Position numbers and translations under genes: made by a program
Assembly: GCA_017309115.1 (NCBI GenBank)
Contig: JAFLEF010000014.1
Span: 62,001-126,000, forward strand
Direction: 5' to 3'
Source of the DNA: Verrucomicrobiota bacterium
Lineage (GTDB): Bacteria > Verrucomicrobiota > Verrucomicrobiia > Limisphaerales > UBA9464
DNA: 64,000 nucleotides
Shown: positions 1-64,000 of the stretch, in pieces
How the letters are laid out: the number at the start of each line of letters is the position of its first letter
Position numbering within the stretch: the stretch's first letter is position 1
Notes under the pieces: model-generated
The model's database searches: none
Told to the model about the DNA's origin: nothing
The model's input: the letters and a program-made list of their open reading frames with translations, nothing else

Positions 1-372
1 TTCAACCCCGATCGGTCCCAAACCCGACCCTGGCCTCGTCAGGATGCTTGGGAATTCTGGACCGCGGTTCGCGATCAAGTCGCCCACATCCACATCAAGG
101 ACGCCCGCTGGGTGCCCGCGAAGAATGACGCCGACTACACCTGGCCCGGCGAGGGCGAAGGGGCAGTCGAACGGGTCGTCCGGGATGCTCTCCAACGGGG
201 CTATGCCGGAGCGTTCAGCATCGAACCCCATATGGTCGCGGTCTTCCACGATGCGAAGTCCGAGGCCCAGGATGACGCGCTGCGCGAGAATTTCGTGACC
301 TACGGACGTAAACTCGAGGAACTCATTCGCCGAGTCTCGCCTGCGGGAAATCCGACCAGCGGTCGACTCTGA
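1..372 (+). CDS. Sugar phosphate isomerase/epimerase, C-terminal part (5' truncated by window edge)
   Basis: The frame is open from base 1 and stops at TGA 370-372, so only the last 123 residues are seen. The fragment carries the end of a xylose-isomerase-like TIM barrel (AP_endonuc_2 family). It has an HIHIKD strand typical of strand 7, where His/Lys/Asp line the metal-sugar pocket, then a PGEGEG loop, and an SIEPH strand that supplies the late Glu/His of strand 8. Members of this family isomerise or epimerise sugars or sugar phosphates and often sit next to oxidoreductases. The substrate cannot be told. The start and signal sequence lie outside the window. A second member of the same fold is at 36980-38041. 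Confidence 0.8.
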   Translation, partial: FNPDRSQTRPWPRQDAWEFWTAVRDQVAHIHIKDARWVPAKNDADYTWPGEGEGAVERVVRDALQRGYAGAFSIEPHMVAVFHDAKSEAQDDALRENFVTYGRKLEELIRRVSPAGNPTSGRL

Positions 373-472
373 CCCGACCGGCGGGCCTGGGCCTTGCGTC
401 TCGCCCTGATTACTCTGGTGATTTCTCGCAGTCGGGCTCAGTTTGGGGCTCCGACAACCACCCAGCAACGAC

Positions 473-3400
473 ATGGGCAACCCGGCCAATGAGGAACGCC
501 GCCTAGCGTCAACTGGCAAACCACATCCCACCGAGTCCAGGGGTAAATCCCCTCGCTGGAATTGGGAACCGTACGCCTTGGCGATTGCTCTCGTCTTGGT
601 CGCAGTCGGGCTTCGATACCTGTTGGACGATCGGATTGGGGCCCGCCTTGGCATTCTCCTGCTCGTTATTCCGCTCGTCCTCAGCGCCCAATTGGGAGGC
701 ACCGGTCCCGGACTGGTGGCGACCCTTTTGACGTCCGCCCTCGCCAAATTCCTCTTTGTTCCCGTCCGGCAGGATTTCCGCTTTGAATCCAGTACTGACC
801 TCATTCTCTGGCTGGGACTGCTGGGAGCCGGAATCCTCGTCAGCGGTGTCGTTCACCTTCAACAACGTCGGCAACCCCGTAGCTCCGCCCCCGTGTCAAC
901 CACCGCGCCTCTGGTCACTCCCATTCCCGGCCACCAACCAAGTACCGAGCGAAGGGTTCGGGTCGGATTCATCCTGGGCATCGTCCTGTTGATCGTCGTT
1001 GGCACCATTTCCTTCCTGAGCGTCAATCAACTGAACGCCCACGCCAAGGTCACCCGGGAAGTCAGCCAGATCAGCCAACTCCTGGATCAAGTGGTCCTGG
1101 AGGCCACCGAAATTCGGACGTCTGTGGGATCTTTTGTCATCTCCGGTCTCGAAAAAGACTCGGAGCAGTATCGGGAAGCGGTCCAGAGGATTGACAAGAA
1201 TCTGGAGAACCTTTCCAAGAAACTCTCCAACCTTCCGGAGCTGCAGTCGGATCGGGCCAGTTTGGAATCTGCCATCCAGCAGCTCAAGGAAGCCTCTCGC
1301 ACGGTCGTCAACAGTCGAACCAATCAAGGGGAAGCGGCCGGGCGGAAAGAGTATACCAATCCCGACACGGAAGGGTTGCTTCCGCGGATCCGGGAATTGG
1401 CGAAGAAAATGAAGGAGGTGCAGGGGCAAACCTTCCAGAAAGTTCAGCGGGAAACCGAGACCAGCCTGAACGTCGCCCGATTTGTCGTAGGGTTTGGAAG
1501 TATTCTGGCTTTTGCGTTCGTCTCCCTCGCCTTGTACCTGCTCGGTAAGGAATTCGCGCGCAGCCAAGCGGCGGAAGCCAAGTTGCGGGAAGCCAAGGAG
1601 GAACTCGAAGCCCGGGTTCAGAAGCGAACGTCCGAACTAGCCCGGTCCATCGGTTCCCTCTACGCCAGCGAAGGCCGACTGGCCGAGGCGCAGAAAATCT
1701 CCCACACCGGTAGCTACGACTGGAACCTTCGAACAGGCCAACAGACCTGGTCGGACGAGTTGTACCGGATCTTCGGGTACGAATCGACCCGACAGGCATC
1801 CATTGAAGCCTTCGAACGACTCATTCACGCCGAGGACCGCCCGCATGTTCAGGAAACCCTCAAGCGGGCACGCGCCGGCGACGTCGCCGAGTCGATGGAG
1901 TTTCGGATCGTCCGCCGCGGCCGGGAAATCCGACATCTGCTCGCCAATGCCCGCGGAATCCGGGACGAAAACCACACCGTCGGACGAATCGTCGGAACCA
2001 TCCAAGACATCACCGACCGCAAACGTGCGGAGGAACTGATCAAGCTTCAGCAGGAACATTCTCAGTCCCTGCTCCGACTTTCCCAACAGTTGGAACGCGC
2101 CCAAACCCAGACCGACGTGATGCGGGCCTGCCGGGAGGAAGTCCTGCGAACGCTCGGTTTCAAATTCGTCTGGTTCTATCTGTTCTCCGATGATCGCAGC
2201 TCCCTCCGCCTCGTGCAGTCTGCCGGGCCGGGCGGCCAACCCCTGAATGGCAGCCCGGAAGTGCACAAGATTGAGGGCGATCCGATGCTCGAAGAAGTCG
2301 CCACGGCCCGTAGCCTAGTGGTCATCCGGGACGCCCGGACCGATCCTCGCACAAACAAATCGTGGGTGGAGAAGATGGGTAGTCGGACGATTCTGAACAT
2401 GCCCATTGTGCTCGCCGAGAAGAAACTGGGCGTCATCGGATCAGGCACGTTCGGTGATGAAGGGGTGCGCGAATTGACCAGTTCGGAATGCGATTTCTTC
2501 TCCGCTGTGGCCAGCCATGTCGCGGTGGTGCTGGACCGTGTCATGACCGCGCACGAACGCCAGCGTGCCGAGCGGGCGCTCCGGGAAAACGAGGAACGTC
2601 TTCAGCTGGCTTCGCGGGTCGGTGGCGTCGGCATTTTCGAGCACAATCTGGTCACCGGTGAACTTTACGCCTCACCCTTGCTGCGTCAGATCACCCAGGT
2701 CGGTGAAGGCGAAAACGCGTTGTCCGGCCTGATGGAACGAATCCTCCCGGAGGACAGCCCAGGACTGCTGGCATTCGTGGAGCGCAACCACAATCCGGAG
2801 GGTGATGGCCGAGCCGAACTGGAATGCCGGTTGCAGCTGGCCAACGGGGAAATCCGTCGGCTGCGCATTCAGGCTCAGACTTGGTTTGAAGGCGAAGGCG
2901 TCCATCGTCGACCGATCCGCACCATTGGAACTGTCGTGGACATCACGGCCGAACGTCAGTCCCAAGCGGCCCTGCAACGCCACGCCGCCCTGCTCGATCT
3001 CGCCCGCGACGGAATTCTAGTACGCGATGAGTCCAGTCGGGTCGTTTTCTGGAGTCGGGGAGCCGTCGGCCTCTACGGCTACACCATCGAGGAAGCCATG
3101 GGCAAAGTACCCCACGAACTCCTGCAGACGGTCTTTCCCCAACCCTTGGCCGAGATTCACTCGCAAGTGTCCCGGATCGGTCATTGGGAAGGCGAGGTCA
3201 TCCAAACCTGCCGGGATGGACGTAAGATTATCGTGACCTCCCAATGGGCTCTCCAACGAGGTCAGGTCGGAGCCCCGGCGGCCATTCTGGAGATCAACCG
3301 GGACATCACTGAGTCGAAACGATTGGAGGAAACCCGGGAACGTCTCGCGGCCATTGTTGAGTCGTCCGATGACGCCATCATCGGAAAAACACTCGACGGC

Positions 3401-5266
3401 ATCATCACCAGCTGGAACCGGGGTGCGGAAGTGATCTTCGGCTACACCGCTGAGGAAGCCGTGGGGCGCCCGCTCCAAATGCTCATTCCCGCGGAACGCG
3501 CCGGCGAGGAACCGGAGATTCTGGCCCGTATTCGCCGGGGAAATAGCATCGAACATTTCGAGACGGTCCGCATTCGCAAGGACGGCGTCCGCATCAACAC
3601 GTCGGCCACCATCTCTCCCGTCCGGGATTCTCACGGCAACATCGTGGGTGCCTCTCAGGTGTCCCGCGATATCACCGAACGGAAACAAGCCGAAGCGGCC
3701 CTCCGGGCGTCCGTTAAAGAAAACAGCGACCTTCGCGCCGCTCTCGACGAACATGCCATCGTCGCCATCACCGATCCGCACGGCAAAATCACCTTTGTTA
3801 ACGAGAAGTTCTGCGCCATTTCCAAATACAGCTACGAAGAGTTGGTGGGCCATGACCATCGACTCGTCAGCGCCGGATTCCACTCCAAAGAGTTCATTCG
3901 CGACCTTTGGACGACGATTTCGCAGGGCCGCGTCTGGCAAGGCGAAATCAAGAACAAGGCCAAGGATGGATCGTTCTTTTGGGTCGCCACCACCATCGTC
4001 CCCTTCCTCGACGAGTTCGGAAAGCCCCGGCAGTACGTCGCCATTCGCGCTGACATTACCGAACGTAAGCGCGCCGAGGAACAGCTTCGCCAAGCCCAAA
4101 AGATGGAGTCGATCGGCACTCTGGCCGGCGGTATTGCCCATGATTTCAACAACATCCTCAGCGCCATTCTGGGCAACGCCGAACTCGCCCGCTTGGACAC
4201 GGACCCAAATCATCAGGCCTACCACAGCATCGAGGAAATCAAGAAAGCCGGTCAGCGAGCCAAAAGCCTGGTTCAGCAAATCCTGGCCTTTGGTCGGCAG
4301 CAACCGTCCGAACAACGCGTCATCGCCCTTGGGTCAGTCATCCAGGAAACCGTCGGCCTCATGCGCGCCACCATTCCGGCGGGCGTTCAGATCACGAGTA
4401 CCATCAGCCCCGACGCTCCCAATGTCCTGGCCGACTCCAGTCAGGTCCATCAGGTCCTCGTCAATCTGTGCACCAACGCCTGGCATTCCATGGAGGACCG
4501 ACCCGGTCGCATCGACATTTCGCTCAGCAGCGTGTCCTTCGACCCGGTGGCAGCCCAGGAAATCACGGGTCTTCGACCCGGGCGCTACGCCGCCATTGCG
4601 GTCACTGATACCGGCAAAGGAATGGATGCCGCGACCCTCAAGCGAATCTTTGAACCTTTCTTCACGACCAAGCCACCAGGCAAAGGCACCGGCCTCGGTC
4701 TGCCCGTGGTCCATGGTATCATGCAGAGCCACGAGGGCGCCATCCACGTGGCCAGTGAGGTGGGCGTAGGTTCCACGTTCACCTTGTATTTCCCCGCTGT
4801 GGTCGCCCCCGCCGAACCGGCGGTCGTTAACGAAAAGCCCCCAGCCATCGGCCAGGGACAGCGCATTCTCTATCTCGACGACGAAGAACAATTGGTTTCC
4901 CTAGCGTCCCGCATGCTGGGTCGCTGGGGCTATCGCATCAGTGGCTTTACGCATCCGCCCGATGCCCTCGAAGCATTCCGCCGCGATCCGAACCGATTTG
5001 ATCTGGTGGTCACGGACTTCAACATGCCCGGCCTGTCCGGTCTCCAAGTGGCCGCCGACCTGCTCAAGATCAAGCCCGATGCCATCGTCATCCTCTGCTC
5101 CGGTCATTTGACCGACGAACTCAAACAGAAAGCCCGAGAGGTCGGGATTCGCCACGTGATCTACAAGCCCAATACGGTCGAAGAACTGAGCGAGTCCATC
5201 CATCGCCTCATGAACGAAGCCCGTAAACCTGGCAGCCCGCCGGCCGACCACCCGGCGACAACCTAG
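473..5266 (+). CDS. Membrane-bound hybrid sensor histidine kinase (CHASE3, multi-PAS, GAF, HisKA, HATPase, receiver)
   Basis: A 1597-residue hybrid kinase. A TTG ten codons upstream (443) is possible, but ATG 473 fits better. Order seen: hydrophobic segments at about 33-133, resembling the KdpD-type DUF4118 membrane bundle; a further TM at ~165-185; a CHASE3-like helical sensor to ~320; a TM at ~336-358; a short coiled coil; a PAS domain at ~407-513; a GAF domain at ~537-690; and four more PAS domains to ~1200. The dimerisation box has His1223 in an AHDFNN motif of the NtrB/FixL type. An HATPase with GTGLGL glycine loop ends near 1442. The C-terminal receiver has a DDE acidic cluster, phospho-acceptor Asp1515 (VVTDFNMP) and a late Lys-Pro. 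No DNA-binding output domain is present, so phosphate may pass on to an Hpt protein or another regulator. The ligand is unknown. The helicase gene begins 49 bp downstream. Confidence 0.92.
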   Translation: MGNPANEERRLASTGKPHPTESRGKSPRWNWEPYALAIALVLVAVGLRYLLDDRIGARLGILLLVIPLVLSAQLGGTGPGLVATLLTSALAKFLFVPVRQDFRFESSTDLILWLGLLGAGILVSGVVHLQQRRQPRSSAPVSTTAPLVTPIPGHQPSTERRVRVGFILGIVLLIVVGTISFLSVNQLNAHAKVTREVSQISQLLDQVVLEATEIRTSVGSFVISGLEKDSEQYREAVQRIDKNLENLSKKLSNLPELQSDRASLESAIQQLKEASRTVVNSRTNQGEAAGRKEYTNPDTEGLLPRIRELAKKMKEVQGQTFQKVQRETETSLNVARFVVGFGSILAFAFVSLALYLLGKEFARSQAAEAKLREAKEELEARVQKRTSELARSIGSLYASEGRLAEAQKISHTGSYDWNLRTGQQTWSDELYRIFGYESTRQASIEAFERLIHAEDRPHVQETLKRARAGDVAESMEFRIVRRGREIRHLLANARGIRDENHTVGRIVGTIQDITDRKRAEELIKLQQEHSQSLLRLSQQLERAQTQTDVMRACREEVLRTLGFKFVWFYLFSDDRSSLRLVQSAGPGGQPLNGSPEVHKIEGDPMLEEVATARSLVVIRDARTDPRTNKSWVEKMGSRTILNMPIVLAEKKLGVIGSGTFGDEGVRELTSSECDFFSAVASHVAVVLDRVMTAHERQRAERALRENEERLQLASRVGGVGIFEHNLVTGELYASPLLRQITQVGEGENALSGLMERILPEDSPGLLAFVERNHNPEGDGRAELECRLQLANGEIRRLRIQAQTWFEGEGVHRRPIRTIGTVVDITAERQSQAALQRHAALLDLARDGILVRDESSRVVFWSRGAVGLYGYTIEEAMGKVPHELLQTVFPQPLAEIHSQVSRIGHWEGEVIQTCRDGRKIIVTSQWALQRGQVGAPAAILEINRDITESKRLEETRERLAAIVESSDDAIIGKTLDGIITSWNRGAEVIFGYTAEEAVGRPLQMLIPAERAGEEPEILARIRRGNSIEHFETVRIRKDGVRINTSATISPVRDSHGNIVGASQVSRDITERKQAEAALRASVKENSDLRAALDEHAIVAITDPHGKITFVNEKFCAISKYSYEELVGHDHRLVSAGFHSKEFIRDLWTTISQGRVWQGEIKNKAKDGSFFWVATTIVPFLDEFGKPRQYVAIRADITERKRAEEQLRQAQKMESIGTLAGGIAHDFNNILSAILGNAELARLDTDPNHQAYHSIEEIKKAGQRAKSLVQQILAFGRQQPSEQRVIALGSVIQETVGLMRATIPAGVQITSTISPDAPNVLADSSQVHQVLVNLCTNAWHSMEDRPGRIDISLSSVSFDPVAAQEITGLRPGRYAAIAVTDTGKGMDAATLKRIFEPFFTTKPPGKGTGLGLPVVHGIMQSHEGAIHVASEVGVGSTFTLYFPAVVAPAEPAVVNEKPPAIGQGQRILYLDDEEQLVSLASRMLGRWGYRISGFTHPPDALEAFRRDPNRFDLVVTDFNMPGLSGLQVAADLLKIKPDAIVILCSGHLTDELKQKAREVGIRHVIYKPNTVEELSESIHRLMNEARKPGSPPADHPATT

Positions 5267-5315
5267 TCCGCGGCTCGACTCCGAACGCAAACTCGTTCAG
5301 TTTGTCCGGCTACGG

Positions 5316-8300
5316 ATGACCGACGAGCGAATCATCGAACTGCAACGACTGTTGCCGCGCTGCCTTACCCGGGATTGGGTCCGGCTGGGGGCGAGGCTCG
5401 TCCGACTCATCCGGGATCGGCACCATCCGGATCGACACGACGACTTGCTCAATCGTTTGCTGCAGCAGGCCCGGGAATCCGCCGCCTTGCGGGAGGAACG
5501 CCAGGCGAGTGTGCCCCGCTGCACCTATCCTCCCGATCTGCCGATCACTGCCCGTCGGGACGAAATCGTGGCCGCCATTCGGGATCATCCCGTGGTGGTC
5601 ATCGCGGGCGAAACCGGTTCCGGCAAGACCACGCAGATTCCTAAAATGTGTCTGGAGGCGGGACTCGGCATTGAAGCCATGGTGGGTTGTACCCAACCCC
5701 GACGGGTCGCCGCACTTTCCATTTCGCAACGCATTGCCGAGGAATTGGGCGTCTCCTGGGGACGCGAAGTCGGCTGCAAGATTCGCTTCGATGACCGGTC
5801 GGGACCGGAGACCTACCTGAAGCTGATGACGGACGGCATTCTCCTGGCCGAGACCCAAGGGGATCCGCTGCTCACAGACTACAATGCGCTGATCATCGAT
5901 GAAGCCCACGAACGCAGCCTCAACATTGACTTCCTGCTCGGCTACTTGAAGGGGTTGTTGACGAAACGCCGCGATCTCAAGCTGATCATCACCTCCGCGA
6001 CGATTGATACCGGCGCCTTCTCCCGGGCCTTCGATAATGCCCCGGTGATTGAAGTCTCCGGACGGACCTTCCCCGTCGACGTCCAATACGAACCCGTTGA
6101 ATCCGGGAGCGACGGCGAAGACGGATCCCACCTCGAGGCGGCCGTAGCGGTCAGCGAACGAATTCTGGACGACTCCTCGCGCGGCGATCTGCTGATCTTT
6201 CTGCCCAGCGAGCGGGATATCCGGGAAGTAGCCGACCAACTCGAAGGACGGCGGGGACGCGAGGCCGAGGTCATTCCCCTCTTCGGGCGATTGAGTTCCG
6301 GCGATCAGCAACGGGTGTTCGCCCCCAGTGATCGCCGAAAGATCGTCGTCTCCACCAACATCGCCGAAACCTCCCTGACCATTCCGGGAATTCGGTTCGT
6401 CATCGACGCCGGTCTGGCGCGAATTAGCCGCTACAATCCCCGCACGCGCACGCGTCGACTGCCCATTGAGCCCGTTTCCCAGAGCAGCGCCAATCAACGC
6501 AAAGGACGCGCGGGACGCGTGGAAGCGGGCGTGTGTATCCGGCTCTACTCCGAAGAGGATTTTCTCGGCCGCCCCCCGCAAACCCAACCCGAGATTCAGC
6601 GGGCCAACCTCGCCGAGGTAATCCTGCGGATGAAGGCGTATCGGTTGGGCGAGATCGAAACCTTCCCGTTCCTCAACCCACCCAGCCCCGCCGCCATCAC
6701 TGCGGGATACACTCTCCTGAAGGAACTGGGCGCCCTGGACGCCGACGGCGAACTGACCCAACTCGGCCGAGATCTCGCCCGATTACCCATCGATCCGACC
6801 CTGGGACGAATGCTGCTGCAAGCGCGTCGGGAACACGCCACTCGGGAACTGCTGATCATCGCTTCGGGATTGAGCATTCAGGATCCACGGGAACGCCCAT
6901 CGGATCAGCAGGCCGCCGCGGATGCCGCTCATCGCCGACACTCCCATGGTCTATCCGATTTCCTCGGTTTGTTGAACCTCTGGAACTTCATTCAAGATCA
7001 ATGGACCACCCAGCGAACGCAGGGCCAACGTCGACGGTTCTGCCGCGAAAACTTCCTGTCCTATCTCCGCGTGCGGGAATGGCAGGATCTGGAATCCCAA
7101 CTTGAGGAAGCCCTGCATGATCTGATTGAGGATGAGGCGGCGGTCCCATCCGGATCGCGAGCGCCCCGATCATTGGGACCCACCACCCGACCTGGGGAGG
7201 CGGGATACGACGCCATCCACCGCTCCATTCTCGCTGGATTGCTGGGCCACATTGCCCGGTGGGAGGAGCGCAATGTCTACAAGTCCGCCGGAAACCGGCC
7301 GGTTCAACTCTTCCCCGGCTCTGCGCTCTTCGCCCGCACCGAACAAGTCCGCAAAGGGAAGCCCGACCGGGATCGTCCGGCACCTACTCCGAAGACTCAG
7401 CAGCCCGCCTGGGTCGTGGCGGGTGAAATGGTCGAGACCTCCCAACTATTTCTCCGCACGGTCGCCGCCATTGATCCGACCTGGATCCCGGTTCTCGCGC
7501 CCCACCTGGTCAAGATCACCCATCAGAACCCCCGCTGGGTTGTCTCCGCTGGTCAGGTGGTCATCGACGAAATCATCACGCTGCACGGCTTGGAGGTTCA
7601 GCGCCGCCGAGTCTCCTTTGGGAATCTCGATCCGGACGCCGCCACGCGACTGTTCATCCGCTCCGCCCTGGTGGAGGAGGAATTACTCACCCAGTCCCAG
7701 TCCAAATCCGAAGACGAGGAGGACGAGGATTTCAGCAAGTCGTCAGCCGTCCGAATGACCGTCCTGCCGCCTCAGTACCGATTCCTGGAGCACAATCGGC
7801 AGCAGCGTCAGAAGATTGAAGCTTGGCAGACCCGGGTGCGGCACCGCTCGGTCGACGTCGATCAAGCCCTGTTCGACTTCTATTCCCAACGTTTGAGCCG
7901 GGTCTCGTCGGTGGCAGAACTGAACCGCTGGCTGCAATCCTCGGGTGGACCTGAAAAACTATGCGCGCAAGAATCCGAGCTCACCCCGGGTCGGGACCTT
8001 TCGTACGATCGCTCGGCCTTTCCGGAATCCATTGCCGTTGGCGGACAACCGGTGCCCTTGAGTTACGCCTACGCCCCTGGCGAAGAACATGACGGAGTCA
8101 CCGTTCGACTCCCCTTCGCCCTGGTCGACTCCATCTCGCCCGCACTATTGGATTGGTCGATTCCCGGACTGCGCGCCGGGCTGGTGGAAGAATGGCTACG
8201 GGCACTCCCCAAAGCGATCCGACGCCAACTCCAACCCATACCCCCGAAGGTTCAGGAAATGGTTCGGGAACTGGAACCCACCGGACCCACCCTGGGACAT

Positions 8301-9473
8301 GACCTTTCCCGCTTCCTCCGTCAGCGGTATGGCATCGCGGTATCGGCCGACGAAGTGACTTCGGATAGCCTGCCCGCCCACTTGCGGCCCCGCGTCGAAG
8401 TGGTCGGACCGGATCAGCGTCCGCTGGCCAGTGGGCGAAACTGGTCCGCCCTCAAGACCGGCCTGCCCCAGCAGCACCCGCCGGAACCCACGGCGACCCA
8501 GGCTTGGAAACAGGCCGCCCAGCGCTGGGAACAATTCGGACTCACCACTTGGAACGTGGGAGATCTGCCCGAGCGCATTGATCTGGGCGAAGGAAATCCC
8601 GGGGCGCGATATGCCTGGCCGGGTTGGGAAGTGGAGGATGGACAGGTCAATCTTCGCCTCTTTGTGTCCGCGATTCAGGCCGAGCGAAGTAGTCGCGAGG
8701 GGATCAGCCGCCTTCTGGAACTGGCCCTGCATCGGGAGCTGGCCTGGCTGCAAAAAGATCTCCGGGCCGCGAGCCGCTTCGGGGTGCAGTACGCGCTCCT
8801 CGGGCCGGTGGAGGAACTGGTCGAGTCGGCGTTTGTTCACGCCCGACGGGTGGTGCTCCAAACCGACTTACGCCCGCCCTGGCGGCAGGCTGCCTTCACG
8901 GAAGCGGTCGAACACTGTCGCCGTCGGGTGCCCGGACTCGCCCCCACCTTACTGGATCGCCTCGGACAAATTCTGGAACTCCGACTCCAGATTGTTCAGC
9001 GACTGGGTCCGGCCAGTGGCGCGGCGGCCCCGCGTCCCAAGGCGGCCAAGGATTTTTCGCAATTGGATCAGTTGGTCCTGAAGCCCACTCCAGGATCGCC
9101 GCCCGCTCCGGGCCGTTCGCCGTTGTTCCAGGAACTCGAGCAACTGGTCCCCCGTCGCTTCCCGGAATTCATCCCGCCGGATCGCCTGGTCCACCTACCG
9201 AGGTATCTCAAGGCCTTGCTCCTCCGCATCGAGCGGGCGGCCCAGAACCCACCGAAGGATCTGGAACGTCAGCGTCAGGTGGATCCGTTCTGGGTCGCTT
9301 GGAAGCGCCTGAAAAACAAGAGCGACGATCCCGCGTCAGGATCGTCGCTCGAAGAATTCCGCTGGTTGATTGAGGAGTTTAAGGTCTCCCTGTTCGCCCA
9401 GGAATTAGGAACTGCCGTTCCGGTCTCCGCCAAGCGGCTAACGGAACAACTCGCCCAACTCGAAGGAGCCTAG
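5316..9473 (+). CDS. hrpA: HrpA-type DEAH-box ATP-dependent RNA helicase
   Basis: A 1385-residue cytosolic helicase, close to the ~1300 residues of Escherichia coli HrpA. Start ATG 5316 places a short HrpA-like N-terminus before motif I. Motif I is GETGSGKT (residues 98-105), motif II is DEAH (195-198), motif III is SAT, motif V contains NIAETSLT and motif VI is QRKGRAGR. The ratchet/HA2 and OB-like regions follow. The long C-terminal DUF3418-like region, which separates HrpA from shorter DEAH helicases, runs to the end. HrpA acts in RNA remodelling, including mRNA handling and rescue of stalled ribosomes. Acidic (EDEEDED) and Pro/Ala-rich inserts are present. A 12-bp perfect inverted repeat lies in the 3' coding region (9320-9350). 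It converges with the next gene, leaving only 22 bp between stops. Confidence 0.95.
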   Translation: MTDERIIELQRLLPRCLTRDWVRLGARLVRLIRDRHHPDRHDDLLNRLLQQARESAALREERQASVPRCTYPPDLPITARRDEIVAAIRDHPVVVIAGETGSGKTTQIPKMCLEAGLGIEAMVGCTQPRRVAALSISQRIAEELGVSWGREVGCKIRFDDRSGPETYLKLMTDGILLAETQGDPLLTDYNALIIDEAHERSLNIDFLLGYLKGLLTKRRDLKLIITSATIDTGAFSRAFDNAPVIEVSGRTFPVDVQYEPVESGSDGEDGSHLEAAVAVSERILDDSSRGDLLIFLPSERDIREVADQLEGRRGREAEVIPLFGRLSSGDQQRVFAPSDRRKIVVSTNIAETSLTIPGIRFVIDAGLARISRYNPRTRTRRLPIEPVSQSSANQRKGRAGRVEAGVCIRLYSEEDFLGRPPQTQPEIQRANLAEVILRMKAYRLGEIETFPFLNPPSPAAITAGYTLLKELGALDADGELTQLGRDLARLPIDPTLGRMLLQARREHATRELLIIASGLSIQDPRERPSDQQAAADAAHRRHSHGLSDFLGLLNLWNFIQDQWTTQRTQGQRRRFCRENFLSYLRVREWQDLESQLEEALHDLIEDEAAVPSGSRAPRSLGPTTRPGEAGYDAIHRSILAGLLGHIARWEERNVYKSAGNRPVQLFPGSALFARTEQVRKGKPDRDRPAPTPKTQQPAWVVAGEMVETSQLFLRTVAAIDPTWIPVLAPHLVKITHQNPRWVVSAGQVVIDEIITLHGLEVQRRRVSFGNLDPDAATRLFIRSALVEEELLTQSQSKSEDEEDEDFSKSSAVRMTVLPPQYRFLEHNRQQRQKIEAWQTRVRHRSVDVDQALFDFYSQRLSRVSSVAELNRWLQSSGGPEKLCAQESELTPGRDLSYDRSAFPESIAVGGQPVPLSYAYAPGEEHDGVTVRLPFALVDSISPALLDWSIPGLRAGLVEEWLRALPKAIRRQLQPIPPKVQEMVRELEPTGPTLGHDLSRFLRQRYGIAVSADEVTSDSLPAHLRPRVEVVGPDQRPLASGRNWSALKTGLPQQHPPEPTATQAWKQAAQRWEQFGLTTWNVGDLPERIDLGEGNPGARYAWPGWEVEDGQVNLRLFVSAIQAERSSREGISRLLELALHRELAWLQKDLRAASRFGVQYALLGPVEELVESAFVHARRVVLQTDLRPPWRQAAFTEAVEHCRRRVPGLAPTLLDRLGQILELRLQIVQRLGPASGAAAPRPKAAKDFSQLDQLVLKPTPGSPPAPGRSPLFQELEQLVPRRFPEFIPPDRLVHLPRYLKALLLRIERAAQNPPKDLERQRQVDPFWVAWKRLKNKSDDPASGSSLEEFRWLIEEFKVSLFAQELGTAVPVSAKRLTEQLAQLEGA
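9320..9350. repeat. 12-bp perfect inverted repeat with 7-nt loop inside the helicase gene
   Basis: GAGCGACGATCC (9320-9331) and its exact reverse complement (9339-9350) flank a 7-base spacer within the last 50 codons of hrpA. It encodes KSDDPASGSSL, an apparent linker. There is no T-run, so it is not a standard terminator. Confidence 0.75.
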
Positions 9474-9495
9474 GCGAGCCTGGTGTTACTTCACT

Positions 9496-11580
9496 TCAGG
9501 GCGCAGCAAATTGAGCGGTGGCCTGAAGTGTCCCAAGACCCTTCGGGATCTCGATTTGGATGGTGGCGGCACCCGCAGTGAGGTTGGCCGATCCAGAAAC
9601 GACTCCGTTGGCGGTCGTCACCCGAAGGTTCACCGGGGTTCCATCGGGAATTCCCGTGCCCGACACCTGAACCGTCACCGGTCCGGTTTCACTGAATACC
9701 ACATCGGGCGTCAGCAGACTGCCGCTCGGGAGGGCCGGAACCCCAACACCCTTAACGCTGGTGATCTGCAACGTGGCCCCGGCGTTGTTGATGTCCCCGT
9801 TGGCCCCCGGGAGCCCTCCGATGACAACCGGGTTACCTACACTGGTCATGGTCCGAACGAAGGCTTCCACCCGAATCCGTCCGTCCGCATTCGGATTGCT
9901 GGCGTATCCACCGTACGCCTCGAGAACGCCGGGACCGGAAATCCGATCTGCTTTGAGGAGAATTCCACCGCCGGAACCGCGACCGCCGACCGAATTGAAG
10001 CCCTCGACATCACCGCCGTTGGCTCGAATGGCGCCGTTAATCACAATGTCCCGGGAACTGGAGATCAAAATGGCCCCGCCACCGCCACCGCCGGAGCCAC
10101 CGTCGGCTGTGTTCACCGATGATCCACCGCCGCCGCCGGAACCGCCCAACAGCGGCTGCAGGAAGGCATTCCCATAGGCGTCCAGATACCGACCACTTTG
10201 GCCGTCCCGAAGGTTTTGCGGACTGGTGATCGGCTGGGTTCCCGGGAGACCGCCACCGGGGCCTTGGCCGGCTCCGCCAACGTAGCTGCTAGAGGCGTCA
10301 AACCGGACGCCCCGGGCGCCACCGGCATACCCGCCGGGGCCACCTTGAGCCACCTGACCAGGGGCAAACGACTGGAGCGCGCGTTCGCCCGAAACATCGA
10401 TCACGCCATTGATCACCACGTCGCCGGTGGCCAACCAACGAACCGGACTGTTCACAGCATCCTTGAGAAAGCGCACCGTAATGCCCGAGGGCACTTCAAT
10501 GGTGGTGAAGTCAAATCGCCCATTCCGATTCGCCGGAGCCGCCGCTAGGTCAAACCATTGGGTGGAACCGCTGAAGTTGGCCCAGTTAGTCCCGTTCCAA
10601 AACCACGTGTCGGTCGCCGGATTTTCGAACTGAGTGTACCCGCCGTAGGCGACCAAACGTTGAAGTCCAGGATGCCAGTCAAAGCCAAAGGTCGCGCGCT
10701 GCGGTGGGACGGTGGTCGGATTCTCCGGAGTCCAATTGACCCCATTCCAACTCCAGGTGTCGCTGCGATTGTCGCCGCCAAAGAGAATGACTTCCTGGCG
10801 GATCGGATCATACGCCAAGCGATGATTCCCGCGTCCGCTCGGCCGATCCGCGCTGGCCCGATTCGACCAAGCCGTGCCGTTCCAAATCCAGGTATCCGCT
10901 GCGTTGTTGAACATCACCACTTCATTGCGGGCGGCATCGAACGTAATGCCCACCCCAGCGTAATTGGGCGGGCGTACCGAAGTGGCGGCGAGGGTCCAAT
11001 TGGAACCGTTCCAGAGCCAAGTGTCGTCGTTGGCCGAATCACCGCCGAACAGGACCACGTTTCTTCGACCCGCGGCGCCATCGAACGCCAAGTTGGGACG
11101 ATTGCGCGCGCTGGGAGAAGTCTCGGGGTTCTTTTGCGTCCAGTTGTTGTCCTTCCACACCCAGGTCTCGTTCAAATTGCCGCTGGCATTCCGAAACCCG
11201 CCAAACATCACGATCTCATTGCGCTCGGCGTCGAAGACCATGCGGTGGTCCCGGCGCGAACTCGGACTGTTGGCCGGGAACAACCGTTTCCAGTTCGTGC
11301 CGTCAAACTCCCACGTCTCACCCACATCGGTGCTGTTCGAGTATCCCCCGAACAGAATGATTTTCTGGGTGGGCGGGAAGTACGCCATCGACACGTACGC
11401 ACGGCCTCCGGGGATGATTTCTTTGAACTTGAGCGCCCCGTCGGCCCCGGTCGAACCGCTCGAGAAGGGAAGGTCCGGATCGGCCGCCTGCAGGGAGAAC
11501 ACCGTGGCGCCCGTCACCAGAAGACCGATCACCCAGGGGCGAATCAGCGTTCGGTGGGAGTGGGAACTTGAGATTTTCAT
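9496..11580 (-). CDS. Secreted Kelch-repeat protein with glycine-rich C-terminal half
   Basis: A 694-residue exported protein. The N-terminus has a basic stretch, a hydrophobic core and an LQAAD-type cleavage site near residue 32. Residues ~60-345 hold about six Kelch/galactose-oxidase-type blades with the pattern ILFGG...TWxWNGxxW, which should form a beta-propeller. From ~345 comes a region with a VVINGVIDVSG motif and glycine-rich turns (GGPGGYAGG, GGSGGGGGS) that resembles the right-handed, glycine-rich segments of bacterial surface proteins. The last ~90 residues look like an Ig-type beta domain. No enzyme residues are recognisable. The gene lies 36 bp downstream of the giant secreted protein on the same strand, so the two are probably co-transcribed and act at the cell surface or outside. 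Confidence 0.8.
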   Translation of the reverse strand: MKISSSHSHRTLIRPWVIGLLVTGATVFSLQAADPDLPFSSGSTGADGALKFKEIIPGGRAYVSMAYFPPTQKIILFGGYSNSTDVGETWEFDGTNWKRLFPANSPSSRRDHRMVFDAERNEIVMFGGFRNASGNLNETWVWKDNNWTQKNPETSPSARNRPNLAFDGAAGRRNVVLFGGDSANDDTWLWNGSNWTLAATSVRPPNYAGVGITFDAARNEVVMFNNAADTWIWNGTAWSNRASADRPSGRGNHRLAYDPIRQEVILFGGDNRSDTWSWNGVNWTPENPTTVPPQRATFGFDWHPGLQRLVAYGGYTQFENPATDTWFWNGTNWANFSGSTQWFDLAAAPANRNGRFDFTTIEVPSGITVRFLKDAVNSPVRWLATGDVVINGVIDVSGERALQSFAPGQVAQGGPGGYAGGARGVRFDASSSYVGGAGQGPGGGLPGTQPITSPQNLRDGQSGRYLDAYGNAFLQPLLGGSGGGGGSSVNTADGGSGGGGGGAILISSSRDIVINGAIRANGGDVEGFNSVGGRGSGGGILLKADRISGPGVLEAYGGYASNPNADGRIRVEAFVRTMTSVGNPVVIGGLPGANGDINNAGATLQITSVKGVGVPALPSGSLLTPDVVFSETGPVTVQVSGTGIPDGTPVNLRVTTANGVVSGSANLTAGAATIQIEIPKGLGTLQATAQFAAP

Positions 11581-11616
11581 AGACTGTTCGAGATCGAGAG
11601 AGGTTCGGAAAGTTGC

Positions 11617-11926
11617 TTATTCGTTGTGATAACTGACCACAGGCGAGACTTGGGTCCGGGCTGGCTCCGACACCGTCGGCGCCGCGTTCAGGAAACTTAC
11701 CACCGGCCCGCCAATCCACACAGCGGAGCCCGCCGGTAGACTCACCGGAGCGGCATTGAGGAAACTGACTACGGGCGAACTGCTCAGAATCGGCAGATCC
11801 GCCGGACGCACCGCCGGGGCGGCGTTCAGATGCGAGACTACCCCGGAAGACACGACCTGAGGCAATCCCGCTGGGGTCAAACTCGGAGCGGCATTGAGCA
11901 TCGATACCGTCGCCGAACTAACCATC
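11617..11926 (-). repeat. Protein-level tandem repeat: VVSxLNAAP units at the C-terminus of the giant protein
   Basis: Five units of 22-24 residues share the core (S/P)xVVSxLNAAP followed by a Pro/Ala-rich spacer. The variants read ATVSMLNAAP, GVVSHLNAAP, PVVSFLNAAP (twice) and a terminal PVVSYHNE that ends the protein. Codons differ between copies, so the conservation is at the amino-acid level and suggests selection, not recent duplication. Confidence 0.85.
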
Positions 11927-14900
11927 GCACGTGGTCCTGAGGCCGGATCGAGTGGATTCGTATTGTCGGCCACTTCGCCAAAGTCATCCCAGCCGTCCCC
12001 GTCGCTGTCGCCATTGCGCGGATTCAAGCGAAGTTCGGCTTCCTGGAAGTTCTGCAAACCATCGTTGTCACCATCTTCCCGATCATCGGGTGTCCCATTC
12101 TCGTCGGAGTCTGCCTTCCGCGGATCATACCCGAACACCAGTTCCCAACTGTTGCGGAGCCGGTCACGGTCTTGGTCCTCATCACCGTCCAACACACCAT
12201 TACCGTTGGTGTCCGGATTGTTGGGATCGTACCCTAGGGCGGCTTCAACCACATCGGGAACTCCGTCGTTGTCGGTGTCCTCTTCTCCGAGAATCCAGAA
12301 GGTCCAGACGACATCTCCGAGAAGAGGATTTCCGGCGAGGTCAGCGATCGGCGGGGTCAGTCGCGCCTGGTACAGCCCCGGAGGCAGCGGATCCTGGAAG
12401 TTGAGCACCACCGTCGCCACGTCCTCCCGATACTCCAAGGCCCCACCCACCACCGGACTGTCATCCGGCGTGCCGAAGACTTGATCCGTACCTGCCGCCA
12501 CCAGGCGGAAGGTATTGACCGTCAGGGTAGCTGGCTGAACCGGTTCACTGAAGGAAGCGGAAACGACGGACGCCGCACCCACAATGGCACCGGCTCCGGG
12601 GAACCGCCGGGTGACCCGAGGAGGCGTGGCATCCGGAACCAGATTAACCACCACTTCGTCGGTCCAGGTGAAATTGCCCCCCGTATCCGTCGCCTTGGCT
12701 CTTAGCCGGAAACTGGTTTGCGACGACGAAATCGACGGCGTTGTAAAGCGGGTCTCAAACGGAAAGTTTCCATCCACCGCCACCAGGAAACCATCCACGT
12801 AGAACTCCACGTTGCGCACCTGGACATCATCCGTCACCTCAGCCGAGACCCGTACGCTCTTGCCCTCCTCAGCCTGGGCAGGCGACAACGGGAAATTCGC
12901 GCTCAGCACAATCTGCGGCGGCCGACCCAGACGATCGTACTCCAGGTAATTCACCACCTGCAAACCCGCCTCGCCATCGGCCACGTAGGCCAGCCCATTG
13001 TAAATCGCCAGCGAACTCGCCAATCCCGGAGTGACCAGTACGGCCAGGAACTGCGAGTTCGTTCCGTTCGGCTCCAGATTGTACAGCGAGATATCGTGGG
13101 GCCCATCGTCGGTGCTGTTTCGGTCCACCGCCGCCACGCCCAGACCAGATCCATTCGCGACCATTTGCTTCCACCCAATCTGAGTCGTGGAGACCTGTCG
13201 CAGCAGTGTAGGACTGTCCGGATTGCTCACATCAAACACACTGTAGCCCTGCGCAAAGCTGCAATACGCCTTCCCCCCACCCACAAAGACCCGCAACCGC
13301 CGCTGCGCCGCGCCCACCGTTCCATTGGCCGCGACACTGGATCCCACTCGCAATTCCGCGCCATCCAGCGGGAGCAGGTACAGACGTCCTAAGGCCAAGG
13401 CATAGAGCATATCGCCGGCAATGGTCAGATCCTGGAACGACTGGTTCCCCGCCTGGACTCGCTCGAGAATGGTTCCGGTGGCGAGTTCAACGGAGACGAT
13501 GGCCCCGTTCGCCAATCCCACATAGCCAATTCCACCTGCAACCGCTACGGCATTGGCCGCCGCACCCAGATTCAGTTGATGCCGAATCGCCGCACTCGAC
13601 GGAGTGCTGATATCAATAATTGCCAAGCCAGCGCTGCCGTCCGCAACCGCCACCAACGCGCCCGAACTGGCGACACTTCGCGCACTTCCCGCAGTGTCCA
13701 CTTGGGCGAGTCGGCTCGGGTTCAAGCCCTCGGAGATGTTGAAGACCGTAATTCCCTCGGAATCGTTGGCGACAATGGCCAGGTCGTTGAGGGCCACGAC
13801 GTCCACCGCCCGGCCGGGAGTGTCCGCGGCCGCAATCACGCCCGTGCGAACCGCCAGTCCCGACAATGGATCCTGGCCCGCTTGCACTTCCGCTCCGTCC
13901 CGAATGCCGTCCCCGTCGGAATCAGCCACGTTCGGATCAGTGCCCATGATCTGTTCGCCCAAGTCATGCAATCCATCGCCATCGGTGTCGGGAGAATCAT
14001 CACCCCACAGAACCACGTCTTGCAGCATGCCATCGGAGCCAACTTCGCCGGACTGAAAATCAATGAAGCCAACTTCAAGGGTCGAAGCCTTAATGATGAA
14101 ACTTCGGAACAGCCCATTGGGTCGCAGGAACAAATTCGCGTGCGCCACGCCCGATCGGCCGGCTTCCCCGCGTTGGGTGACCTGACCAAAGGCATAATCG
14201 TAGATTGCGTAGTAGTGGAGCCCGAGCGAGAGCGGCGCGGGTTCCACCGGAATTTCATCATCGGCCAAAGCTGAAGGCGGGCAGCTGTCATTCGCCTTGT
14301 TGGGGGCGAGCACAATCACATTCGCGCCTTGCTGCGCCGTCTCGGAATCAGGCGTGGTGACAAAATTGAAATTCAGGTTCGGAACTGACGTCACGGATTC
14401 GGTTAATCCATTCCGAGTCTTGACCAACTCCGCTTGAAAGCCCGGTCCGATGTCAGGTTGCAGGATCCCCGCCAAATCACCGCATCGACTAAACCCATAC
14501 TTCGCCGGAGGGGTCAGGGTGCGTTGCGCCACCAAGGGCGTACTCAGATCAAGGTTGGCCAGATTCCACGTCGCCCGGACGTTGGGCTCGGAATAAACCC
14601 ACATGAACGATCGGTCGTTGCAGTCGGGGCTGAATCCCCAGCCGGCAATATCGATCTCGTCACCCGCCAATCCCGGTGGAACGGCGGGATTAAAACTGAT
14701 GTCCAAGCGACGCGACCCGTCCGCAACCCGGGCGATCTGAATGTGGGTCGTACCGGCATTCTCATTGCGGGCCATGATGAAGAAGCGTCCGTGCGGGCTG
14801 AACCCCCAGCCGGAAGGAACCGCTGGTCCCACGTAACTGTACGCCGGGGCGCTTCCCAGGGCGTCGCCCAGGTCGAACACCATTAGATTCAGCTGCTGAT

Positions 14901-17106
14901 TCGGGAATGTTCCCGAGAGCCACCAGATCGCGTACCCGTTGCCGTCCGGGGCAAATCCACTGAAGCCGCCCTGCGGCAACTCGAGCCGCAAGCGCAACGA
15001 ATTATCACCGATTCGAAAGACTTCGTAGGTCACACCCGCCATGAACTGCGCCGGTGTCACAACTAGACGGAACAGACCGTTCGGAGAGGTTCCAATGAGC
15101 GGATTCGAGGGCGAGACGTTGACCTCCGGCGCCACGACCGTGGCGTCCGCGTATTGACCAACTGCCGTGCATCCGCAGTCGCCCCCGTCACACGGTCCAG
15201 TGGGGCCACCGCCCCCATTTCCACCCCCGCCACCACTCGAACCACCGCCGCCACCGGGGCTTCCTCCGCCTCCTGTGCCGCCACCGCCAAAGCCACCGCC
15301 GCCACCACTTCCACCCCCACCAAAGCCTCCTCCGGTGGAGCCGCCGCCGCCACCAGGTCCACCGCCAGTTCCACCACCTCCACCCCCAGGCCCACCGCCC
15401 CCGGGTCCCCCGCCGCCGCCCGACCCGCCTCCGCCTCCGCGAATGGGATCGCACCGACGACGGGTCACCGGATCCACGCCATGCCACCCAGGCTGGCGAA
15501 TGCCGACGCCGGCGTCCGTTTCCAAAAACTTCCCGTCCGGCGTCGCGGTCATCGCACCTTGAACCACCCAATAACCCAAATCGTGGTCAAAGCTGATCAA
15601 CGCTGTCTTCCCGCCCGGAGGAACGGTCTTGCCCGTCGTGGGGTCAGGTAGGTTGGGAAAACGAACCGGAACCGGCCGATCAAAATTGCTGGGCCCATCG
15701 GTCTGGACCGTGATGACCATCGGCATCTCGATTCCCAAGGGCAACGGCTCCGGCAGTCGGTCCGGAGGAACCGGCGAAATCCCCACCCGACCGCCGCGAT
15801 TACCGTTGTTGGAGAAGAGGGCATTCGGTGGCACCAGGATCTCGGTTCCGGCCAACTCGGGATTCTCTGCCAGAACCGAGCTCGGAAACTCCACCGGCGT
15901 TGGCTCCGTCAAACTGACTTCCTTCAGCGTCCCGCCTTTAACGAGCGGCAGATAAATCAACCCATTGCCTCCTGCCAGATTGTTGCTCTTGCCCGGCTCG
16001 GCCGCCCAAGCCTTGCCCACAAACGGGAAGTAGTCGCCGTTCGGCCAGTTGCTTCCCACCGCGGGACGCCCGTCAATATTGACGAAAAAGCGACCCGCCG
16101 GAACTGGCGTCAGATGAAACCGTCCATCCGCTCCCGTGGTGGTTCGCATGGATTCCTCCCGCCCGACCACTTCGATGATCACCCCAGCCAAAGGCCGGTT
16201 AATGGGTTGGCCATTCTCCAAGCCCAACTCCGAAGCAAACACCTGGCCCACGACGCCCGTCTCAGTCACCGGGGTCAGCGAGAAGGTCGTGAACACAAAC
16301 GTCCCCGTGCCGCCCGCCTGCCCATTATTGTCTGCATCCACCGGAACGGCGGTCTCATCCAGGAAACTGTCGCCTTTGACCGTAACCTGGACCAAGGCGT
16401 CACCCGGCAGCGGTTCGAGATAGAACAGAGTTGCGGTCCGGCGATCCAAACTCAGTTCTGAGCGGGAAAGAATCCGACGACCACCGAACTCCGCATAAAA
16501 ATCATCGGGTTTGATCAGGGTGCCCGGCGCCAACGGGCGGGTGAAATGCAGAATGGTCTCGCGATTCACGGAGACTTCATCGTCTCCCGGTGCGGGCGAA
16601 CTCATGAACGTAACCGGAGCAACTCCACCCGCGGGATCCGAACCCGCCTGATACTCCGCCCGGTTCGATTGGCCATCCCCGTCGTAATCCTCATTGGCAT
16701 CGGCCGCATCCAACGGATTCAGAAACACCGGCCGCCGCAACTCGTACACGTCGTCAATGCCGTCCCGATCCGAATCCTCCGGCCCGGAAAGCAGCACTTT
16801 CTTCACCCGATAAAACGCGGCCTGCTGAACACTGCTCACGTTGGGGTCTCGCAAGGTCGTTTCGGCCCCACCATTGAGGCGCACATCCACCGCTGAAGAA
16901 ATCGAGGTCAGCGCGGAACCTCGCACCAACACAAAGTAGGAATCCACATCCCCCGCCACCCGAATCTGAGGACGGCCCTGGCCATCCAGGGTCACTTGAT
17001 CAATGCGAAAATCCTGGGCGACGGCGCGCGGGAGGAGGGTCGTAAGAACCACCCAGCTGAACCAAATCAGCCAGCGAACCGAGGATGATCGGATGTGTGA
17101 AAACAT
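11617..17106 (-). CDS. Giant secreted protein: TSP3 calcium-binding repeats, Ig-like (Big_5), LVIVD repeats, glycine-rich linker, C-terminal VVSxLNAAP repeats
   Basis: An 1829-residue exported protein. The signal peptide runs to about residue 30 (VAQD cleavage). Then come a short module ending in AFYRV, common in verrucomicrobial secreted proteins; a thrombospondin-3-like Asp-rich repeat (DSDRDGIDD, DYDGDGQSN); a SbsA/Big_5-like domain; and a carboxypeptidase-regulatory-like fold (GRFHLTPVPAG). A ~90-residue Gly-rich tract lies at nt ~15170-15440. After it come propeller-like segments, a second TSP3 block, LVIVD-type repeats (LAIVANDSEGITVFNIS), Ig/Big_5-like domains, and a cluster of Asp-rich TSP3 loops (DNDGVPD, DGDGWDD). 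The last ~100 residues carry tandem VVSxLNAAP units. It has no catalytic signature; a calcium-stabilised adhesin or matrix role is inferred. It is the first gene of a likely two-gene unit with the Kelch protein. Confidence 0.82.
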   Translation of the reverse strand: MFSHIRSSSVRWLIWFSWVVLTTLLPRAVAQDFRIDQVTLDGQGRPQIRVAGDVDSYFVLVRGSALTSISSAVDVRLNGGAETTLRDPNVSSVQQAAFYRVKKVLLSGPEDSDRDGIDDVYELRRPVFLNPLDAADANEDYDGDGQSNRAEYQAGSDPAGGVAPVTFMSSPAPGDDEVSVNRETILHFTRPLAPGTLIKPDDFYAEFGGRRILSRSELSLDRRTATLFYLEPLPGDALVQVTVKGDSFLDETAVPVDADNNGQAGGTGTFVFTTFSLTPVTETGVVGQVFASELGLENGQPINRPLAGVIIEVVGREESMRTTTGADGRFHLTPVPAGRFFVNIDGRPAVGSNWPNGDYFPFVGKAWAAEPGKSNNLAGGNGLIYLPLVKGGTLKEVSLTEPTPVEFPSSVLAENPELAGTEILVPPNALFSNNGNRGGRVGISPVPPDRLPEPLPLGIEMPMVITVQTDGPSNFDRPVPVRFPNLPDPTTGKTVPPGGKTALISFDHDLGYWVVQGAMTATPDGKFLETDAGVGIRQPGWHGVDPVTRRRCDPIRGGGGGSGGGGGPGGGGPGGGGGGTGGGPGGGGGSTGGGFGGGGSGGGGGFGGGGTGGGGSPGGGGGSSGGGGGNGGGGPTGPCDGGDCGCTAVGQYADATVVAPEVNVSPSNPLIGTSPNGLFRLVVTPAQFMAGVTYEVFRIGDNSLRLRLELPQGGFSGFAPDGNGYAIWWLSGTFPNQQLNLMVFDLGDALGSAPAYSYVGPAVPSGWGFSPHGRFFIMARNENAGTTHIQIARVADGSRRLDISFNPAVPPGLAGDEIDIAGWGFSPDCNDRSFMWVYSEPNVRATWNLANLDLSTPLVAQRTLTPPAKYGFSRCGDLAGILQPDIGPGFQAELVKTRNGLTESVTSVPNLNFNFVTTPDSETAQQGANVIVLAPNKANDSCPPSALADDEIPVEPAPLSLGLHYYAIYDYAFGQVTQRGEAGRSGVAHANLFLRPNGLFRSFIIKASTLEVGFIDFQSGEVGSDGMLQDVVLWGDDSPDTDGDGLHDLGEQIMGTDPNVADSDGDGIRDGAEVQAGQDPLSGLAVRTGVIAAADTPGRAVDVVALNDLAIVANDSEGITVFNISEGLNPSRLAQVDTAGSARSVASSGALVAVADGSAGLAIIDISTPSSAAIRHQLNLGAAANAVAVAGGIGYVGLANGAIVSVELATGTILERVQAGNQSFQDLTIAGDMLYALALGRLYLLPLDGAELRVGSSVAANGTVGAAQRRLRVFVGGGKAYCSFAQGYSVFDVSNPDSPTLLRQVSTTQIGWKQMVANGSGLGVAAVDRNSTDDGPHDISLYNLEPNGTNSQFLAVLVTPGLASSLAIYNGLAYVADGEAGLQVVNYLEYDRLGRPPQIVLSANFPLSPAQAEEGKSVRVSAEVTDDVQVRNVEFYVDGFLVAVDGNFPFETRFTTPSISSSQTSFRLRAKATDTGGNFTWTDEVVVNLVPDATPPRVTRRFPGAGAIVGAASVVSASFSEPVQPATLTVNTFRLVAAGTDQVFGTPDDSPVVGGALEYREDVATVVLNFQDPLPPGLYQARLTPPIADLAGNPLLGDVVWTFWILGEEDTDNDGVPDVVEAALGYDPNNPDTNGNGVLDGDEDQDRDRLRNSWELVFGYDPRKADSDENGTPDDREDGDNDGLQNFQEAELRLNPRNGDSDGDGWDDFGEVADNTNPLDPASGPRAMVSSATVSMLNAAPSLTPAGLPQVVSSGVVSHLNAAPAVRPADLPILSSSPVVSFLNAAPVSLPAGSAVWIGGPVVSFLNAAPTVSEPARTQVSPVVSYHNE
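15165..15442 (-). repeat. Glycine-rich low-complexity tract within the giant secreted protein
   Basis: About 90 residues are almost entirely Gly with scattered Ser, Thr, Pro and Phe, and end in a small cysteine cluster (CDGGDCGC). The DNA is a run of GGN codons, seen on the + strand as CCN triplets. It joins the N-terminal region to the propeller-like region and probably acts as a flexible linker. It is prone to slippage and assembly error. Confidence 0.85.
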
Positions 17107-17464
17107 CGGGAAGAGGGAACGGGACCTCGTCGCAGAACAACGCGACGTTGTGCTGGGAACGGACGGAACAAATCCATTCTTACAGCAGCTTCACTCTCCC
17201 GGTCAACAACGTGGGACTGAAATACTCGCGCACTGTCGGGCACAATGGTGCGTCCCGCCGAGTCGACATCTTCCAAGTCAGACCATCCCGAACCGAAACT
17301 CCCTCGCCGGCTTCCGTCAGCGTTCTCCCAACCGCTTCACGCCCGCTCCAGACTTGCGGCCAGCCAAGGGCGTCTCCGAGGCGGAACCCCGCGACGACTT
17401 TTCCGTCGAGGTTTTCGCCGGAACAAATTCCGCCGATTCCACAAAAGTGCCCGGCCGGTAAAAC
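17107..17464. other. 358-bp non-coding stretch upstream of the giant protein gene
   Basis: No convincing gene on either strand. It should hold the promoter and 5' leader of the minus-strand giant protein. A perfect 6-bp stem, CGTCGC / GCGACG with an 8-nt loop (17128-17147), lies about 20 nt before its start and could affect initiation. No sigma-70 boxes stand out. Confidence 0.5.
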
Positions 17465-18019
17465 TCACGCGCTCGCCGCCAACGCATATCCATGGAGGTT
17501 CTGATGAAGTTCCAGGATCTTCTTCACCGCCGCCGGAAGGTCCGGAACAATAAAGTCATGATGGTCCTGTCCAATCCAGGGCGACTGCAGCATGACGCTC
17601 GTGCATCCTGCAATTTGAGCCGCCTTCGCATCGGGCCATTTGTCACTCACCACAAACGAGTGATCCAGATCGAGGCTCCACTTGAACCCGGCCTCGAGGA
17701 ACATTCCCGGCTGCGGCTTGCAACAGGGATGCGTCCGATCGTCGTACGGACACACCAGAATGTCGTCGATGGGCAGCTTCCGTCGGAGCATCGCGTGCAT
17801 CAGATCCAACTCCCGGCGCGATAGGTTTCCCTGCGAGACGGCCGGCTGATTGGTCGTCGCGATGAGGAGGAACCCGGCTTCCTTCAGCAGCGGGAGCCAT
17901 TCCGCAGCGACGGGATTGATTTTGAACTGCTCCAGACGCAACGGCGCAGCTTGCTGGCCCTTGACCGTCTCACATAGGTTGAGCACGCCATCCCGTTCGA
18001 AGAACACTGCGTCTTTCAT
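17465..18019 (-). CDS. HAD-IIIA (GmhB/HisB-N-like) phosphatase homologue with Glu at the nucleophile position
   Basis: 184 residues from ATG 18019; a TTG 13 codons upstream is the only longer option and adds nothing conserved. The fold is of the D-glycero-D-manno-heptose-1,7-bisphosphate 7-phosphatase/histidinol-phosphatase group. Motif I reads FFERDGVLN, where family members have LDRDG, so the first Asp (nucleophile) is Glu8 while Asp10 is kept. Motif II Thr is in IATTNQ. The Cys-rich zinc loop is partly kept (CPYDDRTHPCCKPQPGM), and a motif III/IV-like VSDKWPDAKAA segment follows. GmhB acts in heptose synthesis for lipopolysaccharide, but no other heptose genes are nearby. The substitution makes normal aspartyl-phosphate chemistry doubtful, so activity and substrate are uncertain. 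Confidence 0.82.
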   Translation of the reverse strand: MKDAVFFERDGVLNLCETVKGQQAAPLRLEQFKINPVAAEWLPLLKEAGFLLIATTNQPAVSQGNLSRRELDLMHAMLRRKLPIDDILVCPYDDRTHPCCKPQPGMFLEAGFKWSLDLDHSFVVSDKWPDAKAAQIAGCTSVMLQSPWIGQDHHDFIVPDLPAAVKKILELHQNLHGYALAASA

Positions 18020-18185
18020 ACCGCTGATAGTAGCATCCGGCCTGCCAGTCTCAGGCAAGCGATGAAAATCAACGTTCTGGTGGCATCAGCGTCGCGAATC
18101 GGTCAAACCGCCCCGACCCGACAGTCAAGACAGCCCCGGCGCCTGGGGCCAGTTCCCCAATCCCCCACTCTCCAGCCTGCTGCGG

Positions 18186-19238
18186 CTATTCGTTCAGCCC
18201 CTCCGTCGCAGCCAGTCGTTGTTCCATCCAACGAACCGTCGGCAGCACGCGCGCGATCGCATTGGCTTCGGTTTGGCCCGGGAACGGTTCCAAAAAGAAT
18301 TTCACCACCGCCACCACCTCGCCATTGCGATCCCGCAACGGCGAGGTCACCAGGAATTCCCCCGGATTCTTACCAAAATAGGCCTCATTTCCCCCAAACA
18401 CATTGTTCTCAGTGTCTCCGGCCGGCAGGCCCAACTCATCCGCATTCTTGGCGGCCAAAACATGCAGCTCAGGACGACCCGACGTTTTCCCGTAGAGACG
18501 CAGATTCAGAATCCGGGGCTGCCGTTCCAACGTGTCCCGCACCAACTTCTCCGCCACGGTGACGAGCGGTTGATACGTTACCTTGGCGTCCGTGAATTCG
18601 CTCACTGCGTCGGATTTGGTCATGAAGCCCACTCGGCCCACGGTGAACGAATTGTCCGTTAGCGTGGGAATCACGCTCTGACCATCGAGCAGTACATCAA
18701 TCCGGTTGGCGGTCACCTTGACCGTCAACTCGTAGAACTGCCCGGTCTTGATGGGAACATCGTTGCCAATGGGTGCAGACCGCTGGCCCTCCACAAACTT
18801 GTAGAACCGCACATTCCCGCGCGCACTCGCTCGCACCACGTAAAAGTTCCGTTCGTCCACCAACCGGAAGACAACTCCCGCCATTTGCTCCACCCGACCC
18901 TTCACCAGCCGAAACCGCGTGGAAAAGGTGAAGTCCCCGTATTTGTCGTCCGGATAGTAAAGTACCGGATACCGCTCATCGGTGGGGTCCTGGGACAACT
19001 GAGCCAACACCGGCAGTTGATTCACCGTCGGCTTGTCCTGCAGCAGCGGCTGAAACTGGGACGGAACATCGGTTTGGATCATCTGCCAATCCGCCGGTCC
19101 GCCACCGCCCATGACAAAGGCTTTGAAGCCGGCCGGGGGCTTGCCCAGGGAGTTGGTGGAGAAATCAAACGCGCGCTCGGCAGCGTGGAGATTTCCCCAT
19201 CCCACCAGAATCAACAACGCGCACCACAAAGGCTTCAT
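18186..19238 (-). CDS. Secreted DUF1080/concanavalin-like protein with a C-terminal cache-like domain
   Basis: 350 residues with a clear signal peptide (MKPLWCALLILVGWG, cleavage after HAA at about residue 19). Residues ~20-225 resemble the 3-keto-disaccharide hydrolase/DUF1080 beta-sandwich: a GDFTFSTRFRLV strand, an AGVVFRLVDERNFYVVRAS strand pair, and LTVKVTANRIDVLLDG. The rest (~230-350) has ILNLRLYGKTSGRPELHVLAAK and a LVTSPLRDRNGEVVAVVKFF strand, as in PAS/cache sensor folds, but no TM or kinase follows. It could bind a sugar or other small ligand in the periplasm. It is divergent from the universal stress protein gene (157 bp between starts). Function unknown. Confidence 0.7.
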   Translation of the reverse strand: MKPLWCALLILVGWGNLHAAERAFDFSTNSLGKPPAGFKAFVMGGGGPADWQMIQTDVPSQFQPLLQDKPTVNQLPVLAQLSQDPTDERYPVLYYPDDKYGDFTFSTRFRLVKGRVEQMAGVVFRLVDERNFYVVRASARGNVRFYKFVEGQRSAPIGNDVPIKTGQFYELTVKVTANRIDVLLDGQSVIPTLTDNSFTVGRVGFMTKSDAVSEFTDAKVTYQPLVTVAEKLVRDTLERQPRILNLRLYGKTSGRPELHVLAAKNADELGLPAGDTENNVFGGNEAYFGKNPGEFLVTSPLRDRNGEVVAVVKFFLEPFPGQTEANAIARVLPTVRWMEQRLAATEGLNE

Positions 19239-19395
19239 CGGTTCGCGACGCTAACAAATCCCCTTCCCGCGGCAAGCCACCTAACCCCGGAACGCAGGCC
19301 CGTGTCCCAGATGATTCTCATTCGGGCGAAACGCGCTTCACTCTTGAGATCTGCCAGTGCTCGTCGGACGCTGCATCCCAACCAAGCCAAGTTCT

Positions 19396-20250
19396 ATGCC
19401 CGATCTCCATCCGCTCCAGGTCAAAACGATCTTCCATCCTTCGGACTTTTCGGCCGCCAGCGAAGTGGCGTTTGCCCACGCCCTCAGGCTGGCTCTGGTT
19501 TCGCGGGCCCAACTCCGCATGCTGCATGTTGCGCCGAATTCCCATACCGACTGGCATGATTTTCCAGGCGTTCGCGAAACCCTGGTTCGCTGGGGGCTGA
19601 TCCAAGCCGACCGTCCCCGGGGTGCCGTTGCCGAGTTGGGCATCGATGTTCGTAAGGTTATCGCCGAAAGTGACCATCCCGTCCGGGCTTGCCTGAGCTA
19701 TCTCGAAAAACACCCCGCCGACCTCATTGTGCTGGCGGTTCACACCCACGAAGGCCGCACGGGCTGGCTGCATCGTCACGTCGGCGAACCAATCGCCAAG
19801 AATGCCGGCCTGATGACGCTGTATCTGCCCCACGGCGTTCCCGGATTCGTTTCCCTCCAGGACGGCTCAGTCACGCTCCGCAATATCCTCATTCCCATCA
19901 CCCAGAAACCTCGGCCTCAGCCCGCGATCGAAGCGGTTCGGCGCCTGGTGGAACATCTGCCCATCCCGCCGGGCAAAATCACGCTGCTGCATGTCGGTCC
20001 CGCCGCGGAGGCCCCTGCTCCGCGTCTGCCCGAACTCCCGGGCTGGACCTGGGACCGCCAAAACCGGGACGGGGATCCGGCTGTCGAAATCCTGGAAGCG
20101 GCCCGGGAACTCCCTGCCGACCTGATGGTCATGACCACGGACGGTCCTGACGGCTTCCTCGATGGGCTTCGCGGCACCACCTCCGAACGGGTTCTGCGCG
20201 AAGCGCGCTGCCCGATCCTGAATCTGCCCGCCGGAACCGTGCTGGGTTGA
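19396..20250 (+). CDS. Tandem-domain universal stress protein (UspA family)
   Basis: 284 residues from ATG 19396; a GTG 13 codons upstream (19357) is less likely because the Usp fold starts just after the ATG (VKTIFHPSDFSAAS). There are two Usp alpha/beta domains. Domain 1 (to ~145) has the VKTI strand and ADLIVLAVHTHEG, but its nucleotide loop is degenerate (VGEPIAKNAG). Domain 2 has LRNILIPIT, ADLMVMTTDGPDG and a better G-x2-G-type loop (GLRGTTSERVLREARCPIL). Such proteins bind ATP or dimerise and help cells survive stress. The transketolase gene starts 140 bp downstream on the same strand. Confidence 0.9.
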   Translation: MPDLHPLQVKTIFHPSDFSAASEVAFAHALRLALVSRAQLRMLHVAPNSHTDWHDFPGVRETLVRWGLIQADRPRGAVAELGIDVRKVIAESDHPVRACLSYLEKHPADLIVLAVHTHEGRTGWLHRHVGEPIAKNAGLMTLYLPHGVPGFVSLQDGSVTLRNILIPITQKPRPQPAIEAVRRLVEHLPIPPGKITLLHVGPAAEAPAPRLPELPGWTWDRQNRDGDPAVEILEAARELPADLMVMTTDGPDGFLDGLRGTTSERVLREARCPILNLPAGTVLG

Positions 20251-20390
20251 TGAGTTCAACTCTCTTCCGGTCGCCGACGGGGTCGTTCTGGGGAATCCGG
20301 GCAAAAACCGGCTTCCAATTCAGGGTCCCCCCCGTAGCCTCCGCCTCTCGTTTGCTCGAATACAAACGCAACCTTACCTGATTCTCGAAC

Positions 20391-22469
20391 ATGGCCGCTG
20401 ATACCTCTGTAGTCGCCAAAGTGGAGTTGCCTCCCCTGACCCCGCTTTCCGTAAAGTCCAAACTGGCACCCACGCCGGCGAACCCACCCAAATACTCCGT
20501 TCGGGTGAAAAACAACGCCGGCACGGAAGTCACTTTGGCCGATCCCCGGGCCACTCGCGCCCTTGTCGCCCTGATGGACGTCCACGCGGTTGTGGGCGGC
20601 GCTGCCTGCCATTGGGGCGGACCCGCCGCCTTTGCCGAAGTGAACGCGGCGATTCACGGCCTGATGTTTGCGACGACGGGCCGTCCCTGGTACGAGGCCT
20701 TCAACTTCGTCAACGACGCCGGTCATGCGGAAAACGGAATTTACGCGCTACGTTCCAACTACGGTTTCGACGGCCTGACGTTTGAGGATCTCAAGGGCTT
20801 CCGGTCCATTCACTCCAAGCTGACCGGCCACGGGGAATCCCATCTCAATCCGGAAGGCGTTCTGCTCTCGAACGGTCCGCTGGGATCCGCCCTGCCCCAA
20901 GCTCAAGGCTTGGCTCTCGGCGACAAACTGGCCGGACGCGACCGGGTCACGATTGTCACCGTTTCCGACGGTGCCTCCATGGAAGGCGAAGCCAAGGAAG
21001 CCTTCGCCGCGATTCCGGGTCTGGCCGGCAAGGGCCGCCTGAACCCCTTCGTCCTGGTGGTCTCCGACAACGACACCAAGCTGTCCGGTCGCATCACCCA
21101 CGACGCCTATTCCATGCACCCCAGCTTGCTGGCCATGCAGGACTTGGGTTGGGACGTCCGTCATGTCGAAACGGGTAACGATTTGCCCTCGGTGTTCCTG
21201 GCGGTGGAAAAAGGTGTGACGGACGCGAAGGCGCATCCCGAGAAGCCGGTTTGCCTGTGGCTCAAGACCGTGAAGGGATACGGCATCAAGGCCACCGAAG
21301 AGAATTCCACCGGTGGTCACGGCTTCCCGCTGTCCAACGGCGAAAAGATTCCCGATTGGATCACGGAGCTCTATAAGGGCGACACCCCGCCGGCGGAGTT
21401 TGTTAACTGGGCCGCCGCACTGCACGCCGACTGGAAGAAGAAGGACGACGAAAAGAAGGCCAAGGCGGCCGCCGCCGCGGGACAACCGGCTCCCGCCGCT
21501 CCGGCCGTGAAAAAGGAGAAGGTCCAGGCCGGACTCGCCGCCGGCGCCATTCGCGCCGCCAAGGAAGGATATCCAGTCTATTCCGTGAGCTCGGACGTCC
21601 AGGGATCCACCGGCATCAGCACTTTCCAAAAGGCCACCGGCCACTTCGTGGAGGTCGGTATCGCCGAGGCCAACATGATTTCCACCGGCGCCGGTCTGAG
21701 CAAAGCCGGGTACATCCCCATCGTCGACACCTTCGGCCAGTTCGGGGTCACCAAGGGCAATCTGCCGCTAACCATGTCGGCGCTCTCCCAAGCGCCGGTG
21801 ATCGCCATGTTCTCGCACGTGGGATTCCAGGATGCCGCCGACGGCGCCTCGCATCAGGCCACCACCTACCTCGCCGCGCTGAGCGCCATTCCCCACACCC
21901 TGGTTGTGGCTCCCAGCTGCGCAAACGAAGCCGAAGCCTTCATGTACGCCGCCATCAAGCACATTGGCGACGAACGCCGGGCCGGACGTGACGGTGAATC
22001 GGTCGTCTTCTTCGTTGGCCGGGAAAACTATCCGGTCGAATGGGTGCCGGGCGCCAATTACGCCTGGGGTAAGGCTCAGGTCATTCAGGAAGGTTCCGAT
22101 GTCGTCCTGATCGGTTCCGGCGTGCTCTTCAGCAAGTGCCTCGAAGCCGCCAAACTGCTCGCCGCCCAGGGACGCTCGGCCACGGTCATCAACAATCCGT
22201 TCATCAACCGGGTCGACCTCGAAACCATCGGCGCCGCCGTCAAGAAGTGCGGCGGCCGGGTGGTCACCATCGAGGACCATCAGTTGATCTGCGGCATGGG
22301 TGCCCAAGTGTCACATGCGCTGTCCAACGCCGGCATCGCCCATCGCATCCATTCGCTGGCGATTCACGGCGAGTTCGGTCAATCGGCCTACCTCGCGGAA
22401 GAGCTGTATGTGAAGCACGGTCTCACCGGACCGAAGATGGCCGAAGCCGCGCTGGCGCTGCTCGCCTAA
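20391..22469 (+). CDS. Transketolase-like protein (TPP enzyme), divergent
   Basis: 692 residues from ATG 20391, the usual length of bacterial transketolase, which moves two-carbon ketol units between sugar phosphates. The N-terminal TPP domain has SDGASMEGEAKEAF (residues 192-205), equal to the GDG...EG motif but with Ser for the first Gly, then VVSDNDTKLSG for metal binding. The first substrate loop is atypical (GGAACHWGG in place of the usual His motif). Residues ~345-385 are a Lys/Ala/Pro-rich linker. The pyrimidine domain contains GHFVEVGIAEANMIS, with the catalytic Glu in the style of the split C-terminal transketolase subunits, and a standard C-terminal domain follows. A factor-independent terminator lies directly downstream. 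Related TPP enzymes cannot be fully excluded. Confidence 0.82.
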   Translation: MAADTSVVAKVELPPLTPLSVKSKLAPTPANPPKYSVRVKNNAGTEVTLADPRATRALVALMDVHAVVGGAACHWGGPAAFAEVNAAIHGLMFATTGRPWYEAFNFVNDAGHAENGIYALRSNYGFDGLTFEDLKGFRSIHSKLTGHGESHLNPEGVLLSNGPLGSALPQAQGLALGDKLAGRDRVTIVTVSDGASMEGEAKEAFAAIPGLAGKGRLNPFVLVVSDNDTKLSGRITHDAYSMHPSLLAMQDLGWDVRHVETGNDLPSVFLAVEKGVTDAKAHPEKPVCLWLKTVKGYGIKATEENSTGGHGFPLSNGEKIPDWITELYKGDTPPAEFVNWAAALHADWKKKDDEKKAKAAAAAGQPAPAAPAVKKEKVQAGLAAGAIRAAKEGYPVYSVSSDVQGSTGISTFQKATGHFVEVGIAEANMISTGAGLSKAGYIPIVDTFGQFGVTKGNLPLTMSALSQAPVIAMFSHVGFQDAADGASHQATTYLAALSAIPHTLVVAPSCANEAEAFMYAAIKHIGDERRAGRDGESVVFFVGRENYPVEWVPGANYAWGKAQVIQEGSDVVLIGSGVLFSKCLEAAKLLAAQGRSATVINNPFINRVDLETIGAAVKKCGGRVVTIEDHQLICGMGAQVSHALSNAGIAHRIHSLAIHGEFGQSAYLAEELYVKHGLTGPKMAEAALALLA

Positions 22470-22492
22470 GTTTGCCGGCAGTTCAGTCCTTC

Positions 22493-22530
22493 ACCGGAGT
22501 CCGGGTTCGCCTGGGCTCCGGTTTTGTTTT
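22493..22530 (+). terminator. Rho-independent terminator after the transketolase gene
   Basis: A perfect ACCGGAG / CTCCGGT stem, extended by imperfect GC pairs, is followed by TTTTGTTTT. It begins 24 bp after the transketolase stop. Confidence 0.85.
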
Positions 22531-22611
22531 GGCATCGACCGGTTCAGAGGATCTATCGCATCCTTTCCGGGTTCCTGACCCTCCCGAAGCACTTCCATTT
22601 CCCCTATTCCC

Positions 22612-23637
22612 ATGCGCATCTACTTCGCCACCAATCGCGATCCGGACAACGTCGATCAACCCACCGATTTCGGATCCCGCTTCAGTGTCAACGGGCTCAC
22701 GGATCTCAGGTTCGGTTGGGCCGAAGTCACCGGTCCCAAATTGGACCAATATCAATTGACCGTCGCCGCCGAGAAACTCGTGGTGGATCCGGACCAAGCC
22801 AAGGTCGGCGACCTGTCCGGTCAGGTCTTGGGTAGCGAAGCGGTGTTCGAAGCCGTGCGCACCGAGATGATCCAAAACAAGATGGACTGCGTGATTTCGA
22901 TTCATGGCTTCAACTACACCTTTCGCGAAGCGCTCCAGCGGACGGCCCAGATGAAGAAGTTCTACGGCGACCGACCCATGGTGTACTTCCTGTTCACGTG
23001 GCCCTCCGACGGTTCCATGTTGCCGTTCAAGGCCTATGCCAGTGATCGCGACGACGCCCGCGCTTCGGGCATAGCCCTCGGCCGCGGCCTGCAAAAATTG
23101 GCCCACTACCTCCGCGGCACCCGACCCGAAGATTACTGCGGTCAATCGGTCCACTTGATGGCCCACAGCATGGGCAACTACGCCCTGCGTTGGGCGGTCC
23201 AGGGTATCTGCGGCAGCGCCGGCAACCGGCTTCGCCGACTCCTCGATCAGGTCATTCTATTCGCGCCCGACGAAGATGACGACGCCCTCGAAGTCAGCCA
23301 CAAATTGCTTCCGCTTCCCGACATGGCCCGTCGGGTCACGGTTTACCACAATCCTGGGGACAAGGCACTGGTGACGAGCGATCTCACCAAGGGCAATCCC
23401 GATCGCCTCGGTGCCAGCGGTCCCCACAACGCGCGCGCCCTGCCCGACAAGGTCTCGGTGGTGAACTGCGAACCGGCGATCCGTCTGAAGGACGATCCCA
23501 CCGGCCATCAATACTACCGGGTCAGCAGCAAGGTTCGCGAGGATGTGTTGGCGGTGCTCAACGGCACGGATCCCCAGGATATCCGAACTCGTCAGTACCA
23601 ACCGGAGACCCGAACCTTTCGCCTGAAAAAGAGCTGA
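22612..23637 (+). CDS. Alpha/beta hydrolase of the DUF900 family
   Basis: 341 residues, no signal peptide, so probably cytosolic. It opens with MRIYFATNR, typical of DUF900 proteins, then the hydrolase strand CVISIHGFNYTF, where HGF forms the oxyanion region. The nucleophile elbow is AHSMGNY with Ser186. A later acid (FAPDEDDD) and a C-terminal His in PTGHQYY are plausible triad partners. Family members are annotated as esterases or lipases without a known substrate. It follows the transketolase terminator, so it has its own promoter. The spacer to the peptidase gene is 63 bp on the same strand. Confidence 0.85.
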   Translation: MRIYFATNRDPDNVDQPTDFGSRFSVNGLTDLRFGWAEVTGPKLDQYQLTVAAEKLVVDPDQAKVGDLSGQVLGSEAVFEAVRTEMIQNKMDCVISIHGFNYTFREALQRTAQMKKFYGDRPMVYFLFTWPSDGSMLPFKAYASDRDDARASGIALGRGLQKLAHYLRGTRPEDYCGQSVHLMAHSMGNYALRWAVQGICGSAGNRLRRLLDQVILFAPDEDDDALEVSHKLLPLPDMARRVTVYHNPGDKALVTSDLTKGNPDRLGASGPHNARALPDKVSVVNCEPAIRLKDDPTGHQYYRVSSKVREDVLAVLNGTDPQDIRTRQYQPETRTFRLKKS

Positions 23638-23700
23638 ACTCGGCGAACCTGCGACCAGTTCCGGCTTTCGCCCGGTGGGCCGGCCCCTAGGCTGAGCCCC

Positions 23701-25353
23701 ATGATGCGTCGAGCGCTCCAGTTTTGCACGGGATGGCTTTGGGTGCCCCTTCTTTGGGCCGCGGAGCTAAATGGGCCCGCCTCCATCACGTCCCAGCAAC
23801 TGCTGAAGGACATCACGATCCTGGCGTCCGATGAATTCGAAGGCCGGGGACCGGGTTCCCGAGGCGAGGAACGCACCACCACGTGGCTGGCTGAGCAGTT
23901 CCAAGCGGCGGGATTGAGTCCGGGCGGACCCAACGGCAGCTGGTTTCAGGAGGTGCCCATGGTGGGCATTCGCTCGACGTTCAGCGCCGCGATGCGCCAA
24001 GGCACGAACGTGATGCCCCTGACCGCGCCGCAGGACCTGGTGGCTTGGGCACCTCCGCAGACGGAGAAGACTTCCGTCAACGACAGCCCGGTCGTGTTCG
24101 TCGGGTACGGCGTGGAAGCCCCGGAGTATGGCTGGGACGATTTCAAGGGCGTCGATCTGCGCGGGAAGACCCTGCTGATGCTGGTGAATGATCCTCCGGT
24201 AATCGACGCCAGCGGCGCCTTGGACCCGACGGTGTTCAAGGGCAAGGCGATGACGTACTACGGGCGTTGGACCTACAAATTTGAAGTCGCCGCCCGCAAA
24301 GGTGCGGCGGCGGCGCTGCTCATTCATGAAACCGGCCCGGCCGGTTACCCGTGGTTCGTGGTGGTGAATTCCTGGAGTCGCGAAAACTTCTCCCTGATCG
24401 CCGCCGGAGAACCGACCGTGAATCTGGCCGGATGGCTCAGCCTAGACGCCGCTCAGCGAGTGATGAAAGACGCCCAGCTGGATTTCGAGACCCTCAAACG
24501 AAAGGCGGTCCAACGCGACTTCCGGCCGGTTCCACTGCCCTTCACCTTCCAGGCCTCAATCACCAATACCCTTCGTCCCTTGCGATCCAAGAACGTCGTG
24601 GGTGTGCTTCCAGGATCCGATCCGCTCCGCCGCAACGACTGGATTATCTATACCGCCCATTGGGATCATCTGGGACGTGACCTCCAGCGGGAAGGCGACC
24701 AGATCTTCAACGGCGCCCTCGACAACGCCACTGGCACCGCCGGATTGCTGGAACTGGCCCGGGCCTTCGCCGCCCTGCCCCAGCGTCCGGCTCGCTCCCT
24801 GATGTTTCTGGCGCTGACCGCCGAAGAACAGGGACTTCTGGGCGCGCGTCACTACGCCTCGTCTCCGTTGCATCCCCTCGAGCGCACGGTCGCCAACATC
24901 AACATGGATGGCCTGAATCCCTGGGGACGGACGGGGGACTTTGCCATCGTGGGCCTTGGGAATTCCTCTTTGGATGACTTGGCCCGCCGCTACGCGACCG
25001 AGCAAGGCCGAACGGTCACCTCCGAAGCACAGCCAGAGAAAGGTACGTTCTATCGCAGCGACCATTTCGAGTTCGCCAAAGTGGGCGTGCCCGCGCTCTA
25101 CGGAAAGGGTGGGACGAACTTCCTCGGCCGTCCGCCGGAGTGGGGCCGAGCCAAAGCGGACGAGTATACCGAACGCGATTACCACAAGGTCAGCGACGAA
25201 TTGAAATCCGACTGGGATCTGAGTGGCGCCGTGGAAGATCTCCAACTGCTGTACCGGGTGGGGTACGAACTGGCGGCCACCTCGCTCTGGCCGGAATGGG
25301 CGCCCAACTCCGAGTTCCGCGCCCGCCGCGAGGCCTCGCGAAGCGCCCGCTAA
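23701..25353 (+). CDS. Secreted M28-family zinc aminopeptidase with PA-like insert
   Basis: 550 residues with a signal peptide (hydrophobic core to about residue 21, WAAEL). It begins with the SEFEGR-like SDEFEGRGPGSRGE motif of M28 exopeptidases. A PA-domain-like region at ~110-270 contains VFVGYGVEAPEYGWDDF. The metallopeptidase core keeps all expected ligands: His320/Asp322 in HWDHLG, bridging Asp341 (ALDNATG), catalytic Glu375 and ligand Glu376 (AEEQG), Asp403 (NMDG) and His455 (SDHFEF). It should release amino acids or dipeptides from peptides in the periplasm or outside. The gene is followed by a dispersed-repeat copy and a convergent sensor kinase gene. Confidence 0.93.
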   Translation: MMRRALQFCTGWLWVPLLWAAELNGPASITSQQLLKDITILASDEFEGRGPGSRGEERTTTWLAEQFQAAGLSPGGPNGSWFQEVPMVGIRSTFSAAMRQGTNVMPLTAPQDLVAWAPPQTEKTSVNDSPVVFVGYGVEAPEYGWDDFKGVDLRGKTLLMLVNDPPVIDASGALDPTVFKGKAMTYYGRWTYKFEVAARKGAAAALLIHETGPAGYPWFVVVNSWSRENFSLIAAGEPTVNLAGWLSLDAAQRVMKDAQLDFETLKRKAVQRDFRPVPLPFTFQASITNTLRPLRSKNVVGVLPGSDPLRRNDWIIYTAHWDHLGRDLQREGDQIFNGALDNATGTAGLLELARAFAALPQRPARSLMFLALTAEEQGLLGARHYASSPLHPLERTVANINMDGLNPWGRTGDFAIVGLGNSSLDDLARRYATEQGRTVTSEAQPEKGTFYRSDHFEFAKVGVPALYGKGGTNFLGRPPEWGRAKADEYTERDYHKVSDELKSDWDLSGAVEDLQLLYRVGYELAATSLWPEWAPNSEFRARREASRSAR

Positions 25354-25392
25354 TGGTCTGCCAACCGACACAGGTTAGTAGCCGATCAGAAG

Positions 25393-25496
25393 TTATCCGC
25401 AGATTATCTCTGATTCCCTCAGATTTCGTTCGGAAGATCGAAGATCCGATATCGGGAACCAGAATCTGCGAAAATCTGCGTTAAATCTGCGGATAA
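25393..25496. repeat. Dispersed intergenic repeat, short copy (13-bp perfect terminal inverted repeats)
   Basis: TTATCCGCAGATT (25393-25405) and its exact reverse complement (25484-25496) bound a 104-bp element lying between two convergent stops. Degenerate AATCTGCG units recur near the right end. The ends match those of the copies at 39553 and 43031, but the centre differs. Confidence 0.75.
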
Positions 25497-25513
25497 ACCC
25501 GCCCCACCGACTT

Positions 25514-26977
25514 CTACCCATTCGCGATCAGCGAACCTACATGGCCCGGCAACGCGGCCGACACCCCCACCACCGGAATCTTCACTGTAAACTCGCTGCC
25601 CTGACCCGGCGCGCCGGTCACGCCCACGGTCCCACCGTGGGCCTCCACCACCGCCTTCACCAAACTCAGACCCAAGCCCAGACCCCGCTGGGATCGGCTC
25701 CGGTCACCTCGATACAGCCGGGTCCAAATCTTGGTCTGCTCCTCGGGGGAAACTCCAATGCCCGTGTCCCGCACCCGGATGATGGCCCAGCCCTCCCGGG
25801 TCTCCGCTCGCACGGTCACTAAGCCTCCCTCCGGAGTGTACTTCAGGGCGTTGTCCACCAGGTTGCCCAAGACCTGCCGCATCCGATCCGGATCCACGGA
25901 CGCCTCGCACCGATCCGGCAACTCGAGCTTCACCTCGATCTTCCGCTCCTCGGCCACAAAGGAATACATCTCCGCGATCTCCCCTAACAGCCCAACGAGG
26001 TCGGTGGACTGCCGATTCAACTTCATCATGCCCGACTCCGCCTCTGTCACATCCATCAGCGTGTTGAGCATTCGCAGCACTCGTTCCGATTCCTCCACGC
26101 AATCCGCCAGCGCTTCCTGCGCAGCAGCCGGATCCTCAGTGTTCTGCAGCGCCACTTCGGCCGTGCCGCGCAGACGGGTAAGCGGTGTGCGCAAATCGTG
26201 CGCGACGTTGTCCAGGGACTCCCGCATGGCCACAAGCAGGGCCTCGTTCTTGTCCAAAACGGTGTTGAAATGCCGCGCCATTTCGGTGAGTTCATCATCC
26301 CCCGGAGGCACCGGGACCCGCGCGTGGCGTTGTCCCTGTTCGAGGATCCGACGCGCCGTTCGGGTTACTTCCCGAATTGGCCGGGTCGCGCTCCAGGCGA
26401 ACAACCCGCCTCCCGCCAGTCCCAGCACAATCGCCACGCCACCCACCTGCCAGAAGGTCTTGCGCAACGGCGCGAACAGAACAGTCCGGCTATCCGTACT
26501 CCGACCCACTTCCAGCATGACCCCGTTGGCCAACTGCCCCTCCGCAATGAGGAAGTCCTTCCTCGCGTTTTGCGGAATCCGCAGCTCCCGCACTTTCTCC
26601 ACGACATACAGGCCGCGGCTCGGTTCCGGCACTTCCCGAGTTTGGACCTCCAACCATTCCGGCGGCACTTCGGCGAGCAACACTTGGCGACCATCCCGGG
26701 ACAGCCGGACATACAGTGATGTCACTCCGGGAAACCCCGCACTGCTGCGCACGGACGCCCGCAAGGCCTCCACACCATAGCGCAGATACACTTCCGAAAA
26801 CCGACTGAACAGCGCCTCCAACTCGGCCCCCGCCCGCTCTTCAATGGTGTGAGTCAAGGCGCGGTACAGCCCCCAGAATAGACCCGTCACGACCAGCAGG
26901 AACACCAGGGCAAACCACAGACTCAGCCGCAGCGCCAGGGACCGCCGAATTTTCTCAAGCAATCGGACGAAGGACAT
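25514..26977 (-). CDS. Sensor histidine kinase, heavy-metal/CusS-like
   Basis: 487 residues from ATG 26977, which overlaps the upstream regulator gene by 23 bp; the longer frame only runs back through that gene. The order is: TM helix at ~12-35 (LWFALVFLLVVTGLFWGLY), a periplasmic sensor of ~135 residues, a second TM (VGGVAIVLGLAGGGLFAW), HAMP (TRPIREVTRTARRI), HisKA with His260 in NVAHDLRTPLTRLRG, and HATPase with N box NLVDNALKYTP, G1 RDTGIGV and G2 GLGLGLSLVKAVVE. The architecture matches the CusS/QseC-like kinases that face the periplasm. It is co-translated with its regulator. The signal is unknown; no metal efflux genes lie nearby. Confidence 0.93.
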   Translation of the reverse strand: MSFVRLLEKIRRSLALRLSLWFALVFLLVVTGLFWGLYRALTHTIEERAGAELEALFSRFSEVYLRYGVEALRASVRSSAGFPGVTSLYVRLSRDGRQVLLAEVPPEWLEVQTREVPEPSRGLYVVEKVRELRIPQNARKDFLIAEGQLANGVMLEVGRSTDSRTVLFAPLRKTFWQVGGVAIVLGLAGGGLFAWSATRPIREVTRTARRILEQGQRHARVPVPPGDDELTEMARHFNTVLDKNEALLVAMRESLDNVAHDLRTPLTRLRGTAEVALQNTEDPAAAQEALADCVEESERVLRMLNTLMDVTEAESGMMKLNRQSTDLVGLLGEIAEMYSFVAEERKIEVKLELPDRCEASVDPDRMRQVLGNLVDNALKYTPEGGLVTVRAETREGWAIIRVRDTGIGVSPEEQTKIWTRLYRGDRSRSQRGLGLGLSLVKAVVEAHGGTVGVTGAPGQGSEFTVKIPVVGVSAALPGHVGSLIANG

Positions 26978-27629
26978 AACCCACTCCCCGAATGGTGTGT
27001 AGACGTTGCTTCTCGGGATCCACCTTGCCCCGAAGCCGATGAACCAGCACATCCACCACGTTGGTCTGCGGATCGAAGCTGTAATCCCAGACATGCTCGA
27101 GAACCATCGTCTTGGTGACCGTCCGTCCCGGATGCCGCATCAGATACTCCAGCAGCGAAAACTCCCGAGGTTGCAGCTCCACTTTCTGGCCCGCCCGCGT
27201 CACCTCCCGACTCAAGAGATCCAACGTCAGGTCGCCCACGGTCAGTCGGGTCGGCTCGGTACCGGTCTGGGTCGCCCGGCGAATCAACGCCTGGATTCGG
27301 GCCAACAACTCCGAAAACGCGAAGGGCTTGGTGAGATAATCGTCGCCCCCCGCCTGCAATCCCTTCACCCGGTCATCCACACTGGCCCGCGCGCTTAGGA
27401 AGACGATGGGCAATCGGGAACCCCTGGCCCGCAGACGCTGCACCACGGAAATGCCGTCCATCTTGGGCACCATGATGTCCACCACCGCCGCGTCGAAGTT
27501 GGTCGTCTCGGCCAGACTCAGCCCCGCTTCCCCATCCGCCGCATGGTCCACGGCAAAGCCACTTTGCTTCAATCCCTTGACCACGAAGGACGCGATCTTG
27601 GGATCGTCTTCAATCACGAGCACGCGCAC
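26955..27629 (-). CDS. OmpR/PhoB-family response regulator
   Basis: 224 residues, starting at GTG 27629. The receiver has acidic Asp8/Asp9, phospho-acceptor Asp51 (VVDIMVP), Ser79 and Lys101 (LTKPFAF). The C-terminal winged helix (~125-224) has LQPREFSLLEYLMRHPG, VLEHVWDYSFDP, a recognition helix in TNVVDVLVHRLRGKVD and the wing TIRGVGYVL. The sequence is closest in style to CusR/CopR regulators. It pairs with the overlapping kinase gene and together they form a standard two-component switch. The target genes cannot be told from this window. Confidence 0.95.
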   Translation of the reverse strand: MRVLVIEDDPKIASFVVKGLKQSGFAVDHAADGEAGLSLAETTNFDAAVVDIMVPKMDGISVVQRLRARGSRLPIVFLSARASVDDRVKGLQAGGDDYLTKPFAFSELLARIQALIRRATQTGTEPTRLTVGDLTLDLLSREVTRAGQKVELQPREFSLLEYLMRHPGRTVTKTMVLEHVWDYSFDPQTNVVDVLVHRLRGKVDPEKQRLHTIRGVGYVLRPIA

Positions 27630-27693
27630 AGAGAGAGTCGTATCAAACGGTTTGGGATTCGACGAGTGTTATGGCGGGCCCGGTGTAGCCGAC

Positions 27694-28938
27694 CTACCAG
27701 ACCCGAGCCCAAATCACTTTCAGATACCGACCCTCCGGACAATTGGACATCACAGGGTGATCCAGTCCCGCCCCGGTCCGATCCAGAATCTGCAACTTGC
27801 GGTCGATCTTGTGTCCGGCCCGGACCACGATTCGTTCAAACTCCTCCGCCGCCAACTGACCCGAACACGAACAGGTCACTAGCAGTCCGCCCGGTTCCGT
27901 GATGGAGATCCCGAGAATGTTCAGATCCTCGTACTTTCGCAGTCCGTCTTCTTCTTCCTCCTGACTAAACACCAGCTTCGGCGGATCGAGAATCACCACT
28001 TCAAATTTCTTCCCGTCCTTCCGCATCTGCCGCGCAAAACTGTAGGCATCGCAATGAACCCAATTGATGCGCGCGTTGTTCAGGTTGGCATTGCGTTTGG
28101 CCTGGAGAATCGCTTTCTCGTCGAGGTCCACCGCCGTAACCTCCGCCGCCGCCCCCGTGACCCGGGCCGAAATTGAGAACCCGCCGGTGTAACAGCACAG
28201 ATCCAACACCCGCCGATCCTTGACCCAGCCGGCGAGTTTCCGTCGATTGTCGCGCTGATCGCAGAAAAAGCCGGTCTTGTGGCCGCTGCCGAAGTCCACC
28301 TCGTAGCGCACCCCGTGTTCCTTGACCTTCACCGTGCGCACGTCGTCCGAGGAAATCTCCCCAGGCCGAATCCCCTCATTGCGCATCACCGACGGATCCA
28401 CCTCCAAGACCGTCCGGGTCGTGCCCAGACGCTGATGCAAATGGGCCAGCAGTTTCGGCAGCCGTTGCCAGATGCCCAAGCTGTGGACTTGGACGCTCAG
28501 CACATCCGCGAAGCGATCCACGATCAGCCCACTTAGCCCGTCGCCGTCGGAGTGAATGACCCGGTAGGCATCCGTCTCCGCCGGCAATCGCAGCAGGTTG
28601 AGCCGGAGGTCCAGAGCGCGATCCAACAGGAAGACCAGCATGTCCTCGCCCACCGGCTCGGTTCCGTGATGGAGGATTCGCAAAGGCACCCGCGAGCGGT
28701 CATTCCACAATCCAGCACCAAACAGTCGCCCTTCCTTGTCGTAAACATGGACCCAGGAACCCGGCCCGGCATCGCGGGACACGTCGCGAATCATCGCCGG
28801 GAAAATCTGCGGATGAAAACTGTAGTACTTCAGATGGACCCAAGGCGTGTGCCAGTTCGTCCGGTCCACTTCCAACAGCGGTGCCGGTCGGGACCGCATC
28901 GGAGGACCACGGCGTTCTGGGCGATATCCATCGTTCAT
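27694..28938 (-). CDS. rlmI: RlmI-like class I SAM-dependent rRNA methyltransferase
   Basis: 414 residues. A PUA-like N-terminal domain is followed by an EEHEP-like central region (RVIHSDGDGLSGLIVDR) and a Rossmann methyltransferase domain. Motif I is VLDLCCYTGGF, motif II contains AVDLDEKAI, the DPP motif is ILDPPKLVF and the catalytic Cys region is VTCSCSG. RlmI methylates C5 of a cytosine in 23S rRNA (m5C1962 in Escherichia coli). The best ATG (28938) gives a slightly basic N-terminal tail before the PUA domain. The gene precedes the two-component genes on the same strand by 64 bp, a functionally unrelated neighbour. Confidence 0.88.
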   Translation of the reverse strand: MNDGYRPERRGPPMRSRPAPLLEVDRTNWHTPWVHLKYYSFHPQIFPAMIRDVSRDAGPGSWVHVYDKEGRLFGAGLWNDRSRVPLRILHHGTEPVGEDMLVFLLDRALDLRLNLLRLPAETDAYRVIHSDGDGLSGLIVDRFADVLSVQVHSLGIWQRLPKLLAHLHQRLGTTRTVLEVDPSVMRNEGIRPGEISSDDVRTVKVKEHGVRYEVDFGSGHKTGFFCDQRDNRRKLAGWVKDRRVLDLCCYTGGFSISARVTGAAAEVTAVDLDEKAILQAKRNANLNNARINWVHCDAYSFARQMRKDGKKFEVVILDPPKLVFSQEEEEDGLRKYEDLNILGISITEPGGLLVTCSCSGQLAAEEFERIVVRAGHKIDRKLQILDRTGAGLDHPVMSNCPEGRYLKVIWARVW

Positions 28939-29138
28939 CCCCGTTCGCGTAACGGTTTCCGGGGTCTCCCCGCAATGGCGAACTGAAAGGAAATTAACTT
29001 GGGCCGCGTGCCGGGAGCAGCTGAGGGCGGAGAGGGAGCCGAATGCGGCCGGCTTGACCTAGTAGGCAACTACGCAACTGCGCGGCTCTCTCGTCACTTA
29101 CTCAACGCTGAACCTTCAACCAATCGGGAATTAGCGAC

Positions 29139-29516
29139 TCACATGGGGAATGCCTGAACAAAGCCACGCGGATCGTAAAAGATCGTCAGCGATTGAATGA
29201 GGTGCCCTTCCACTTTCAACCACTCGGAGACGTCGACGGTCAGTGAACCGCCGGCGGGCGTCTTGAGTTTGAGTTGGGTGATGGAACAAACGATATCTCC
29301 ACTGACGATTTGCTGTCGGACGATGACCGATTCATGAAACGGCAGGAATTGGCGGAGCATGCCCATAAAGACAGCAGATCCTTCGACCTTCATCAGCGGT
29401 CCGGTGAACACAAAGTCGGGAGCAAGCAGCGCTTCCAGCTCAGCCGCGTTGGAATTGCCCTCAGCCACCGAGTTGTTCAATTCGTAGAAGCGACGGGCGA
29501 GTTCGAGGGGTGTCAT
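29139..29516 (-). CDS. SnoaL/NTF2-like protein
   Basis: 125 residues from ATG 29516, chosen because the conserved fold starts at once (MTPLELARRFYELNN); the upstream extension to 29612 has no homologous look. It has the cone-shaped NTF2-like pattern: an N-terminal helix, LLAPDFVFTGPL, then strands around IVCSITQLKLKTPAGGSLTVDVSEWLKV and LTIFYDP. Such small proteins include ketosteroid isomerase-like enzymes and ligand-binding proteins. No catalytic residues can be assigned. It stands alone, with AT-rich sequence upstream that may hold its promoter. Confidence 0.78.
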   Translation of the reverse strand: MTPLELARRFYELNNSVAEGNSNAAELEALLAPDFVFTGPLMKVEGSAVFMGMLRQFLPFHESVIVRQQIVSGDIVCSITQLKLKTPAGGSLTVDVSEWLKVEGHLIQSLTIFYDPRGFVQAFPM

Positions 29517-29755
29517 GTCTGTTGAGATGATGTAAAAAAGTGATTGAGGCGCTCCAATCTGGTGATCGGCATACCTGCCGAGACGGAGGGTATCGACCGG
29601 GTGGCAGATCAAATTTTCTTGGACTTAAGATGATCGAAAACTCACTCACCTATGGCAGTCAACATTGTGGTGGCAATTCTCGGGAGCTGACCGATTCGAC
29701 CTCATTGTATCACTTGGAGTCTTGCATCCGCCGACAGGTCAGGCAGCACCCCGGC

Positions 29756-31246
29756 TCAACGCTCAACGAAGAACGTTACGTCAAACGATCCGACTGGGCT
29801 CTTCACCGGCTTTTCCCGGCCACCCTCATCGGTTCGGTCCAAGCCGACCGAGTAGACGACGAAGCCTTTCGGCCGTTTACCGAACCGCAGCGGCTTTCCG
29901 TCGAACGGATCCAGGCGCAGTTCGGCGGCGGGCGCGGACGGCAGATCCGCCAGTGATTCTGGCAGCTGTCCCCCGTGTTCCAGCCGGTAGCCTTCGATCG
30001 CGAGGGCAGTCAGCGCCGCTCGGCGTCGGGCTTCAAACTGGGCGAACCGAGTCGCGGCCTTACTCAGCGACGGCAGGAGCATCCTGGAAAAAATCTTCGG
30101 GGGAAACCGCTTCGCCTCCCTGGGGACTCCCTCAATCAGTTCCTCCGTGCGACGCAGGGATTCAGGTGTGCCCTCCTCCGACCACTCGATAGCCTGGCCG
30201 AGGGTTTCGAGCATGAAGCGACGATCCACGTCCGCGATGCCCGAATAGCGCATGAATCGTATCCCTATCCGAATACCCTCCGCGCTGGCGGCCGAATCCT
30301 CCGACTGCTGTTGGTCCTCATTGGCCATCGCGGCCAGCGCTGCCGGCGGCAGATTGAAGACAGTTTGGCCAAGCACCCGCTCGGTTTGGAGGGTTTTTGA
30401 CAAGGCCTTCTGCAGGTCAAGCGGCTGGAGCATAGCCTCCACCTGCCGGAGTTGGCTCGCCGACAGTGACGCCTGGTTCATAAGTCGCTCCAGACCGTCC
30501 AGCAGCATTTGTCCACTGGAAATTCGTACCAACTGGCTGATCAAGATCGGCTCATCGGCCAGAAGACCGGTCAAGCGGGAGAGATTCTCTAACGCCTTCA
30601 ACGCTTTCGAAACCTCGCCCTGATCCGTGGCCAAAACGGACTCCAGTTGAAGCAACTGCGCCTCGCCTTTGATCACGGCCAGATGCGGTAGAAGGGTTGA
30701 GTACCCGTCACCCCAGCGGAGGGGGAACCGGGACTTTGGGCGAAGCAGGGCGGCCCGGACGGCTTCCCGGTGCGTTGCCTTTTCCGCCATCAAGGATTCC
30801 GCGGCGGACTTCGCCTCCGCACTCAACGGTTGATCCCGGGGAACTCGTCTCGCCTGCGAGCCCACGAGCGGCACGGCGGGATCGTACTGGGTTGCCGGCC
30901 GCTCGGGCAGTTTCCGTTCCCCGTTGCGGAAGGCGCGCCAAAACTCGGGTGCCTCGGATTCCCAAAGGTCCAGCATGAGCACGGCGGCATTTTCGGCCTC
31001 AGGGATATCTCCGTAGTTTCGCGCCAAGTCTTCCAAGGTCAGCGGTTCGCCCCGTTGTTGGATCGCCGCTTCTTCCTTCCGAATCTTTCGGACATTATTG
31101 ACCCGCCAGAACACAAACGAGCCGACCAAGACAAGCAGGAGGAGCAACCCGGGCACCCAGAATGCCGCCTGCCACCAGATCACGGAGGAACGACGGCGTT
31201 CGCCTGGCGGGAGCGGGGACGACATACGGCTTTGCGACGCGGGCAT
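29756..31246 (-). CDS. Membrane-anchored protein of unknown function
   Basis: 496 residues from ATG 31246; ATG 31225 is an equal alternative. The frame extends further upstream, but that part overlaps the next gene and a terminator and lacks conserved features. A single TM follows a short basic tail (AAFWVPGLLLLLVLVGSFVFW). The rest is mostly helical and looks periplasmic. Near the C-terminus is an ALTALAIEGYRLEHGGQLPESLADL-like stretch, a pattern I associate with PVC-group proteins of unknown function and that resembles pseudopilin text (EGYR...GxxPxSLxxL), then a short Asp/Gly turn (DPFDGKPL). It is on the same strand as the HEAT protein gene, but a hairpin terminator lies between. No activity can be assigned. 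Confidence 0.72.
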   Translation of the reverse strand: MPASQSRMSSPLPPGERRRSSVIWWQAAFWVPGLLLLLVLVGSFVFWRVNNVRKIRKEEAAIQQRGEPLTLEDLARNYGDIPEAENAAVLMLDLWESEAPEFWRAFRNGERKLPERPATQYDPAVPLVGSQARRVPRDQPLSAEAKSAAESLMAEKATHREAVRAALLRPKSRFPLRWGDGYSTLLPHLAVIKGEAQLLQLESVLATDQGEVSKALKALENLSRLTGLLADEPILISQLVRISSGQMLLDGLERLMNQASLSASQLRQVEAMLQPLDLQKALSKTLQTERVLGQTVFNLPPAALAAMANEDQQQSEDSAASAEGIRIGIRFMRYSGIADVDRRFMLETLGQAIEWSEEGTPESLRRTEELIEGVPREAKRFPPKIFSRMLLPSLSKAATRFAQFEARRRAALTALAIEGYRLEHGGQLPESLADLPSAPAAELRLDPFDGKPLRFGKRPKGFVVYSVGLDRTDEGGREKPVKSPVGSFDVTFFVER

Positions 31247-31343
31247 CTGAGTGAGGAGATCGCCAGTAGGGACGCAACCTGGCTTTAGCAGCCCGCCGCG
31301 CGAGATGGCTGAGGAGATGTGTTCAGGTTCCAGGTTCCGTTCC

Positions 31344-31381
31344 AAGCAAAAGGGAGATTTGAGGTCACCTTTGATTCTCCC
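31344..31381 (-). terminator. Probable intrinsic terminator after the HEAT-repeat gene
   Basis: Read on the minus strand, a GGGAGA...TCTCCC outer stem with an AGGT/ACCT inner stem is followed by TTTTGCTT. It lies 53 bp after the HEAT-protein stop. Confidence 0.65.
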
Positions 31382-31433
31382 GGTTGTTCCGATGCTGTTC
31401 GTGAAGTCCGTGCTTCGTCCGCATCGCGGCACC

Positions 31434-32651
31434 TCAGGGTCTGGTGGCTCCGCTCGGCGCGGAGGCGGTAATGGCTTCCAGGGCGTCCTCCGCCAAGCTC
31501 TGGAGGGTCCGATGCGGCGCATTTCTCAGTTGCCGGAGTACCGTCACGGCGTTGCTGGCGGGTGGACCAATCTCCCGGAGACCTTTGAGACTCATGGTCT
31601 GGAATCGTTGGATGGCCTGCGTGGCCCCCCGCGTGAGTCCATGAATAATCTCCGGCGACGCCTCGCCGGTGACCCGCCACAGAGCAAAGGCAGGGGGACC
31701 GGAGAAACCCTGGGTAGCGGAGTCGTTCACTTCACGGCGCAAGGCCGGCTCCGCCCGTCGGGCCGCAGGTCCCAAGGCGGCGTAAAGCTGGTAGGCAATA
31801 TCCCCGGTCCAGGCTTTGTTGGTCTGTTGCTGACCCAGCATAACCGCGACGGCGAGGTCGGCATGGTTGGAAGAAATGATGCCGAGGGCGTAAGCGGCGG
31901 CGGGACGACACATTCGGTCCGGATCGGTCAACAGTTCCTCTAGTCGAGAAATGGCGTTGCTGGCCGCCGGACCGTAGTGGGCGAGGGCTCTCGCCGCCGC
32001 CATTCGGACTCCCGAGTCCGCATCCTGGAGTCGGTCCGTCAGTGCGTACAAATGGGGCGGGGGTTGCGGCCAGACGAGGGGAAAATCACGGGCCAGGAAG
32101 TAACGTTCCCCCTGGTTGTTTCCCGCCAACAGGGCCAGGTAGTTGCTGACAGCAGTGGGTTCCGTGGGGGTCAGCGAAGTCAACGCTGCGATCGCGGCAC
32201 AGTGCAATGGCGTGCCACTCCTAGTCGCCCACAGCAAAAGTTCCGGTCGCGCCTCACCCGCCGCCGGCCCCAAGACCAGCAACGACCGAGCGGCTAGAAG
32301 CTGAGTGGTATTCTGTTTTTGATGGCGACTCCCGATGGAATTAGCCAGGGATTCGGACATCCAACTCCGCATCCAGTTGAACGCCCCTTTGGATTCCAAC
32401 CAGTCCATCCCCTGCACTGCGCGGCCAGGCTCCCGACGAAGTTGGACACGCAAAAACGGCACGGCTTCGGACCCGGCGGCCTCCAGTTCACCGCGTCGGA
32501 TCTCGTCGTCCATGCACCCGATGACAGGGTCTTCCGAAATCAGAGACTTCAGGTGCGGACTAGTCCGCCCGGACCACCAAGCTCCGCCCGCTAGGGTGAT
32601 CAAAAGAATCCCGAAACCCGCAATCCAGAGTCTCTTCCTGGTTAGCTTCAT
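31434..32651 (-). CDS. Membrane-anchored HEAT-repeat protein
   Basis: 405 residues with an N-terminal anchor or uncleaved signal (IAGFGILLITLAGGAWW). Residues ~115-395 contain at least five HEAT-like helix pairs, seen as AARSLLVLGPAAGEARPELL, AAARALAHYGPAASNAISRLEELL and LKGLREIGPPASNAVTVLRQLL-like text with the usual Ala-Leu-Gly-Pro-Ala-Ala turn. Such repeats bind proteins; no enzyme motif is present. It faces a CxxCH protein gene divergently (171 bp between starts), and that protein also has HEAT repeats. A role in a periplasmic complex is only a guess. Confidence 0.85.
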   Translation of the reverse strand: MKLTRKRLWIAGFGILLITLAGGAWWSGRTSPHLKSLISEDPVIGCMDDEIRRGELEAAGSEAVPFLRVQLRREPGRAVQGMDWLESKGAFNWMRSWMSESLANSIGSRHQKQNTTQLLAARSLLVLGPAAGEARPELLLWATRSGTPLHCAAIAALTSLTPTEPTAVSNYLALLAGNNQGERYFLARDFPLVWPQPPPHLYALTDRLQDADSGVRMAAARALAHYGPAASNAISRLEELLTDPDRMCRPAAAYALGIISSNHADLAVAVMLGQQQTNKAWTGDIAYQLYAALGPAARRAEPALRREVNDSATQGFSGPPAFALWRVTGEASPEIIHGLTRGATQAIQRFQTMSLKGLREIGPPASNAVTVLRQLRNAPHRTLQSLAEDALEAITASAPSGATRP

Positions 32652-32822
32652 TCGTCTCAGTCAGGGCTCACGGCACCACGGCAGTCTGACCCAGCTCCGA
32701 TTGAAGGCTCACGGAAAATCACAAGTGGCGCCCTTGATTCATCTGGATACCCACGTCGTCATCGGGCTTGCCGCCCGCCGTTCGGCTTGAACCGAAACGG
32801 TTCGGGCTCATGCTTCACCGGA

Positions 32823-35800
32823 ATGTTCCTCCGGTTGCTCCATCGGATCGTGGTTCTGTCACTGCTGGGATTGGCCGCGGTGGCCGACCCGACGGTCACG
32901 GTCGCTCCCAGCACACCTCCGGCTGATCTCGCCGCCGCCCAGTCTCGACTGCGGGTCGCTGCCGGATTCGAGGTCGATCTGTGGGCCAGTGAGCCATTGG
33001 TGCAGAATCCCACCAGTCTCAGCTTCGATGGTCATGGCCGGGCGTTCGTGGTGGAAAGTTTTCGACGACGAACCAGTGTGTTCGACATCCGCAACTTCAA
33101 GGAGTGGGTTCCCGAGGACCTGGCACTAAACTCCGTCGCGGATCGCGCCCGCTTTCTCGAGGATCAACTGGCCACCAACCGGGCGTTCCTCGAAGCGGCC
33201 ACCAAGTCACCACGCGGATTCCGCGATTTTACCGGGGACGGCACAGTCAGCATTTTTGATCTCTCGGTGGAAGCGGAACGCATTCGACTGGTGTGGGATC
33301 AGGATCGCAACGGCCAAGCCGATCGCGCCGTGACCTTTGCCGATGGCTTCAATAGCCCGGTCAGTGGCGTCGCTGCCGGAGTGCTGGCGCTCGGCTCCCA
33401 AGTGTGGTTCACCTGCATTCCGGACCTATGGCGGTTTACAGTGACCCAGCCGGAATTCGCCCGAGGGGAAATCCCGGCCGCCTGGCTCACCAATGCCGCC
33501 AATCTCCCTCCCGGAGTCGACGCGCAGCGTCTGCTGACCGGCTTCGGCGTGCATGTGGCCTACGGCGGACACGATATGCACGGGCTCATCAAGGGACCCG
33601 ACGGACGGATCTACTTCACCATCGCCGATCGCGGAGCGGCCGTGACCAACCTGACCTCCCAGCGGCCCTTTGATGACGTCCGGCACACCGGTGCGGTTTT
33701 TCGGTGCGAACCCGACGGCTCGAACTTCGAAGTGTTTGCCCGCGGTCTGCGCAATCCGCAGGAACTGGCCTTCGATGAGTTCGGAAACCTGTGGACCGGC
33801 GACAACAACGGCGACGGCGGGGACAAGGCGCGGTGGACACTCGTGCTCGAAGGCGCGGACTACGGCTGGACCATCGGCTGGCAATGGTTGCCCAAGATGG
33901 GCGCCTGGAATTCCGAACGCCTCTGGCACACCCGGGAAAGCAACACGGCGTCCTATCTGGTGCCGCCCGTCGCGCACGTCGGTCACGGTCCGGCCGGAAT
34001 CGCCTACTACCCCGGCGTGGGCCTCGGCGACGCCTTTTCCGGCAGTTTCTTCTACTGCGATTTCCCCGGCGGAGTCCGCACGTTTCGGGTCGAGCCCGAC
34101 GGCGCGTTCTTCCGGGTGGTCGCTCCCGAACCAGTGACCGGTGCGGCGTGGATGGAAGACAACTCGCCCACCAACTTCATCGGCAAACTACTCTGGAACC
34201 TGGCGCCGGTGGATCTGGCGTTCCCTCCGAACGGCGGTCTCGTGGTGGCTGATGCCTTTCCCACGTGGGAGAAGGATGGCAAGGGACGTCTCTGGAAGGT
34301 CAGCAATCCGAAACTGGCCCAAGACCCCGCCATCGCGGAAGTGTCCAAGCTCCTCGCCTCGGACCTGACCCAGCGTTCCTTCGAAGAGCTCACCCAACTG
34401 CTGGGGCATCCGGATTTCCGCGTTCGATTGGACGCTCAGTGGACTCTCGCCGACCGGGGCTGGGTGGCTTGGAAGCCTCTGGCCGCCGTGGCCCAGCCCA
34501 ACGCTTCCTCCCGAGCCCGACGCCACGCGCTCTGGGGATTGGGCCAGATCCTGCGGCAGTCCAAACTCGAGGATGACGAACTCGTCCCCCGGCTGACCGC
34601 CCTGCTGCCCCTCCTCCAGGATTCCGATCCGACCGTCCAAAGTGCCGCTGCGCGCCTGCTCGGTCAGAGCTGGCTCTCCCTCGTCCAAACACCGCTCACC
34701 GAATTGATCAAGTCCAGCCCCGCTCCTGTCGCCGCGCAGGCGCTGCTGGCGTATCGGGATCTCTTCGGAGGGTTCCTGCCCGGGGGGCATCTGCGCTATG
34801 AGCGGTCGCGCTGGAATCGGCTTCGGGAGAAACTTCCGTTGAGCGTCCTGCGATTGCTCCCTGGCCAAAGTGCCGAAAGCGCCAATGGCGTGCTGTGGCC
34901 AGTGGAATACCTCGAAGGCACGTTGAATCGGCATCCCGGAGATCCGGTGATTCAACACGCCGCCGCGCTGCTGTTGGCCCGAATTTCCGAGGTCACCGGA
35001 TCGTCGATTCGCGCCAACGCTAACAACCACGCCTCGTCCAACTGGGTCAGCCGGCTCGTCTTTCTTCAATCGGAACGCCTGCGAGCCGATCCCGAGGTCG
35101 CCCGCAGTCTGACGGATCCGCACCCGCAATTGGTGCTCGAATCCGCCCGGGCCATCTACGACGTCCCTATTCCCGAGGCCCTGCCCGCATTGGCTCGAAT
35201 CCTGGGCCCGACGAATGCCCCCCTGCCCTTCGCCGCCGCGGATTGGCCCGCCTCGGTCAACTACACCCGAGACGAATGGAAATCCTTCGTTTACCGACGA
35301 GCGCTCAATGCCGCGCGTCGCCTCGGCCAGCATGATCAAGCCTTTGCCGTCGCGCGAACCGCAGGACGAACGGATCTGCCGGAGTCGATCCGAGTCGAGG
35401 CGCTGGACCTCCTGGGAACCTGGGGCCAGACGATCAACATCGATCCTGTCGTAGGCTTGCACCGGCCGATGTCTCCCGCGAACCCAGCCGACGCCATCGC
35501 GGCTTGGGACGATCTGTGGCCGTCGCTACGAACTGAACTCAACACCAATCTGGTGTTCGCCGCACTGCGGGCGGGACAACAGCTTCAATCCGATCAATGG
35601 CCCGTTCAACTGGCCGCGTTCACGAATCATCTCGATCCCTCGGTCCGCGCCGAAGCGAGGCGGTTAAGTTCCAGTGCAACCTTGGTTCCCGTGACCACGC
35701 TGGCCATCCAAGCCACCGCCGGTGAGACGGCCGAGCGTCAGTCGGCCTTGCGTCAACTCGGCCAATCTCCCGATCCGGCGGCGATCCCGGTCGTGCAACA

Positions 35801-36389
35801 GTGGTTGGATCAACTGAACCGCGGCTCGGTGCGGCCCGAGCTTCATCTGGAAATCCTGGAAGCGAGCCGCGCCCTGGCTCCGGCAGCCCCCGCGCTTCAG
35901 GTCGGCCTGAAATCCTGGACCAATACCTGGAAGACTGGTGACGGACTCGCCCCATATCGCGTGGCTCTGGCGGGCGGCGATCCCCGGGTCGGACGCCGGC
36001 TTTTCGCCGAACGCGCGGACTGGGGGTGTCAGCGGTGTCATCGTTTGGGAGCCGACGGCGGTGAAGTCGGACCCAACCTCACCGGCCTCGGCGCGCGTAA
36101 AGGCTCCGAGTACCTCCTGCGTGCGATCCTGAATCCCAACGCCGAAATCGCGCCGGGCTACGAGAATCTCGTGGTCACCCGCAAGGACGGCACCACCGTG
36201 GTCGGCGTCGTGAAAGCCGACGGTCCCCAAGGAGTCGTCCTGGAAACGATTGAAGACGGCCGCGTGACCATTCCTGCAGCGGAGATTCAATCCCGCGACC
36301 GCGGCCTGTCGGCCATGCCCGAAGGTCTCGGCGAGCTGATGACCCTACGCGAACTGCGCGATCTGCTCGCCGCCCTGGCCGAGCCGTGA
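32823..36389 (+). CDS. PVC-type beta-propeller / HEAT / cytochrome c (CxxCH) protein
   Basis: 1188 residues from ATG 32823, which begins a good signal peptide (MFLRLLHRIVVLSLLGLAAVADP); the frame is also open from TTG 32787. Residues ~35-500 are the soluble-dehydrogenase-like propeller of the membrane-bound dehydrogenase family (TIGR02604): AAGFEVDLWASEPLVQNP, GPDGRIYFTIADRG, GLRNPQELAFDEFGNLWTGDNNGDGGD. A HEAT region spans ~505-1030. The C-terminal heme-binding domain (TIGR02603-like) has CQRCH at 1069-1073, GPNLTGLG with an expected axial-Met region, and the SGVVxxETxxxVTL-like beta tail. These proteins are abundant in Planctomycetes and Verrucomicrobia and are thought to take part in periplasmic oxidation of sugars or polysaccharides. 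None is biochemically defined to my knowledge. Confidence 0.9.
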   Translation: MFLRLLHRIVVLSLLGLAAVADPTVTVAPSTPPADLAAAQSRLRVAAGFEVDLWASEPLVQNPTSLSFDGHGRAFVVESFRRRTSVFDIRNFKEWVPEDLALNSVADRARFLEDQLATNRAFLEAATKSPRGFRDFTGDGTVSIFDLSVEAERIRLVWDQDRNGQADRAVTFADGFNSPVSGVAAGVLALGSQVWFTCIPDLWRFTVTQPEFARGEIPAAWLTNAANLPPGVDAQRLLTGFGVHVAYGGHDMHGLIKGPDGRIYFTIADRGAAVTNLTSQRPFDDVRHTGAVFRCEPDGSNFEVFARGLRNPQELAFDEFGNLWTGDNNGDGGDKARWTLVLEGADYGWTIGWQWLPKMGAWNSERLWHTRESNTASYLVPPVAHVGHGPAGIAYYPGVGLGDAFSGSFFYCDFPGGVRTFRVEPDGAFFRVVAPEPVTGAAWMEDNSPTNFIGKLLWNLAPVDLAFPPNGGLVVADAFPTWEKDGKGRLWKVSNPKLAQDPAIAEVSKLLASDLTQRSFEELTQLLGHPDFRVRLDAQWTLADRGWVAWKPLAAVAQPNASSRARRHALWGLGQILRQSKLEDDELVPRLTALLPLLQDSDPTVQSAAARLLGQSWLSLVQTPLTELIKSSPAPVAAQALLAYRDLFGGFLPGGHLRYERSRWNRLREKLPLSVLRLLPGQSAESANGVLWPVEYLEGTLNRHPGDPVIQHAAALLLARISEVTGSSIRANANNHASSNWVSRLVFLQSERLRADPEVARSLTDPHPQLVLESARAIYDVPIPEALPALARILGPTNAPLPFAAADWPASVNYTRDEWKSFVYRRALNAARRLGQHDQAFAVARTAGRTDLPESIRVEALDLLGTWGQTINIDPVVGLHRPMSPANPADAIAAWDDLWPSLRTELNTNLVFAALRAGQQLQSDQWPVQLAAFTNHLDPSVRAEARRLSSSATLVPVTTLAIQATAGETAERQSALRQLGQSPDPAAIPVVQQWLDQLNRGSVRPELHLEILEASRALAPAAPALQVGLKSWTNTWKTGDGLAPYRVALAGGDPRVGRRLFAERADWGCQRCHRLGADGGEVGPNLTGLGARKGSEYLLRAILNPNAEIAPGYENLVVTRKDGTTVVGVVKADGPQGVVLETIEDGRVTIPAAEIQSRDRGLSAMPEGLGELMTLRELRDLLAALAEP

Positions 36390-36399
36390 GCGGGCGAGA

Positions 36400-36420
36400 G
36401 GTAAGCGGTAAGCGGTAAGC
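36400..36420. repeat. Tandem 7-mer GGTAAGC x3
   Basis: Three exact head-to-tail copies lie 10 bp after the CxxCH gene stop. Confidence 0.9.
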
Positions 36421-36933
36421 GGAGCGTTTGGACTGCGCCAGCCCTCTGGTGCTTTGGGGCGCGAGGAAGGCAAATGGGCCAAGCACTGTTTGACGCGTCA
36501 GGACGAAATCGCGCTGCGCGACTTCACCGGGGAACGGCGAAGTTCCCACTGAGCCACCCTTAGCCGCCGCCGGCAGAAGGCGCCATCTGATTACCCACGC
36601 GTTACCTGGCCTTTCGCCGTTTCAGTCCGAAACGTTCCGGCTTCGCGCGAAGCGTTTGGACTGCGGTCGCGCAACGAAGTGGAGCTACCGCTTTCCCGTC
36701 CCGGCGCGTGCCGCCTCGAACAACCACCACCACCCGCCCGCAATCAACGCCTTTCAAGATACGCCCGAGAATTTCCCGCGGAGGCGCTGAGGCGCAGAGA
36801 CGAACCTTGAAACCACGAATGGAACGAAGAGCACGAATCCATGAACGCACCCCTCCCGCTTGCGCTTGCGGCCTACCCCTTTGCTGCCCGGTAGGGCGAG
36901 GTTCTACCGAGCCATCCCCGCCTCCCGTTCCGA

Positions 36934-36970
36934 CCTCTCAGCTCTCAGCTCTCAGCTCTCAGCTCTCAGC
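36934..36970. repeat. Tandem 7-mer GCTCTCA, about five copies
   Basis: Exact copies with a partial unit at each end lie just past the 3' end of the sugar isomerase gene, which reads toward them. Confidence 0.9.
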
Positions 36971-36979
36971 TTCTTCCGC

Positions 36980-38041
36980 CTACTCCCGCCAGCCGTGGTT
37001 CTCGCGAACCTGAATCATGCTGGCGAGAATGTTGTTCCAGGTTTCCTGCTTCATCAGCATTTCGTTCGGGAACATGCAGCCATCCCAGCAGATGTGCCGG
37101 GTCTTCTTCGTCACCTTGCCTGTGCCGTCGCGCAACCAGTAACCGGCATCGCGGCCGACATTGAGTTTTCCGTTGGGATCGGTCACCGGACAATGCTTGC
37201 CGGTCTTCTCGTGATCGCCCGAGCCCTTCACCGTGGCGTCGTTCTGGGCCACATGGAAATCGATCGTCCAAGGCCGCAGCGCGTCGGTCATCTTCTTCAT
37301 CGCCTTGTGGAAGACTTCCGGCTCCCAGTTGAACTTGGTCGGAACAATCCGGTGTTCCGGCGCGTTGTAGCCCAGCGTGTACAACAGCGTGTGCGCCATG
37401 TCGGCCTGGAAGCCGACCACCTTCGGCATGCCCACGGCTTCGAGGGTCTGGATCATGTACTTCCACGAGTGCATGCCGCCCCAGCAAATCTCACCCTCCG
37501 CCGCCAACCGTTCGCCGTGATCCTTGGCGACCTTGCCGCCTTCCTTGAACGTCTTGGCGATCAGCTTGGTGTTCTCCTTGGGATTCTTGTCCCACTCGAC
37601 CACCGGCGCCGCGGAGTCGATGCGAACGATTCCGTGGGGACGCACGCCCAGTTCCCGGAGCTTCTGGGCAATCCGGCAGGCCTTGCGCACGGCGGTAACC
37701 CAGTTGGCCCGCTTCGCTTCGTCGCCCATGGCCGAACCGTCGAACCACACCGGCGCCACAACCGATCCCACCACGAAGCCCTTCTTCTGAATCTTCTCCG
37801 CCAGCTGCTTGATGCCGTCGTCGCTGATGTCGATGTCGATATGCGGGTTGTAGAGGAACAGGTCCACACCATCGAACTTCACGCCGTTGACCTCCGCCTT
37901 GGCCGTCAACTCCAGCATCGTGTCGAGGTCAATGAACGGTTCCGCGCCGGGGCTTCCCTTGCCGACGAGACCAGGCCACATGGCGTTGTGGAGCTTCGGG
38001 AAGTTGTTGGCGGCAGGAACGGCAGCGGGCTTTTTGCTCAT
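36980..38041 (-). CDS. Xylose-isomerase-like TIM-barrel sugar isomerase/epimerase
   Basis: 353 residues from ATG 38041 (MSKKPAAVP). The frame reads on to 38182, but this overlaps the start of the divergent gene and has no conserved text. No signal peptide, so cytosolic. Barrel features include [29 protein letters not shown], an [11 protein letters not shown] metal-ligand strand (Glu), [16 protein letters not shown] (Asp/His), a [25 protein letters not shown] loop and [11 protein letters not shown]. The Glu/Asp/His set points to a divalent-metal-dependent isomerase or epimerase acting on a free or phosphorylated sugar. The divergent neighbour is an exported hydrolase. Similar proteins are frequent in the PVC group, with no assigned substrate. 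Confidence 0.82.
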
Positions 38042-38180
38042 GGCGTAAATGGTGTGCCGATAACTGCCGGAAAAGACCCAATCCGGGCAAGCGACAAGTG
38101 CAGACCGACAAAGAATCCTCAACTCCCCTGTCATCAGGAGTGACTCGGAACACCCCTTCTCCGCAGGATTGCCGCGCTCC

Positions 38181-39500
38181 ATGAACGTTCGTCCCGTCGT
38201 CCGCCGTCTGGCTGGCCTGCACCTTGGCCTGCTGCTCGCCCTGGCTTCCCTCCCGGCCAGTGCTCAAACCCGTTCGACCCAACATTCGCCGCCGCTTCAG
38301 GAGGCCAAACCCCAGCGGGTCGGGGTCTCGCCGGAACGACTCGCCCGCATTGACGAGATGTGCGCCGGCGCCGTCCGGGACGGCAAGATTCCCGGAGTCA
38401 TTGCCCTGGTCGCCCGCCACGGAAAAATCGTTTACTTCAAAGCCTTCGGCCACGCCGACACCGCCGCCCAACGCCCGCTGCAACGCACCGACATCTTTCG
38501 CATCGCCTCCCAGTCCAAAGCCATCACGGCCACGGCGGTCATGATGCTCTGGGAGGAAGGGAAATTCCGTCTGGACGATCCCATTTCGAAGTGGATTCCC
38601 GAGTTCAAGAATCCGCAGGTGCTGAAGACGTACAACGAGGCCGACGGCACCTGGACCGGTGAACCGGCCAAGCGGGAGATCACGATCCGGCATCTGCTCA
38701 CCCACACGTCCGGACTCGGCTACGGCGTGATCGATGGCGATCCACGGTTCAAGCAACTCTACGCCAAGGCGGGAGTCGTGGATCTGTTCACCACCGAACC
38801 CGTCACCATCGGCGAGAGCGTCAGGCGCCTGGCCAAACTGCCCCTGCACCATCAGCCCGGCGAGAAGTACACCTACAGCGAAGGCTTGGATGTTCTCGGA
38901 TACTTCATCGAGGTAGTCTCCGGACAACCCTTCGATGTCTTCCTCCAGAAACGGCTGTTCGAGCCGCTGGGCATGACTGACACCGGGTTTTATTTGCCGG
39001 CCGAGAAGGCCAACCGGCTGGTGGCCGTGCAAAAGCCGGAGGGCGGCAGCTGGGTCCGGTATCCGGTGACGTTCTACGATCCGGATTATCCGATCAAAGG
39101 GGCCAAGTCGTTCTTCTCCGGGGGTGCCGGTCTGTGCAGCACGGCCAAGGACTACGCGACTTTCCTGCAGATGTATCTGAACGGCGGCGAACTGAACGGC
39201 ATTCGGATTCTCAGTCGGACCACGGTGGAGACCATTCAGAGCGAACAGGTCGCCCGCAGTCTGTGGGGTGGCGGGGACAAGTTCTACGGACTCGCCTTCG
39301 GGGTGGTCACGGACCAAGGCCAGGCCAAGGGTGGCGAAGGCAGTCCTGGAACCTTCGACTGGGGCGGTTATTTCAACACCCAATACTTCGCCGATCCCAA
39401 GGAAGGCGTGATTGGAATCCTGATGAAGCAGACCCAAGGCGGCAACGACGACACCGGCTGGAGATTCCGCCAACTGGTCGGCCAAACCATCGACGACTGA
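38181..39500 (+). CDS. Exported serine hydrolase, class C beta-lactamase fold
   Basis: 439 residues from ATG 38181; TTG 38169 would add four residues. Signal peptide to ASAQ at about residue 29. The penicillin-binding-protein-like core starts with [17 protein letters not shown] and [19 protein letters not shown]. The nucleophile motif is SQSK (Ser110-Lys113), and the second motif is YTYSEG (Tyr232-Ser-Glu in place of Tyr-Ser-Asn). [19 protein letters not shown] segment precedes the C-terminal KTG-equivalent region, where [12 protein letters not shown] is seen. This group contains esterases and peptidases (EstB/D-aminopeptidase type) as well as true AmpC enzymes. Antibiotic resistance should not be assumed. 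It is divergent from the sugar isomerase gene (139 bp). Confidence 0.88.
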
Positions 39501-39552
39501 CCGACCTGCACCCCAGGTCGATCGCGGATAGCGCGGATGAAACCAAGCGGGA

Positions 39553-39709
39553 GTATCCGCAGATTCGCGCGGATTCTCCCAGATTTCTGGGAAGGAAGAC
39601 TGCCGTCCGACGTCTGGGGCTCTCACCAACCGGCCTGACCTGCAGCTACCACCAACGCCCCAATTGGCTCCTGAAAAATCTGCGTCAATCGGCGTTAATC
39701 TGCGGTTAA
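39553..39709. repeat. Dispersed ~155-bp repeat, copy beside the 3' end of the RCC1 gene
   Basis: It starts TATCCGCAGATTCGCG and ends TTAATCTGCGGTTAA, nearly matching inverted ends. By eye it is roughly 90% identical to the copy at 43031-43184 in the same orientation, including the core AGACTGCCGTCCGACGTCTG. It fills most of the spacer between two convergent genes. Confidence 0.85.
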
Positions 39710-39731
39710 ACCTCCCCACCTCGGCGGAAGA

Positions 39732-42700
39732 TCACGGCACAGGGCGCAGCCGGAAGAAGGTGGATCCCGAAGTCTCGCTTCCCAGCGCCCATTCCAGATC
39801 CATCGACTCCGCAAGAAAGTCCGTGCCCACCGGCAACCACGTCCGGAGGTCTTCGGACTGTTCAAATTGATACCGCCAGCCTGGGTTCAGGACCATTTGG
39901 AGCCAAGAACCGGAGTCATCCCGACGTATCCCCAAGCCCGGAGACGGCGCCCCTCGGAGCGCCACGGTCTGCAAGCGGCCCGCCGCGATCGACACCACGC
40001 CCCGCAGATCGTTGGGAAAGTTGGAAATCAGCGTTCCGCCGCCACCCCACAACACCACCTTTCCCTCCTGGGTCAAGGCCACGCTGTGAAGTTCCCCCGC
40101 GGACACCGCTACCACCTGCGAGAGTCCCGGCGGCGGCTGCGCCTGACCCACGTCGTTTCGCCCCCAGCCTTGGACAGTTCCATCGAAGCGCAGACCCAAT
40201 CCATGATGAATTCCCAGGGACACCGCCTTGAGCCCGGTCGGCAGATTCGGCCCGGTCTGGCCATATTGGTTATCGCCCCAGACCACCAGTTGTCCGTCCG
40301 TTTGTAGGGCCGCTGAATTGTCGCCGCCCGCGGCAATGGCGACGACGTTGCGAAGTCCCGTTGGCACCTGCGTCGCCCCCCGATCCCCCCTGCCCCAGGC
40401 CACCAACTGTCCGTCCTCCTTCAACACCAGCGAGTGCTGCGCCCCGGCGGCAACGTGGGTCACCCCCGCCAAGCCCGCGGGCACCTGGGCCTGCCCCTGG
40501 GAGTTGTCACCCCACGCCACGACCGTCCCATCGTTCCGCAACGCAAGCACATGGCCATCGCCCGCCGCGATGTCCACCACGCCGCTCAACCCGAACGGAA
40601 CATTGGTTTGCCCAAACGGCGACAGACCCCGGGCTTCCACCGTTCCAGAGTGCGTCAGGGCCACCACGAAGTTGCTACCGACCGCCGCCGCGCGGATACC
40701 TTCCAGAGCGAATGTCGGACGCGTGGCAAACTTGGTGTTGTTGCCCCAGCCGATCATTTGTCCCGCTGGAATTCCCCAGACTCCCAAGCGGAATTCCGGA
40801 CTGGAAATCACTCCGAAGGCGTTGCCGACCGTCACGGAATAGAATCCTTCAGACAACCCATCCGCCCGAACTCGCAGTACCTCCTGACTGGACCACGAGC
40901 GGCCGTTGCGAAACCAGCGATAGGTGAACGGCGGAGTTCCGGTCACGGGCGGCCGCACCTCCACTTCAGTCCCCACCCGCACCGTGAGATCCTGCGGAAA
41001 TCCGGGCTCAAAGTCCGGCGGGGCCAGTCGGTTGTGATCCCGCAGCACCAGAAAATGCTGTCGGCTCCCGGAAATCTGAACTGCCCCCGCCGTGTCAGCC
41101 GTCGGACTGACCGGCCAGAAGACCGTCGAACCGTCGCGTCGAACGGCCCCACAGGCCTGATCGTTGACCGCCAGGCTGACCACGTCGCGCAGTCCAGCCG
41201 GAATGTTCAGACGACCTCCTCCGGGATCGCCCCAACCGCGCACACTGCCGTCCATCAGGATCGCAAACACTTGCCGCGGCCCAGCCACAATGGCCTTGGC
41301 CGGGGGCAGATCAGGAGGGACGGCGAGCACGCCCGGCGGCCCGGCGACGAAAACCCGCACCTTCCCCGCTTCGTCCAAAGTCACACTGAAATCGTGTCCA
41401 CCCGCCACGGCTACAATGTTGGTCAACGCGCTCAATTCCGGCGGTACATACGTTCCCGGCGCCCCCCAAATCCGAACCGTGCCATCCACCTGCAGCGCCA
41501 GAGTGTGATGGAACCCGGAGGCAATGGCCCGAACCGGCTTCAAATCTGTCGGCACCGTCGCCCGAGCGGGATCACCCCACGCCACCACCGTGCCGTCAGC
41601 GCGCAACGCCACCGACGTGATGGAGCCGGCTGCAATCATCACCACGTCCCTTAAGTCCGGCGGAACACGACTTTGTCCAAAGTTCTCCGGACCCCAGCCC
41701 ACCACCGTGCCGTCGGCCAGCAAGACCAGCGAATGATACGCGCCAGCGGCCACGGCCACGACTTCCTGGGTCAGGTGGGGCCGAACAAACTGAGTGGATC
41801 CCAGATTCCCGAGATCGAGCACCTCGGTGTCGGAGACAAACAGCTCACCCTGAGCCCGGGCCACGCCGTGCTCGCCCACGAGGATCACGCCATAAGTGCC
41901 AGCGTGACGGGGCCGCACGACCGGAATTCGGTACACCAAGTTGGTTTCTCCCGGCAGATGCTTCCCGTTGAAGGTCCACTGAATCCGAAATGGACACGGC
42001 GATGACGCCTGCACTGTGAATTCCACCGGACGTCCTTGAACCACGGATTGCGACTGCGGCGATTGCAGGATTAAGGGCGACCGGCGCCGGGTCACCGCGA
42101 AACTTGATTGCGGTCCGGCACCGATGGACGTGACTTCGGCGAGGCCTTCCGGAACGTTCAATTGTCCGGACTGATTGCTTCCAAAGGCGACCACGGTTCC
42201 GTTGGACCTCAGGGCCAATCCATGGTCATCGCCAGCGGCAATCGCGATCACATCTTTCAAATTCTTGGGCACGTTCAAGCCGCCCCCAGACACCGCCACG
42301 GTCCCGTTGGTCTGCAATCCCAGAATGGCATTGGCACTCGCTGCGATCGCCCGAATACCGGTCAGAACCGGAGCGCGGTTGGTGGGATCTGACTCCGGGT
42401 TCCATTGCACAACCGAGCCATCCGCCAACAGGGCAGCGAACTGGGTCTTACCCGCGGAAATCGCTACGGCGTTGGTGATTCCCGGGACCGGCTCGGCCTT
42501 GAGTCCGCGCACTCGCCATCGCAGGAGGCGGCCGTCTTCCTGAAGAATCAGCGCAAGTCCTTCCCGGATCGCCACGGCTACACCGGAGAGTGGCAGCGGC
42601 TTGATGACCACCGCGCCTTCTCCTTCGTTGGCGAATCCCCACACCACGCCGTCGGCATCCAACGCCACCCCGGCATACGTGCCCAGAGCCACCGCCTGGA

Positions 42701-42968
42701 ACTTCGGCAGACCTTGAAGGCCGGTCCAAGGCCCGCCGAGAAAACTCACCCGCTCTCCCCCTTCCAGTTGGACGAGTCCGCGGGTTTCACTGGCCGCAAA
42801 CACGATAACGGCCTCATCGCATCGAGTGAACGGGTTAAAACCGCCACCACCCCATCCTATTAGCGTTCCCGGCTCCGCCGCACTCCCGCGCCCAGCGCCA
42901 CTGGCCAACAGCAACCAGACCCAGCCCAAGCTGACCCACGATCGCAGACATCCCAGGAAACGACTCAT
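39732..42968 (-). CDS. Secreted RCC1-repeat protein with two Ig-like domains
   Basis: 1078 residues from ATG 42968, the start of a clear signal peptide (SWVSLGWVWLLLASGAGRGSAAEP). Upstream frame to 43250 only translates the dispersed repeat. Three blocks of RCC1/BNR-type propeller repeats are seen (about 20-290, 392-646 and 733-1003), built of units such as GTVVAWGDN..GQ..VP.GL..V..IAAG..HSLAL..DG. Ig-like domains separate them (~296-390, with VEFTVQASSPCPFRIQWTFNG; ~656-730, with PFTYRWFRNG). The last ~75 residues (YQFEQSEDLRTW ... FFRLRPVP) are a C-terminal module common in verrucomicrobial exoproteins. No catalytic residues; a binding or adhesive surface role is inferred. The gene is flanked on both sides by copies of the same ~155-bp repeat. 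Confidence 0.87.
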   Translation of the reverse strand: MSRFLGCLRSWVSLGWVWLLLASGAGRGSAAEPGTLIGWGGGGFNPFTRCDEAVIVFAASETRGLVQLEGGERVSFLGGPWTGLQGLPKFQAVALGTYAGVALDADGVVWGFANEGEGAVVIKPLPLSGVAVAIREGLALILQEDGRLLRWRVRGLKAEPVPGITNAVAISAGKTQFAALLADGSVVQWNPESDPTNRAPVLTGIRAIAASANAILGLQTNGTVAVSGGGLNVPKNLKDVIAIAAGDDHGLALRSNGTVVAFGSNQSGQLNVPEGLAEVTSIGAGPQSSFAVTRRRSPLILQSPQSQSVVQGRPVEFTVQASSPCPFRIQWTFNGKHLPGETNLVYRIPVVRPRHAGTYGVILVGEHGVARAQGELFVSDTEVLDLGNLGSTQFVRPHLTQEVVAVAAGAYHSLVLLADGTVVGWGPENFGQSRVPPDLRDVVMIAAGSITSVALRADGTVVAWGDPARATVPTDLKPVRAIASGFHHTLALQVDGTVRIWGAPGTYVPPELSALTNIVAVAGGHDFSVTLDEAGKVRVFVAGPPGVLAVPPDLPPAKAIVAGPRQVFAILMDGSVRGWGDPGGGRLNIPAGLRDVVSLAVNDQACGAVRRDGSTVFWPVSPTADTAGAVQISGSRQHFLVLRDHNRLAPPDFEPGFPQDLTVRVGTEVEVRPPVTGTPPFTYRWFRNGRSWSSQEVLRVRADGLSEGFYSVTVGNAFGVISSPEFRLGVWGIPAGQMIGWGNNTKFATRPTFALEGIRAAAVGSNFVVALTHSGTVEARGLSPFGQTNVPFGLSGVVDIAAGDGHVLALRNDGTVVAWGDNSQGQAQVPAGLAGVTHVAAGAQHSLVLKEDGQLVAWGRGDRGATQVPTGLRNVVAIAAGGDNSAALQTDGQLVVWGDNQYGQTGPNLPTGLKAVSLGIHHGLGLRFDGTVQGWGRNDVGQAQPPPGLSQVVAVSAGELHSVALTQEGKVVLWGGGGTLISNFPNDLRGVVSIAAGRLQTVALRGAPSPGLGIRRDDSGSWLQMVLNPGWRYQFEQSEDLRTWLPVGTDFLAESMDLEWALGSETSGSTFFRLRPVP

Positions 42969-43287
42969 GATCTGATGTCCGAACAGTGACCCGCTTCTAA
43001 CCGAATCTCCATCTCGAAAACGCGGAGCAGGTATCCGCAGATTCGCGTCGATTCTACCAGATTTCTGGAAAGGAAGACTGCCGTCCGACGTCTGGGCTCT
43101 CACCAACGGGCCTGACCCGCAGCTAACACCAACGCCCCAATCGGCACCCAAAAAGTCTGCGTCAATCGGCGTTAATCTGCGGATGACTTCCCCGCCCCCA
43201 AGTTTCTGTGTCCAAAATTGGTGATTAACCGGAAGTACGCCTGAAACCAACGCTGTGATCTCCGGTCATCCCCTTATTCCCCACCTC
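42969..43287. other. 319-bp divergent intergenic region containing a dispersed repeat
   Basis: It lies between the start of the RCC1 gene (-) and the start of the esterase operon (+), so it must hold both promoters. About half of it is the repeat at 43031-43184. The remaining ~100 bp before the esterase start show no obvious operator or sigma-70 pair. Confidence 0.6.
43031..43184. repeat. Dispersed ~155-bp repeat, copy upstream of the RCC1 gene
   Basis: Starts GTATCCGCAGATTCGCG and ends AATCTGCGGAT, giving 11-bp inverted ends. Same orientation and near-identical sequence to the copy at 39553-39709. It starts 63 bp from the RCC1 start codon and ends ~100 bp before the esterase start. Confidence 0.85.
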
Positions 43288-45677
<2,390 letters not shown>

Positions 45678-45680
45678 TTC

Positions 45681-48356
45681 ATGATCAACGCAAAGCATTT
45701 TCTGACACTCCTGACCGCCGGTCTTTCAGCCCTCGGCGCCCTCGCTGCCACCGGGAACGCGGACCGTCCTCTGCGAGTTCTGTATCTAGGTGAAGTTGAT
45801 GTCGGGGGCAGTGGCAGTGGTCGAGGATCCCGCACGAACTACGTCTATCTCCCAGGGCAGACGCTGGCCCCCGAAGCGATCTACTTCGACTACCGCACTG
45901 ACGTTACCAACCTGACCGCCAGTTTTCTCGGGCACTTCGATGCCGTGGTTCAAGTGATGCCGGATACGACGGTTCCTGCGGCCCAGCGAGCATTACTGGA
46001 GGACTTCAAGAAATCCGGCCGCGGACTCATCACCTATCCGGTAGGACAGCGTCCCGCCGATGGCGACCTCCGCAACGCCGTCCTTGCCTCCGTTAATCCC
46101 CAGGCCAAGTCGGACTGGGAATCCTCCACGACGTCACGTCCACCGCTGAAGCGCCAGGACGGATCGGTCCCGAACTACGAACGACGACCCGAGCCCGTGA
46201 AGTATCAGGCGCCGCTTTCGCCGCAGGACAGCATGCGTTACACACAGGTCCCGGCGGACTTCGAGCTCCAGTTGTTTGCCTCGGAACCCGACATCGTGAA
46301 ACCCATGTACCTGGCGTGGGACGAACGCGGCCGGGCTTGGGTGGTAGAATCGCGGGATTATCCGCACGGACTCACCAAAGAAGGCGAACCCGGCCACGAC
46401 ACCATCAAGATTTGCGAAGACACCAACGGCGACGGGCGCGCAGACAAGTTCACGGTATTCGCGGACGGTTTGAATCTGGCCACCTCACTCGTGTTTGTGA
46501 ACGGCGGCGTTCTGGTGTCGGAAGCGCGCCACATGCTCTTTCTCAAAGACACCACTGGCGACGATCGGGCCGATGTGCGGGAAATCATCCTGCCGGGCTG
46601 GGGCGTGGGCGACTCCCATGCGACCCAGAACAATTTGAGCCGCGGCTTCGACAACTGGCTCTACGGCATCGTCGGATACTCGAACTTCCGCGGCAACGTC
46701 GGCGGCAAGGATCTCCAGTTTGGTCAGGGCGTTTTCCGCTTCAAACCTGACGGTTCCACCCTGGAATTCCTGCATCAGTTCAACAACAACTCCTGGGGAT
46801 TCGGCCTCAACGCCCAAGGTGACGTCTTCGGATCCACCGCGAATGGAAACCCCAGCTTCTACGGCTATCTGCCGGCGCACATTCTGAATCCCACCCAGCC
46901 TGGGTCAGGTCGCCGTGGTGGTGGCGGCGGTGGCGGTGGATTTCGTCCCGGATATCGGCTGGGGCAGGACAACACGCCCGAAGCCCCGGTGGCCAACGTC
47001 CGCCGATTGCCTTCGGCGAAGTCCCTGGCGCCCGGCATGCGAATGCATCCCAACACGCCGAATGTTCGAATGGTGGACAATTTCGGAGGCTACACGGCTG
47101 CTGCCGGACACGCCTTCATGGTGAGCGACGCGCTTCCGCCGCGACTCCAAGGGAAGGCCCTCGTCACCGAACCCACGGCCAAGCTGATCGGGATCGTGGA
47201 CATCCAACCTGACGGCGGCGGATATCAGGCCAGCGACGGTGGCAATCTCTTGGCCAGCACCGACGAGTGGATGTCGCCCATCTTCGCCGACGTGGGTCCC
47301 GACGGCGCCATCTGGGTCATCGATTTCTACAGCTTCATCATCCAGCACAATCCGACGCCTAGCCCGCAATCCGCCGGGATTGCCGCCACTACTGGTCCGG
47401 GCGGGGCGTATCAGACCGAGAATGACCTGCGCGACCGTTCCCACGGCCGGATCTACCGCGTGGTCTGGAAGGACGGACCGAAGAGTGCCGTCCAGTCCCT
47501 CTCGAAGTCCAAGCCCGCCGAACTCGTGGCGGCTCTCGACAGTGGGAACCAGTTCTGGTGCCTCACCGCCCAAGGCTTGATTGTGGATCAGCAGCTGACC
47601 GATGCCATTCCGGCGTTGAAGAAACGGGTGCGCTCAGGAACCGGTGGCAAGGGAGCGATTCATGCCCTGTGGGCCCTTTCCGGATTGGATGCGCTCGATA
47701 AAGACACGCATCAAGCCGCCCTGCTGTCCAAGGATCCAGCCCTTCGCCGCAACGCCATCCGAGCTCTCCCCGCCAACGACGCTGGACGCCAGCTGTTCTT
47801 CAGCAGTCCCGTGATCCAGGATCCCAATCTGATCACGCGTCAGGCGGCCTTCGTGAAACTCCTGGAGTTTCCCACCATTCCCGAAATCCAGACCGTCGTG
47901 GCTAACCTGCCGCGCACTCCAGTTAACACCAGCGATCCCTTCCTCAATGACACCGTCACGTTGCTGGGACGCGTTCACAAGGTCTCCGGCGTCGGTCAGG
48001 ATGAAGTCAAACTGGTGGCCGGCGATGCCCGACGGGGCGAGGAACTGTTTTTCACCAGTCCCACGGCCGCGTGTTCTTCCTGTCACGCGGTCAGCGGAAA
48101 AGGCGGCGACATTGGACCCATCCTGGATGGCATCGCTGTTCGCGGTGATCGGGCCTACATCCTTGAGAGCCTCATGGATCCCAATGCCAAATTGGCTCAG
48201 GGTTTCGAGAATCTCCCGATCTCTCCCATGCCTCCCCTCGGCGCGCTGTTGAAGGAACAGGAACTGGAAGACATCCTAGCCTATCTCAGCACGCTCAAGA
48301 CTCCTCCCAAAAACGGAATCACCGTGCCTGTGCGCAAGACCGAAATTTACGAATGA
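45681..48356 (+). CDS. ThuA-like / beta-propeller / cytochrome c (CxxCH) protein of the xylan cluster
   Basis: 891 residues with a signal peptide (LTLLTAGLSALGALAATGN). Residues ~30-130 read like a ThuA/GATase-like domain (LRVLYLGEVDVGG, HFDAVVQVMPDTTVPAAQRALLEDF). The membrane-bound-dehydrogenase-type propeller follows (PADFELQLFASEPDIVKPMYLAWDERGRAWV, EDTNGDGRADKFTVFADGLN, NLSRGFDNWLYG), with a Gly-rich insertion (RRGGGGGGGG) near 415. A helical HEAT-like region and a C-terminal heme domain with CSSCH at 798-802 and GPILDGIA complete it; the late Met-containing loop is SPMPPLG. It is shorter than the related protein at 32823-36389. Being inside an esterase-xylanase operon suggests electron transfer tied to sugar oxidation. 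The stop overlaps the next start by 4 bp (ATGA). Confidence 0.88.
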   Translation: MINAKHFLTLLTAGLSALGALAATGNADRPLRVLYLGEVDVGGSGSGRGSRTNYVYLPGQTLAPEAIYFDYRTDVTNLTASFLGHFDAVVQVMPDTTVPAAQRALLEDFKKSGRGLITYPVGQRPADGDLRNAVLASVNPQAKSDWESSTTSRPPLKRQDGSVPNYERRPEPVKYQAPLSPQDSMRYTQVPADFELQLFASEPDIVKPMYLAWDERGRAWVVESRDYPHGLTKEGEPGHDTIKICEDTNGDGRADKFTVFADGLNLATSLVFVNGGVLVSEARHMLFLKDTTGDDRADVREIILPGWGVGDSHATQNNLSRGFDNWLYGIVGYSNFRGNVGGKDLQFGQGVFRFKPDGSTLEFLHQFNNNSWGFGLNAQGDVFGSTANGNPSFYGYLPAHILNPTQPGSGRRGGGGGGGGFRPGYRLGQDNTPEAPVANVRRLPSAKSLAPGMRMHPNTPNVRMVDNFGGYTAAAGHAFMVSDALPPRLQGKALVTEPTAKLIGIVDIQPDGGGYQASDGGNLLASTDEWMSPIFADVGPDGAIWVIDFYSFIIQHNPTPSPQSAGIAATTGPGGAYQTENDLRDRSHGRIYRVVWKDGPKSAVQSLSKSKPAELVAALDSGNQFWCLTAQGLIVDQQLTDAIPALKKRVRSGTGGKGAIHALWALSGLDALDKDTHQAALLSKDPALRRNAIRALPANDAGRQLFFSSPVIQDPNLITRQAAFVKLLEFPTIPEIQTVVANLPRTPVNTSDPFLNDTVTLLGRVHKVSGVGQDEVKLVAGDARRGEELFFTSPTAACSSCHAVSGKGGDIGPILDGIAVRGDRAYILESLMDPNAKLAQGFENLPISPMPPLGALLKEQELEDILAYLSTLKTPPKNGITVPVRKTEIYE

Positions 48357-48970
48357 GCATGAAGATTCTGTTCCGCAGTCTGCGGCTTCTGGCCCTCGGA
48401 GGACTGTTGGCCTTTGGAGCCATCGCCGGGGACGCCCACCTCGATCCACAAGGCTACATTCGAGACTGGGTGATGCTGGCGCCGATTCCGCTCCCGGAAG
48501 GAGGCATGGCCGGCGAGCTTCTGCTTCGGGACCAGATCCCGAATGAGTCCGCCCTGCAACCCAAGGACGGTGAGGTCATTTCCCTGCGCGGCCGACAACT
48601 CACGTGGAAAGGCATCACCTCGGCCACCAACGTGGTCGACCTGAATGCGCTGCTGAAGGCCCAGAACGATCAAAGCGTTGGCTACTTGGTCACGTACGTA
48701 GAGGCCGACCAGGAGATTCCCAACGTAATGATGTCCGTCGCGAGCAACGATCAGGGACGCATCTACTTCAACGGAGTCGACATCTATGCCTTCACCGAAG
48801 CCCGGGCGCTCATGCTCGATGGCGACAAAGGCAAAGTGACACTCAAAAAAGGCACCAACGTCATCGTCTTCAAAATCATCAACGAACAGAACAGCTGGCA
48901 GGGTGCGATGCGTCTGACCGATCTCTCGGGCGTGCCGTTGAAAAACATCCGGATCAAGGCGGCACCGTGA
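48353..48970 (+). CDS. Small secreted protein with a beta-sandwich domain, unknown function
   Basis: 205 residues, signal peptide to about residue 25 (FGAIAGDAH). It starts within the stop of the heme-protein gene (ATGA) and ends at GTGA, where the xylanase starts, so it is translationally coupled on both sides. The body follows a pattern frequent in PVC exoproteins: QGYIRDWVMLAPIPLPEGG, VVDLNALL, VGYLVTYVEADQE, VMMSVASNDQGRIYFNGVDIYAF, a KVTLKKGTNVIVFKIINEQNSWQGAMRLTD tail. This GSDDGxxVWLNG-like signature suggests a carbohydrate-binding or adaptor beta-sandwich. No catalytic residues are seen. It may bind the polysaccharide for its neighbours. Confidence 0.8.
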   Translation: MSMKILFRSLRLLALGGLLAFGAIAGDAHLDPQGYIRDWVMLAPIPLPEGGMAGELLLRDQIPNESALQPKDGEVISLRGRQLTWKGITSATNVVDLNALLKAQNDQSVGYLVTYVEADQEIPNVMMSVASNDQGRIYFNGVDIYAFTEARALMLDGDKGKVTLKKGTNVIVFKIINEQNSWQGAMRLTDLSGVPLKNIRIKAAP

Positions 48971-50280
48971 GCATCCCCACCCACCTTCAACTCGACGGTT
49001 CGGCCTCCGTCAGACCCGTTCGTTGCCTACGTCAATTGACCGCTGCCCTCGGTCGGCGCCTTGGGTCCGGCCTCCTGCTCTTCGGACTCGGCCTCGTTGC
49101 TCAGGCGGCCGAACGCCCCACCCTCAAGGACACGTTCGTGGAGTACTTCCCGGTTGGCACGGCCATCAACCGGAGCATCGCGACGGGAAATCCCTCGCCT
49201 CGACGATCGGCGGAACTCTTGGCTGGGGACATCGCCCTCACCCGCGCTCAGTTCAATCAGATCACCGCCGAGAACGACATGAAGTGGCAGCTGATTCATC
49301 CTCGGGAAGGTGCCGAAGGTTACGACTTCGGACCCGCAGATTCCTTCGTGGCCTTCGGTTTGAGCAACCGCATGGAACTGGTGGGCCATACCCTGGTTTG
49401 GCACAGCCAAACTCCCAACTGGGTCTTTACTGGAACCAATCCACCGCCGACCCATGCGGCCCCGGCCCCCTCTGTGCCGCCCGGAACCAATGCGCCGGGA
49501 ACGAATCGATTCGGGCGCGGACCCGGCCCCGGATTCGGTCCCTATCGCGGACCACGCGCTTCCCGCGAGGAACTGCTGCAACGCATGCGCGATCACATTC
49601 ACACGGTGGTCGGCCGCTACCGGGGCAAGGTGAAAGTCTGGGATGTGGTGAACGAGGCCATCTCCGACGGCGGCACGAACGTCCTGCGCACGTCCCTCTG
49701 GTCCGAGATCATTGGTCCTGACTTCGTCGCCAAGGCCTTTCAATACGCCCACGAAGCCGATCCCACTGCGGTCCTCCGCTACAACGACTATGGCTTGGAG
49801 AATCCGGTTAAGCGCCGAAAACTCCTCGCGCTGATTCAGGAGCTCCAGAAGCAAAACATCCCGGTTCACGCCATCGGTTCCCAGGCGCATCTCAACGTAG
49901 CGGTCACCTTTGAAACGATGGACCAGACGCTGGCCGAACTGAAAACGCTCGGTCTGCCGATCCACATTACTGAACTGGACGTCAACTCCGCCCAAGCGGG
50001 TCAACGAAACACCGGGGCCGATATCGCCGCCAACGCCACCACCACGCAGGGGGGATTGGTCAGCGACGCCGATCAGAAACTTGCCGACGCCTACGCGGCC
50101 GTCTTCCGGGCCTTTCTGAAGCATCGGGACGCGGTGAAGATGGTGACCTTCTGGGGCGTGAACGATGCGGTCTCCTGGCGCGCCAACGGCAAGCCCCTCC
50201 TGTTCGACGGCAACAACCAGCCCAAGCCTGCCTTGGACGCCGTGATTGCCGAGGCGGCCAAGGTTGGCCAATCCCGATGA
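48967..50280 (+). CDS. Secreted GH10 endo-beta-1,4-xylanase
   Basis: 437 residues. Start chosen at GTG 48967, which overlaps the upstream TGA (GTGA) and is followed by a signal peptide (hydrophobic LGSGLLLFGLGLVAQAAE). The GH10 barrel is complete: FNQITAENDMKWQLIHP, LVGHTLVWHSQTPNW, acid/base Glu230 in WDVVNEAI, QAHLN, nucleophile Glu336 in HITELDV, and VTFWGVNDAVSW. It hydrolyses internal xylan linkages. An insertion of ~40 Pro/Gly/Ala/Asn-rich residues after PNWVF (about residues 158-198) is not part of the normal barrel. No carbohydrate-binding module is attached; the upstream small protein might provide one. Last gene of the tight cluster; a MITE-like element follows. Confidence 0.95.
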   Translation: MSIPTHLQLDGSASVRPVRCLRQLTAALGRRLGSGLLLFGLGLVAQAAERPTLKDTFVEYFPVGTAINRSIATGNPSPRRSAELLAGDIALTRAQFNQITAENDMKWQLIHPREGAEGYDFGPADSFVAFGLSNRMELVGHTLVWHSQTPNWVFTGTNPPPTHAAPAPSVPPGTNAPGTNRFGRGPGPGFGPYRGPRASREELLQRMRDHIHTVVGRYRGKVKVWDVVNEAISDGGTNVLRTSLWSEIIGPDFVAKAFQYAHEADPTAVLRYNDYGLENPVKRRKLLALIQELQKQNIPVHAIGSQAHLNVAVTFETMDQTLAELKTLGLPIHITELDVNSAQAGQRNTGADIAANATTTQGGLVSDADQKLADAYAAVFRAFLKHRDAVKMVTFWGVNDAVSWRANGKPLLFDGNNQPKPALDAVIAEAAKVGQSR

Positions 50281-50616
50281 CGTCCGGGGAGCGGAACCCA
50301 CTTTTCTGACTTCCCGAGCATGACCGACCCCATCCCAGCTCGCGATGTTCGGGTCGGCTGGGAGTTTCCCATCCCTGGCACCACGTCACCCGACGCTCTA
50401 GCCCGGATATTGCACAGGCTTTCGTCGCGAGGCGCCGCGAAAGCCCGTCTGGCAAGGCGGCCGAAGCAATGCCGAACCGGGCTGTATGGGGACATACTGT
50501 CCGGCGAGGATTGCGAGGCCAACGCCGCCAGACGGGCTTGCAGCCAGCCGCAGAAAGAGTGTGAAATATCCGGGCTAGGGCGCCTCGTTCGCGCATGGCT
50601 CTGCAGGTTATTCCTG
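50281..50616. other. 336-bp region between the xylanase and DUF1592 genes, largely a MITE-like element
   Basis: Bases 50281-50398 are plain spacer with a possible CCGACCC/GGGTCGG stem. Bases 50399-50577 are the inverted-repeat element. Bases 50578-50616 translate to signal-peptide-like text in frame with the next gene. The reading frame of the DUF1592 gene is open through the whole element back to ATG 50320. Confidence 0.7.
50399..50577. mobile_element. MITE-like element, 179 bp, with outer and inner 13-bp perfect inverted repeats
   Basis: Outer ends TAGCCCGGATATT (50399-50411) and AATATCCGGGCTA (50565-50577) are exact reverse complements. A second perfect 13-bp pair, AAGCCCGTCTGGC (50441-50453) and GCCAGACGGGCTT (50527-50539), lies inside, so the strand can fold into a long hairpin. 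There is no transposase gene and no clear target-site duplication at the ends. It is internally deleted or non-autonomous by nature. Confidence 0.8.
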
Positions 50617-53304
50617 ATGGGCGCCTTCGTTTGGCCCACGGGTCAGACGATCCGCGCCGCCGCTCTCCCTCCTGAGGCCCGAACGTTCCTGGAAAATCAT
50701 TGCGTCGACTGCCACGACTCGGATGTGCCGGAAGCGCAACTCGACCTGACCAAACTTTCCTTCGACCTTGGGGACGGGCCGAACTTTGCCCTCTGGGCGA
50801 AAGTCCATGACCGGGTGAAGTCAGGTGAAATGCCGCCCAAGAAAAAGCGACGCCCCGACCCAACGGAGTTGGCCGCATTCGTCAACGGAATGGCGACCAC
50901 ACTGACCGATTTTGAACGGTCGACGATTGCCCAGGAGGGCCGCTCCGTGCAGCGCCGCCTGAATCGCTCCGAATACGAGAACGCCCTGCGCGACCTGTTG
51001 AACATTCCGTGGGCCCAGGTGAAGGACAAACTTCCGCTCGATGGCGAACGCTTCGGCTTCAACAAGAGTGCTGAGGCCCTGGATGTGTCGTTTGTGCAGA
51101 TGGATCGGTATCTGACCGCTTCCGACTATGCCATGCGACAGGCCATGTCGGCGGCGTTTGAACGACCGGCCAGGACCGTCCGACGAATGTATGCCCGGGA
51201 TGTGATCATGGGATTCCAACCCCGGGAGAACGGCACCCTGCCCGATCGCCTCGCGTTTCCCGTACTCGACTCGCGGGCCCAACCCGAGGTCCGCGCCGGG
51301 CGGGCACCCGTTTCCAGTCCCGAGACGCGCGATCGCGAAGCCGTGGGCAAAGTCTCCAGCATCTTCAGCGACGCCGGCGGTTACTTCTGGGGCTTCGCGG
51401 CTCCCACGGCAGGCCGCTATCGAATTCGTCTGAAGGGCTACACCATCTGGGTCAGCGGCGGCGGTATCGGACGCTGGATGTTTGACGGACAGGGAGCCGA
51501 GAAGGCACCCACCTACTGGCTGCCGGTCTGGCACCGGCCCAACGCCGATGAGATCTGGCCGGGGCGCACCAACGAGCCCATCGGCTTTTATGCGGCGAGT
51601 GCCGGACAAACCCGTCCGATTGGGGTCGGAGATTTTTCCCCGGATCCCACGGTCATCGAAATCGAGGCGCTCCTGGCGGGCGGCGAGCGCCTTCGCACCG
51701 ACGCCATGCGCTTGTTTCGGACGCGCGTCAACGGCACGGACGAACAGTACGTGAACCCGCTCGCCACCGTTTCCGGCATGCCCGGATACGCCGTTCAATG
51801 GCTGGAGGTGGAGGGACCCCTCGAGGACGAGTCCGCAACCGCCGGATACCAACTCTTGTTCGGCGACCTGCCCATGGTTCGGGTAGCGGCCGGTGCTCCA
51901 GGCGTGCCCCTTGAAGGACTCGCTCGCGAAGGAAACGGCGGTCCGGGTCCAGGGGGGCCAGGACGGGGACGCAGTTCCGGCGGCCCACCCGAGATTCGGG
52001 TCGAAGTCCAGACCCAGAATCCGAGCGCGGATTCCGAGCGACTTCTCCGCAACTTCCTGAACGTCGCATACCGCCGACCCGTCAGCGAAGCCGACGTGCA
52101 GCGTTTTCTTGGACTGTTCCATCGGGAGTTCGATCTCGGCTCCGGCTTCGCCCGCTCCCTGCTGACGGCTTACACCGGCGTGCTGGCGTCACCTGGATTC
52201 GTATTCCTCCAAGAAAAGCCCGGTCAATTGGACGAGATGGCCTTGGCCACACGACTCTCGCTGTTCCTCTGGAATTCGCTTCCCGACGCTCCTCTGCGAG
52301 AGAAAGCCCGACAAGGACGATTGCGAGATCCGGCAGAGCTGCGTGCCGAAACCGAGCGACTCCTGGCGGATCCCCGCTCTGGACGGTTCGTGGATTCGTT
52401 CACCGACTACTGGCTCGACCTCCGCAAAATCGACGACACGTCGCCGTCCTCCGCCCTCTACAACGATTACGAACTGGATGATCCGCTCAAGCTCGCCGCC
52501 GTCGATGAGACCCGGATGTTCTTTGCGGAACTGATGCGCAACAACCTTCCCACCCGACTCATCGTCCATTCGGACTTCACGTTCCTCAACGGTCGGCTTG
52601 CCGCGCACTACGGCATCCCAGGAGTAGACGGCGCCACCCTGCGTCGGGTCTCGCTTCCGGCCGGAAGTGACCGCGGCGGTCTGATGACCATGGCCAGCGT
52701 GCTTAAAGTGACGGCCAACGGCACCACCACGTCACCGGTGCTGCGCGGGCACTGGATTACCGAACGGGTGCTCGGGATCGAGATCCAACCGCCTCCGGCC
52801 GGCGTTAAGGCCGTCGAGCCCGACATCCGCGGAGCCGTCACCATCCGGGAACAACTGGCCAAACACCGCGCGGATCCCAGCTGCGCCTCGTGCCACATCA
52901 AGATGGATCCGCCAGGCTTCGCGCTGGAGACCTACGACGTCATGGGTGGCCGTCGGGAGTTTTATCGGGCGGTCGCCGAAAACACAAAGCCGGTGCCTGG
53001 ATTCGGTTTGAATGGTCAGGCGTTCGGATTCCACCAAGGCCCGCCGGTCGACGCCGCCGGTGAGTTACCCGACGGCCGATCCTACCAGGACATCAGGGAA
53101 TTCAAGGCCCTGGTGATCCAGGATGAACTCGGCCTCGCCCGTAACCTGACCCGGCGTCTGGTGACCTTTGCCACTGGCGCGCCAGTACTCTTCTCGGATC
53201 GCCCCGAACTTGAGCGGATGCTCCAGCGCGCCGCGGACCAGCAGTATGGCGTACGCACCCTCATTCACGAAGTCGTGCAGAGCCACCTCTTCCAAATCAA
53301 ATAG
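50617..53304 (+). CDS. DUF1592-family PVC cytochrome-like protein (PSCyt1-DUF1587-DUF1595-DUF1592-DUF1588-DUF1585)
   Basis: 895 residues if started at ATG 50617, which gives a short signal-like MGAFVWPTGQTIRAAA. The same frame runs back to ATG 50320 through a MITE-like element and includes LVRAWLCRLFLMGAF, better signal-peptide text without its own Met, so the start is unsettled. Domains seen: planctomycete cytochrome (CVDCH at 29-33, GEMPPKKK), DUF1587 (RRLNRSEYENALRDLL), DUF1595 (FLNVAYRRPVSEADVQRFLGLF), DUF1592 (RLSLFLWNSLPDAPL, HSDFTFLNGRLAAHY), DUF1588 (RGGLMTMASVL, heme site CASCH at 756-760, MDPPGFALETYD) and DUF1585 (LTRRLVTFATG). It pairs with the DUF1552 gene 18 bp downstream, as is usual in this phylum. 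Role unknown; oxidative glycan metabolism is likely. Confidence 0.88.
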   Translation: MGAFVWPTGQTIRAAALPPEARTFLENHCVDCHDSDVPEAQLDLTKLSFDLGDGPNFALWAKVHDRVKSGEMPPKKKRRPDPTELAAFVNGMATTLTDFERSTIAQEGRSVQRRLNRSEYENALRDLLNIPWAQVKDKLPLDGERFGFNKSAEALDVSFVQMDRYLTASDYAMRQAMSAAFERPARTVRRMYARDVIMGFQPRENGTLPDRLAFPVLDSRAQPEVRAGRAPVSSPETRDREAVGKVSSIFSDAGGYFWGFAAPTAGRYRIRLKGYTIWVSGGGIGRWMFDGQGAEKAPTYWLPVWHRPNADEIWPGRTNEPIGFYAASAGQTRPIGVGDFSPDPTVIEIEALLAGGERLRTDAMRLFRTRVNGTDEQYVNPLATVSGMPGYAVQWLEVEGPLEDESATAGYQLLFGDLPMVRVAAGAPGVPLEGLAREGNGGPGPGGPGRGRSSGGPPEIRVEVQTQNPSADSERLLRNFLNVAYRRPVSEADVQRFLGLFHREFDLGSGFARSLLTAYTGVLASPGFVFLQEKPGQLDEMALATRLSLFLWNSLPDAPLREKARQGRLRDPAELRAETERLLADPRSGRFVDSFTDYWLDLRKIDDTSPSSALYNDYELDDPLKLAAVDETRMFFAELMRNNLPTRLIVHSDFTFLNGRLAAHYGIPGVDGATLRRVSLPAGSDRGGLMTMASVLKVTANGTTTSPVLRGHWITERVLGIEIQPPPAGVKAVEPDIRGAVTIREQLAKHRADPSCASCHIKMDPPGFALETYDVMGGRREFYRAVAENTKPVPGFGLNGQAFGFHQGPPVDAAGELPDGRSYQDIREFKALVIQDELGLARNLTRRLVTFATGAPVLFSDRPELERMLQRAADQQYGVRTLIHEVVQSHLFQIK

Positions 53305-53322
53305 CCGAATCCCGGTGGCCCG

Positions 53323-54690
53323 ATGAAATTCTTCCTTCGCTCCGACTCCGCGATTACTGCGGCTCCCTTCATCGCCACCCGGCGGGCGTTGTCGCGTCGC
53401 TGTTTTCTCCGGGGCGCAGGGGTCGCTCTGTCCCTGCCCTTCCTGGAAGCCATGCTCCCGCCGCTAGCCCGCGCGGATTCGTCGGGGCCACCGCTTGGAC
53501 TGGGAGCGAAACCGAGGCGCCTGTTCGGAATTTGCAACAACCTCGGTCTGCGGCCCGATCTGTTCTTCCCCAAGGACGTCGGACCGAACTACACGCTTTC
53601 CCCGTATCTAGAGCTGCTTCGGGATTACCGGAATGACTTCACCGTGTTCAGCGGTGCCTCGCATCCCAACGTGGATGGCGGCCATCCCTCCGACATCGCG
53701 TTCCTGACGGCAGCCCCTCATCCGGCGAGTAGTTCCTTCCGGAATACCATTTCGCTGGATCAACTCATCGCCGAACGAATCGGTACTCTGACGCGCTTTC
53801 CCTCGCTCACACTCGCGGTCAACGGCGGGGGACGGGCACTGTCCTGGACGGGCACGGGCGTGGCCATCCCACCCGAACAAAGTGCCTCCGAGGTTTACAA
53901 TCAGCTCTTCCTCCAGGGAACAGCCGAGCAGGTGCAGGCCCAGATTCATCGGCTGGACACCGGTCGCAGCATCCTCGACGTGGTGGGAGATCAGGCGAAG
54001 GAACTTCAACGGGACCTCGGGGCGCGGGATCGACAGCGTTTGGATCAGTACTTCACCAGCGTCCGGGATCTGGAACATCGATTGCAGGAGTCCAAAGGCT
54101 GGGCGAGCAAACCCAAGCCGGTGGTCAACGTGCGACCACCCGCTGATCCCGCCAGCCCGGCGCAGTACATGGCTCGAGTCCGAACCATGTACGATCTCAC
54201 CAAACTGGCCTTCGAGACCGACTCCACGCGCGCCGTCACGCTGATGCTCAACAGTGTCGGCACACCGGTCATCACCGACAGCGGCGAGGCTCTTACCGAC
54301 AGTTATCACAACCTCTCGCATCACGGAAAAGCCGACGAGAAGCTCGCCCAACTTCGCATCATCGACGAGAGCCACATGAAGCTCCTGGCCCGGCTCTTCG
54401 CAGATCTCAAGGCCGTTCAGGAGGGCGAGGACACGCTGCTGGATCGAACCATGATTCTCTACGGATCGAACCTCGGGGACGCCAATGCACATTCGACGAC
54501 CCACATGCCGACACTCCTGGCGGGAGGCGGCTTCCGGCACGGTCAGCACCTTTCCCTCGATCCCGCCGGAGGCCTCTATCCGCTGCCGAATCTGTTCGTC
54601 TCGATGCTGCAATGTATGGGATTCCCCGACGAACGCTTCGCCTCCTCGACCGGCACCATGCGAGGCTTGGAAGCCAAACCCGGCGCATGA
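53323..54690 (+). CDS. DUF1552-family exported protein
   Basis: 455 residues with a twin-arginine-like signal ([22 protein letters not shown]), so likely exported folded by Tat. The body follows the DUF1552 pattern: [88 protein letters not shown]. His and Asp residues in the GGH, SHHG and HSTTH segments resemble a sulfatase/phosphatase-superfamily metal site, as in the DUF1501 group. Constant partner of DUF1592 proteins. Activity is not known. The stop overlaps the next start (ATGA). Confidence 0.88.
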
Positions 54691-55391
54691 CATCCCGTCC
54701 CAGTTTTTTCCCGTCGCCGAGTCGCCCAGGAATACCGTCGCTCGCCTGGGCCGGCACCTCGTTATTGGGAGGCCTCGCGGCTGCCCTTTCGATGGTGGCC
54801 GCCGAAACTTCCTTCACGCCTCCACCGGGACCGATGGCCACACCCGCCCAGATTGCCGCGCTTCTCGCCACCGTTCCGCAGCCGGCCACCGGCGAAACGG
54901 TGGTGGACTTCGAGAAGGCGGTGATTGGCGAACCCCGGCCGCGTTGGGAGGAACACGGGGTCGTCTTTGAACTGGCTGGGGCCCTCCAACGGACACCTGC
55001 CGCCAAACCGCGAATCATGTTCTTCCCGCACCTGGCCACTGGACATAAAGGCATTCTAAACGCCATGGCGACCGACCAGGGAGTTCCCCTCAAAGTGACG
55101 TTGCCAGGCCAGGGCGCCACCTCAGTCACGCTGGTGGTTTGGGGCTCGACCGGCTGCCCGGCCGTCGTGGAGGCCTTTACCCGAGACGGAACACTCCTCG
55201 AAAAAAAGTCCGTGGCCGCGGTGCCGGGTCGACAATCTCCCGCAGAGCCGGTTCCTTTCCTGGTATTGACCCTGCGGGGAGATGCCATTTCGTACCTCCA
55301 CCTCAGCGGCCCCCGCGCCGGCGAATTTCTGGCGGTCGACGAACTCCGCTTCGTCCCGTCCGCCCAGACGGTCAGGCCCGCAAAAGATTGA
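54687..55391 (+). CDS. Secreted protein of unknown function, coupled to DUF1552
   Basis: 234 residues from ATG 54687 (overlaps the upstream stop by 4 bp); the open frame to 54612 is inside the preceding gene. An N-terminal hydrophobic stretch ([22 protein letters not shown]) looks like a signal peptide. The mature part has beta-rich text resembling a PEP-CTERM/choice-of-anchor or CBM-like sandwich: [93 protein letters not shown]. This is similar to sandwich domains that begin with FE...G....Y and end in IDDLxF. No enzyme motif. Confidence 0.75.
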
Positions 55392-55437
55392 TTCCGATCG
55401 TCCCTCGTGTTTTGAGTCCCCCGCTCCCTGATCCTCC

Positions 55438-56841
55438 ATGAACTTGTTCGCCTCTCTTGTGCGTCTCTTCTTCGCCCTCGCGCTCGCTGCGTCGATCTGG
55501 GCTCCCCAGGCCCAAGCCGCTGATCTACAGAAGACCGTCCTCGTCACCGACTGCGAGAATCCGATGCAACTCGAAGTGTTGTCGGACGGTCGGATCCTCT
55601 ACATCGAACGGGGCGGCAAGGTGAAGCTGTGGACTCCCGGGCCCCAGCAGTCGGTCGTGGTCTGGAGCCGCGAAGTGGAGGCCCGCAACAACAGCGCCAC
55701 ACCCGCCACCGGCGGCGCGTGGGAAGCCGGATTGTTGGGACTTGCCGTTGATCCCAAATTCGACCGCAACCACTGGGTCTATCTCTACTACTCGCCCAAA
55801 GCCGGGAACGACGTACGCGTCGCCCGACTCACCTTGGAAGGAACGCCTCCCCAACTGGCCGACGAGAAAATCCTGCTGAAGGTGCCAGTCGATCTCGAAG
55901 TGTGCTGTCATTACGCAGGTGGCTTGGGATTCGACGCCCAGGGAAATCTCTACGTGGCCACCGGTGACAATACGGTTGGTTTCGAATCTGACGCGTTTGC
56001 GCCCACCGACTTCCGCGAGGGCCGCAAGTTCTTCGATTCCGCGCGGTCCGCCGGCAACGCCAACGATCTGCGGGGAAAGATCCTGCGGATTCATCCCGAG
56101 CCCAACGGCACCGTGACCATTCCGCCGGGCAACCTCTTTCCGCCCGGAACCCCCAACACCCGGCCGGAGATTTATGTCATGGGCTGCCGCAATCCGTGGC
56201 GCTTCGCGGTGGATGCCCAGTCCGGCACGCTCTACTTCGGCGATGTCGGACCCGACGCCCCGATGCCACTCGAGCAGCGCGGTCCCGCCGGCTTTGATGA
56301 ATTCAACCGGACGAAACAGGCGGGCAACTTCGGTTGGCCCTTCTTGATCGCTGACAATCGGCCGTATCGGCAGTTCGACTTCGCCACCAAGACGTCAGGT
56401 CCCGCCCAGGATCCCGCCCAACCGCTCAACCTTTCTCCGAACAACACCGGCCCGAAGGAACTTCCGCCCGCGCAACCCGCCTGGATGTTCTATCCCGCCG
56501 GACCATCGGCCCGATTCCCGTTGTTCGGCAGTGGTGGGCGATCTGCCGCCGCGGGTCCGGTGTATCACTTCAACGCCCAGCTCACCTCCGACCGCAAGCT
56601 TCCCGCCGAACTCGACAACACCCTGTTCATCTATGAGTGGATGCGAAATTGGATCCTCGCGGTGAAGCTCGACGCCCAAGGCGAACGAATCGACATCCAA
56701 CGCTTCGCTCCGGGACTGACCTTCAAGCGTCCGACCGACCTCAAGCTGGGTCCCGACGGTGCGCTGTATGTCATCGAGTTTGGCAGTGGCTGGGAAAACA
56801 ATCGCGACGCCCAGATCGTGCGCGTTGGAGCAGCGCCCTAG
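55438..56841 (+). CDS. Secreted PQQ-type sugar dehydrogenase (GSDH family)
   Basis: 467 residues, signal peptide MNLFASLVRLFFALALAASIWAPQAQAAD. A soluble glucose/sorbosone dehydrogenase-like propeller is seen: NPMQLEVLSDGRILYIERGGKVKLW, WEAGLLGLAVDPKFDRNHWVYLYYS, CCHYAGGLGFDAQGNLYVATGDN (the His is the usual catalytic base region), LRGKILRIHPE, GCRNPWRFAVDAQSGTLYFGDVGPDA, GNFGWPF, DLKLGPDGALYVIEFG. In this family PQQ takes two electrons from a sugar in the periplasm and hands them to a cytochrome. PQQ ligands cannot be confirmed by eye. Same strand and 46 bp after the preceding gene; no PQQ synthesis genes in the window. Confidence 0.86.
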   Translation: MNLFASLVRLFFALALAASIWAPQAQAADLQKTVLVTDCENPMQLEVLSDGRILYIERGGKVKLWTPGPQQSVVVWSREVEARNNSATPATGGAWEAGLLGLAVDPKFDRNHWVYLYYSPKAGNDVRVARLTLEGTPPQLADEKILLKVPVDLEVCCHYAGGLGFDAQGNLYVATGDNTVGFESDAFAPTDFREGRKFFDSARSAGNANDLRGKILRIHPEPNGTVTIPPGNLFPPGTPNTRPEIYVMGCRNPWRFAVDAQSGTLYFGDVGPDAPMPLEQRGPAGFDEFNRTKQAGNFGWPFLIADNRPYRQFDFATKTSGPAQDPAQPLNLSPNNTGPKELPPAQPAWMFYPAGPSARFPLFGSGGRSAAAGPVYHFNAQLTSDRKLPAELDNTLFIYEWMRNWILAVKLDAQGERIDIQRFAPGLTFKRPTDLKLGPDGALYVIEFGSGWENNRDAQIVRVGAAP

Positions 56842-56884
56842 AGCGCATTTCCGGAGGGATCTCCTGACCCACGGTGACTTCAAG

Positions 56885-56909
56885 TTCATCCGTAAATTGA
56901 CGGATTGAA
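56885..56909. promoter_or_regulatory. Imperfect palindrome upstream of the polytopic membrane protein gene
   Basis: TTCATCCGT and ACGGATTGAA are reverse complements save one inserted base, separated by 6 bases, 26 bp before the start of the next gene. No T-run, so an operator is more likely than a terminator. Confidence 0.35.
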
Positions 56910-56934
56910 CCCCTTCCGCTGAACTGCAGCGCGG

Positions 56935-58581
56935 ATGATCCACCCGCTGCTCGATCGCGAACTGCGCCGGGGCAGCCATTCGAAAGAATGGGCCAAGTAC
57001 GCACGGTGGCTGGTGGGCATCATTTATGTCTGTTCCCTCTTGGTCTGGGCCGTCAGTACCCAGGACAAGACCATCAGTCGTTGGATGTTTTTTTTGGGAG
57101 TCGCGGTTGGAATCGGCTTCGCCGCTTACGCCGCCTCGCTCTTGAGTACCGGACTGCTGGAGTCCGAGAGCCAGAACCACCTGTTGGAATTGGTCGTGTT
57201 GTCGGGAATTCGTCCCTGGGCGCTGATCGCTAGTCGGATAGCGGTCCCGATTCTGGTGACACTCCAGATTGCGCTCACCGCCGTTCCGTTTCTCCTCGTC
57301 GGACCGATCTTCGGGTATGTTTCGCGAGTTGAGCTATTCGTCGGAGCAGCGCTGCTGTTTGGTTTCCCGCTGTTCATCATCGCCGCCCAGACGCTGAGCG
57401 CTTGCCTGGCTGCCGGATCGGGCGATGCACAGGCCATCTCCGGATGGCTCATCTACGCCCCGTTTGGACTCGGCTGGATACTAACAAAAGTACTGGCGTA
57501 CTTTGGACTGACTGATCTGGCCTCGAAGATTTTTATCTTCAGTCCCCTCTACGTGATCGGCCAGTTGTTCGACGGACGCTCAACGGGCACAGTGGCCGAA
57601 ATCATCAGCGGGCTGAGTCCGGCCCTCTTGGGTCTGGCCTATTTCGCTGTGGCTGCCCATCGGCTCAGCGGGATTCTCCGGGAGCCCCGCACGCGCTGGA
57701 TTCACCAATGGCGCCATCGATTGCATCGACGGTTGATCCGTTCCGCCCTTCGCCGGGCTGAGGCGCCGTACCAGCGATCAACGCTTCTGGGCATTCGCAG
57801 CCTCGTCCCCGCGTGGTTCACCGTGTTGGCGATCCTGGGTTGTTGGGTGCTCGGGGCGGTGCTCGTTCCCCAAGCCCTACTGAACGACCCCGCCCTGATC
57901 TCAGCGTACCTCGCAATGCTCGTGGTTGTCAGTGTCGCCCGGACGCTGGCGCTGGTGCAGCGGTTTGCCATCGACCGAAGCGGCGGCCATTTCGAAATGT
58001 TGCTGGCCGCCGGAATGCATCCGGAGGAAGTCGTTCAAGGAGCAGAGCGGGCCGTGGTGGAGGGGTTTCGTCCGCTGGTCGTGCTGATGATTTGTTTGGG
58101 AGTCATGATGGCCATCGGCGCGGTGCCCCTCATTCCGGCCAACCTAGATTCCTGGATCATCCACGGAATGATCTGGGCCGGCCTGATCCTGTTTTCGATG
58201 GCCTTTCTGCGGGGCATTACCTTCCGGTCCGCGTGGATTGCCTTGTGGACCGGCCGTTCCTTCTACGCGCTCTCTCAGTCCGAGTTGATGACCACTTCCT
58301 GGATTCTCCTTCTTCAGGGTTTCAACTTGGTACGTCACTTGGTTTCGGGTTCGGCGGTGGAATTCCCCCAAGGAACGACCATGCACTGGCTGATCGGAGC
58401 CGCTATCCTTCTAGTAGCGCTCTTCAGCGTTTTCCGCGAGGACTCCTATCGGCCGGTATTGATTCGAGATTTCCGGGCGATTCTGATGGAACCCTTGGCC
58501 GTCCTCACTGACCCCCGCTTCGCCAAGTGGAATGCGGACACCGTCGTGCCCGTGGAGCAATCAACTCAACCCTCGCAGTGA
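56935..58581 (+). CDS. Polytopic membrane protein, ABC-2-permease-like, unknown function
   Basis: 548 residues with about ten to twelve hydrophobic helices. The start MIHPLLDRELRRGSHSKEW, followed by TM (WLVGIIYVCSLLVWAV), and the phrase LLELVVLSGIRPWALIASRIAVP resemble ABC-2-type transporter permeases (PLLxREL...LLLSPxRPxxL). A second similar half begins near residue 270. No ATP-binding subunit lies next to it. The gene follows the sugar dehydrogenase by 93 bp, with a palindrome between. Function is open; it could be a subunit of an exporter encoded elsewhere. Confidence 0.72.
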   Translation: MIHPLLDRELRRGSHSKEWAKYARWLVGIIYVCSLLVWAVSTQDKTISRWMFFLGVAVGIGFAAYAASLLSTGLLESESQNHLLELVVLSGIRPWALIASRIAVPILVTLQIALTAVPFLLVGPIFGYVSRVELFVGAALLFGFPLFIIAAQTLSACLAAGSGDAQAISGWLIYAPFGLGWILTKVLAYFGLTDLASKIFIFSPLYVIGQLFDGRSTGTVAEIISGLSPALLGLAYFAVAAHRLSGILREPRTRWIHQWRHRLHRRLIRSALRRAEAPYQRSTLLGIRSLVPAWFTVLAILGCWVLGAVLVPQALLNDPALISAYLAMLVVVSVARTLALVQRFAIDRSGGHFEMLLAAGMHPEEVVQGAERAVVEGFRPLVVLMICLGVMMAIGAVPLIPANLDSWIIHGMIWAGLILFSMAFLRGITFRSAWIALWTGRSFYALSQSELMTTSWILLLQGFNLVRHLVSGSAVEFPQGTTMHWLIGAAILLVALFSVFREDSYRPVLIRDFRAILMEPLAVLTDPRFAKWNADTVVPVEQSTQPSQ

Positions 58582-58781
58582 CCCGGCTTTCCGAAGGCCT
58601 AAACCTTCCCTTGTTCCGTCCGGCCAACGCTGGGGGTCTCCGACGTCTCGGAAAGTTCCACAATGGACAGAGTCCTTCGGCCCGGTCAGCGTCTCCTGAG
58701 GATCCCGAGTTCTCTTGTTATCGTGGCGATCGGGCCGCGCTGAAGGCAGAATCCAACCGGGGTTGTTTAGGAAATCTGTGT

Positions 58782-60194
58782 ATGCGCACCCGCCTCTCTT
58801 CTGGATTCCTCGCCGCCGGACTGTTTCTCGTCGGCCTTTTCACCGGACCACTCGCCGCCCAGTCGGACCCGACCCGGATTCACGAGTTTGCTGGCTTCGA
58901 AAGCACAACCCAGAATGCCTTCCTGATCGATGGTCCAGGCGAACTTCTTTACGGCTGGATTGGGCACGCCGGCCAGAGTCGACGCAGTGTCGTGTGGCGA
59001 ATGAATCGCGACGGGACCGGCTTCACCGTGCTGCACACCTTCGGTGAATTGAATGGTGACGGTGAAGACCCGACCGGTCTGATTCTCGGCTCGGATCAGA
59101 TGTTGTACGGCACCGCGGGCGATCAACAGGGTCAGGGCCGGGTCTTCAGTTTGGCCATCGACGGGAGCAATTATCGCGTGATCAAGCAGTTCTCCGTCGC
59201 GACCGACCAGACCGTGCTGCCGTTCGGATTGATGGAAGCGTCCAACGGGCGCCTCTACGGAATCACCGGGACCGGCAGTCCCTTGGGAGCGATCTATGGG
59301 ATCAACAAAGATGGAAGCGCCTTCCAGATATTGGCTCGGTTTCAACGGCCGACCACGAATGGGCAGTATCCCCGGGGCCAGTTGTTCGAGGGCCCGGACG
59401 GTTGGCTTTATGGCGTAACGGCCTCCGATCGAACTCGCTTCCTCGGCACCGTGTATCGGGTAAAGCCCGACGGAACCGGTTTCGAAACGATTCATAACTT
59501 CGAAGGAAGCGGCCAGGGATCCCTGCCGGACAGCGGTCTGGTCGGTCTGGCCGATGGCTTTCTCTACGGACAGGCAGCTGGAGGCGGCGTCAACAACCTT
59601 GGGGGTGTCTTCAAGCTGCGCCCCACGGGGGAGGATTATCAGTTCTTCCCCACCGGCACCGGTGGCGCCCAGTGGTACCGCAGCGTGACGCAAGGCGCCG
59701 ACGGTGTTCTGTATGGCCTTCAACCAGGCGGAGGCCCGACCTTTAATGGAACCTTTTTCCAACTCCGGCCCGATGGATCCGATTACGAAACATTGTTCCA
59801 ATTTTCGGAGACCGCGATGCCGCCCACTGGAGTTCGGCCGAAGCAACTGGTCCGCGGCCGCGACGGACACCTGTACTGCCTCGCGTTCCAGCGCTCCCCG
59901 ATTCCCATCCAATCGCTCACCGCGTTCACTCCCATCCTTCTGCGCTTCCAACATGGGGCAGCGGTCGAGCCTTCCCTGGTGGCGAGTCTGGACTCCACGG
60001 GTCCGACCCCGGCGCTTCGCGTAGCAGTGACTGGCGAACCCGGACGAACCTACGAACTCCAATCTGCTGGAGCGTTTCCGGCCTCATGGCAGCGGATTAA
60101 GGACATCACCACGGATGACCAAGGGCGTGGTGAGTTCACCGAGGCCATCCCCGCGTCGGACCCTTCCCGCCTCTTCCGAGTGACAGCTCCCTAA
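58782..60194 (+). CDS. Secreted GloVer-repeat (TIGR03803-type) protein
   Basis: 470 residues from ATG 58782, which opens a signal peptide (LSSGFLAAGLFLVGLFTGPLAAQ). The longer frame from 58527 overlaps the previous gene and has no conserved text. Residues ~60-380 hold seven or so GloVer units, e.g. DQMLYGTAGDQQGQGRVFSLAIDG, GRLYGITGTGSPLGAIYGINKDG and GWLYGVTASDRTRFLGTVYRVKPDG, spaced by YETLFQF-type strands, predicted to form a propeller. The end (YELQSAG...SWQRI...SRLFRVTAP) is the same type of verrucomicrobial C-terminal module as in the RCC1 protein at 39732-42968. Extracellular, function unknown. Confidence 0.88.
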   Translation: MRTRLSSGFLAAGLFLVGLFTGPLAAQSDPTRIHEFAGFESTTQNAFLIDGPGELLYGWIGHAGQSRRSVVWRMNRDGTGFTVLHTFGELNGDGEDPTGLILGSDQMLYGTAGDQQGQGRVFSLAIDGSNYRVIKQFSVATDQTVLPFGLMEASNGRLYGITGTGSPLGAIYGINKDGSAFQILARFQRPTTNGQYPRGQLFEGPDGWLYGVTASDRTRFLGTVYRVKPDGTGFETIHNFEGSGQGSLPDSGLVGLADGFLYGQAAGGGVNNLGGVFKLRPTGEDYQFFPTGTGGAQWYRSVTQGADGVLYGLQPGGGPTFNGTFFQLRPDGSDYETLFQFSETAMPPTGVRPKQLVRGRDGHLYCLAFQRSPIPIQSLTAFTPILLRFQHGAAVEPSLVASLDSTGPTPALRVAVTGEPGRTYELQSAGAFPASWQRIKDITTDDQGRGEFTEAIPASDPSRLFRVTAP

Positions 60195-60310
60195 TCGGAA
60201 ACCCCCTCGGCGAGTCCGGAAACATCATCGCCACCGCCTCCTCGGAGATCCGGTCGACGATACTCGGATATCGTCTTGCCGGAAGGAACTGTCCCCGCCT
60301 GACTGACCTG

Positions 60311-63217
60311 ATGTCGGAGCACCGGCCAAAGCCCTCGACACCGCCAGGACCCCAAGTCACGGCTGCGACACCGTTTCCTCGCCTCGTCCACGGCGAGTCC
60401 ACCGCCGCGGAAAAAATCTCACTCTTCCGTTCCCTCTTTCGCGGACGGGATGATGTGTACGCTCGACGGTTTGAAAGCCGGAAGACGGGAAGGTCCGGGT
60501 ATCTTCCGGCCTGCGGCAATGAATGGGTGCCTGGCATCTGCGAGAAGCCGCGCATCCGTTGCGCCGATTGTTCCCACCGTCGTCTGCTGCCCATCTCCGA
60601 CGAGGTGATCCGTTGGCACCTTTCCGGACGCGATCCCGCCGGGACTCCGTTCGTGTTGGGACTCTATCCGATGTTGCTCGACGAAACCTGCTTTCTGCTC
60701 GCCGTGGATCTCGACGGCGACGCCTGGCAGGACGATGCCCGGGCGTTTCAGCAGGCCTGCCGGTCACTGAACCTTCCGGTGGCCCTGGAACGCTCCCGGT
60801 CTGGTTGTGGAGGTCACTTTTGGTTTTTCTTCACGGAAGCCATCCCGGCCACGCTCGCCCGGAAGCTGGGTTCGACCCTGTTGACCCACGCCCTGAATGG
60901 CCGGCCCGAGATTGGGTTGCGGTCCTATGATCGTCTGTTCCCAAACCAGGACACCCTACCCAGTGGTGGGCTGGGAAATCTCATTGCGCTACCGCTGCAG
61001 CGGGAAGCCCGTCAGCGGGGTAACAGTGTGTTCCTCGATGAAAGCCTGCCCCCCTACCCCGACCAGTGGTCCTTCCTGTCGCAACTTCCCAAGCTGGACT
61101 ACTCCGTCGTCCAAGCGCTCGTTCGCGACGCCGAGAAGCACGACCAAGTCACGGGCATTCGGTGCGTCGCACCCGACTCCGGGGATGAATCACGTCCCTG
61201 GGCGCTAACTCCCTCGCGACGCCCCGTTCCAGAACCCATTTCCGTCCGCCTTCCTCCTTCCTTGGAGATCACCCTCAGCGACCAGATCTATTTTCGCAAA
61301 GCCGACCTGCCGGCCCCGTTGCGAAGCCGACTGATTCGAATCGCCGCGTTTCAGAATCCCGAATTCCACAAGGCCCAGTCCCTTCGCTTGTCGACCCACA
61401 ACCTTCCGCGAATCGTGGCCTGCGCTGAAGACTTCCCCGAACACCTCGGTTTACCTCGAGGCTGTCTCGGCGAAGTGAATGAGCTATTGAAGTCGCTCGG
61501 CATCCGCAGCGTGGTTCGAGATGAGCGATTCCCCGGACGTCCGTTGACCTGTGCCTTCGAAGGGGAGTTGCGGCCCGAGCAGAGGGAAGCCGCCCAAGCG
61601 CTCCTGAAACACGACACGGGAGTCCTGGCGGCGACGACTGCCTTCGGCAAGACCGTTGTTGCGGCTTGGCTCATCGCTGCCCGTCAGGTCAACACGTTGA
61701 TCCTCGTTCACCGACAGCAACTGATGGAACAATGGGTGGATCGCCTCAGCGCGTTTCTCGGGATTCCGCCCCAGGACATCGGTCGCCTGGGAGGGGGCCG
61801 GCGGCGGTTGAAGGGCACCATCGATGTCGCGCTGGTGCAGAGCCTGGTCCGCAAAGGAACGGTCAACGATGCCGTCGCCGACTATGGCCAACTGGTGGTG
61901 GACGAATGCCACCATCTCTCGGCACACAGTTTCGAACTGGTGGCGCGGCGCTCGAAAGCCAAGTACGTGGTCGGACTGTCCGCAACCCTCACCCGAAAAG
62001 ACGGGCATCATCCGATCATCCACATGCAGTGCGGTCCGATCCGTCATCGGGTCGATGCCCGCCAACAGGCCGCCGCCCGGCCCTTCACGCATCAGGTGAT
62101 TGTCCGTCCCACCGCTTTCCGCGCCCCCGAAGGCGGCAGTGGCAACCCTCGATCGGACTTTCAACGAATCTTCTCGGCCCTGGTCGTCGACGAGTTAAGG
62201 AACTCCCTCATATGCGACGATGTGCTGCACGCCGTCGAGCAAGGCCGTGCGATCCTGCTGCTCACCGAACGCACGGAGCATTTGGAATCGCTGGCCGCGA
62301 AGTTGATTCCGCGGGCTCCCCACGCCGTGGTCCTGCGCGGCGGATTGGGACGACGCGAGTTGCGAGACGCCCTCGAGCGCCTGGCCGCCGCACCACCGGA
62401 TCGACCGCCGCTGCTGCTGGCCACCGGGCGATTTGTTGGCGAGGGATTCGACCATTCCCGATTGGACACGCTCTTCGTGACTCTGCCCGTGTCCTGGCAG
62501 GGCACGATTGCCCAATACGTTGGCCGGCTTCACCGCCTTCACGAAGGCAAGCGCGAGGTTCGAGTCTATGATTATGCCGATCTCGAAGTCCCCATGCTCA
62601 GTCGGATGTTTGAGCGCCGTTGCCGGGGCTACGAGTCAGTCGGATACACCATTCTTCTTCCGGCCAGTGCCTTGCCCGGATGGCCGACTGAGGTGCCCCT
62701 GCCGGTGGACGCTTCGTGGAAACATGACTACGCGGCTAGCGTTCGACGCCTCATTCGTGACGGGGTGGATGCGCCCCTGGGCCGATTGTTTGTGGGAGCC
62801 GCCGCGACACCGGCTAGCTCTGCGGAAGGAGCCGGCCGAGCTCGCAGTACTGCCGAAGCCTTTTTGTTCCGCCGCCTGGAAACCCTGCCTCAAACCCGGG
62901 GAAAGTTTCAGCTCAACTCGACCCTTCCGCTCGTCTTCGACAATCGGGGCCGGATGGAAGTGGATTTCCTCGCGGAAGAGGCGCGACTGGTGGTGGAGAT
63001 CGACGGTCCCCAGCACCTGGGCGACCCCGACGCCTACCGACGTGACCGAAGGAAGGACGCGTTGTTGCAAGAGCACGGCTACCTGGTGCTGCGATTCCTG
63101 GCGGCCGACCTCAGCCGCGATCTGGACGCCACGCTGGACGCCCTCCTCCGCGCCCTTTCTAACCGGGAACGCGGACGGCGCCTGGGAAGCAACCTCCCCG
63201 GGCAAAGCCTCGGGTGA
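60311..63217 (+). CDS. TOTE-type archaeo-eukaryotic primase + SF2 helicase + DUF559-like nuclease fusion
   Basis: 968 residues from ATG 60311, cytosolic. Residues ~30-290 match the TOTE AEP primase: a Cys cluster (YLPACGNEW, ICEKPRIRCADC), catalytic AVDLDGD with Asp133/Asp135, RSRSGCGGHFWFFF with His169, and SYDRLFPNQDTLPSGGLGNLIALPLQ. A linker (FQNPEFHKAQSLRL) leads to the SF2 helicase: motif I TTAFGKT (Lys447), DECHH at 531-535, LSATLTRKDGHHP, LPVSWQGTIAQYVGRLHR (motif VI at 735-742). The C-terminus (~855-950) is a DUF559/Vsr-like nuclease: MEVDF (Asp885), VVEIDGPQH (Glu896, Asp898), DRRKDALLQEHGYLVLRFL. All three catalytic centres look intact. Proposed as a nucleic-acid-directed conflict enzyme; no partner genes adjoin it. 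Confidence 0.9.
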   Translation: MSEHRPKPSTPPGPQVTAATPFPRLVHGESTAAEKISLFRSLFRGRDDVYARRFESRKTGRSGYLPACGNEWVPGICEKPRIRCADCSHRRLLPISDEVIRWHLSGRDPAGTPFVLGLYPMLLDETCFLLAVDLDGDAWQDDARAFQQACRSLNLPVALERSRSGCGGHFWFFFTEAIPATLARKLGSTLLTHALNGRPEIGLRSYDRLFPNQDTLPSGGLGNLIALPLQREARQRGNSVFLDESLPPYPDQWSFLSQLPKLDYSVVQALVRDAEKHDQVTGIRCVAPDSGDESRPWALTPSRRPVPEPISVRLPPSLEITLSDQIYFRKADLPAPLRSRLIRIAAFQNPEFHKAQSLRLSTHNLPRIVACAEDFPEHLGLPRGCLGEVNELLKSLGIRSVVRDERFPGRPLTCAFEGELRPEQREAAQALLKHDTGVLAATTAFGKTVVAAWLIAARQVNTLILVHRQQLMEQWVDRLSAFLGIPPQDIGRLGGGRRRLKGTIDVALVQSLVRKGTVNDAVADYGQLVVDECHHLSAHSFELVARRSKAKYVVGLSATLTRKDGHHPIIHMQCGPIRHRVDARQQAAARPFTHQVIVRPTAFRAPEGGSGNPRSDFQRIFSALVVDELRNSLICDDVLHAVEQGRAILLLTERTEHLESLAAKLIPRAPHAVVLRGGLGRRELRDALERLAAAPPDRPPLLLATGRFVGEGFDHSRLDTLFVTLPVSWQGTIAQYVGRLHRLHEGKREVRVYDYADLEVPMLSRMFERRCRGYESVGYTILLPASALPGWPTEVPLPVDASWKHDYAASVRRLIRDGVDAPLGRLFVGAAATPASSAEGAGRARSTAEAFLFRRLETLPQTRGKFQLNSTLPLVFDNRGRMEVDFLAEEARLVVEIDGPQHLGDPDAYRRDRRKDALLQEHGYLVLRFLAADLSRDLDATLDALLRALSNRERGRRLGSNLPGQSLG

Positions 63218-63349
63218 GGCTCGAGCCTAGCTTCCGCTTCGCGTTCTCAGCACCAGGCGCGCTTGCCACACTGCACTGCCATCACTCGGGCTCGACGGTC
63301 GTCTCGGGATTCATGGTCACCGCTATCACCCCAGCGGGTTGGCAAGGAG

Positions 63350-63988
63350 TCACGAATGGGCCAGGACCGGCGGGCGCTGTTTTCGCAGGCCCTTCACCAA
63401 AGCCAACCCGGCGAGGGCCAGGCTGGCATGAAAAACGAGGGTGGCTGGCTCAGGAACCGCAGTCGCTTCCACCGACATTTGGAAGGGCTCATTGTCAAAG
63501 GGTTGCCAACCTCCACCCAGATTGTTTGCCCAGTTGCTGGCATACCCTTCCCCCAACCCGGTATTTGAATCCGTGTAGGCCCAACTGAATCCGCCCGAAT
63601 CAGCACTGAGCACCACCCAGTAGTTCACGCCGGCGTTGAGCGTAAGGCCCGGCGTGGTGAAGATGTTTTCGCCTCGCTCGGAGGTAATGGATCCCGGCGA
63701 AAGCAGGACTCCAATCTCGGTGCTCGGCGTCGACTCATCCCCACTATACAAAGCCAATCGAGCTCCCGTGCTGGAGCCACTCATCAGCAAGGTGATCGAC
63801 GTCAGCGTATGCGATACAGAAAGCGGCGCGATGCGTTGGGCCTGTTGGATTGATCCGCCAACAGTTCCTTCGGCAGAGGTAGTTGCTGACAGATTATCGT
63901 AAACAATCACCGCCCTGACTTCCGGGCCGATCAAGGTCAGGCAGGCCAGGATTCCAACGTTTCTCGAAGTTAGGCACACGCGAGTCAT
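63350..63988 (-). CDS. PEP-CTERM sorting-domain exoprotein, choice-of-anchor-like
   Basis: 212 residues with a signal peptide (VGILACLTLIGPEVRA). The body is beta-rich (DNLSATTSAEGTV, LTSITLLMSGSSTGARLALYSGDE, NYWVVLSADSGGFSWAYTDS), matching the choice-of-anchor exoprotein type. The C-terminus carries the tripartite sorting signal: VPEPATL, a hydrophobic helix (LALAGLALV) and a basic tail KGLRKQR. Such proteins are processed by an exosortase and often linked to exopolysaccharide. No exosortase gene is in this window. It lies downstream of the primase-helicase gene in convergent orientation (132 bp). The start is 12 bp from the window edge, so its promoter is not seen. Confidence 0.87.
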   Translation of the reverse strand: MTRVCLTSRNVGILACLTLIGPEVRAVIVYDNLSATTSAEGTVGGSIQQAQRIAPLSVSHTLTSITLLMSGSSTGARLALYSGDESTPSTEIGVLLSPGSITSERGENIFTTPGLTLNAGVNYWVVLSADSGGFSWAYTDSNTGLGEGYASNWANNLGGGWQPFDNEPFQMSVEATAVPEPATLVFHASLALAGLALVKGLRKQRPPVLAHS

Positions 63989-64000
63989 GGTTAGTCTGGG

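What the first reader, a model, noticed from the sequence alone, without database searches (positions are those of the whole stretch)
60311..63217. Single-gene primase-helicase-nuclease fusion, a candidate stand-alone defence or conflict system
One reading frame joins an archaeo-eukaryotic primase of the TOTE group (DxD at 133/135, SGxGxHxW), an SF2 helicase (TTAFGKT, DECHH, QYVGRLHR) and a DUF559/Vsr-like nuclease (D885, E896-x-D898). All catalytic residues are present and no operon partners are seen. The genes around it are housekeeping or exoprotein genes, so this may be an isolated accessory gene. The family is known from comparative genomics but, as far as I know, has no settled mechanism. 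A model where the primase/helicase senses or remodels foreign nucleic acid and the nuclease cuts it is inference.
Basis: partly seen in the sequence, partly recalled or inferred. Interest (0 to 1): 0.78.

Follow-up and report, generated by a model that had tools for sequence, protein, structure and literature searches.

The report
Lone mobile primase-helicase-nuclease gene
A bacterial chromosome carries one gene that fuses a DNA-copying domain, a DNA motor and a DNA-cutting domain; relatives without the cutter often sit beside toxin-type genes, some in tiny islands at tRNA genes, so it may be a mobile weapon against foreign DNA, which is untested.

Summary
Window 60311-63217 (+) is one intact 968-codon frame: AEP primase-polymerase (PF22548), SF2 helicase and DUF559 nuclease. 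The three active sites are conserved in 38 fused homologs (38 of 38; D135 37 of 38) and each domain shows purifying selection. The AlphaFold model is good (pLDDT 82.5); no fold comparison could be run.

The Pfam name "TOTE" does not make it a TOTE system (no TBP in its genome), nor is it CRISPR-linked (no Cas1). By architecture it is a non-CRISPR "CAPP-helicase" with a fused nuclease.

New here: fused forms make one clade among nuclease-less relatives. Those often follow a TA/defence-type gene (AbiEii in 22 of 44 scanned upstream genes, against 2 seen in 40 for fused forms). Eight units, two of them fused forms, lie between direct repeats of a tRNA 3' end; six have no integrase ORF inside.

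The window copy stands alone, with no tRNA or flanking repeat; its immediate flanks match none of 8 relatives compared. Conflict/defence with swappable effectors is the best reading but unproven; replication or maintenance of small mobile islands is a serious rival.

The parts
60311..63217 (+). AEP primase - SF2 helicase - DUF559 nuclease fusion gene, 968 aa
   Evidence: conserved and under purifying selection
60410..61114 (+). AEP (primase-polymerase) domain, residues 34-268; D133/D135 (60707-60715), H169 (60815-60817)
   Evidence: PF22548 E 3e-92; NCBIfam CRISPR-associated primase-polymerase model E 1e-21, below its cut-off; 7nqd/7nqf profile E 1.6e-18; residues conserved
60512..60571 (+). 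four-cysteine (zinc-knuckle-like) motif C68, C77, C84, C87
   Evidence: 36 of 38 fused homologs, 2 gaps; metal binding inferred
61115..61555 (+). middle region, residues 269-415, with conserved AAFQNPEF and LPRG segments; partly shared with phage helicases
   Evidence: conserved columns; phage helicase matches that start between residues 318 and 376
61556..62680 (+). SF2 helicase, residues 416-790; TTAFGKT 442-448, DECHH 531-535, QYVGRLHR 735-742
   Evidence: ResIII, DEAD, weak Helicase_C; XPB, RadD and UvsW structures
62843..63190 (+). DUF559 (PD-(D/E)xK-type) nuclease, residues 845-960; D885, E896, D898
   Evidence: PF04480 E 3e-12; 3hrl match; catalytic residues 38 of 38
60195..60310 (.). 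upstream spacer; no tRNA in the window, no direct repeat shared with the downstream flank beyond 10-11 nt
63218..63352 (.). downstream spacer before the convergent ORF 63353-63988 (-)

Best explanation
An accessory, horizontally mobile conflict (defence) protein. Shown by sequence: a DNA primase-polymerase, a helicase motor and a nuclease in one chain, all with conserved active sites, in a family whose other branches lack the nuclease and often have a toxin-type gene upstream or a PLD-like tail instead. Inferred: the AEP-helicase is the common module that binds and remodels foreign DNA, probably replicating DNA with single-stranded gaps or forks; the helicase exposes a strand, the AEP primes or extends on it, and an effector then acts: here the fused DUF559 nuclease cuts the DNA, elsewhere an AbiEii-, Fic-, HipA- or PIN-type partner poisons the cell. 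No step of this activity has been tested.
For: Catalytic residues of all three enzymes invariant or nearly so; purifying selection on each domain. Genes directly upstream of nuclease-less forms: AbiEii 9, AlbA_2/Schlafen 2, Fic 2, RhuM 1, McrC 1, HipA 1, AAA_14/DUF4143 1 and PIN 1 of 25 scanned (18 if no protein is counted twice), and AbiEii 13, RhuM 1 of 19 in a second set. Fused forms: no AbiEii among the 25 of 54 families printed for 29 genes, and 2 of 11 in the second set (L279 and L281). Fisher on AbiEii, 22 of 44 vs 2 of 40, p 3e-6. PADLOC models name several of these partners AbiEii or SoFic. C-terminal swapping: DUF559 clade, PLD-like clade, none. Patchy presence: 84 of 321 genomes of the order. 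One nuclease-less relative (L292) lies about 700 bp from a CRISPR array.
Against: No experiment. No defence gene was noticed around the window copy. AbiE-type TA genes also stabilise mobile elements (PMC11062541, abstract start seen), so such a partner does not prove defence. The helicase half is shared with many phage helicases, which fits a replication origin as well. AAA_14/DUF4143 genes precede both forms (1 of 25, 3 of 29). In the second set the contrast for all TA-like genes is weak (14 of 19 vs 4 of 11, p 0.06), and loci within each set are related, so the p-values overstate.
Confidence: 0.45

Rival explanations
1. Replication/maintenance module of small integrative elements: the AEP-helicase copies or remodels the excised element, the TA partner is an addiction module, and the fused nuclease processes its DNA or attacks rivals. 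The window copy is a settled, stand-alone descendant.
For: Units bracketed by direct repeats of a tRNA 3' end: L079 (30 nt, 4.4 kb), L080 (21 nt, 4.3 kb), L051 (29 nt, two tandem 3.5-kb units), the fused-nuclease L041 (31 nt, 4.8 kb) and L208 (26 nt, 3.6 kb), L259 (30 nt, 5 kb), plus larger L060 (19 nt, 7.6 kb) and L293 (17 nt, 8.7 kb). 6 of 19 tRNA-bearing loci of the first set have a second copy of 19 nt or more, against 2 of 342 control comparisons. tRNAs enriched within 600 bp (9 in 115 kb vs 4 in 417 kb beyond 5 kb; p 2e-6, distance chosen after seeing the data) and 14 of 17 within 3 kb face the gene (p 0.013).
Against: Most loci show no tRNA or repeat. 7 other tRNA-flanked loci gave no clear degenerate second copy (two were one mismatch better than any of 60 shuffles). 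The window has neither. No integrase ORF in L079, L080, L051, L041, L208 or L259 units; no origin was sought. Such units may simply carry a defence gene.
Confidence: 0.3
2. A DNA repair or replication-restart enzyme of the host: repriming by the AEP, fork remodelling by the XPB/RadD-like helicase, trimming by the nuclease.
For: Closest solved helicases by sequence are the repair enzymes XPB and RadD, and UvsW; chromosomal location; purifying selection.
Against: Patchy even in the genus (PF22548 in G000 and G003, not in G001, G002, G004); no shared flanks; split or broken copies in relatives (L016, L018, L044, L077; some may be assembly errors); TA-type genes beside the nuclease-less branch.
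Confidence: 0.13
3. A CRISPR-associated primase-polymerase (CAPP) acting in spacer acquisition in trans.
For: AEP matches the NCBIfam CAPP model below cut-off, PADLOC's Cas-associated PrimPol (E 5e-86) and 7nqd/7nqf; CAPP_A type 3 is AEP plus helicase (PMC8211822, section 6 read); L292 lies near a CRISPR array.
Against: No Cas1 match in the genome, no array in the window; array-like repeats in 2 of 233 loci scanned, of which only L292 looks genuine.
Confidence: 0.03

Closest known systems
CAPP_A, helicase type (CRISPR-associated primase-polymerases; PMC8211822)
   Same: [quoted passage not shown] the paper says this architecture is the most prevalent among non-CRISPR homologs, typically in mobile and transposable elements (section 6 read). 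That 7nqd/7nqf are CAPP structures is recalled; the PDB listing calls them TPR_REGION proteins
   Different: Extra C-terminal DUF559 nuclease; no Cas1 in the genome
TOTE conflict systems (TPR, OB, TBP, Effector; expansion from passages of PMC12458937)
   Same: The AEP domain family bears the TOTE name in Pfam (PF22548)
   Different: No TBP match in the genome; stand-alone gene
AbiE type IV toxin-antitoxin
   Same: AbiEii upstream of many nuclease-less relatives, with AbiEi in L079 and L080
   Different: Not beside the window gene; no report of such an operon was recognised in the listings (titles and abstract starts only)
Phage SF2 helicases (phrog_16)
   Same: Helicase and part of the middle region (E 2e-42)
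   Different: Of 80 viral-contig loci kept (capped list) 9 match through the AEP as well; no phage record covers 80% of the protein
tRNA-integrated islands / cis-mobilisable elements (concept recalled)
   Same: tRNA 3'-end direct repeats bracket eight relatives' units
   Different: The window copy has no such repeats

Membership tests
AEP-TOTE domain family (PF22548) | Score above the curated cut-off | tested here: met
   308.8 bits vs 27
TOTE conflict system | TBP component | tested here: not met
   no PF00352 match in the 95% complete genome; 4 of 14 controls ring, all archaea
TOTE conflict system | TPR and OB/CSD components in the operon | tested here: inconclusive
   neighbouring ORFs listed and read by eye; no TPR or OB profile run
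CAPP (CRISPR-associated primase-polymerase) | Homologous AEP core | tested here: met
   NF040561 E 1e-21, but 77 bits vs cut-off 200; 7nqd/7nqf profile E 1.6e-18
CAPP (CRISPR-associated primase-polymerase) | Operonic link to CRISPR-Cas | tested here: not met
   no Cas1 match in the genome, no array in the window
CAPP_A helicase-type architecture (non-CRISPR) | AEP followed by helicase | tested here: met
   separate ordered modules in the model
DUF559 / PD-(D/E)xK nuclease | Profile match and acidic catalytic residues | tested here: met
   PF04480 47 bits vs 20.6; D885, E896, D898 38 of 38
Known anti-phage system in PADLOC 2.0 | Whole-protein match to a named defence component | tested here: not met
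   two PrimPol models match the AEP; the other 12 hits are partial helicase or nuclease matches or very weak
Anti-phage defence system | Protection against phage or plasmid | not testable with these tools
   needs plating assays
tRNA-integrated element (window copy) | tRNA gene and direct repeats around the gene | tested here: not met

The most novel reading that the evidence does not exclude
The AEP-helicase is the hallmark gene of a widespread class of minimal integrative elements, one to three genes and about 3.5-5 kb, that insert at tRNA 3' ends, mostly with no integrase of their own, and carry interchangeable warheads: a toxin-type partner (AbiEii, PIN, Fic, HipA, RhuM), a PLD-like tail or a fused DUF559 nuclease. 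The primase-helicase would serve both the element's own copying and the attack on competitors. The window gene is the self-contained, one-gene end point of that series.
Probability: 0.2. Interest if true: 0.78.

Novelty: new variant of a known kind. Interest (0 to 1): 0.55.

Why it matters
AEP-helicase fusions outside CRISPR loci are reported to be common in mobile elements (PMC8211822), but I found no settled job for them in the papers seen here. The modular pattern (fused nuclease, PLD-like tail or toxin-type partner on a constant primase-helicase) and the tRNA-bounded units give two direct tests: inactivate or exchange the effector in a phage assay, and look for the excised circle. Either result would say what these primases are for.

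Tried and rejected
TOTE system: rejected on the absence of TBP. CRISPR link: rejected. Transposon cargo: on plasmids the nuclease-less form lies beside three tyrosine recombinases (L064-L066) or TniQ/TniB/Mu-type transposase genes (L067); no such gene was noticed beside the window copy. Repeats around the window gene: none beyond 10-11 nt, within the range of shuffles. Degenerate att copies at 7 further tRNA-flanked loci: nothing clear. Empty-site comparison: not possible. The gene two places upstream has no match in the other 4 genus genomes and neither has the downstream gene; the upstream gene has ortholog-like matches in G003 and G004, and no AEP gene lies in the stretches fetched around them. 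Composition: GC 0.62-0.66 in the gene against 0.54-0.68 around, not telling. My first reading of 'internal stops' as decay was dropped for nuclease-less forms, whose alignments run past the natural stop. Promoter and terminator scan: nothing useful. Fold search never ran. Recombinase-in-trio literature: one paper listed, not read. PMC10893344: 'Tote' there is a phage name (passages). PMC5512222 and PMC4158269: the primase terms occur only in reference lists (passages).

Full report
WHAT IS THERE. The frame at 60311-63217 (+) is intact, 968 aa, and the only PF22548 match in a 7.53-Mb, 111-contig genome. Pfam finds AEP-TOTE (34-268), ResIII (419-561) and DUF559 (881-949) over cut-off and Helicase_C weakly. 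By sequence the AEP matches solved structures 7nqd/7nqf (listed as TPR_REGION proteins; that they are CRISPR-associated primase-polymerases is recalled), the helicase XPB, RadD and UvsW, the nuclease 3hrl. AlphaFold2 on a 46-row alignment gives mean pLDDT 82.5, pTM 0.68, with ordered modules at about 30-280, 315-780 and 850-960 and weak linkers near 281-310 and 781-845. Fold searches never ran, so fold identity rests on sequence.

CONSERVATION. Of 54 near-complete homologs in the first script, 38 carry DUF559 and 16 do not (the 16 hold L081 and L082, found identical, and two identical copies of L051). D133, H169, K447, D531, E532, D885, E896 and D898 are 38 of 38 in fused forms, D135 37 of 38; the AEP and helicase residues are 16 of 16 in the others. 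The four-cysteine knuckle is complete in 36 of 38 fused forms (2 gaps); its last three cysteines are each present in 7 of 16 others. dN/dS by domain in 11 pairs lies between 0.03 and 0.21 wherever it could be computed. The nuclease is kept, not vestigial.

DISTRIBUTION AND LOCUS. PF22548 occurs in 84 of 321 genomes of the order, 41 of 288 of the phylum sample (39 over cut-off) and 19 of 398 of the sample from the phylum of L051 (18 over cut-off), where the near-complete frames are about 780-820 codons, too short for the nuclease. Of five genomes of the genus, G000 and G003 have it; G002 shows a match to the C-terminal part alone. DNA similarity to 8 relatives stops at the ends of the reading frame; the only other matches are short ones 7.6 kb away in L074 and L075. 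Neighbouring genes are not kept together in the genus. The gene is accessory and has changed places, but the route is not visible here: no tRNA in the window or in the 13.2-kb locus, and no flanking repeat beyond 10-11 nt.

ARCHITECTURES. A tree of 87 rows (quick method, SH-aLRT only, midpoint root) places the 51 DUF559 forms, window included, in one clade of 52 (support 99; the odd row is L218, without a detected nuclease) nested among nuclease-less forms, and six forms with an extra tail in another clade (99). Pfam finds PLDc_2 in three of five tails scanned (L121 3e-15; L226 and L125 below cut-off), none in L057 and L124; L056 was not scanned. The direction of gain or loss is not shown, as the root is arbitrary. 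The window's nearest rows are L021 (79% in the core), L069, L070 and L071.

PARTNERS, FIRST SET. Of 104 unique homolog loci, the window's own included, 31 nuclease-less and 51 fused loci had an AEP start and enough flank; 9 further nuclease-less loci were set aside as ending near the contig end. 20 of 31 and 29 of 51 have a co-directional ORF of 120 aa or more ending within 400 nt upstream of the aligned start. I scanned those 20 plus 5 of the 9 set aside: AbiEii 9, AlbA_2 2, Fic 2, RhuM 1, McrC 1, HipA 1, AAA_14/DUF4143 1 and PIN 1 of 25. The 29 fused-form genes gave AAA_14/DUF4143 3, Y1 transposase 3 and otherwise mostly metabolic or housekeeping families (25 of 54 families printed, so a weak AbiEii could be hidden). 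Counting TA/defence-like genes as 18 of 25 against 3 of 29 gives p 4e-6.

PARTNERS, SECOND SET. 54 further loci (40 from the order, 14 from the other phylum); one duplicate dropped, two set aside as cut, four without usable start or flank, leaving 26 nuclease-less and 21 fused. AbiEii 13 and RhuM 1 of 19 nuclease-less upstream genes; AbiEii 2 (L279, L281), GNAT 1 and ATPase_2/DUF234 1 of 11 fused. This contrast alone is weak (14 of 19 vs 4 of 11, p 0.06), and L289, counted as nuclease-less, has a 999-codon frame and is uncertain. Pooled AbiEii 22 of 44 vs 2 of 40, p 3e-6. Many loci are close kin, so the p-values overstate.

tRNA UNITS. In the first set 17 tRNA genes lie within 3 kb of the gene (14 facing it) and 9 within 600 bp; 4 lie beyond 5 kb in 417 kb (one call inside the gene, L075, dropped). 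Of 19 tRNA-bearing loci, 6 have a second direct copy of part of the tRNA 3' half of 19 nt or more: L041 31, L079 30, L051 29, L208 26, L080 21, L060 19; in 342 control comparisons 2 reached 19. All six pairs bracket the homolog; in L060 the homolog is a fragment without the AEP. L079 and L080 units hold AbiEi, AbiEii and the AEP-helicase; L051 holds two tandem, 99% identical units of a ribbon-helix-helix protein, a PIN protein and the AEP-helicase; L041 a DUF6036 nucleotidyltransferase, a weakly MarR-like protein and the fused form; L208 a GIY-YIG ORF and the fused form. In the second set 2 of 5 tRNAs have bracketing copies: L259 (30 nt; a 447-aa ORF, AbiEii, AEP-helicase) and L293 (17 nt; larger, with an integrase-like ORF by eye). 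An integrase lies just outside L080's unit and inside L060's. Seven other tRNA-flanked loci gave nothing clear even with mismatches.

READING. The constant part is the AEP-helicase; what varies is a nuclease, a PLD-like tail or a toxin-type partner. That is the layout expected of a conflict module with interchangeable effectors, and the window gene is its one-gene version. The same facts fit a small mobile element whose AEP-helicase copies it and whose TA partner keeps it. I put the first at 0.45 and the second at 0.3. Nothing here tests either in a cell.

LITERATURE. PMC8211822 (passages, section 6 read) already describes AEP-helicase homologs outside CRISPR, mostly in mobile elements, and a CRISPR-linked AEP-helicase type. 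PMC12458937 (passages) gives the meaning of TOTE. The searches listed no paper that I recognised, from titles and abstract starts, as describing the DUF559 fusion, the AbiE-primase-helicase operon or the tRNA-bounded units; the library lacks most subscription journals, so this is not proof of absence.

Noticed in passing
L051:490-7599: Two tandem, 99% identical 3.5-kb units (ribbon-helix-helix ORF, PIN protein, AEP-helicase) with three copies of a tRNA-Ser 3' end.
   Followed up: yes
L292:5820-6150: CRISPR array (four exact repeats and one degenerate) about 700 bp downstream of a nuclease-less AEP-helicase, near a contig end.
   Followed up: partly
L064-L067: Alphaproteobacterial plasmid copies lie beside three tyrosine recombinases (L064-L066; RIT-like, name recalled) or TniQ/TniB/Mu-type transposase genes (L067).
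   Followed up: partly
L290:7393-7956, L292:2225-2794, L297:1730-2302: A shared ORF of about 190 aa directly upstream of the AEP-helicase; the L297 copy has no Pfam hit. A possible new partner family.
   Followed up: partly
L230:556-5259: A 20-nt word recurring 29 times at roughly 70-nt multiples; looks like repeats in a coding region, not CRISPR.
   Followed up: no
window 32787-56841: Surroundings look like ordinary chromosomal genes: large cytochrome-like and secreted proteins, esterases, a glycosidase-like gene (by eye).
   Followed up: no
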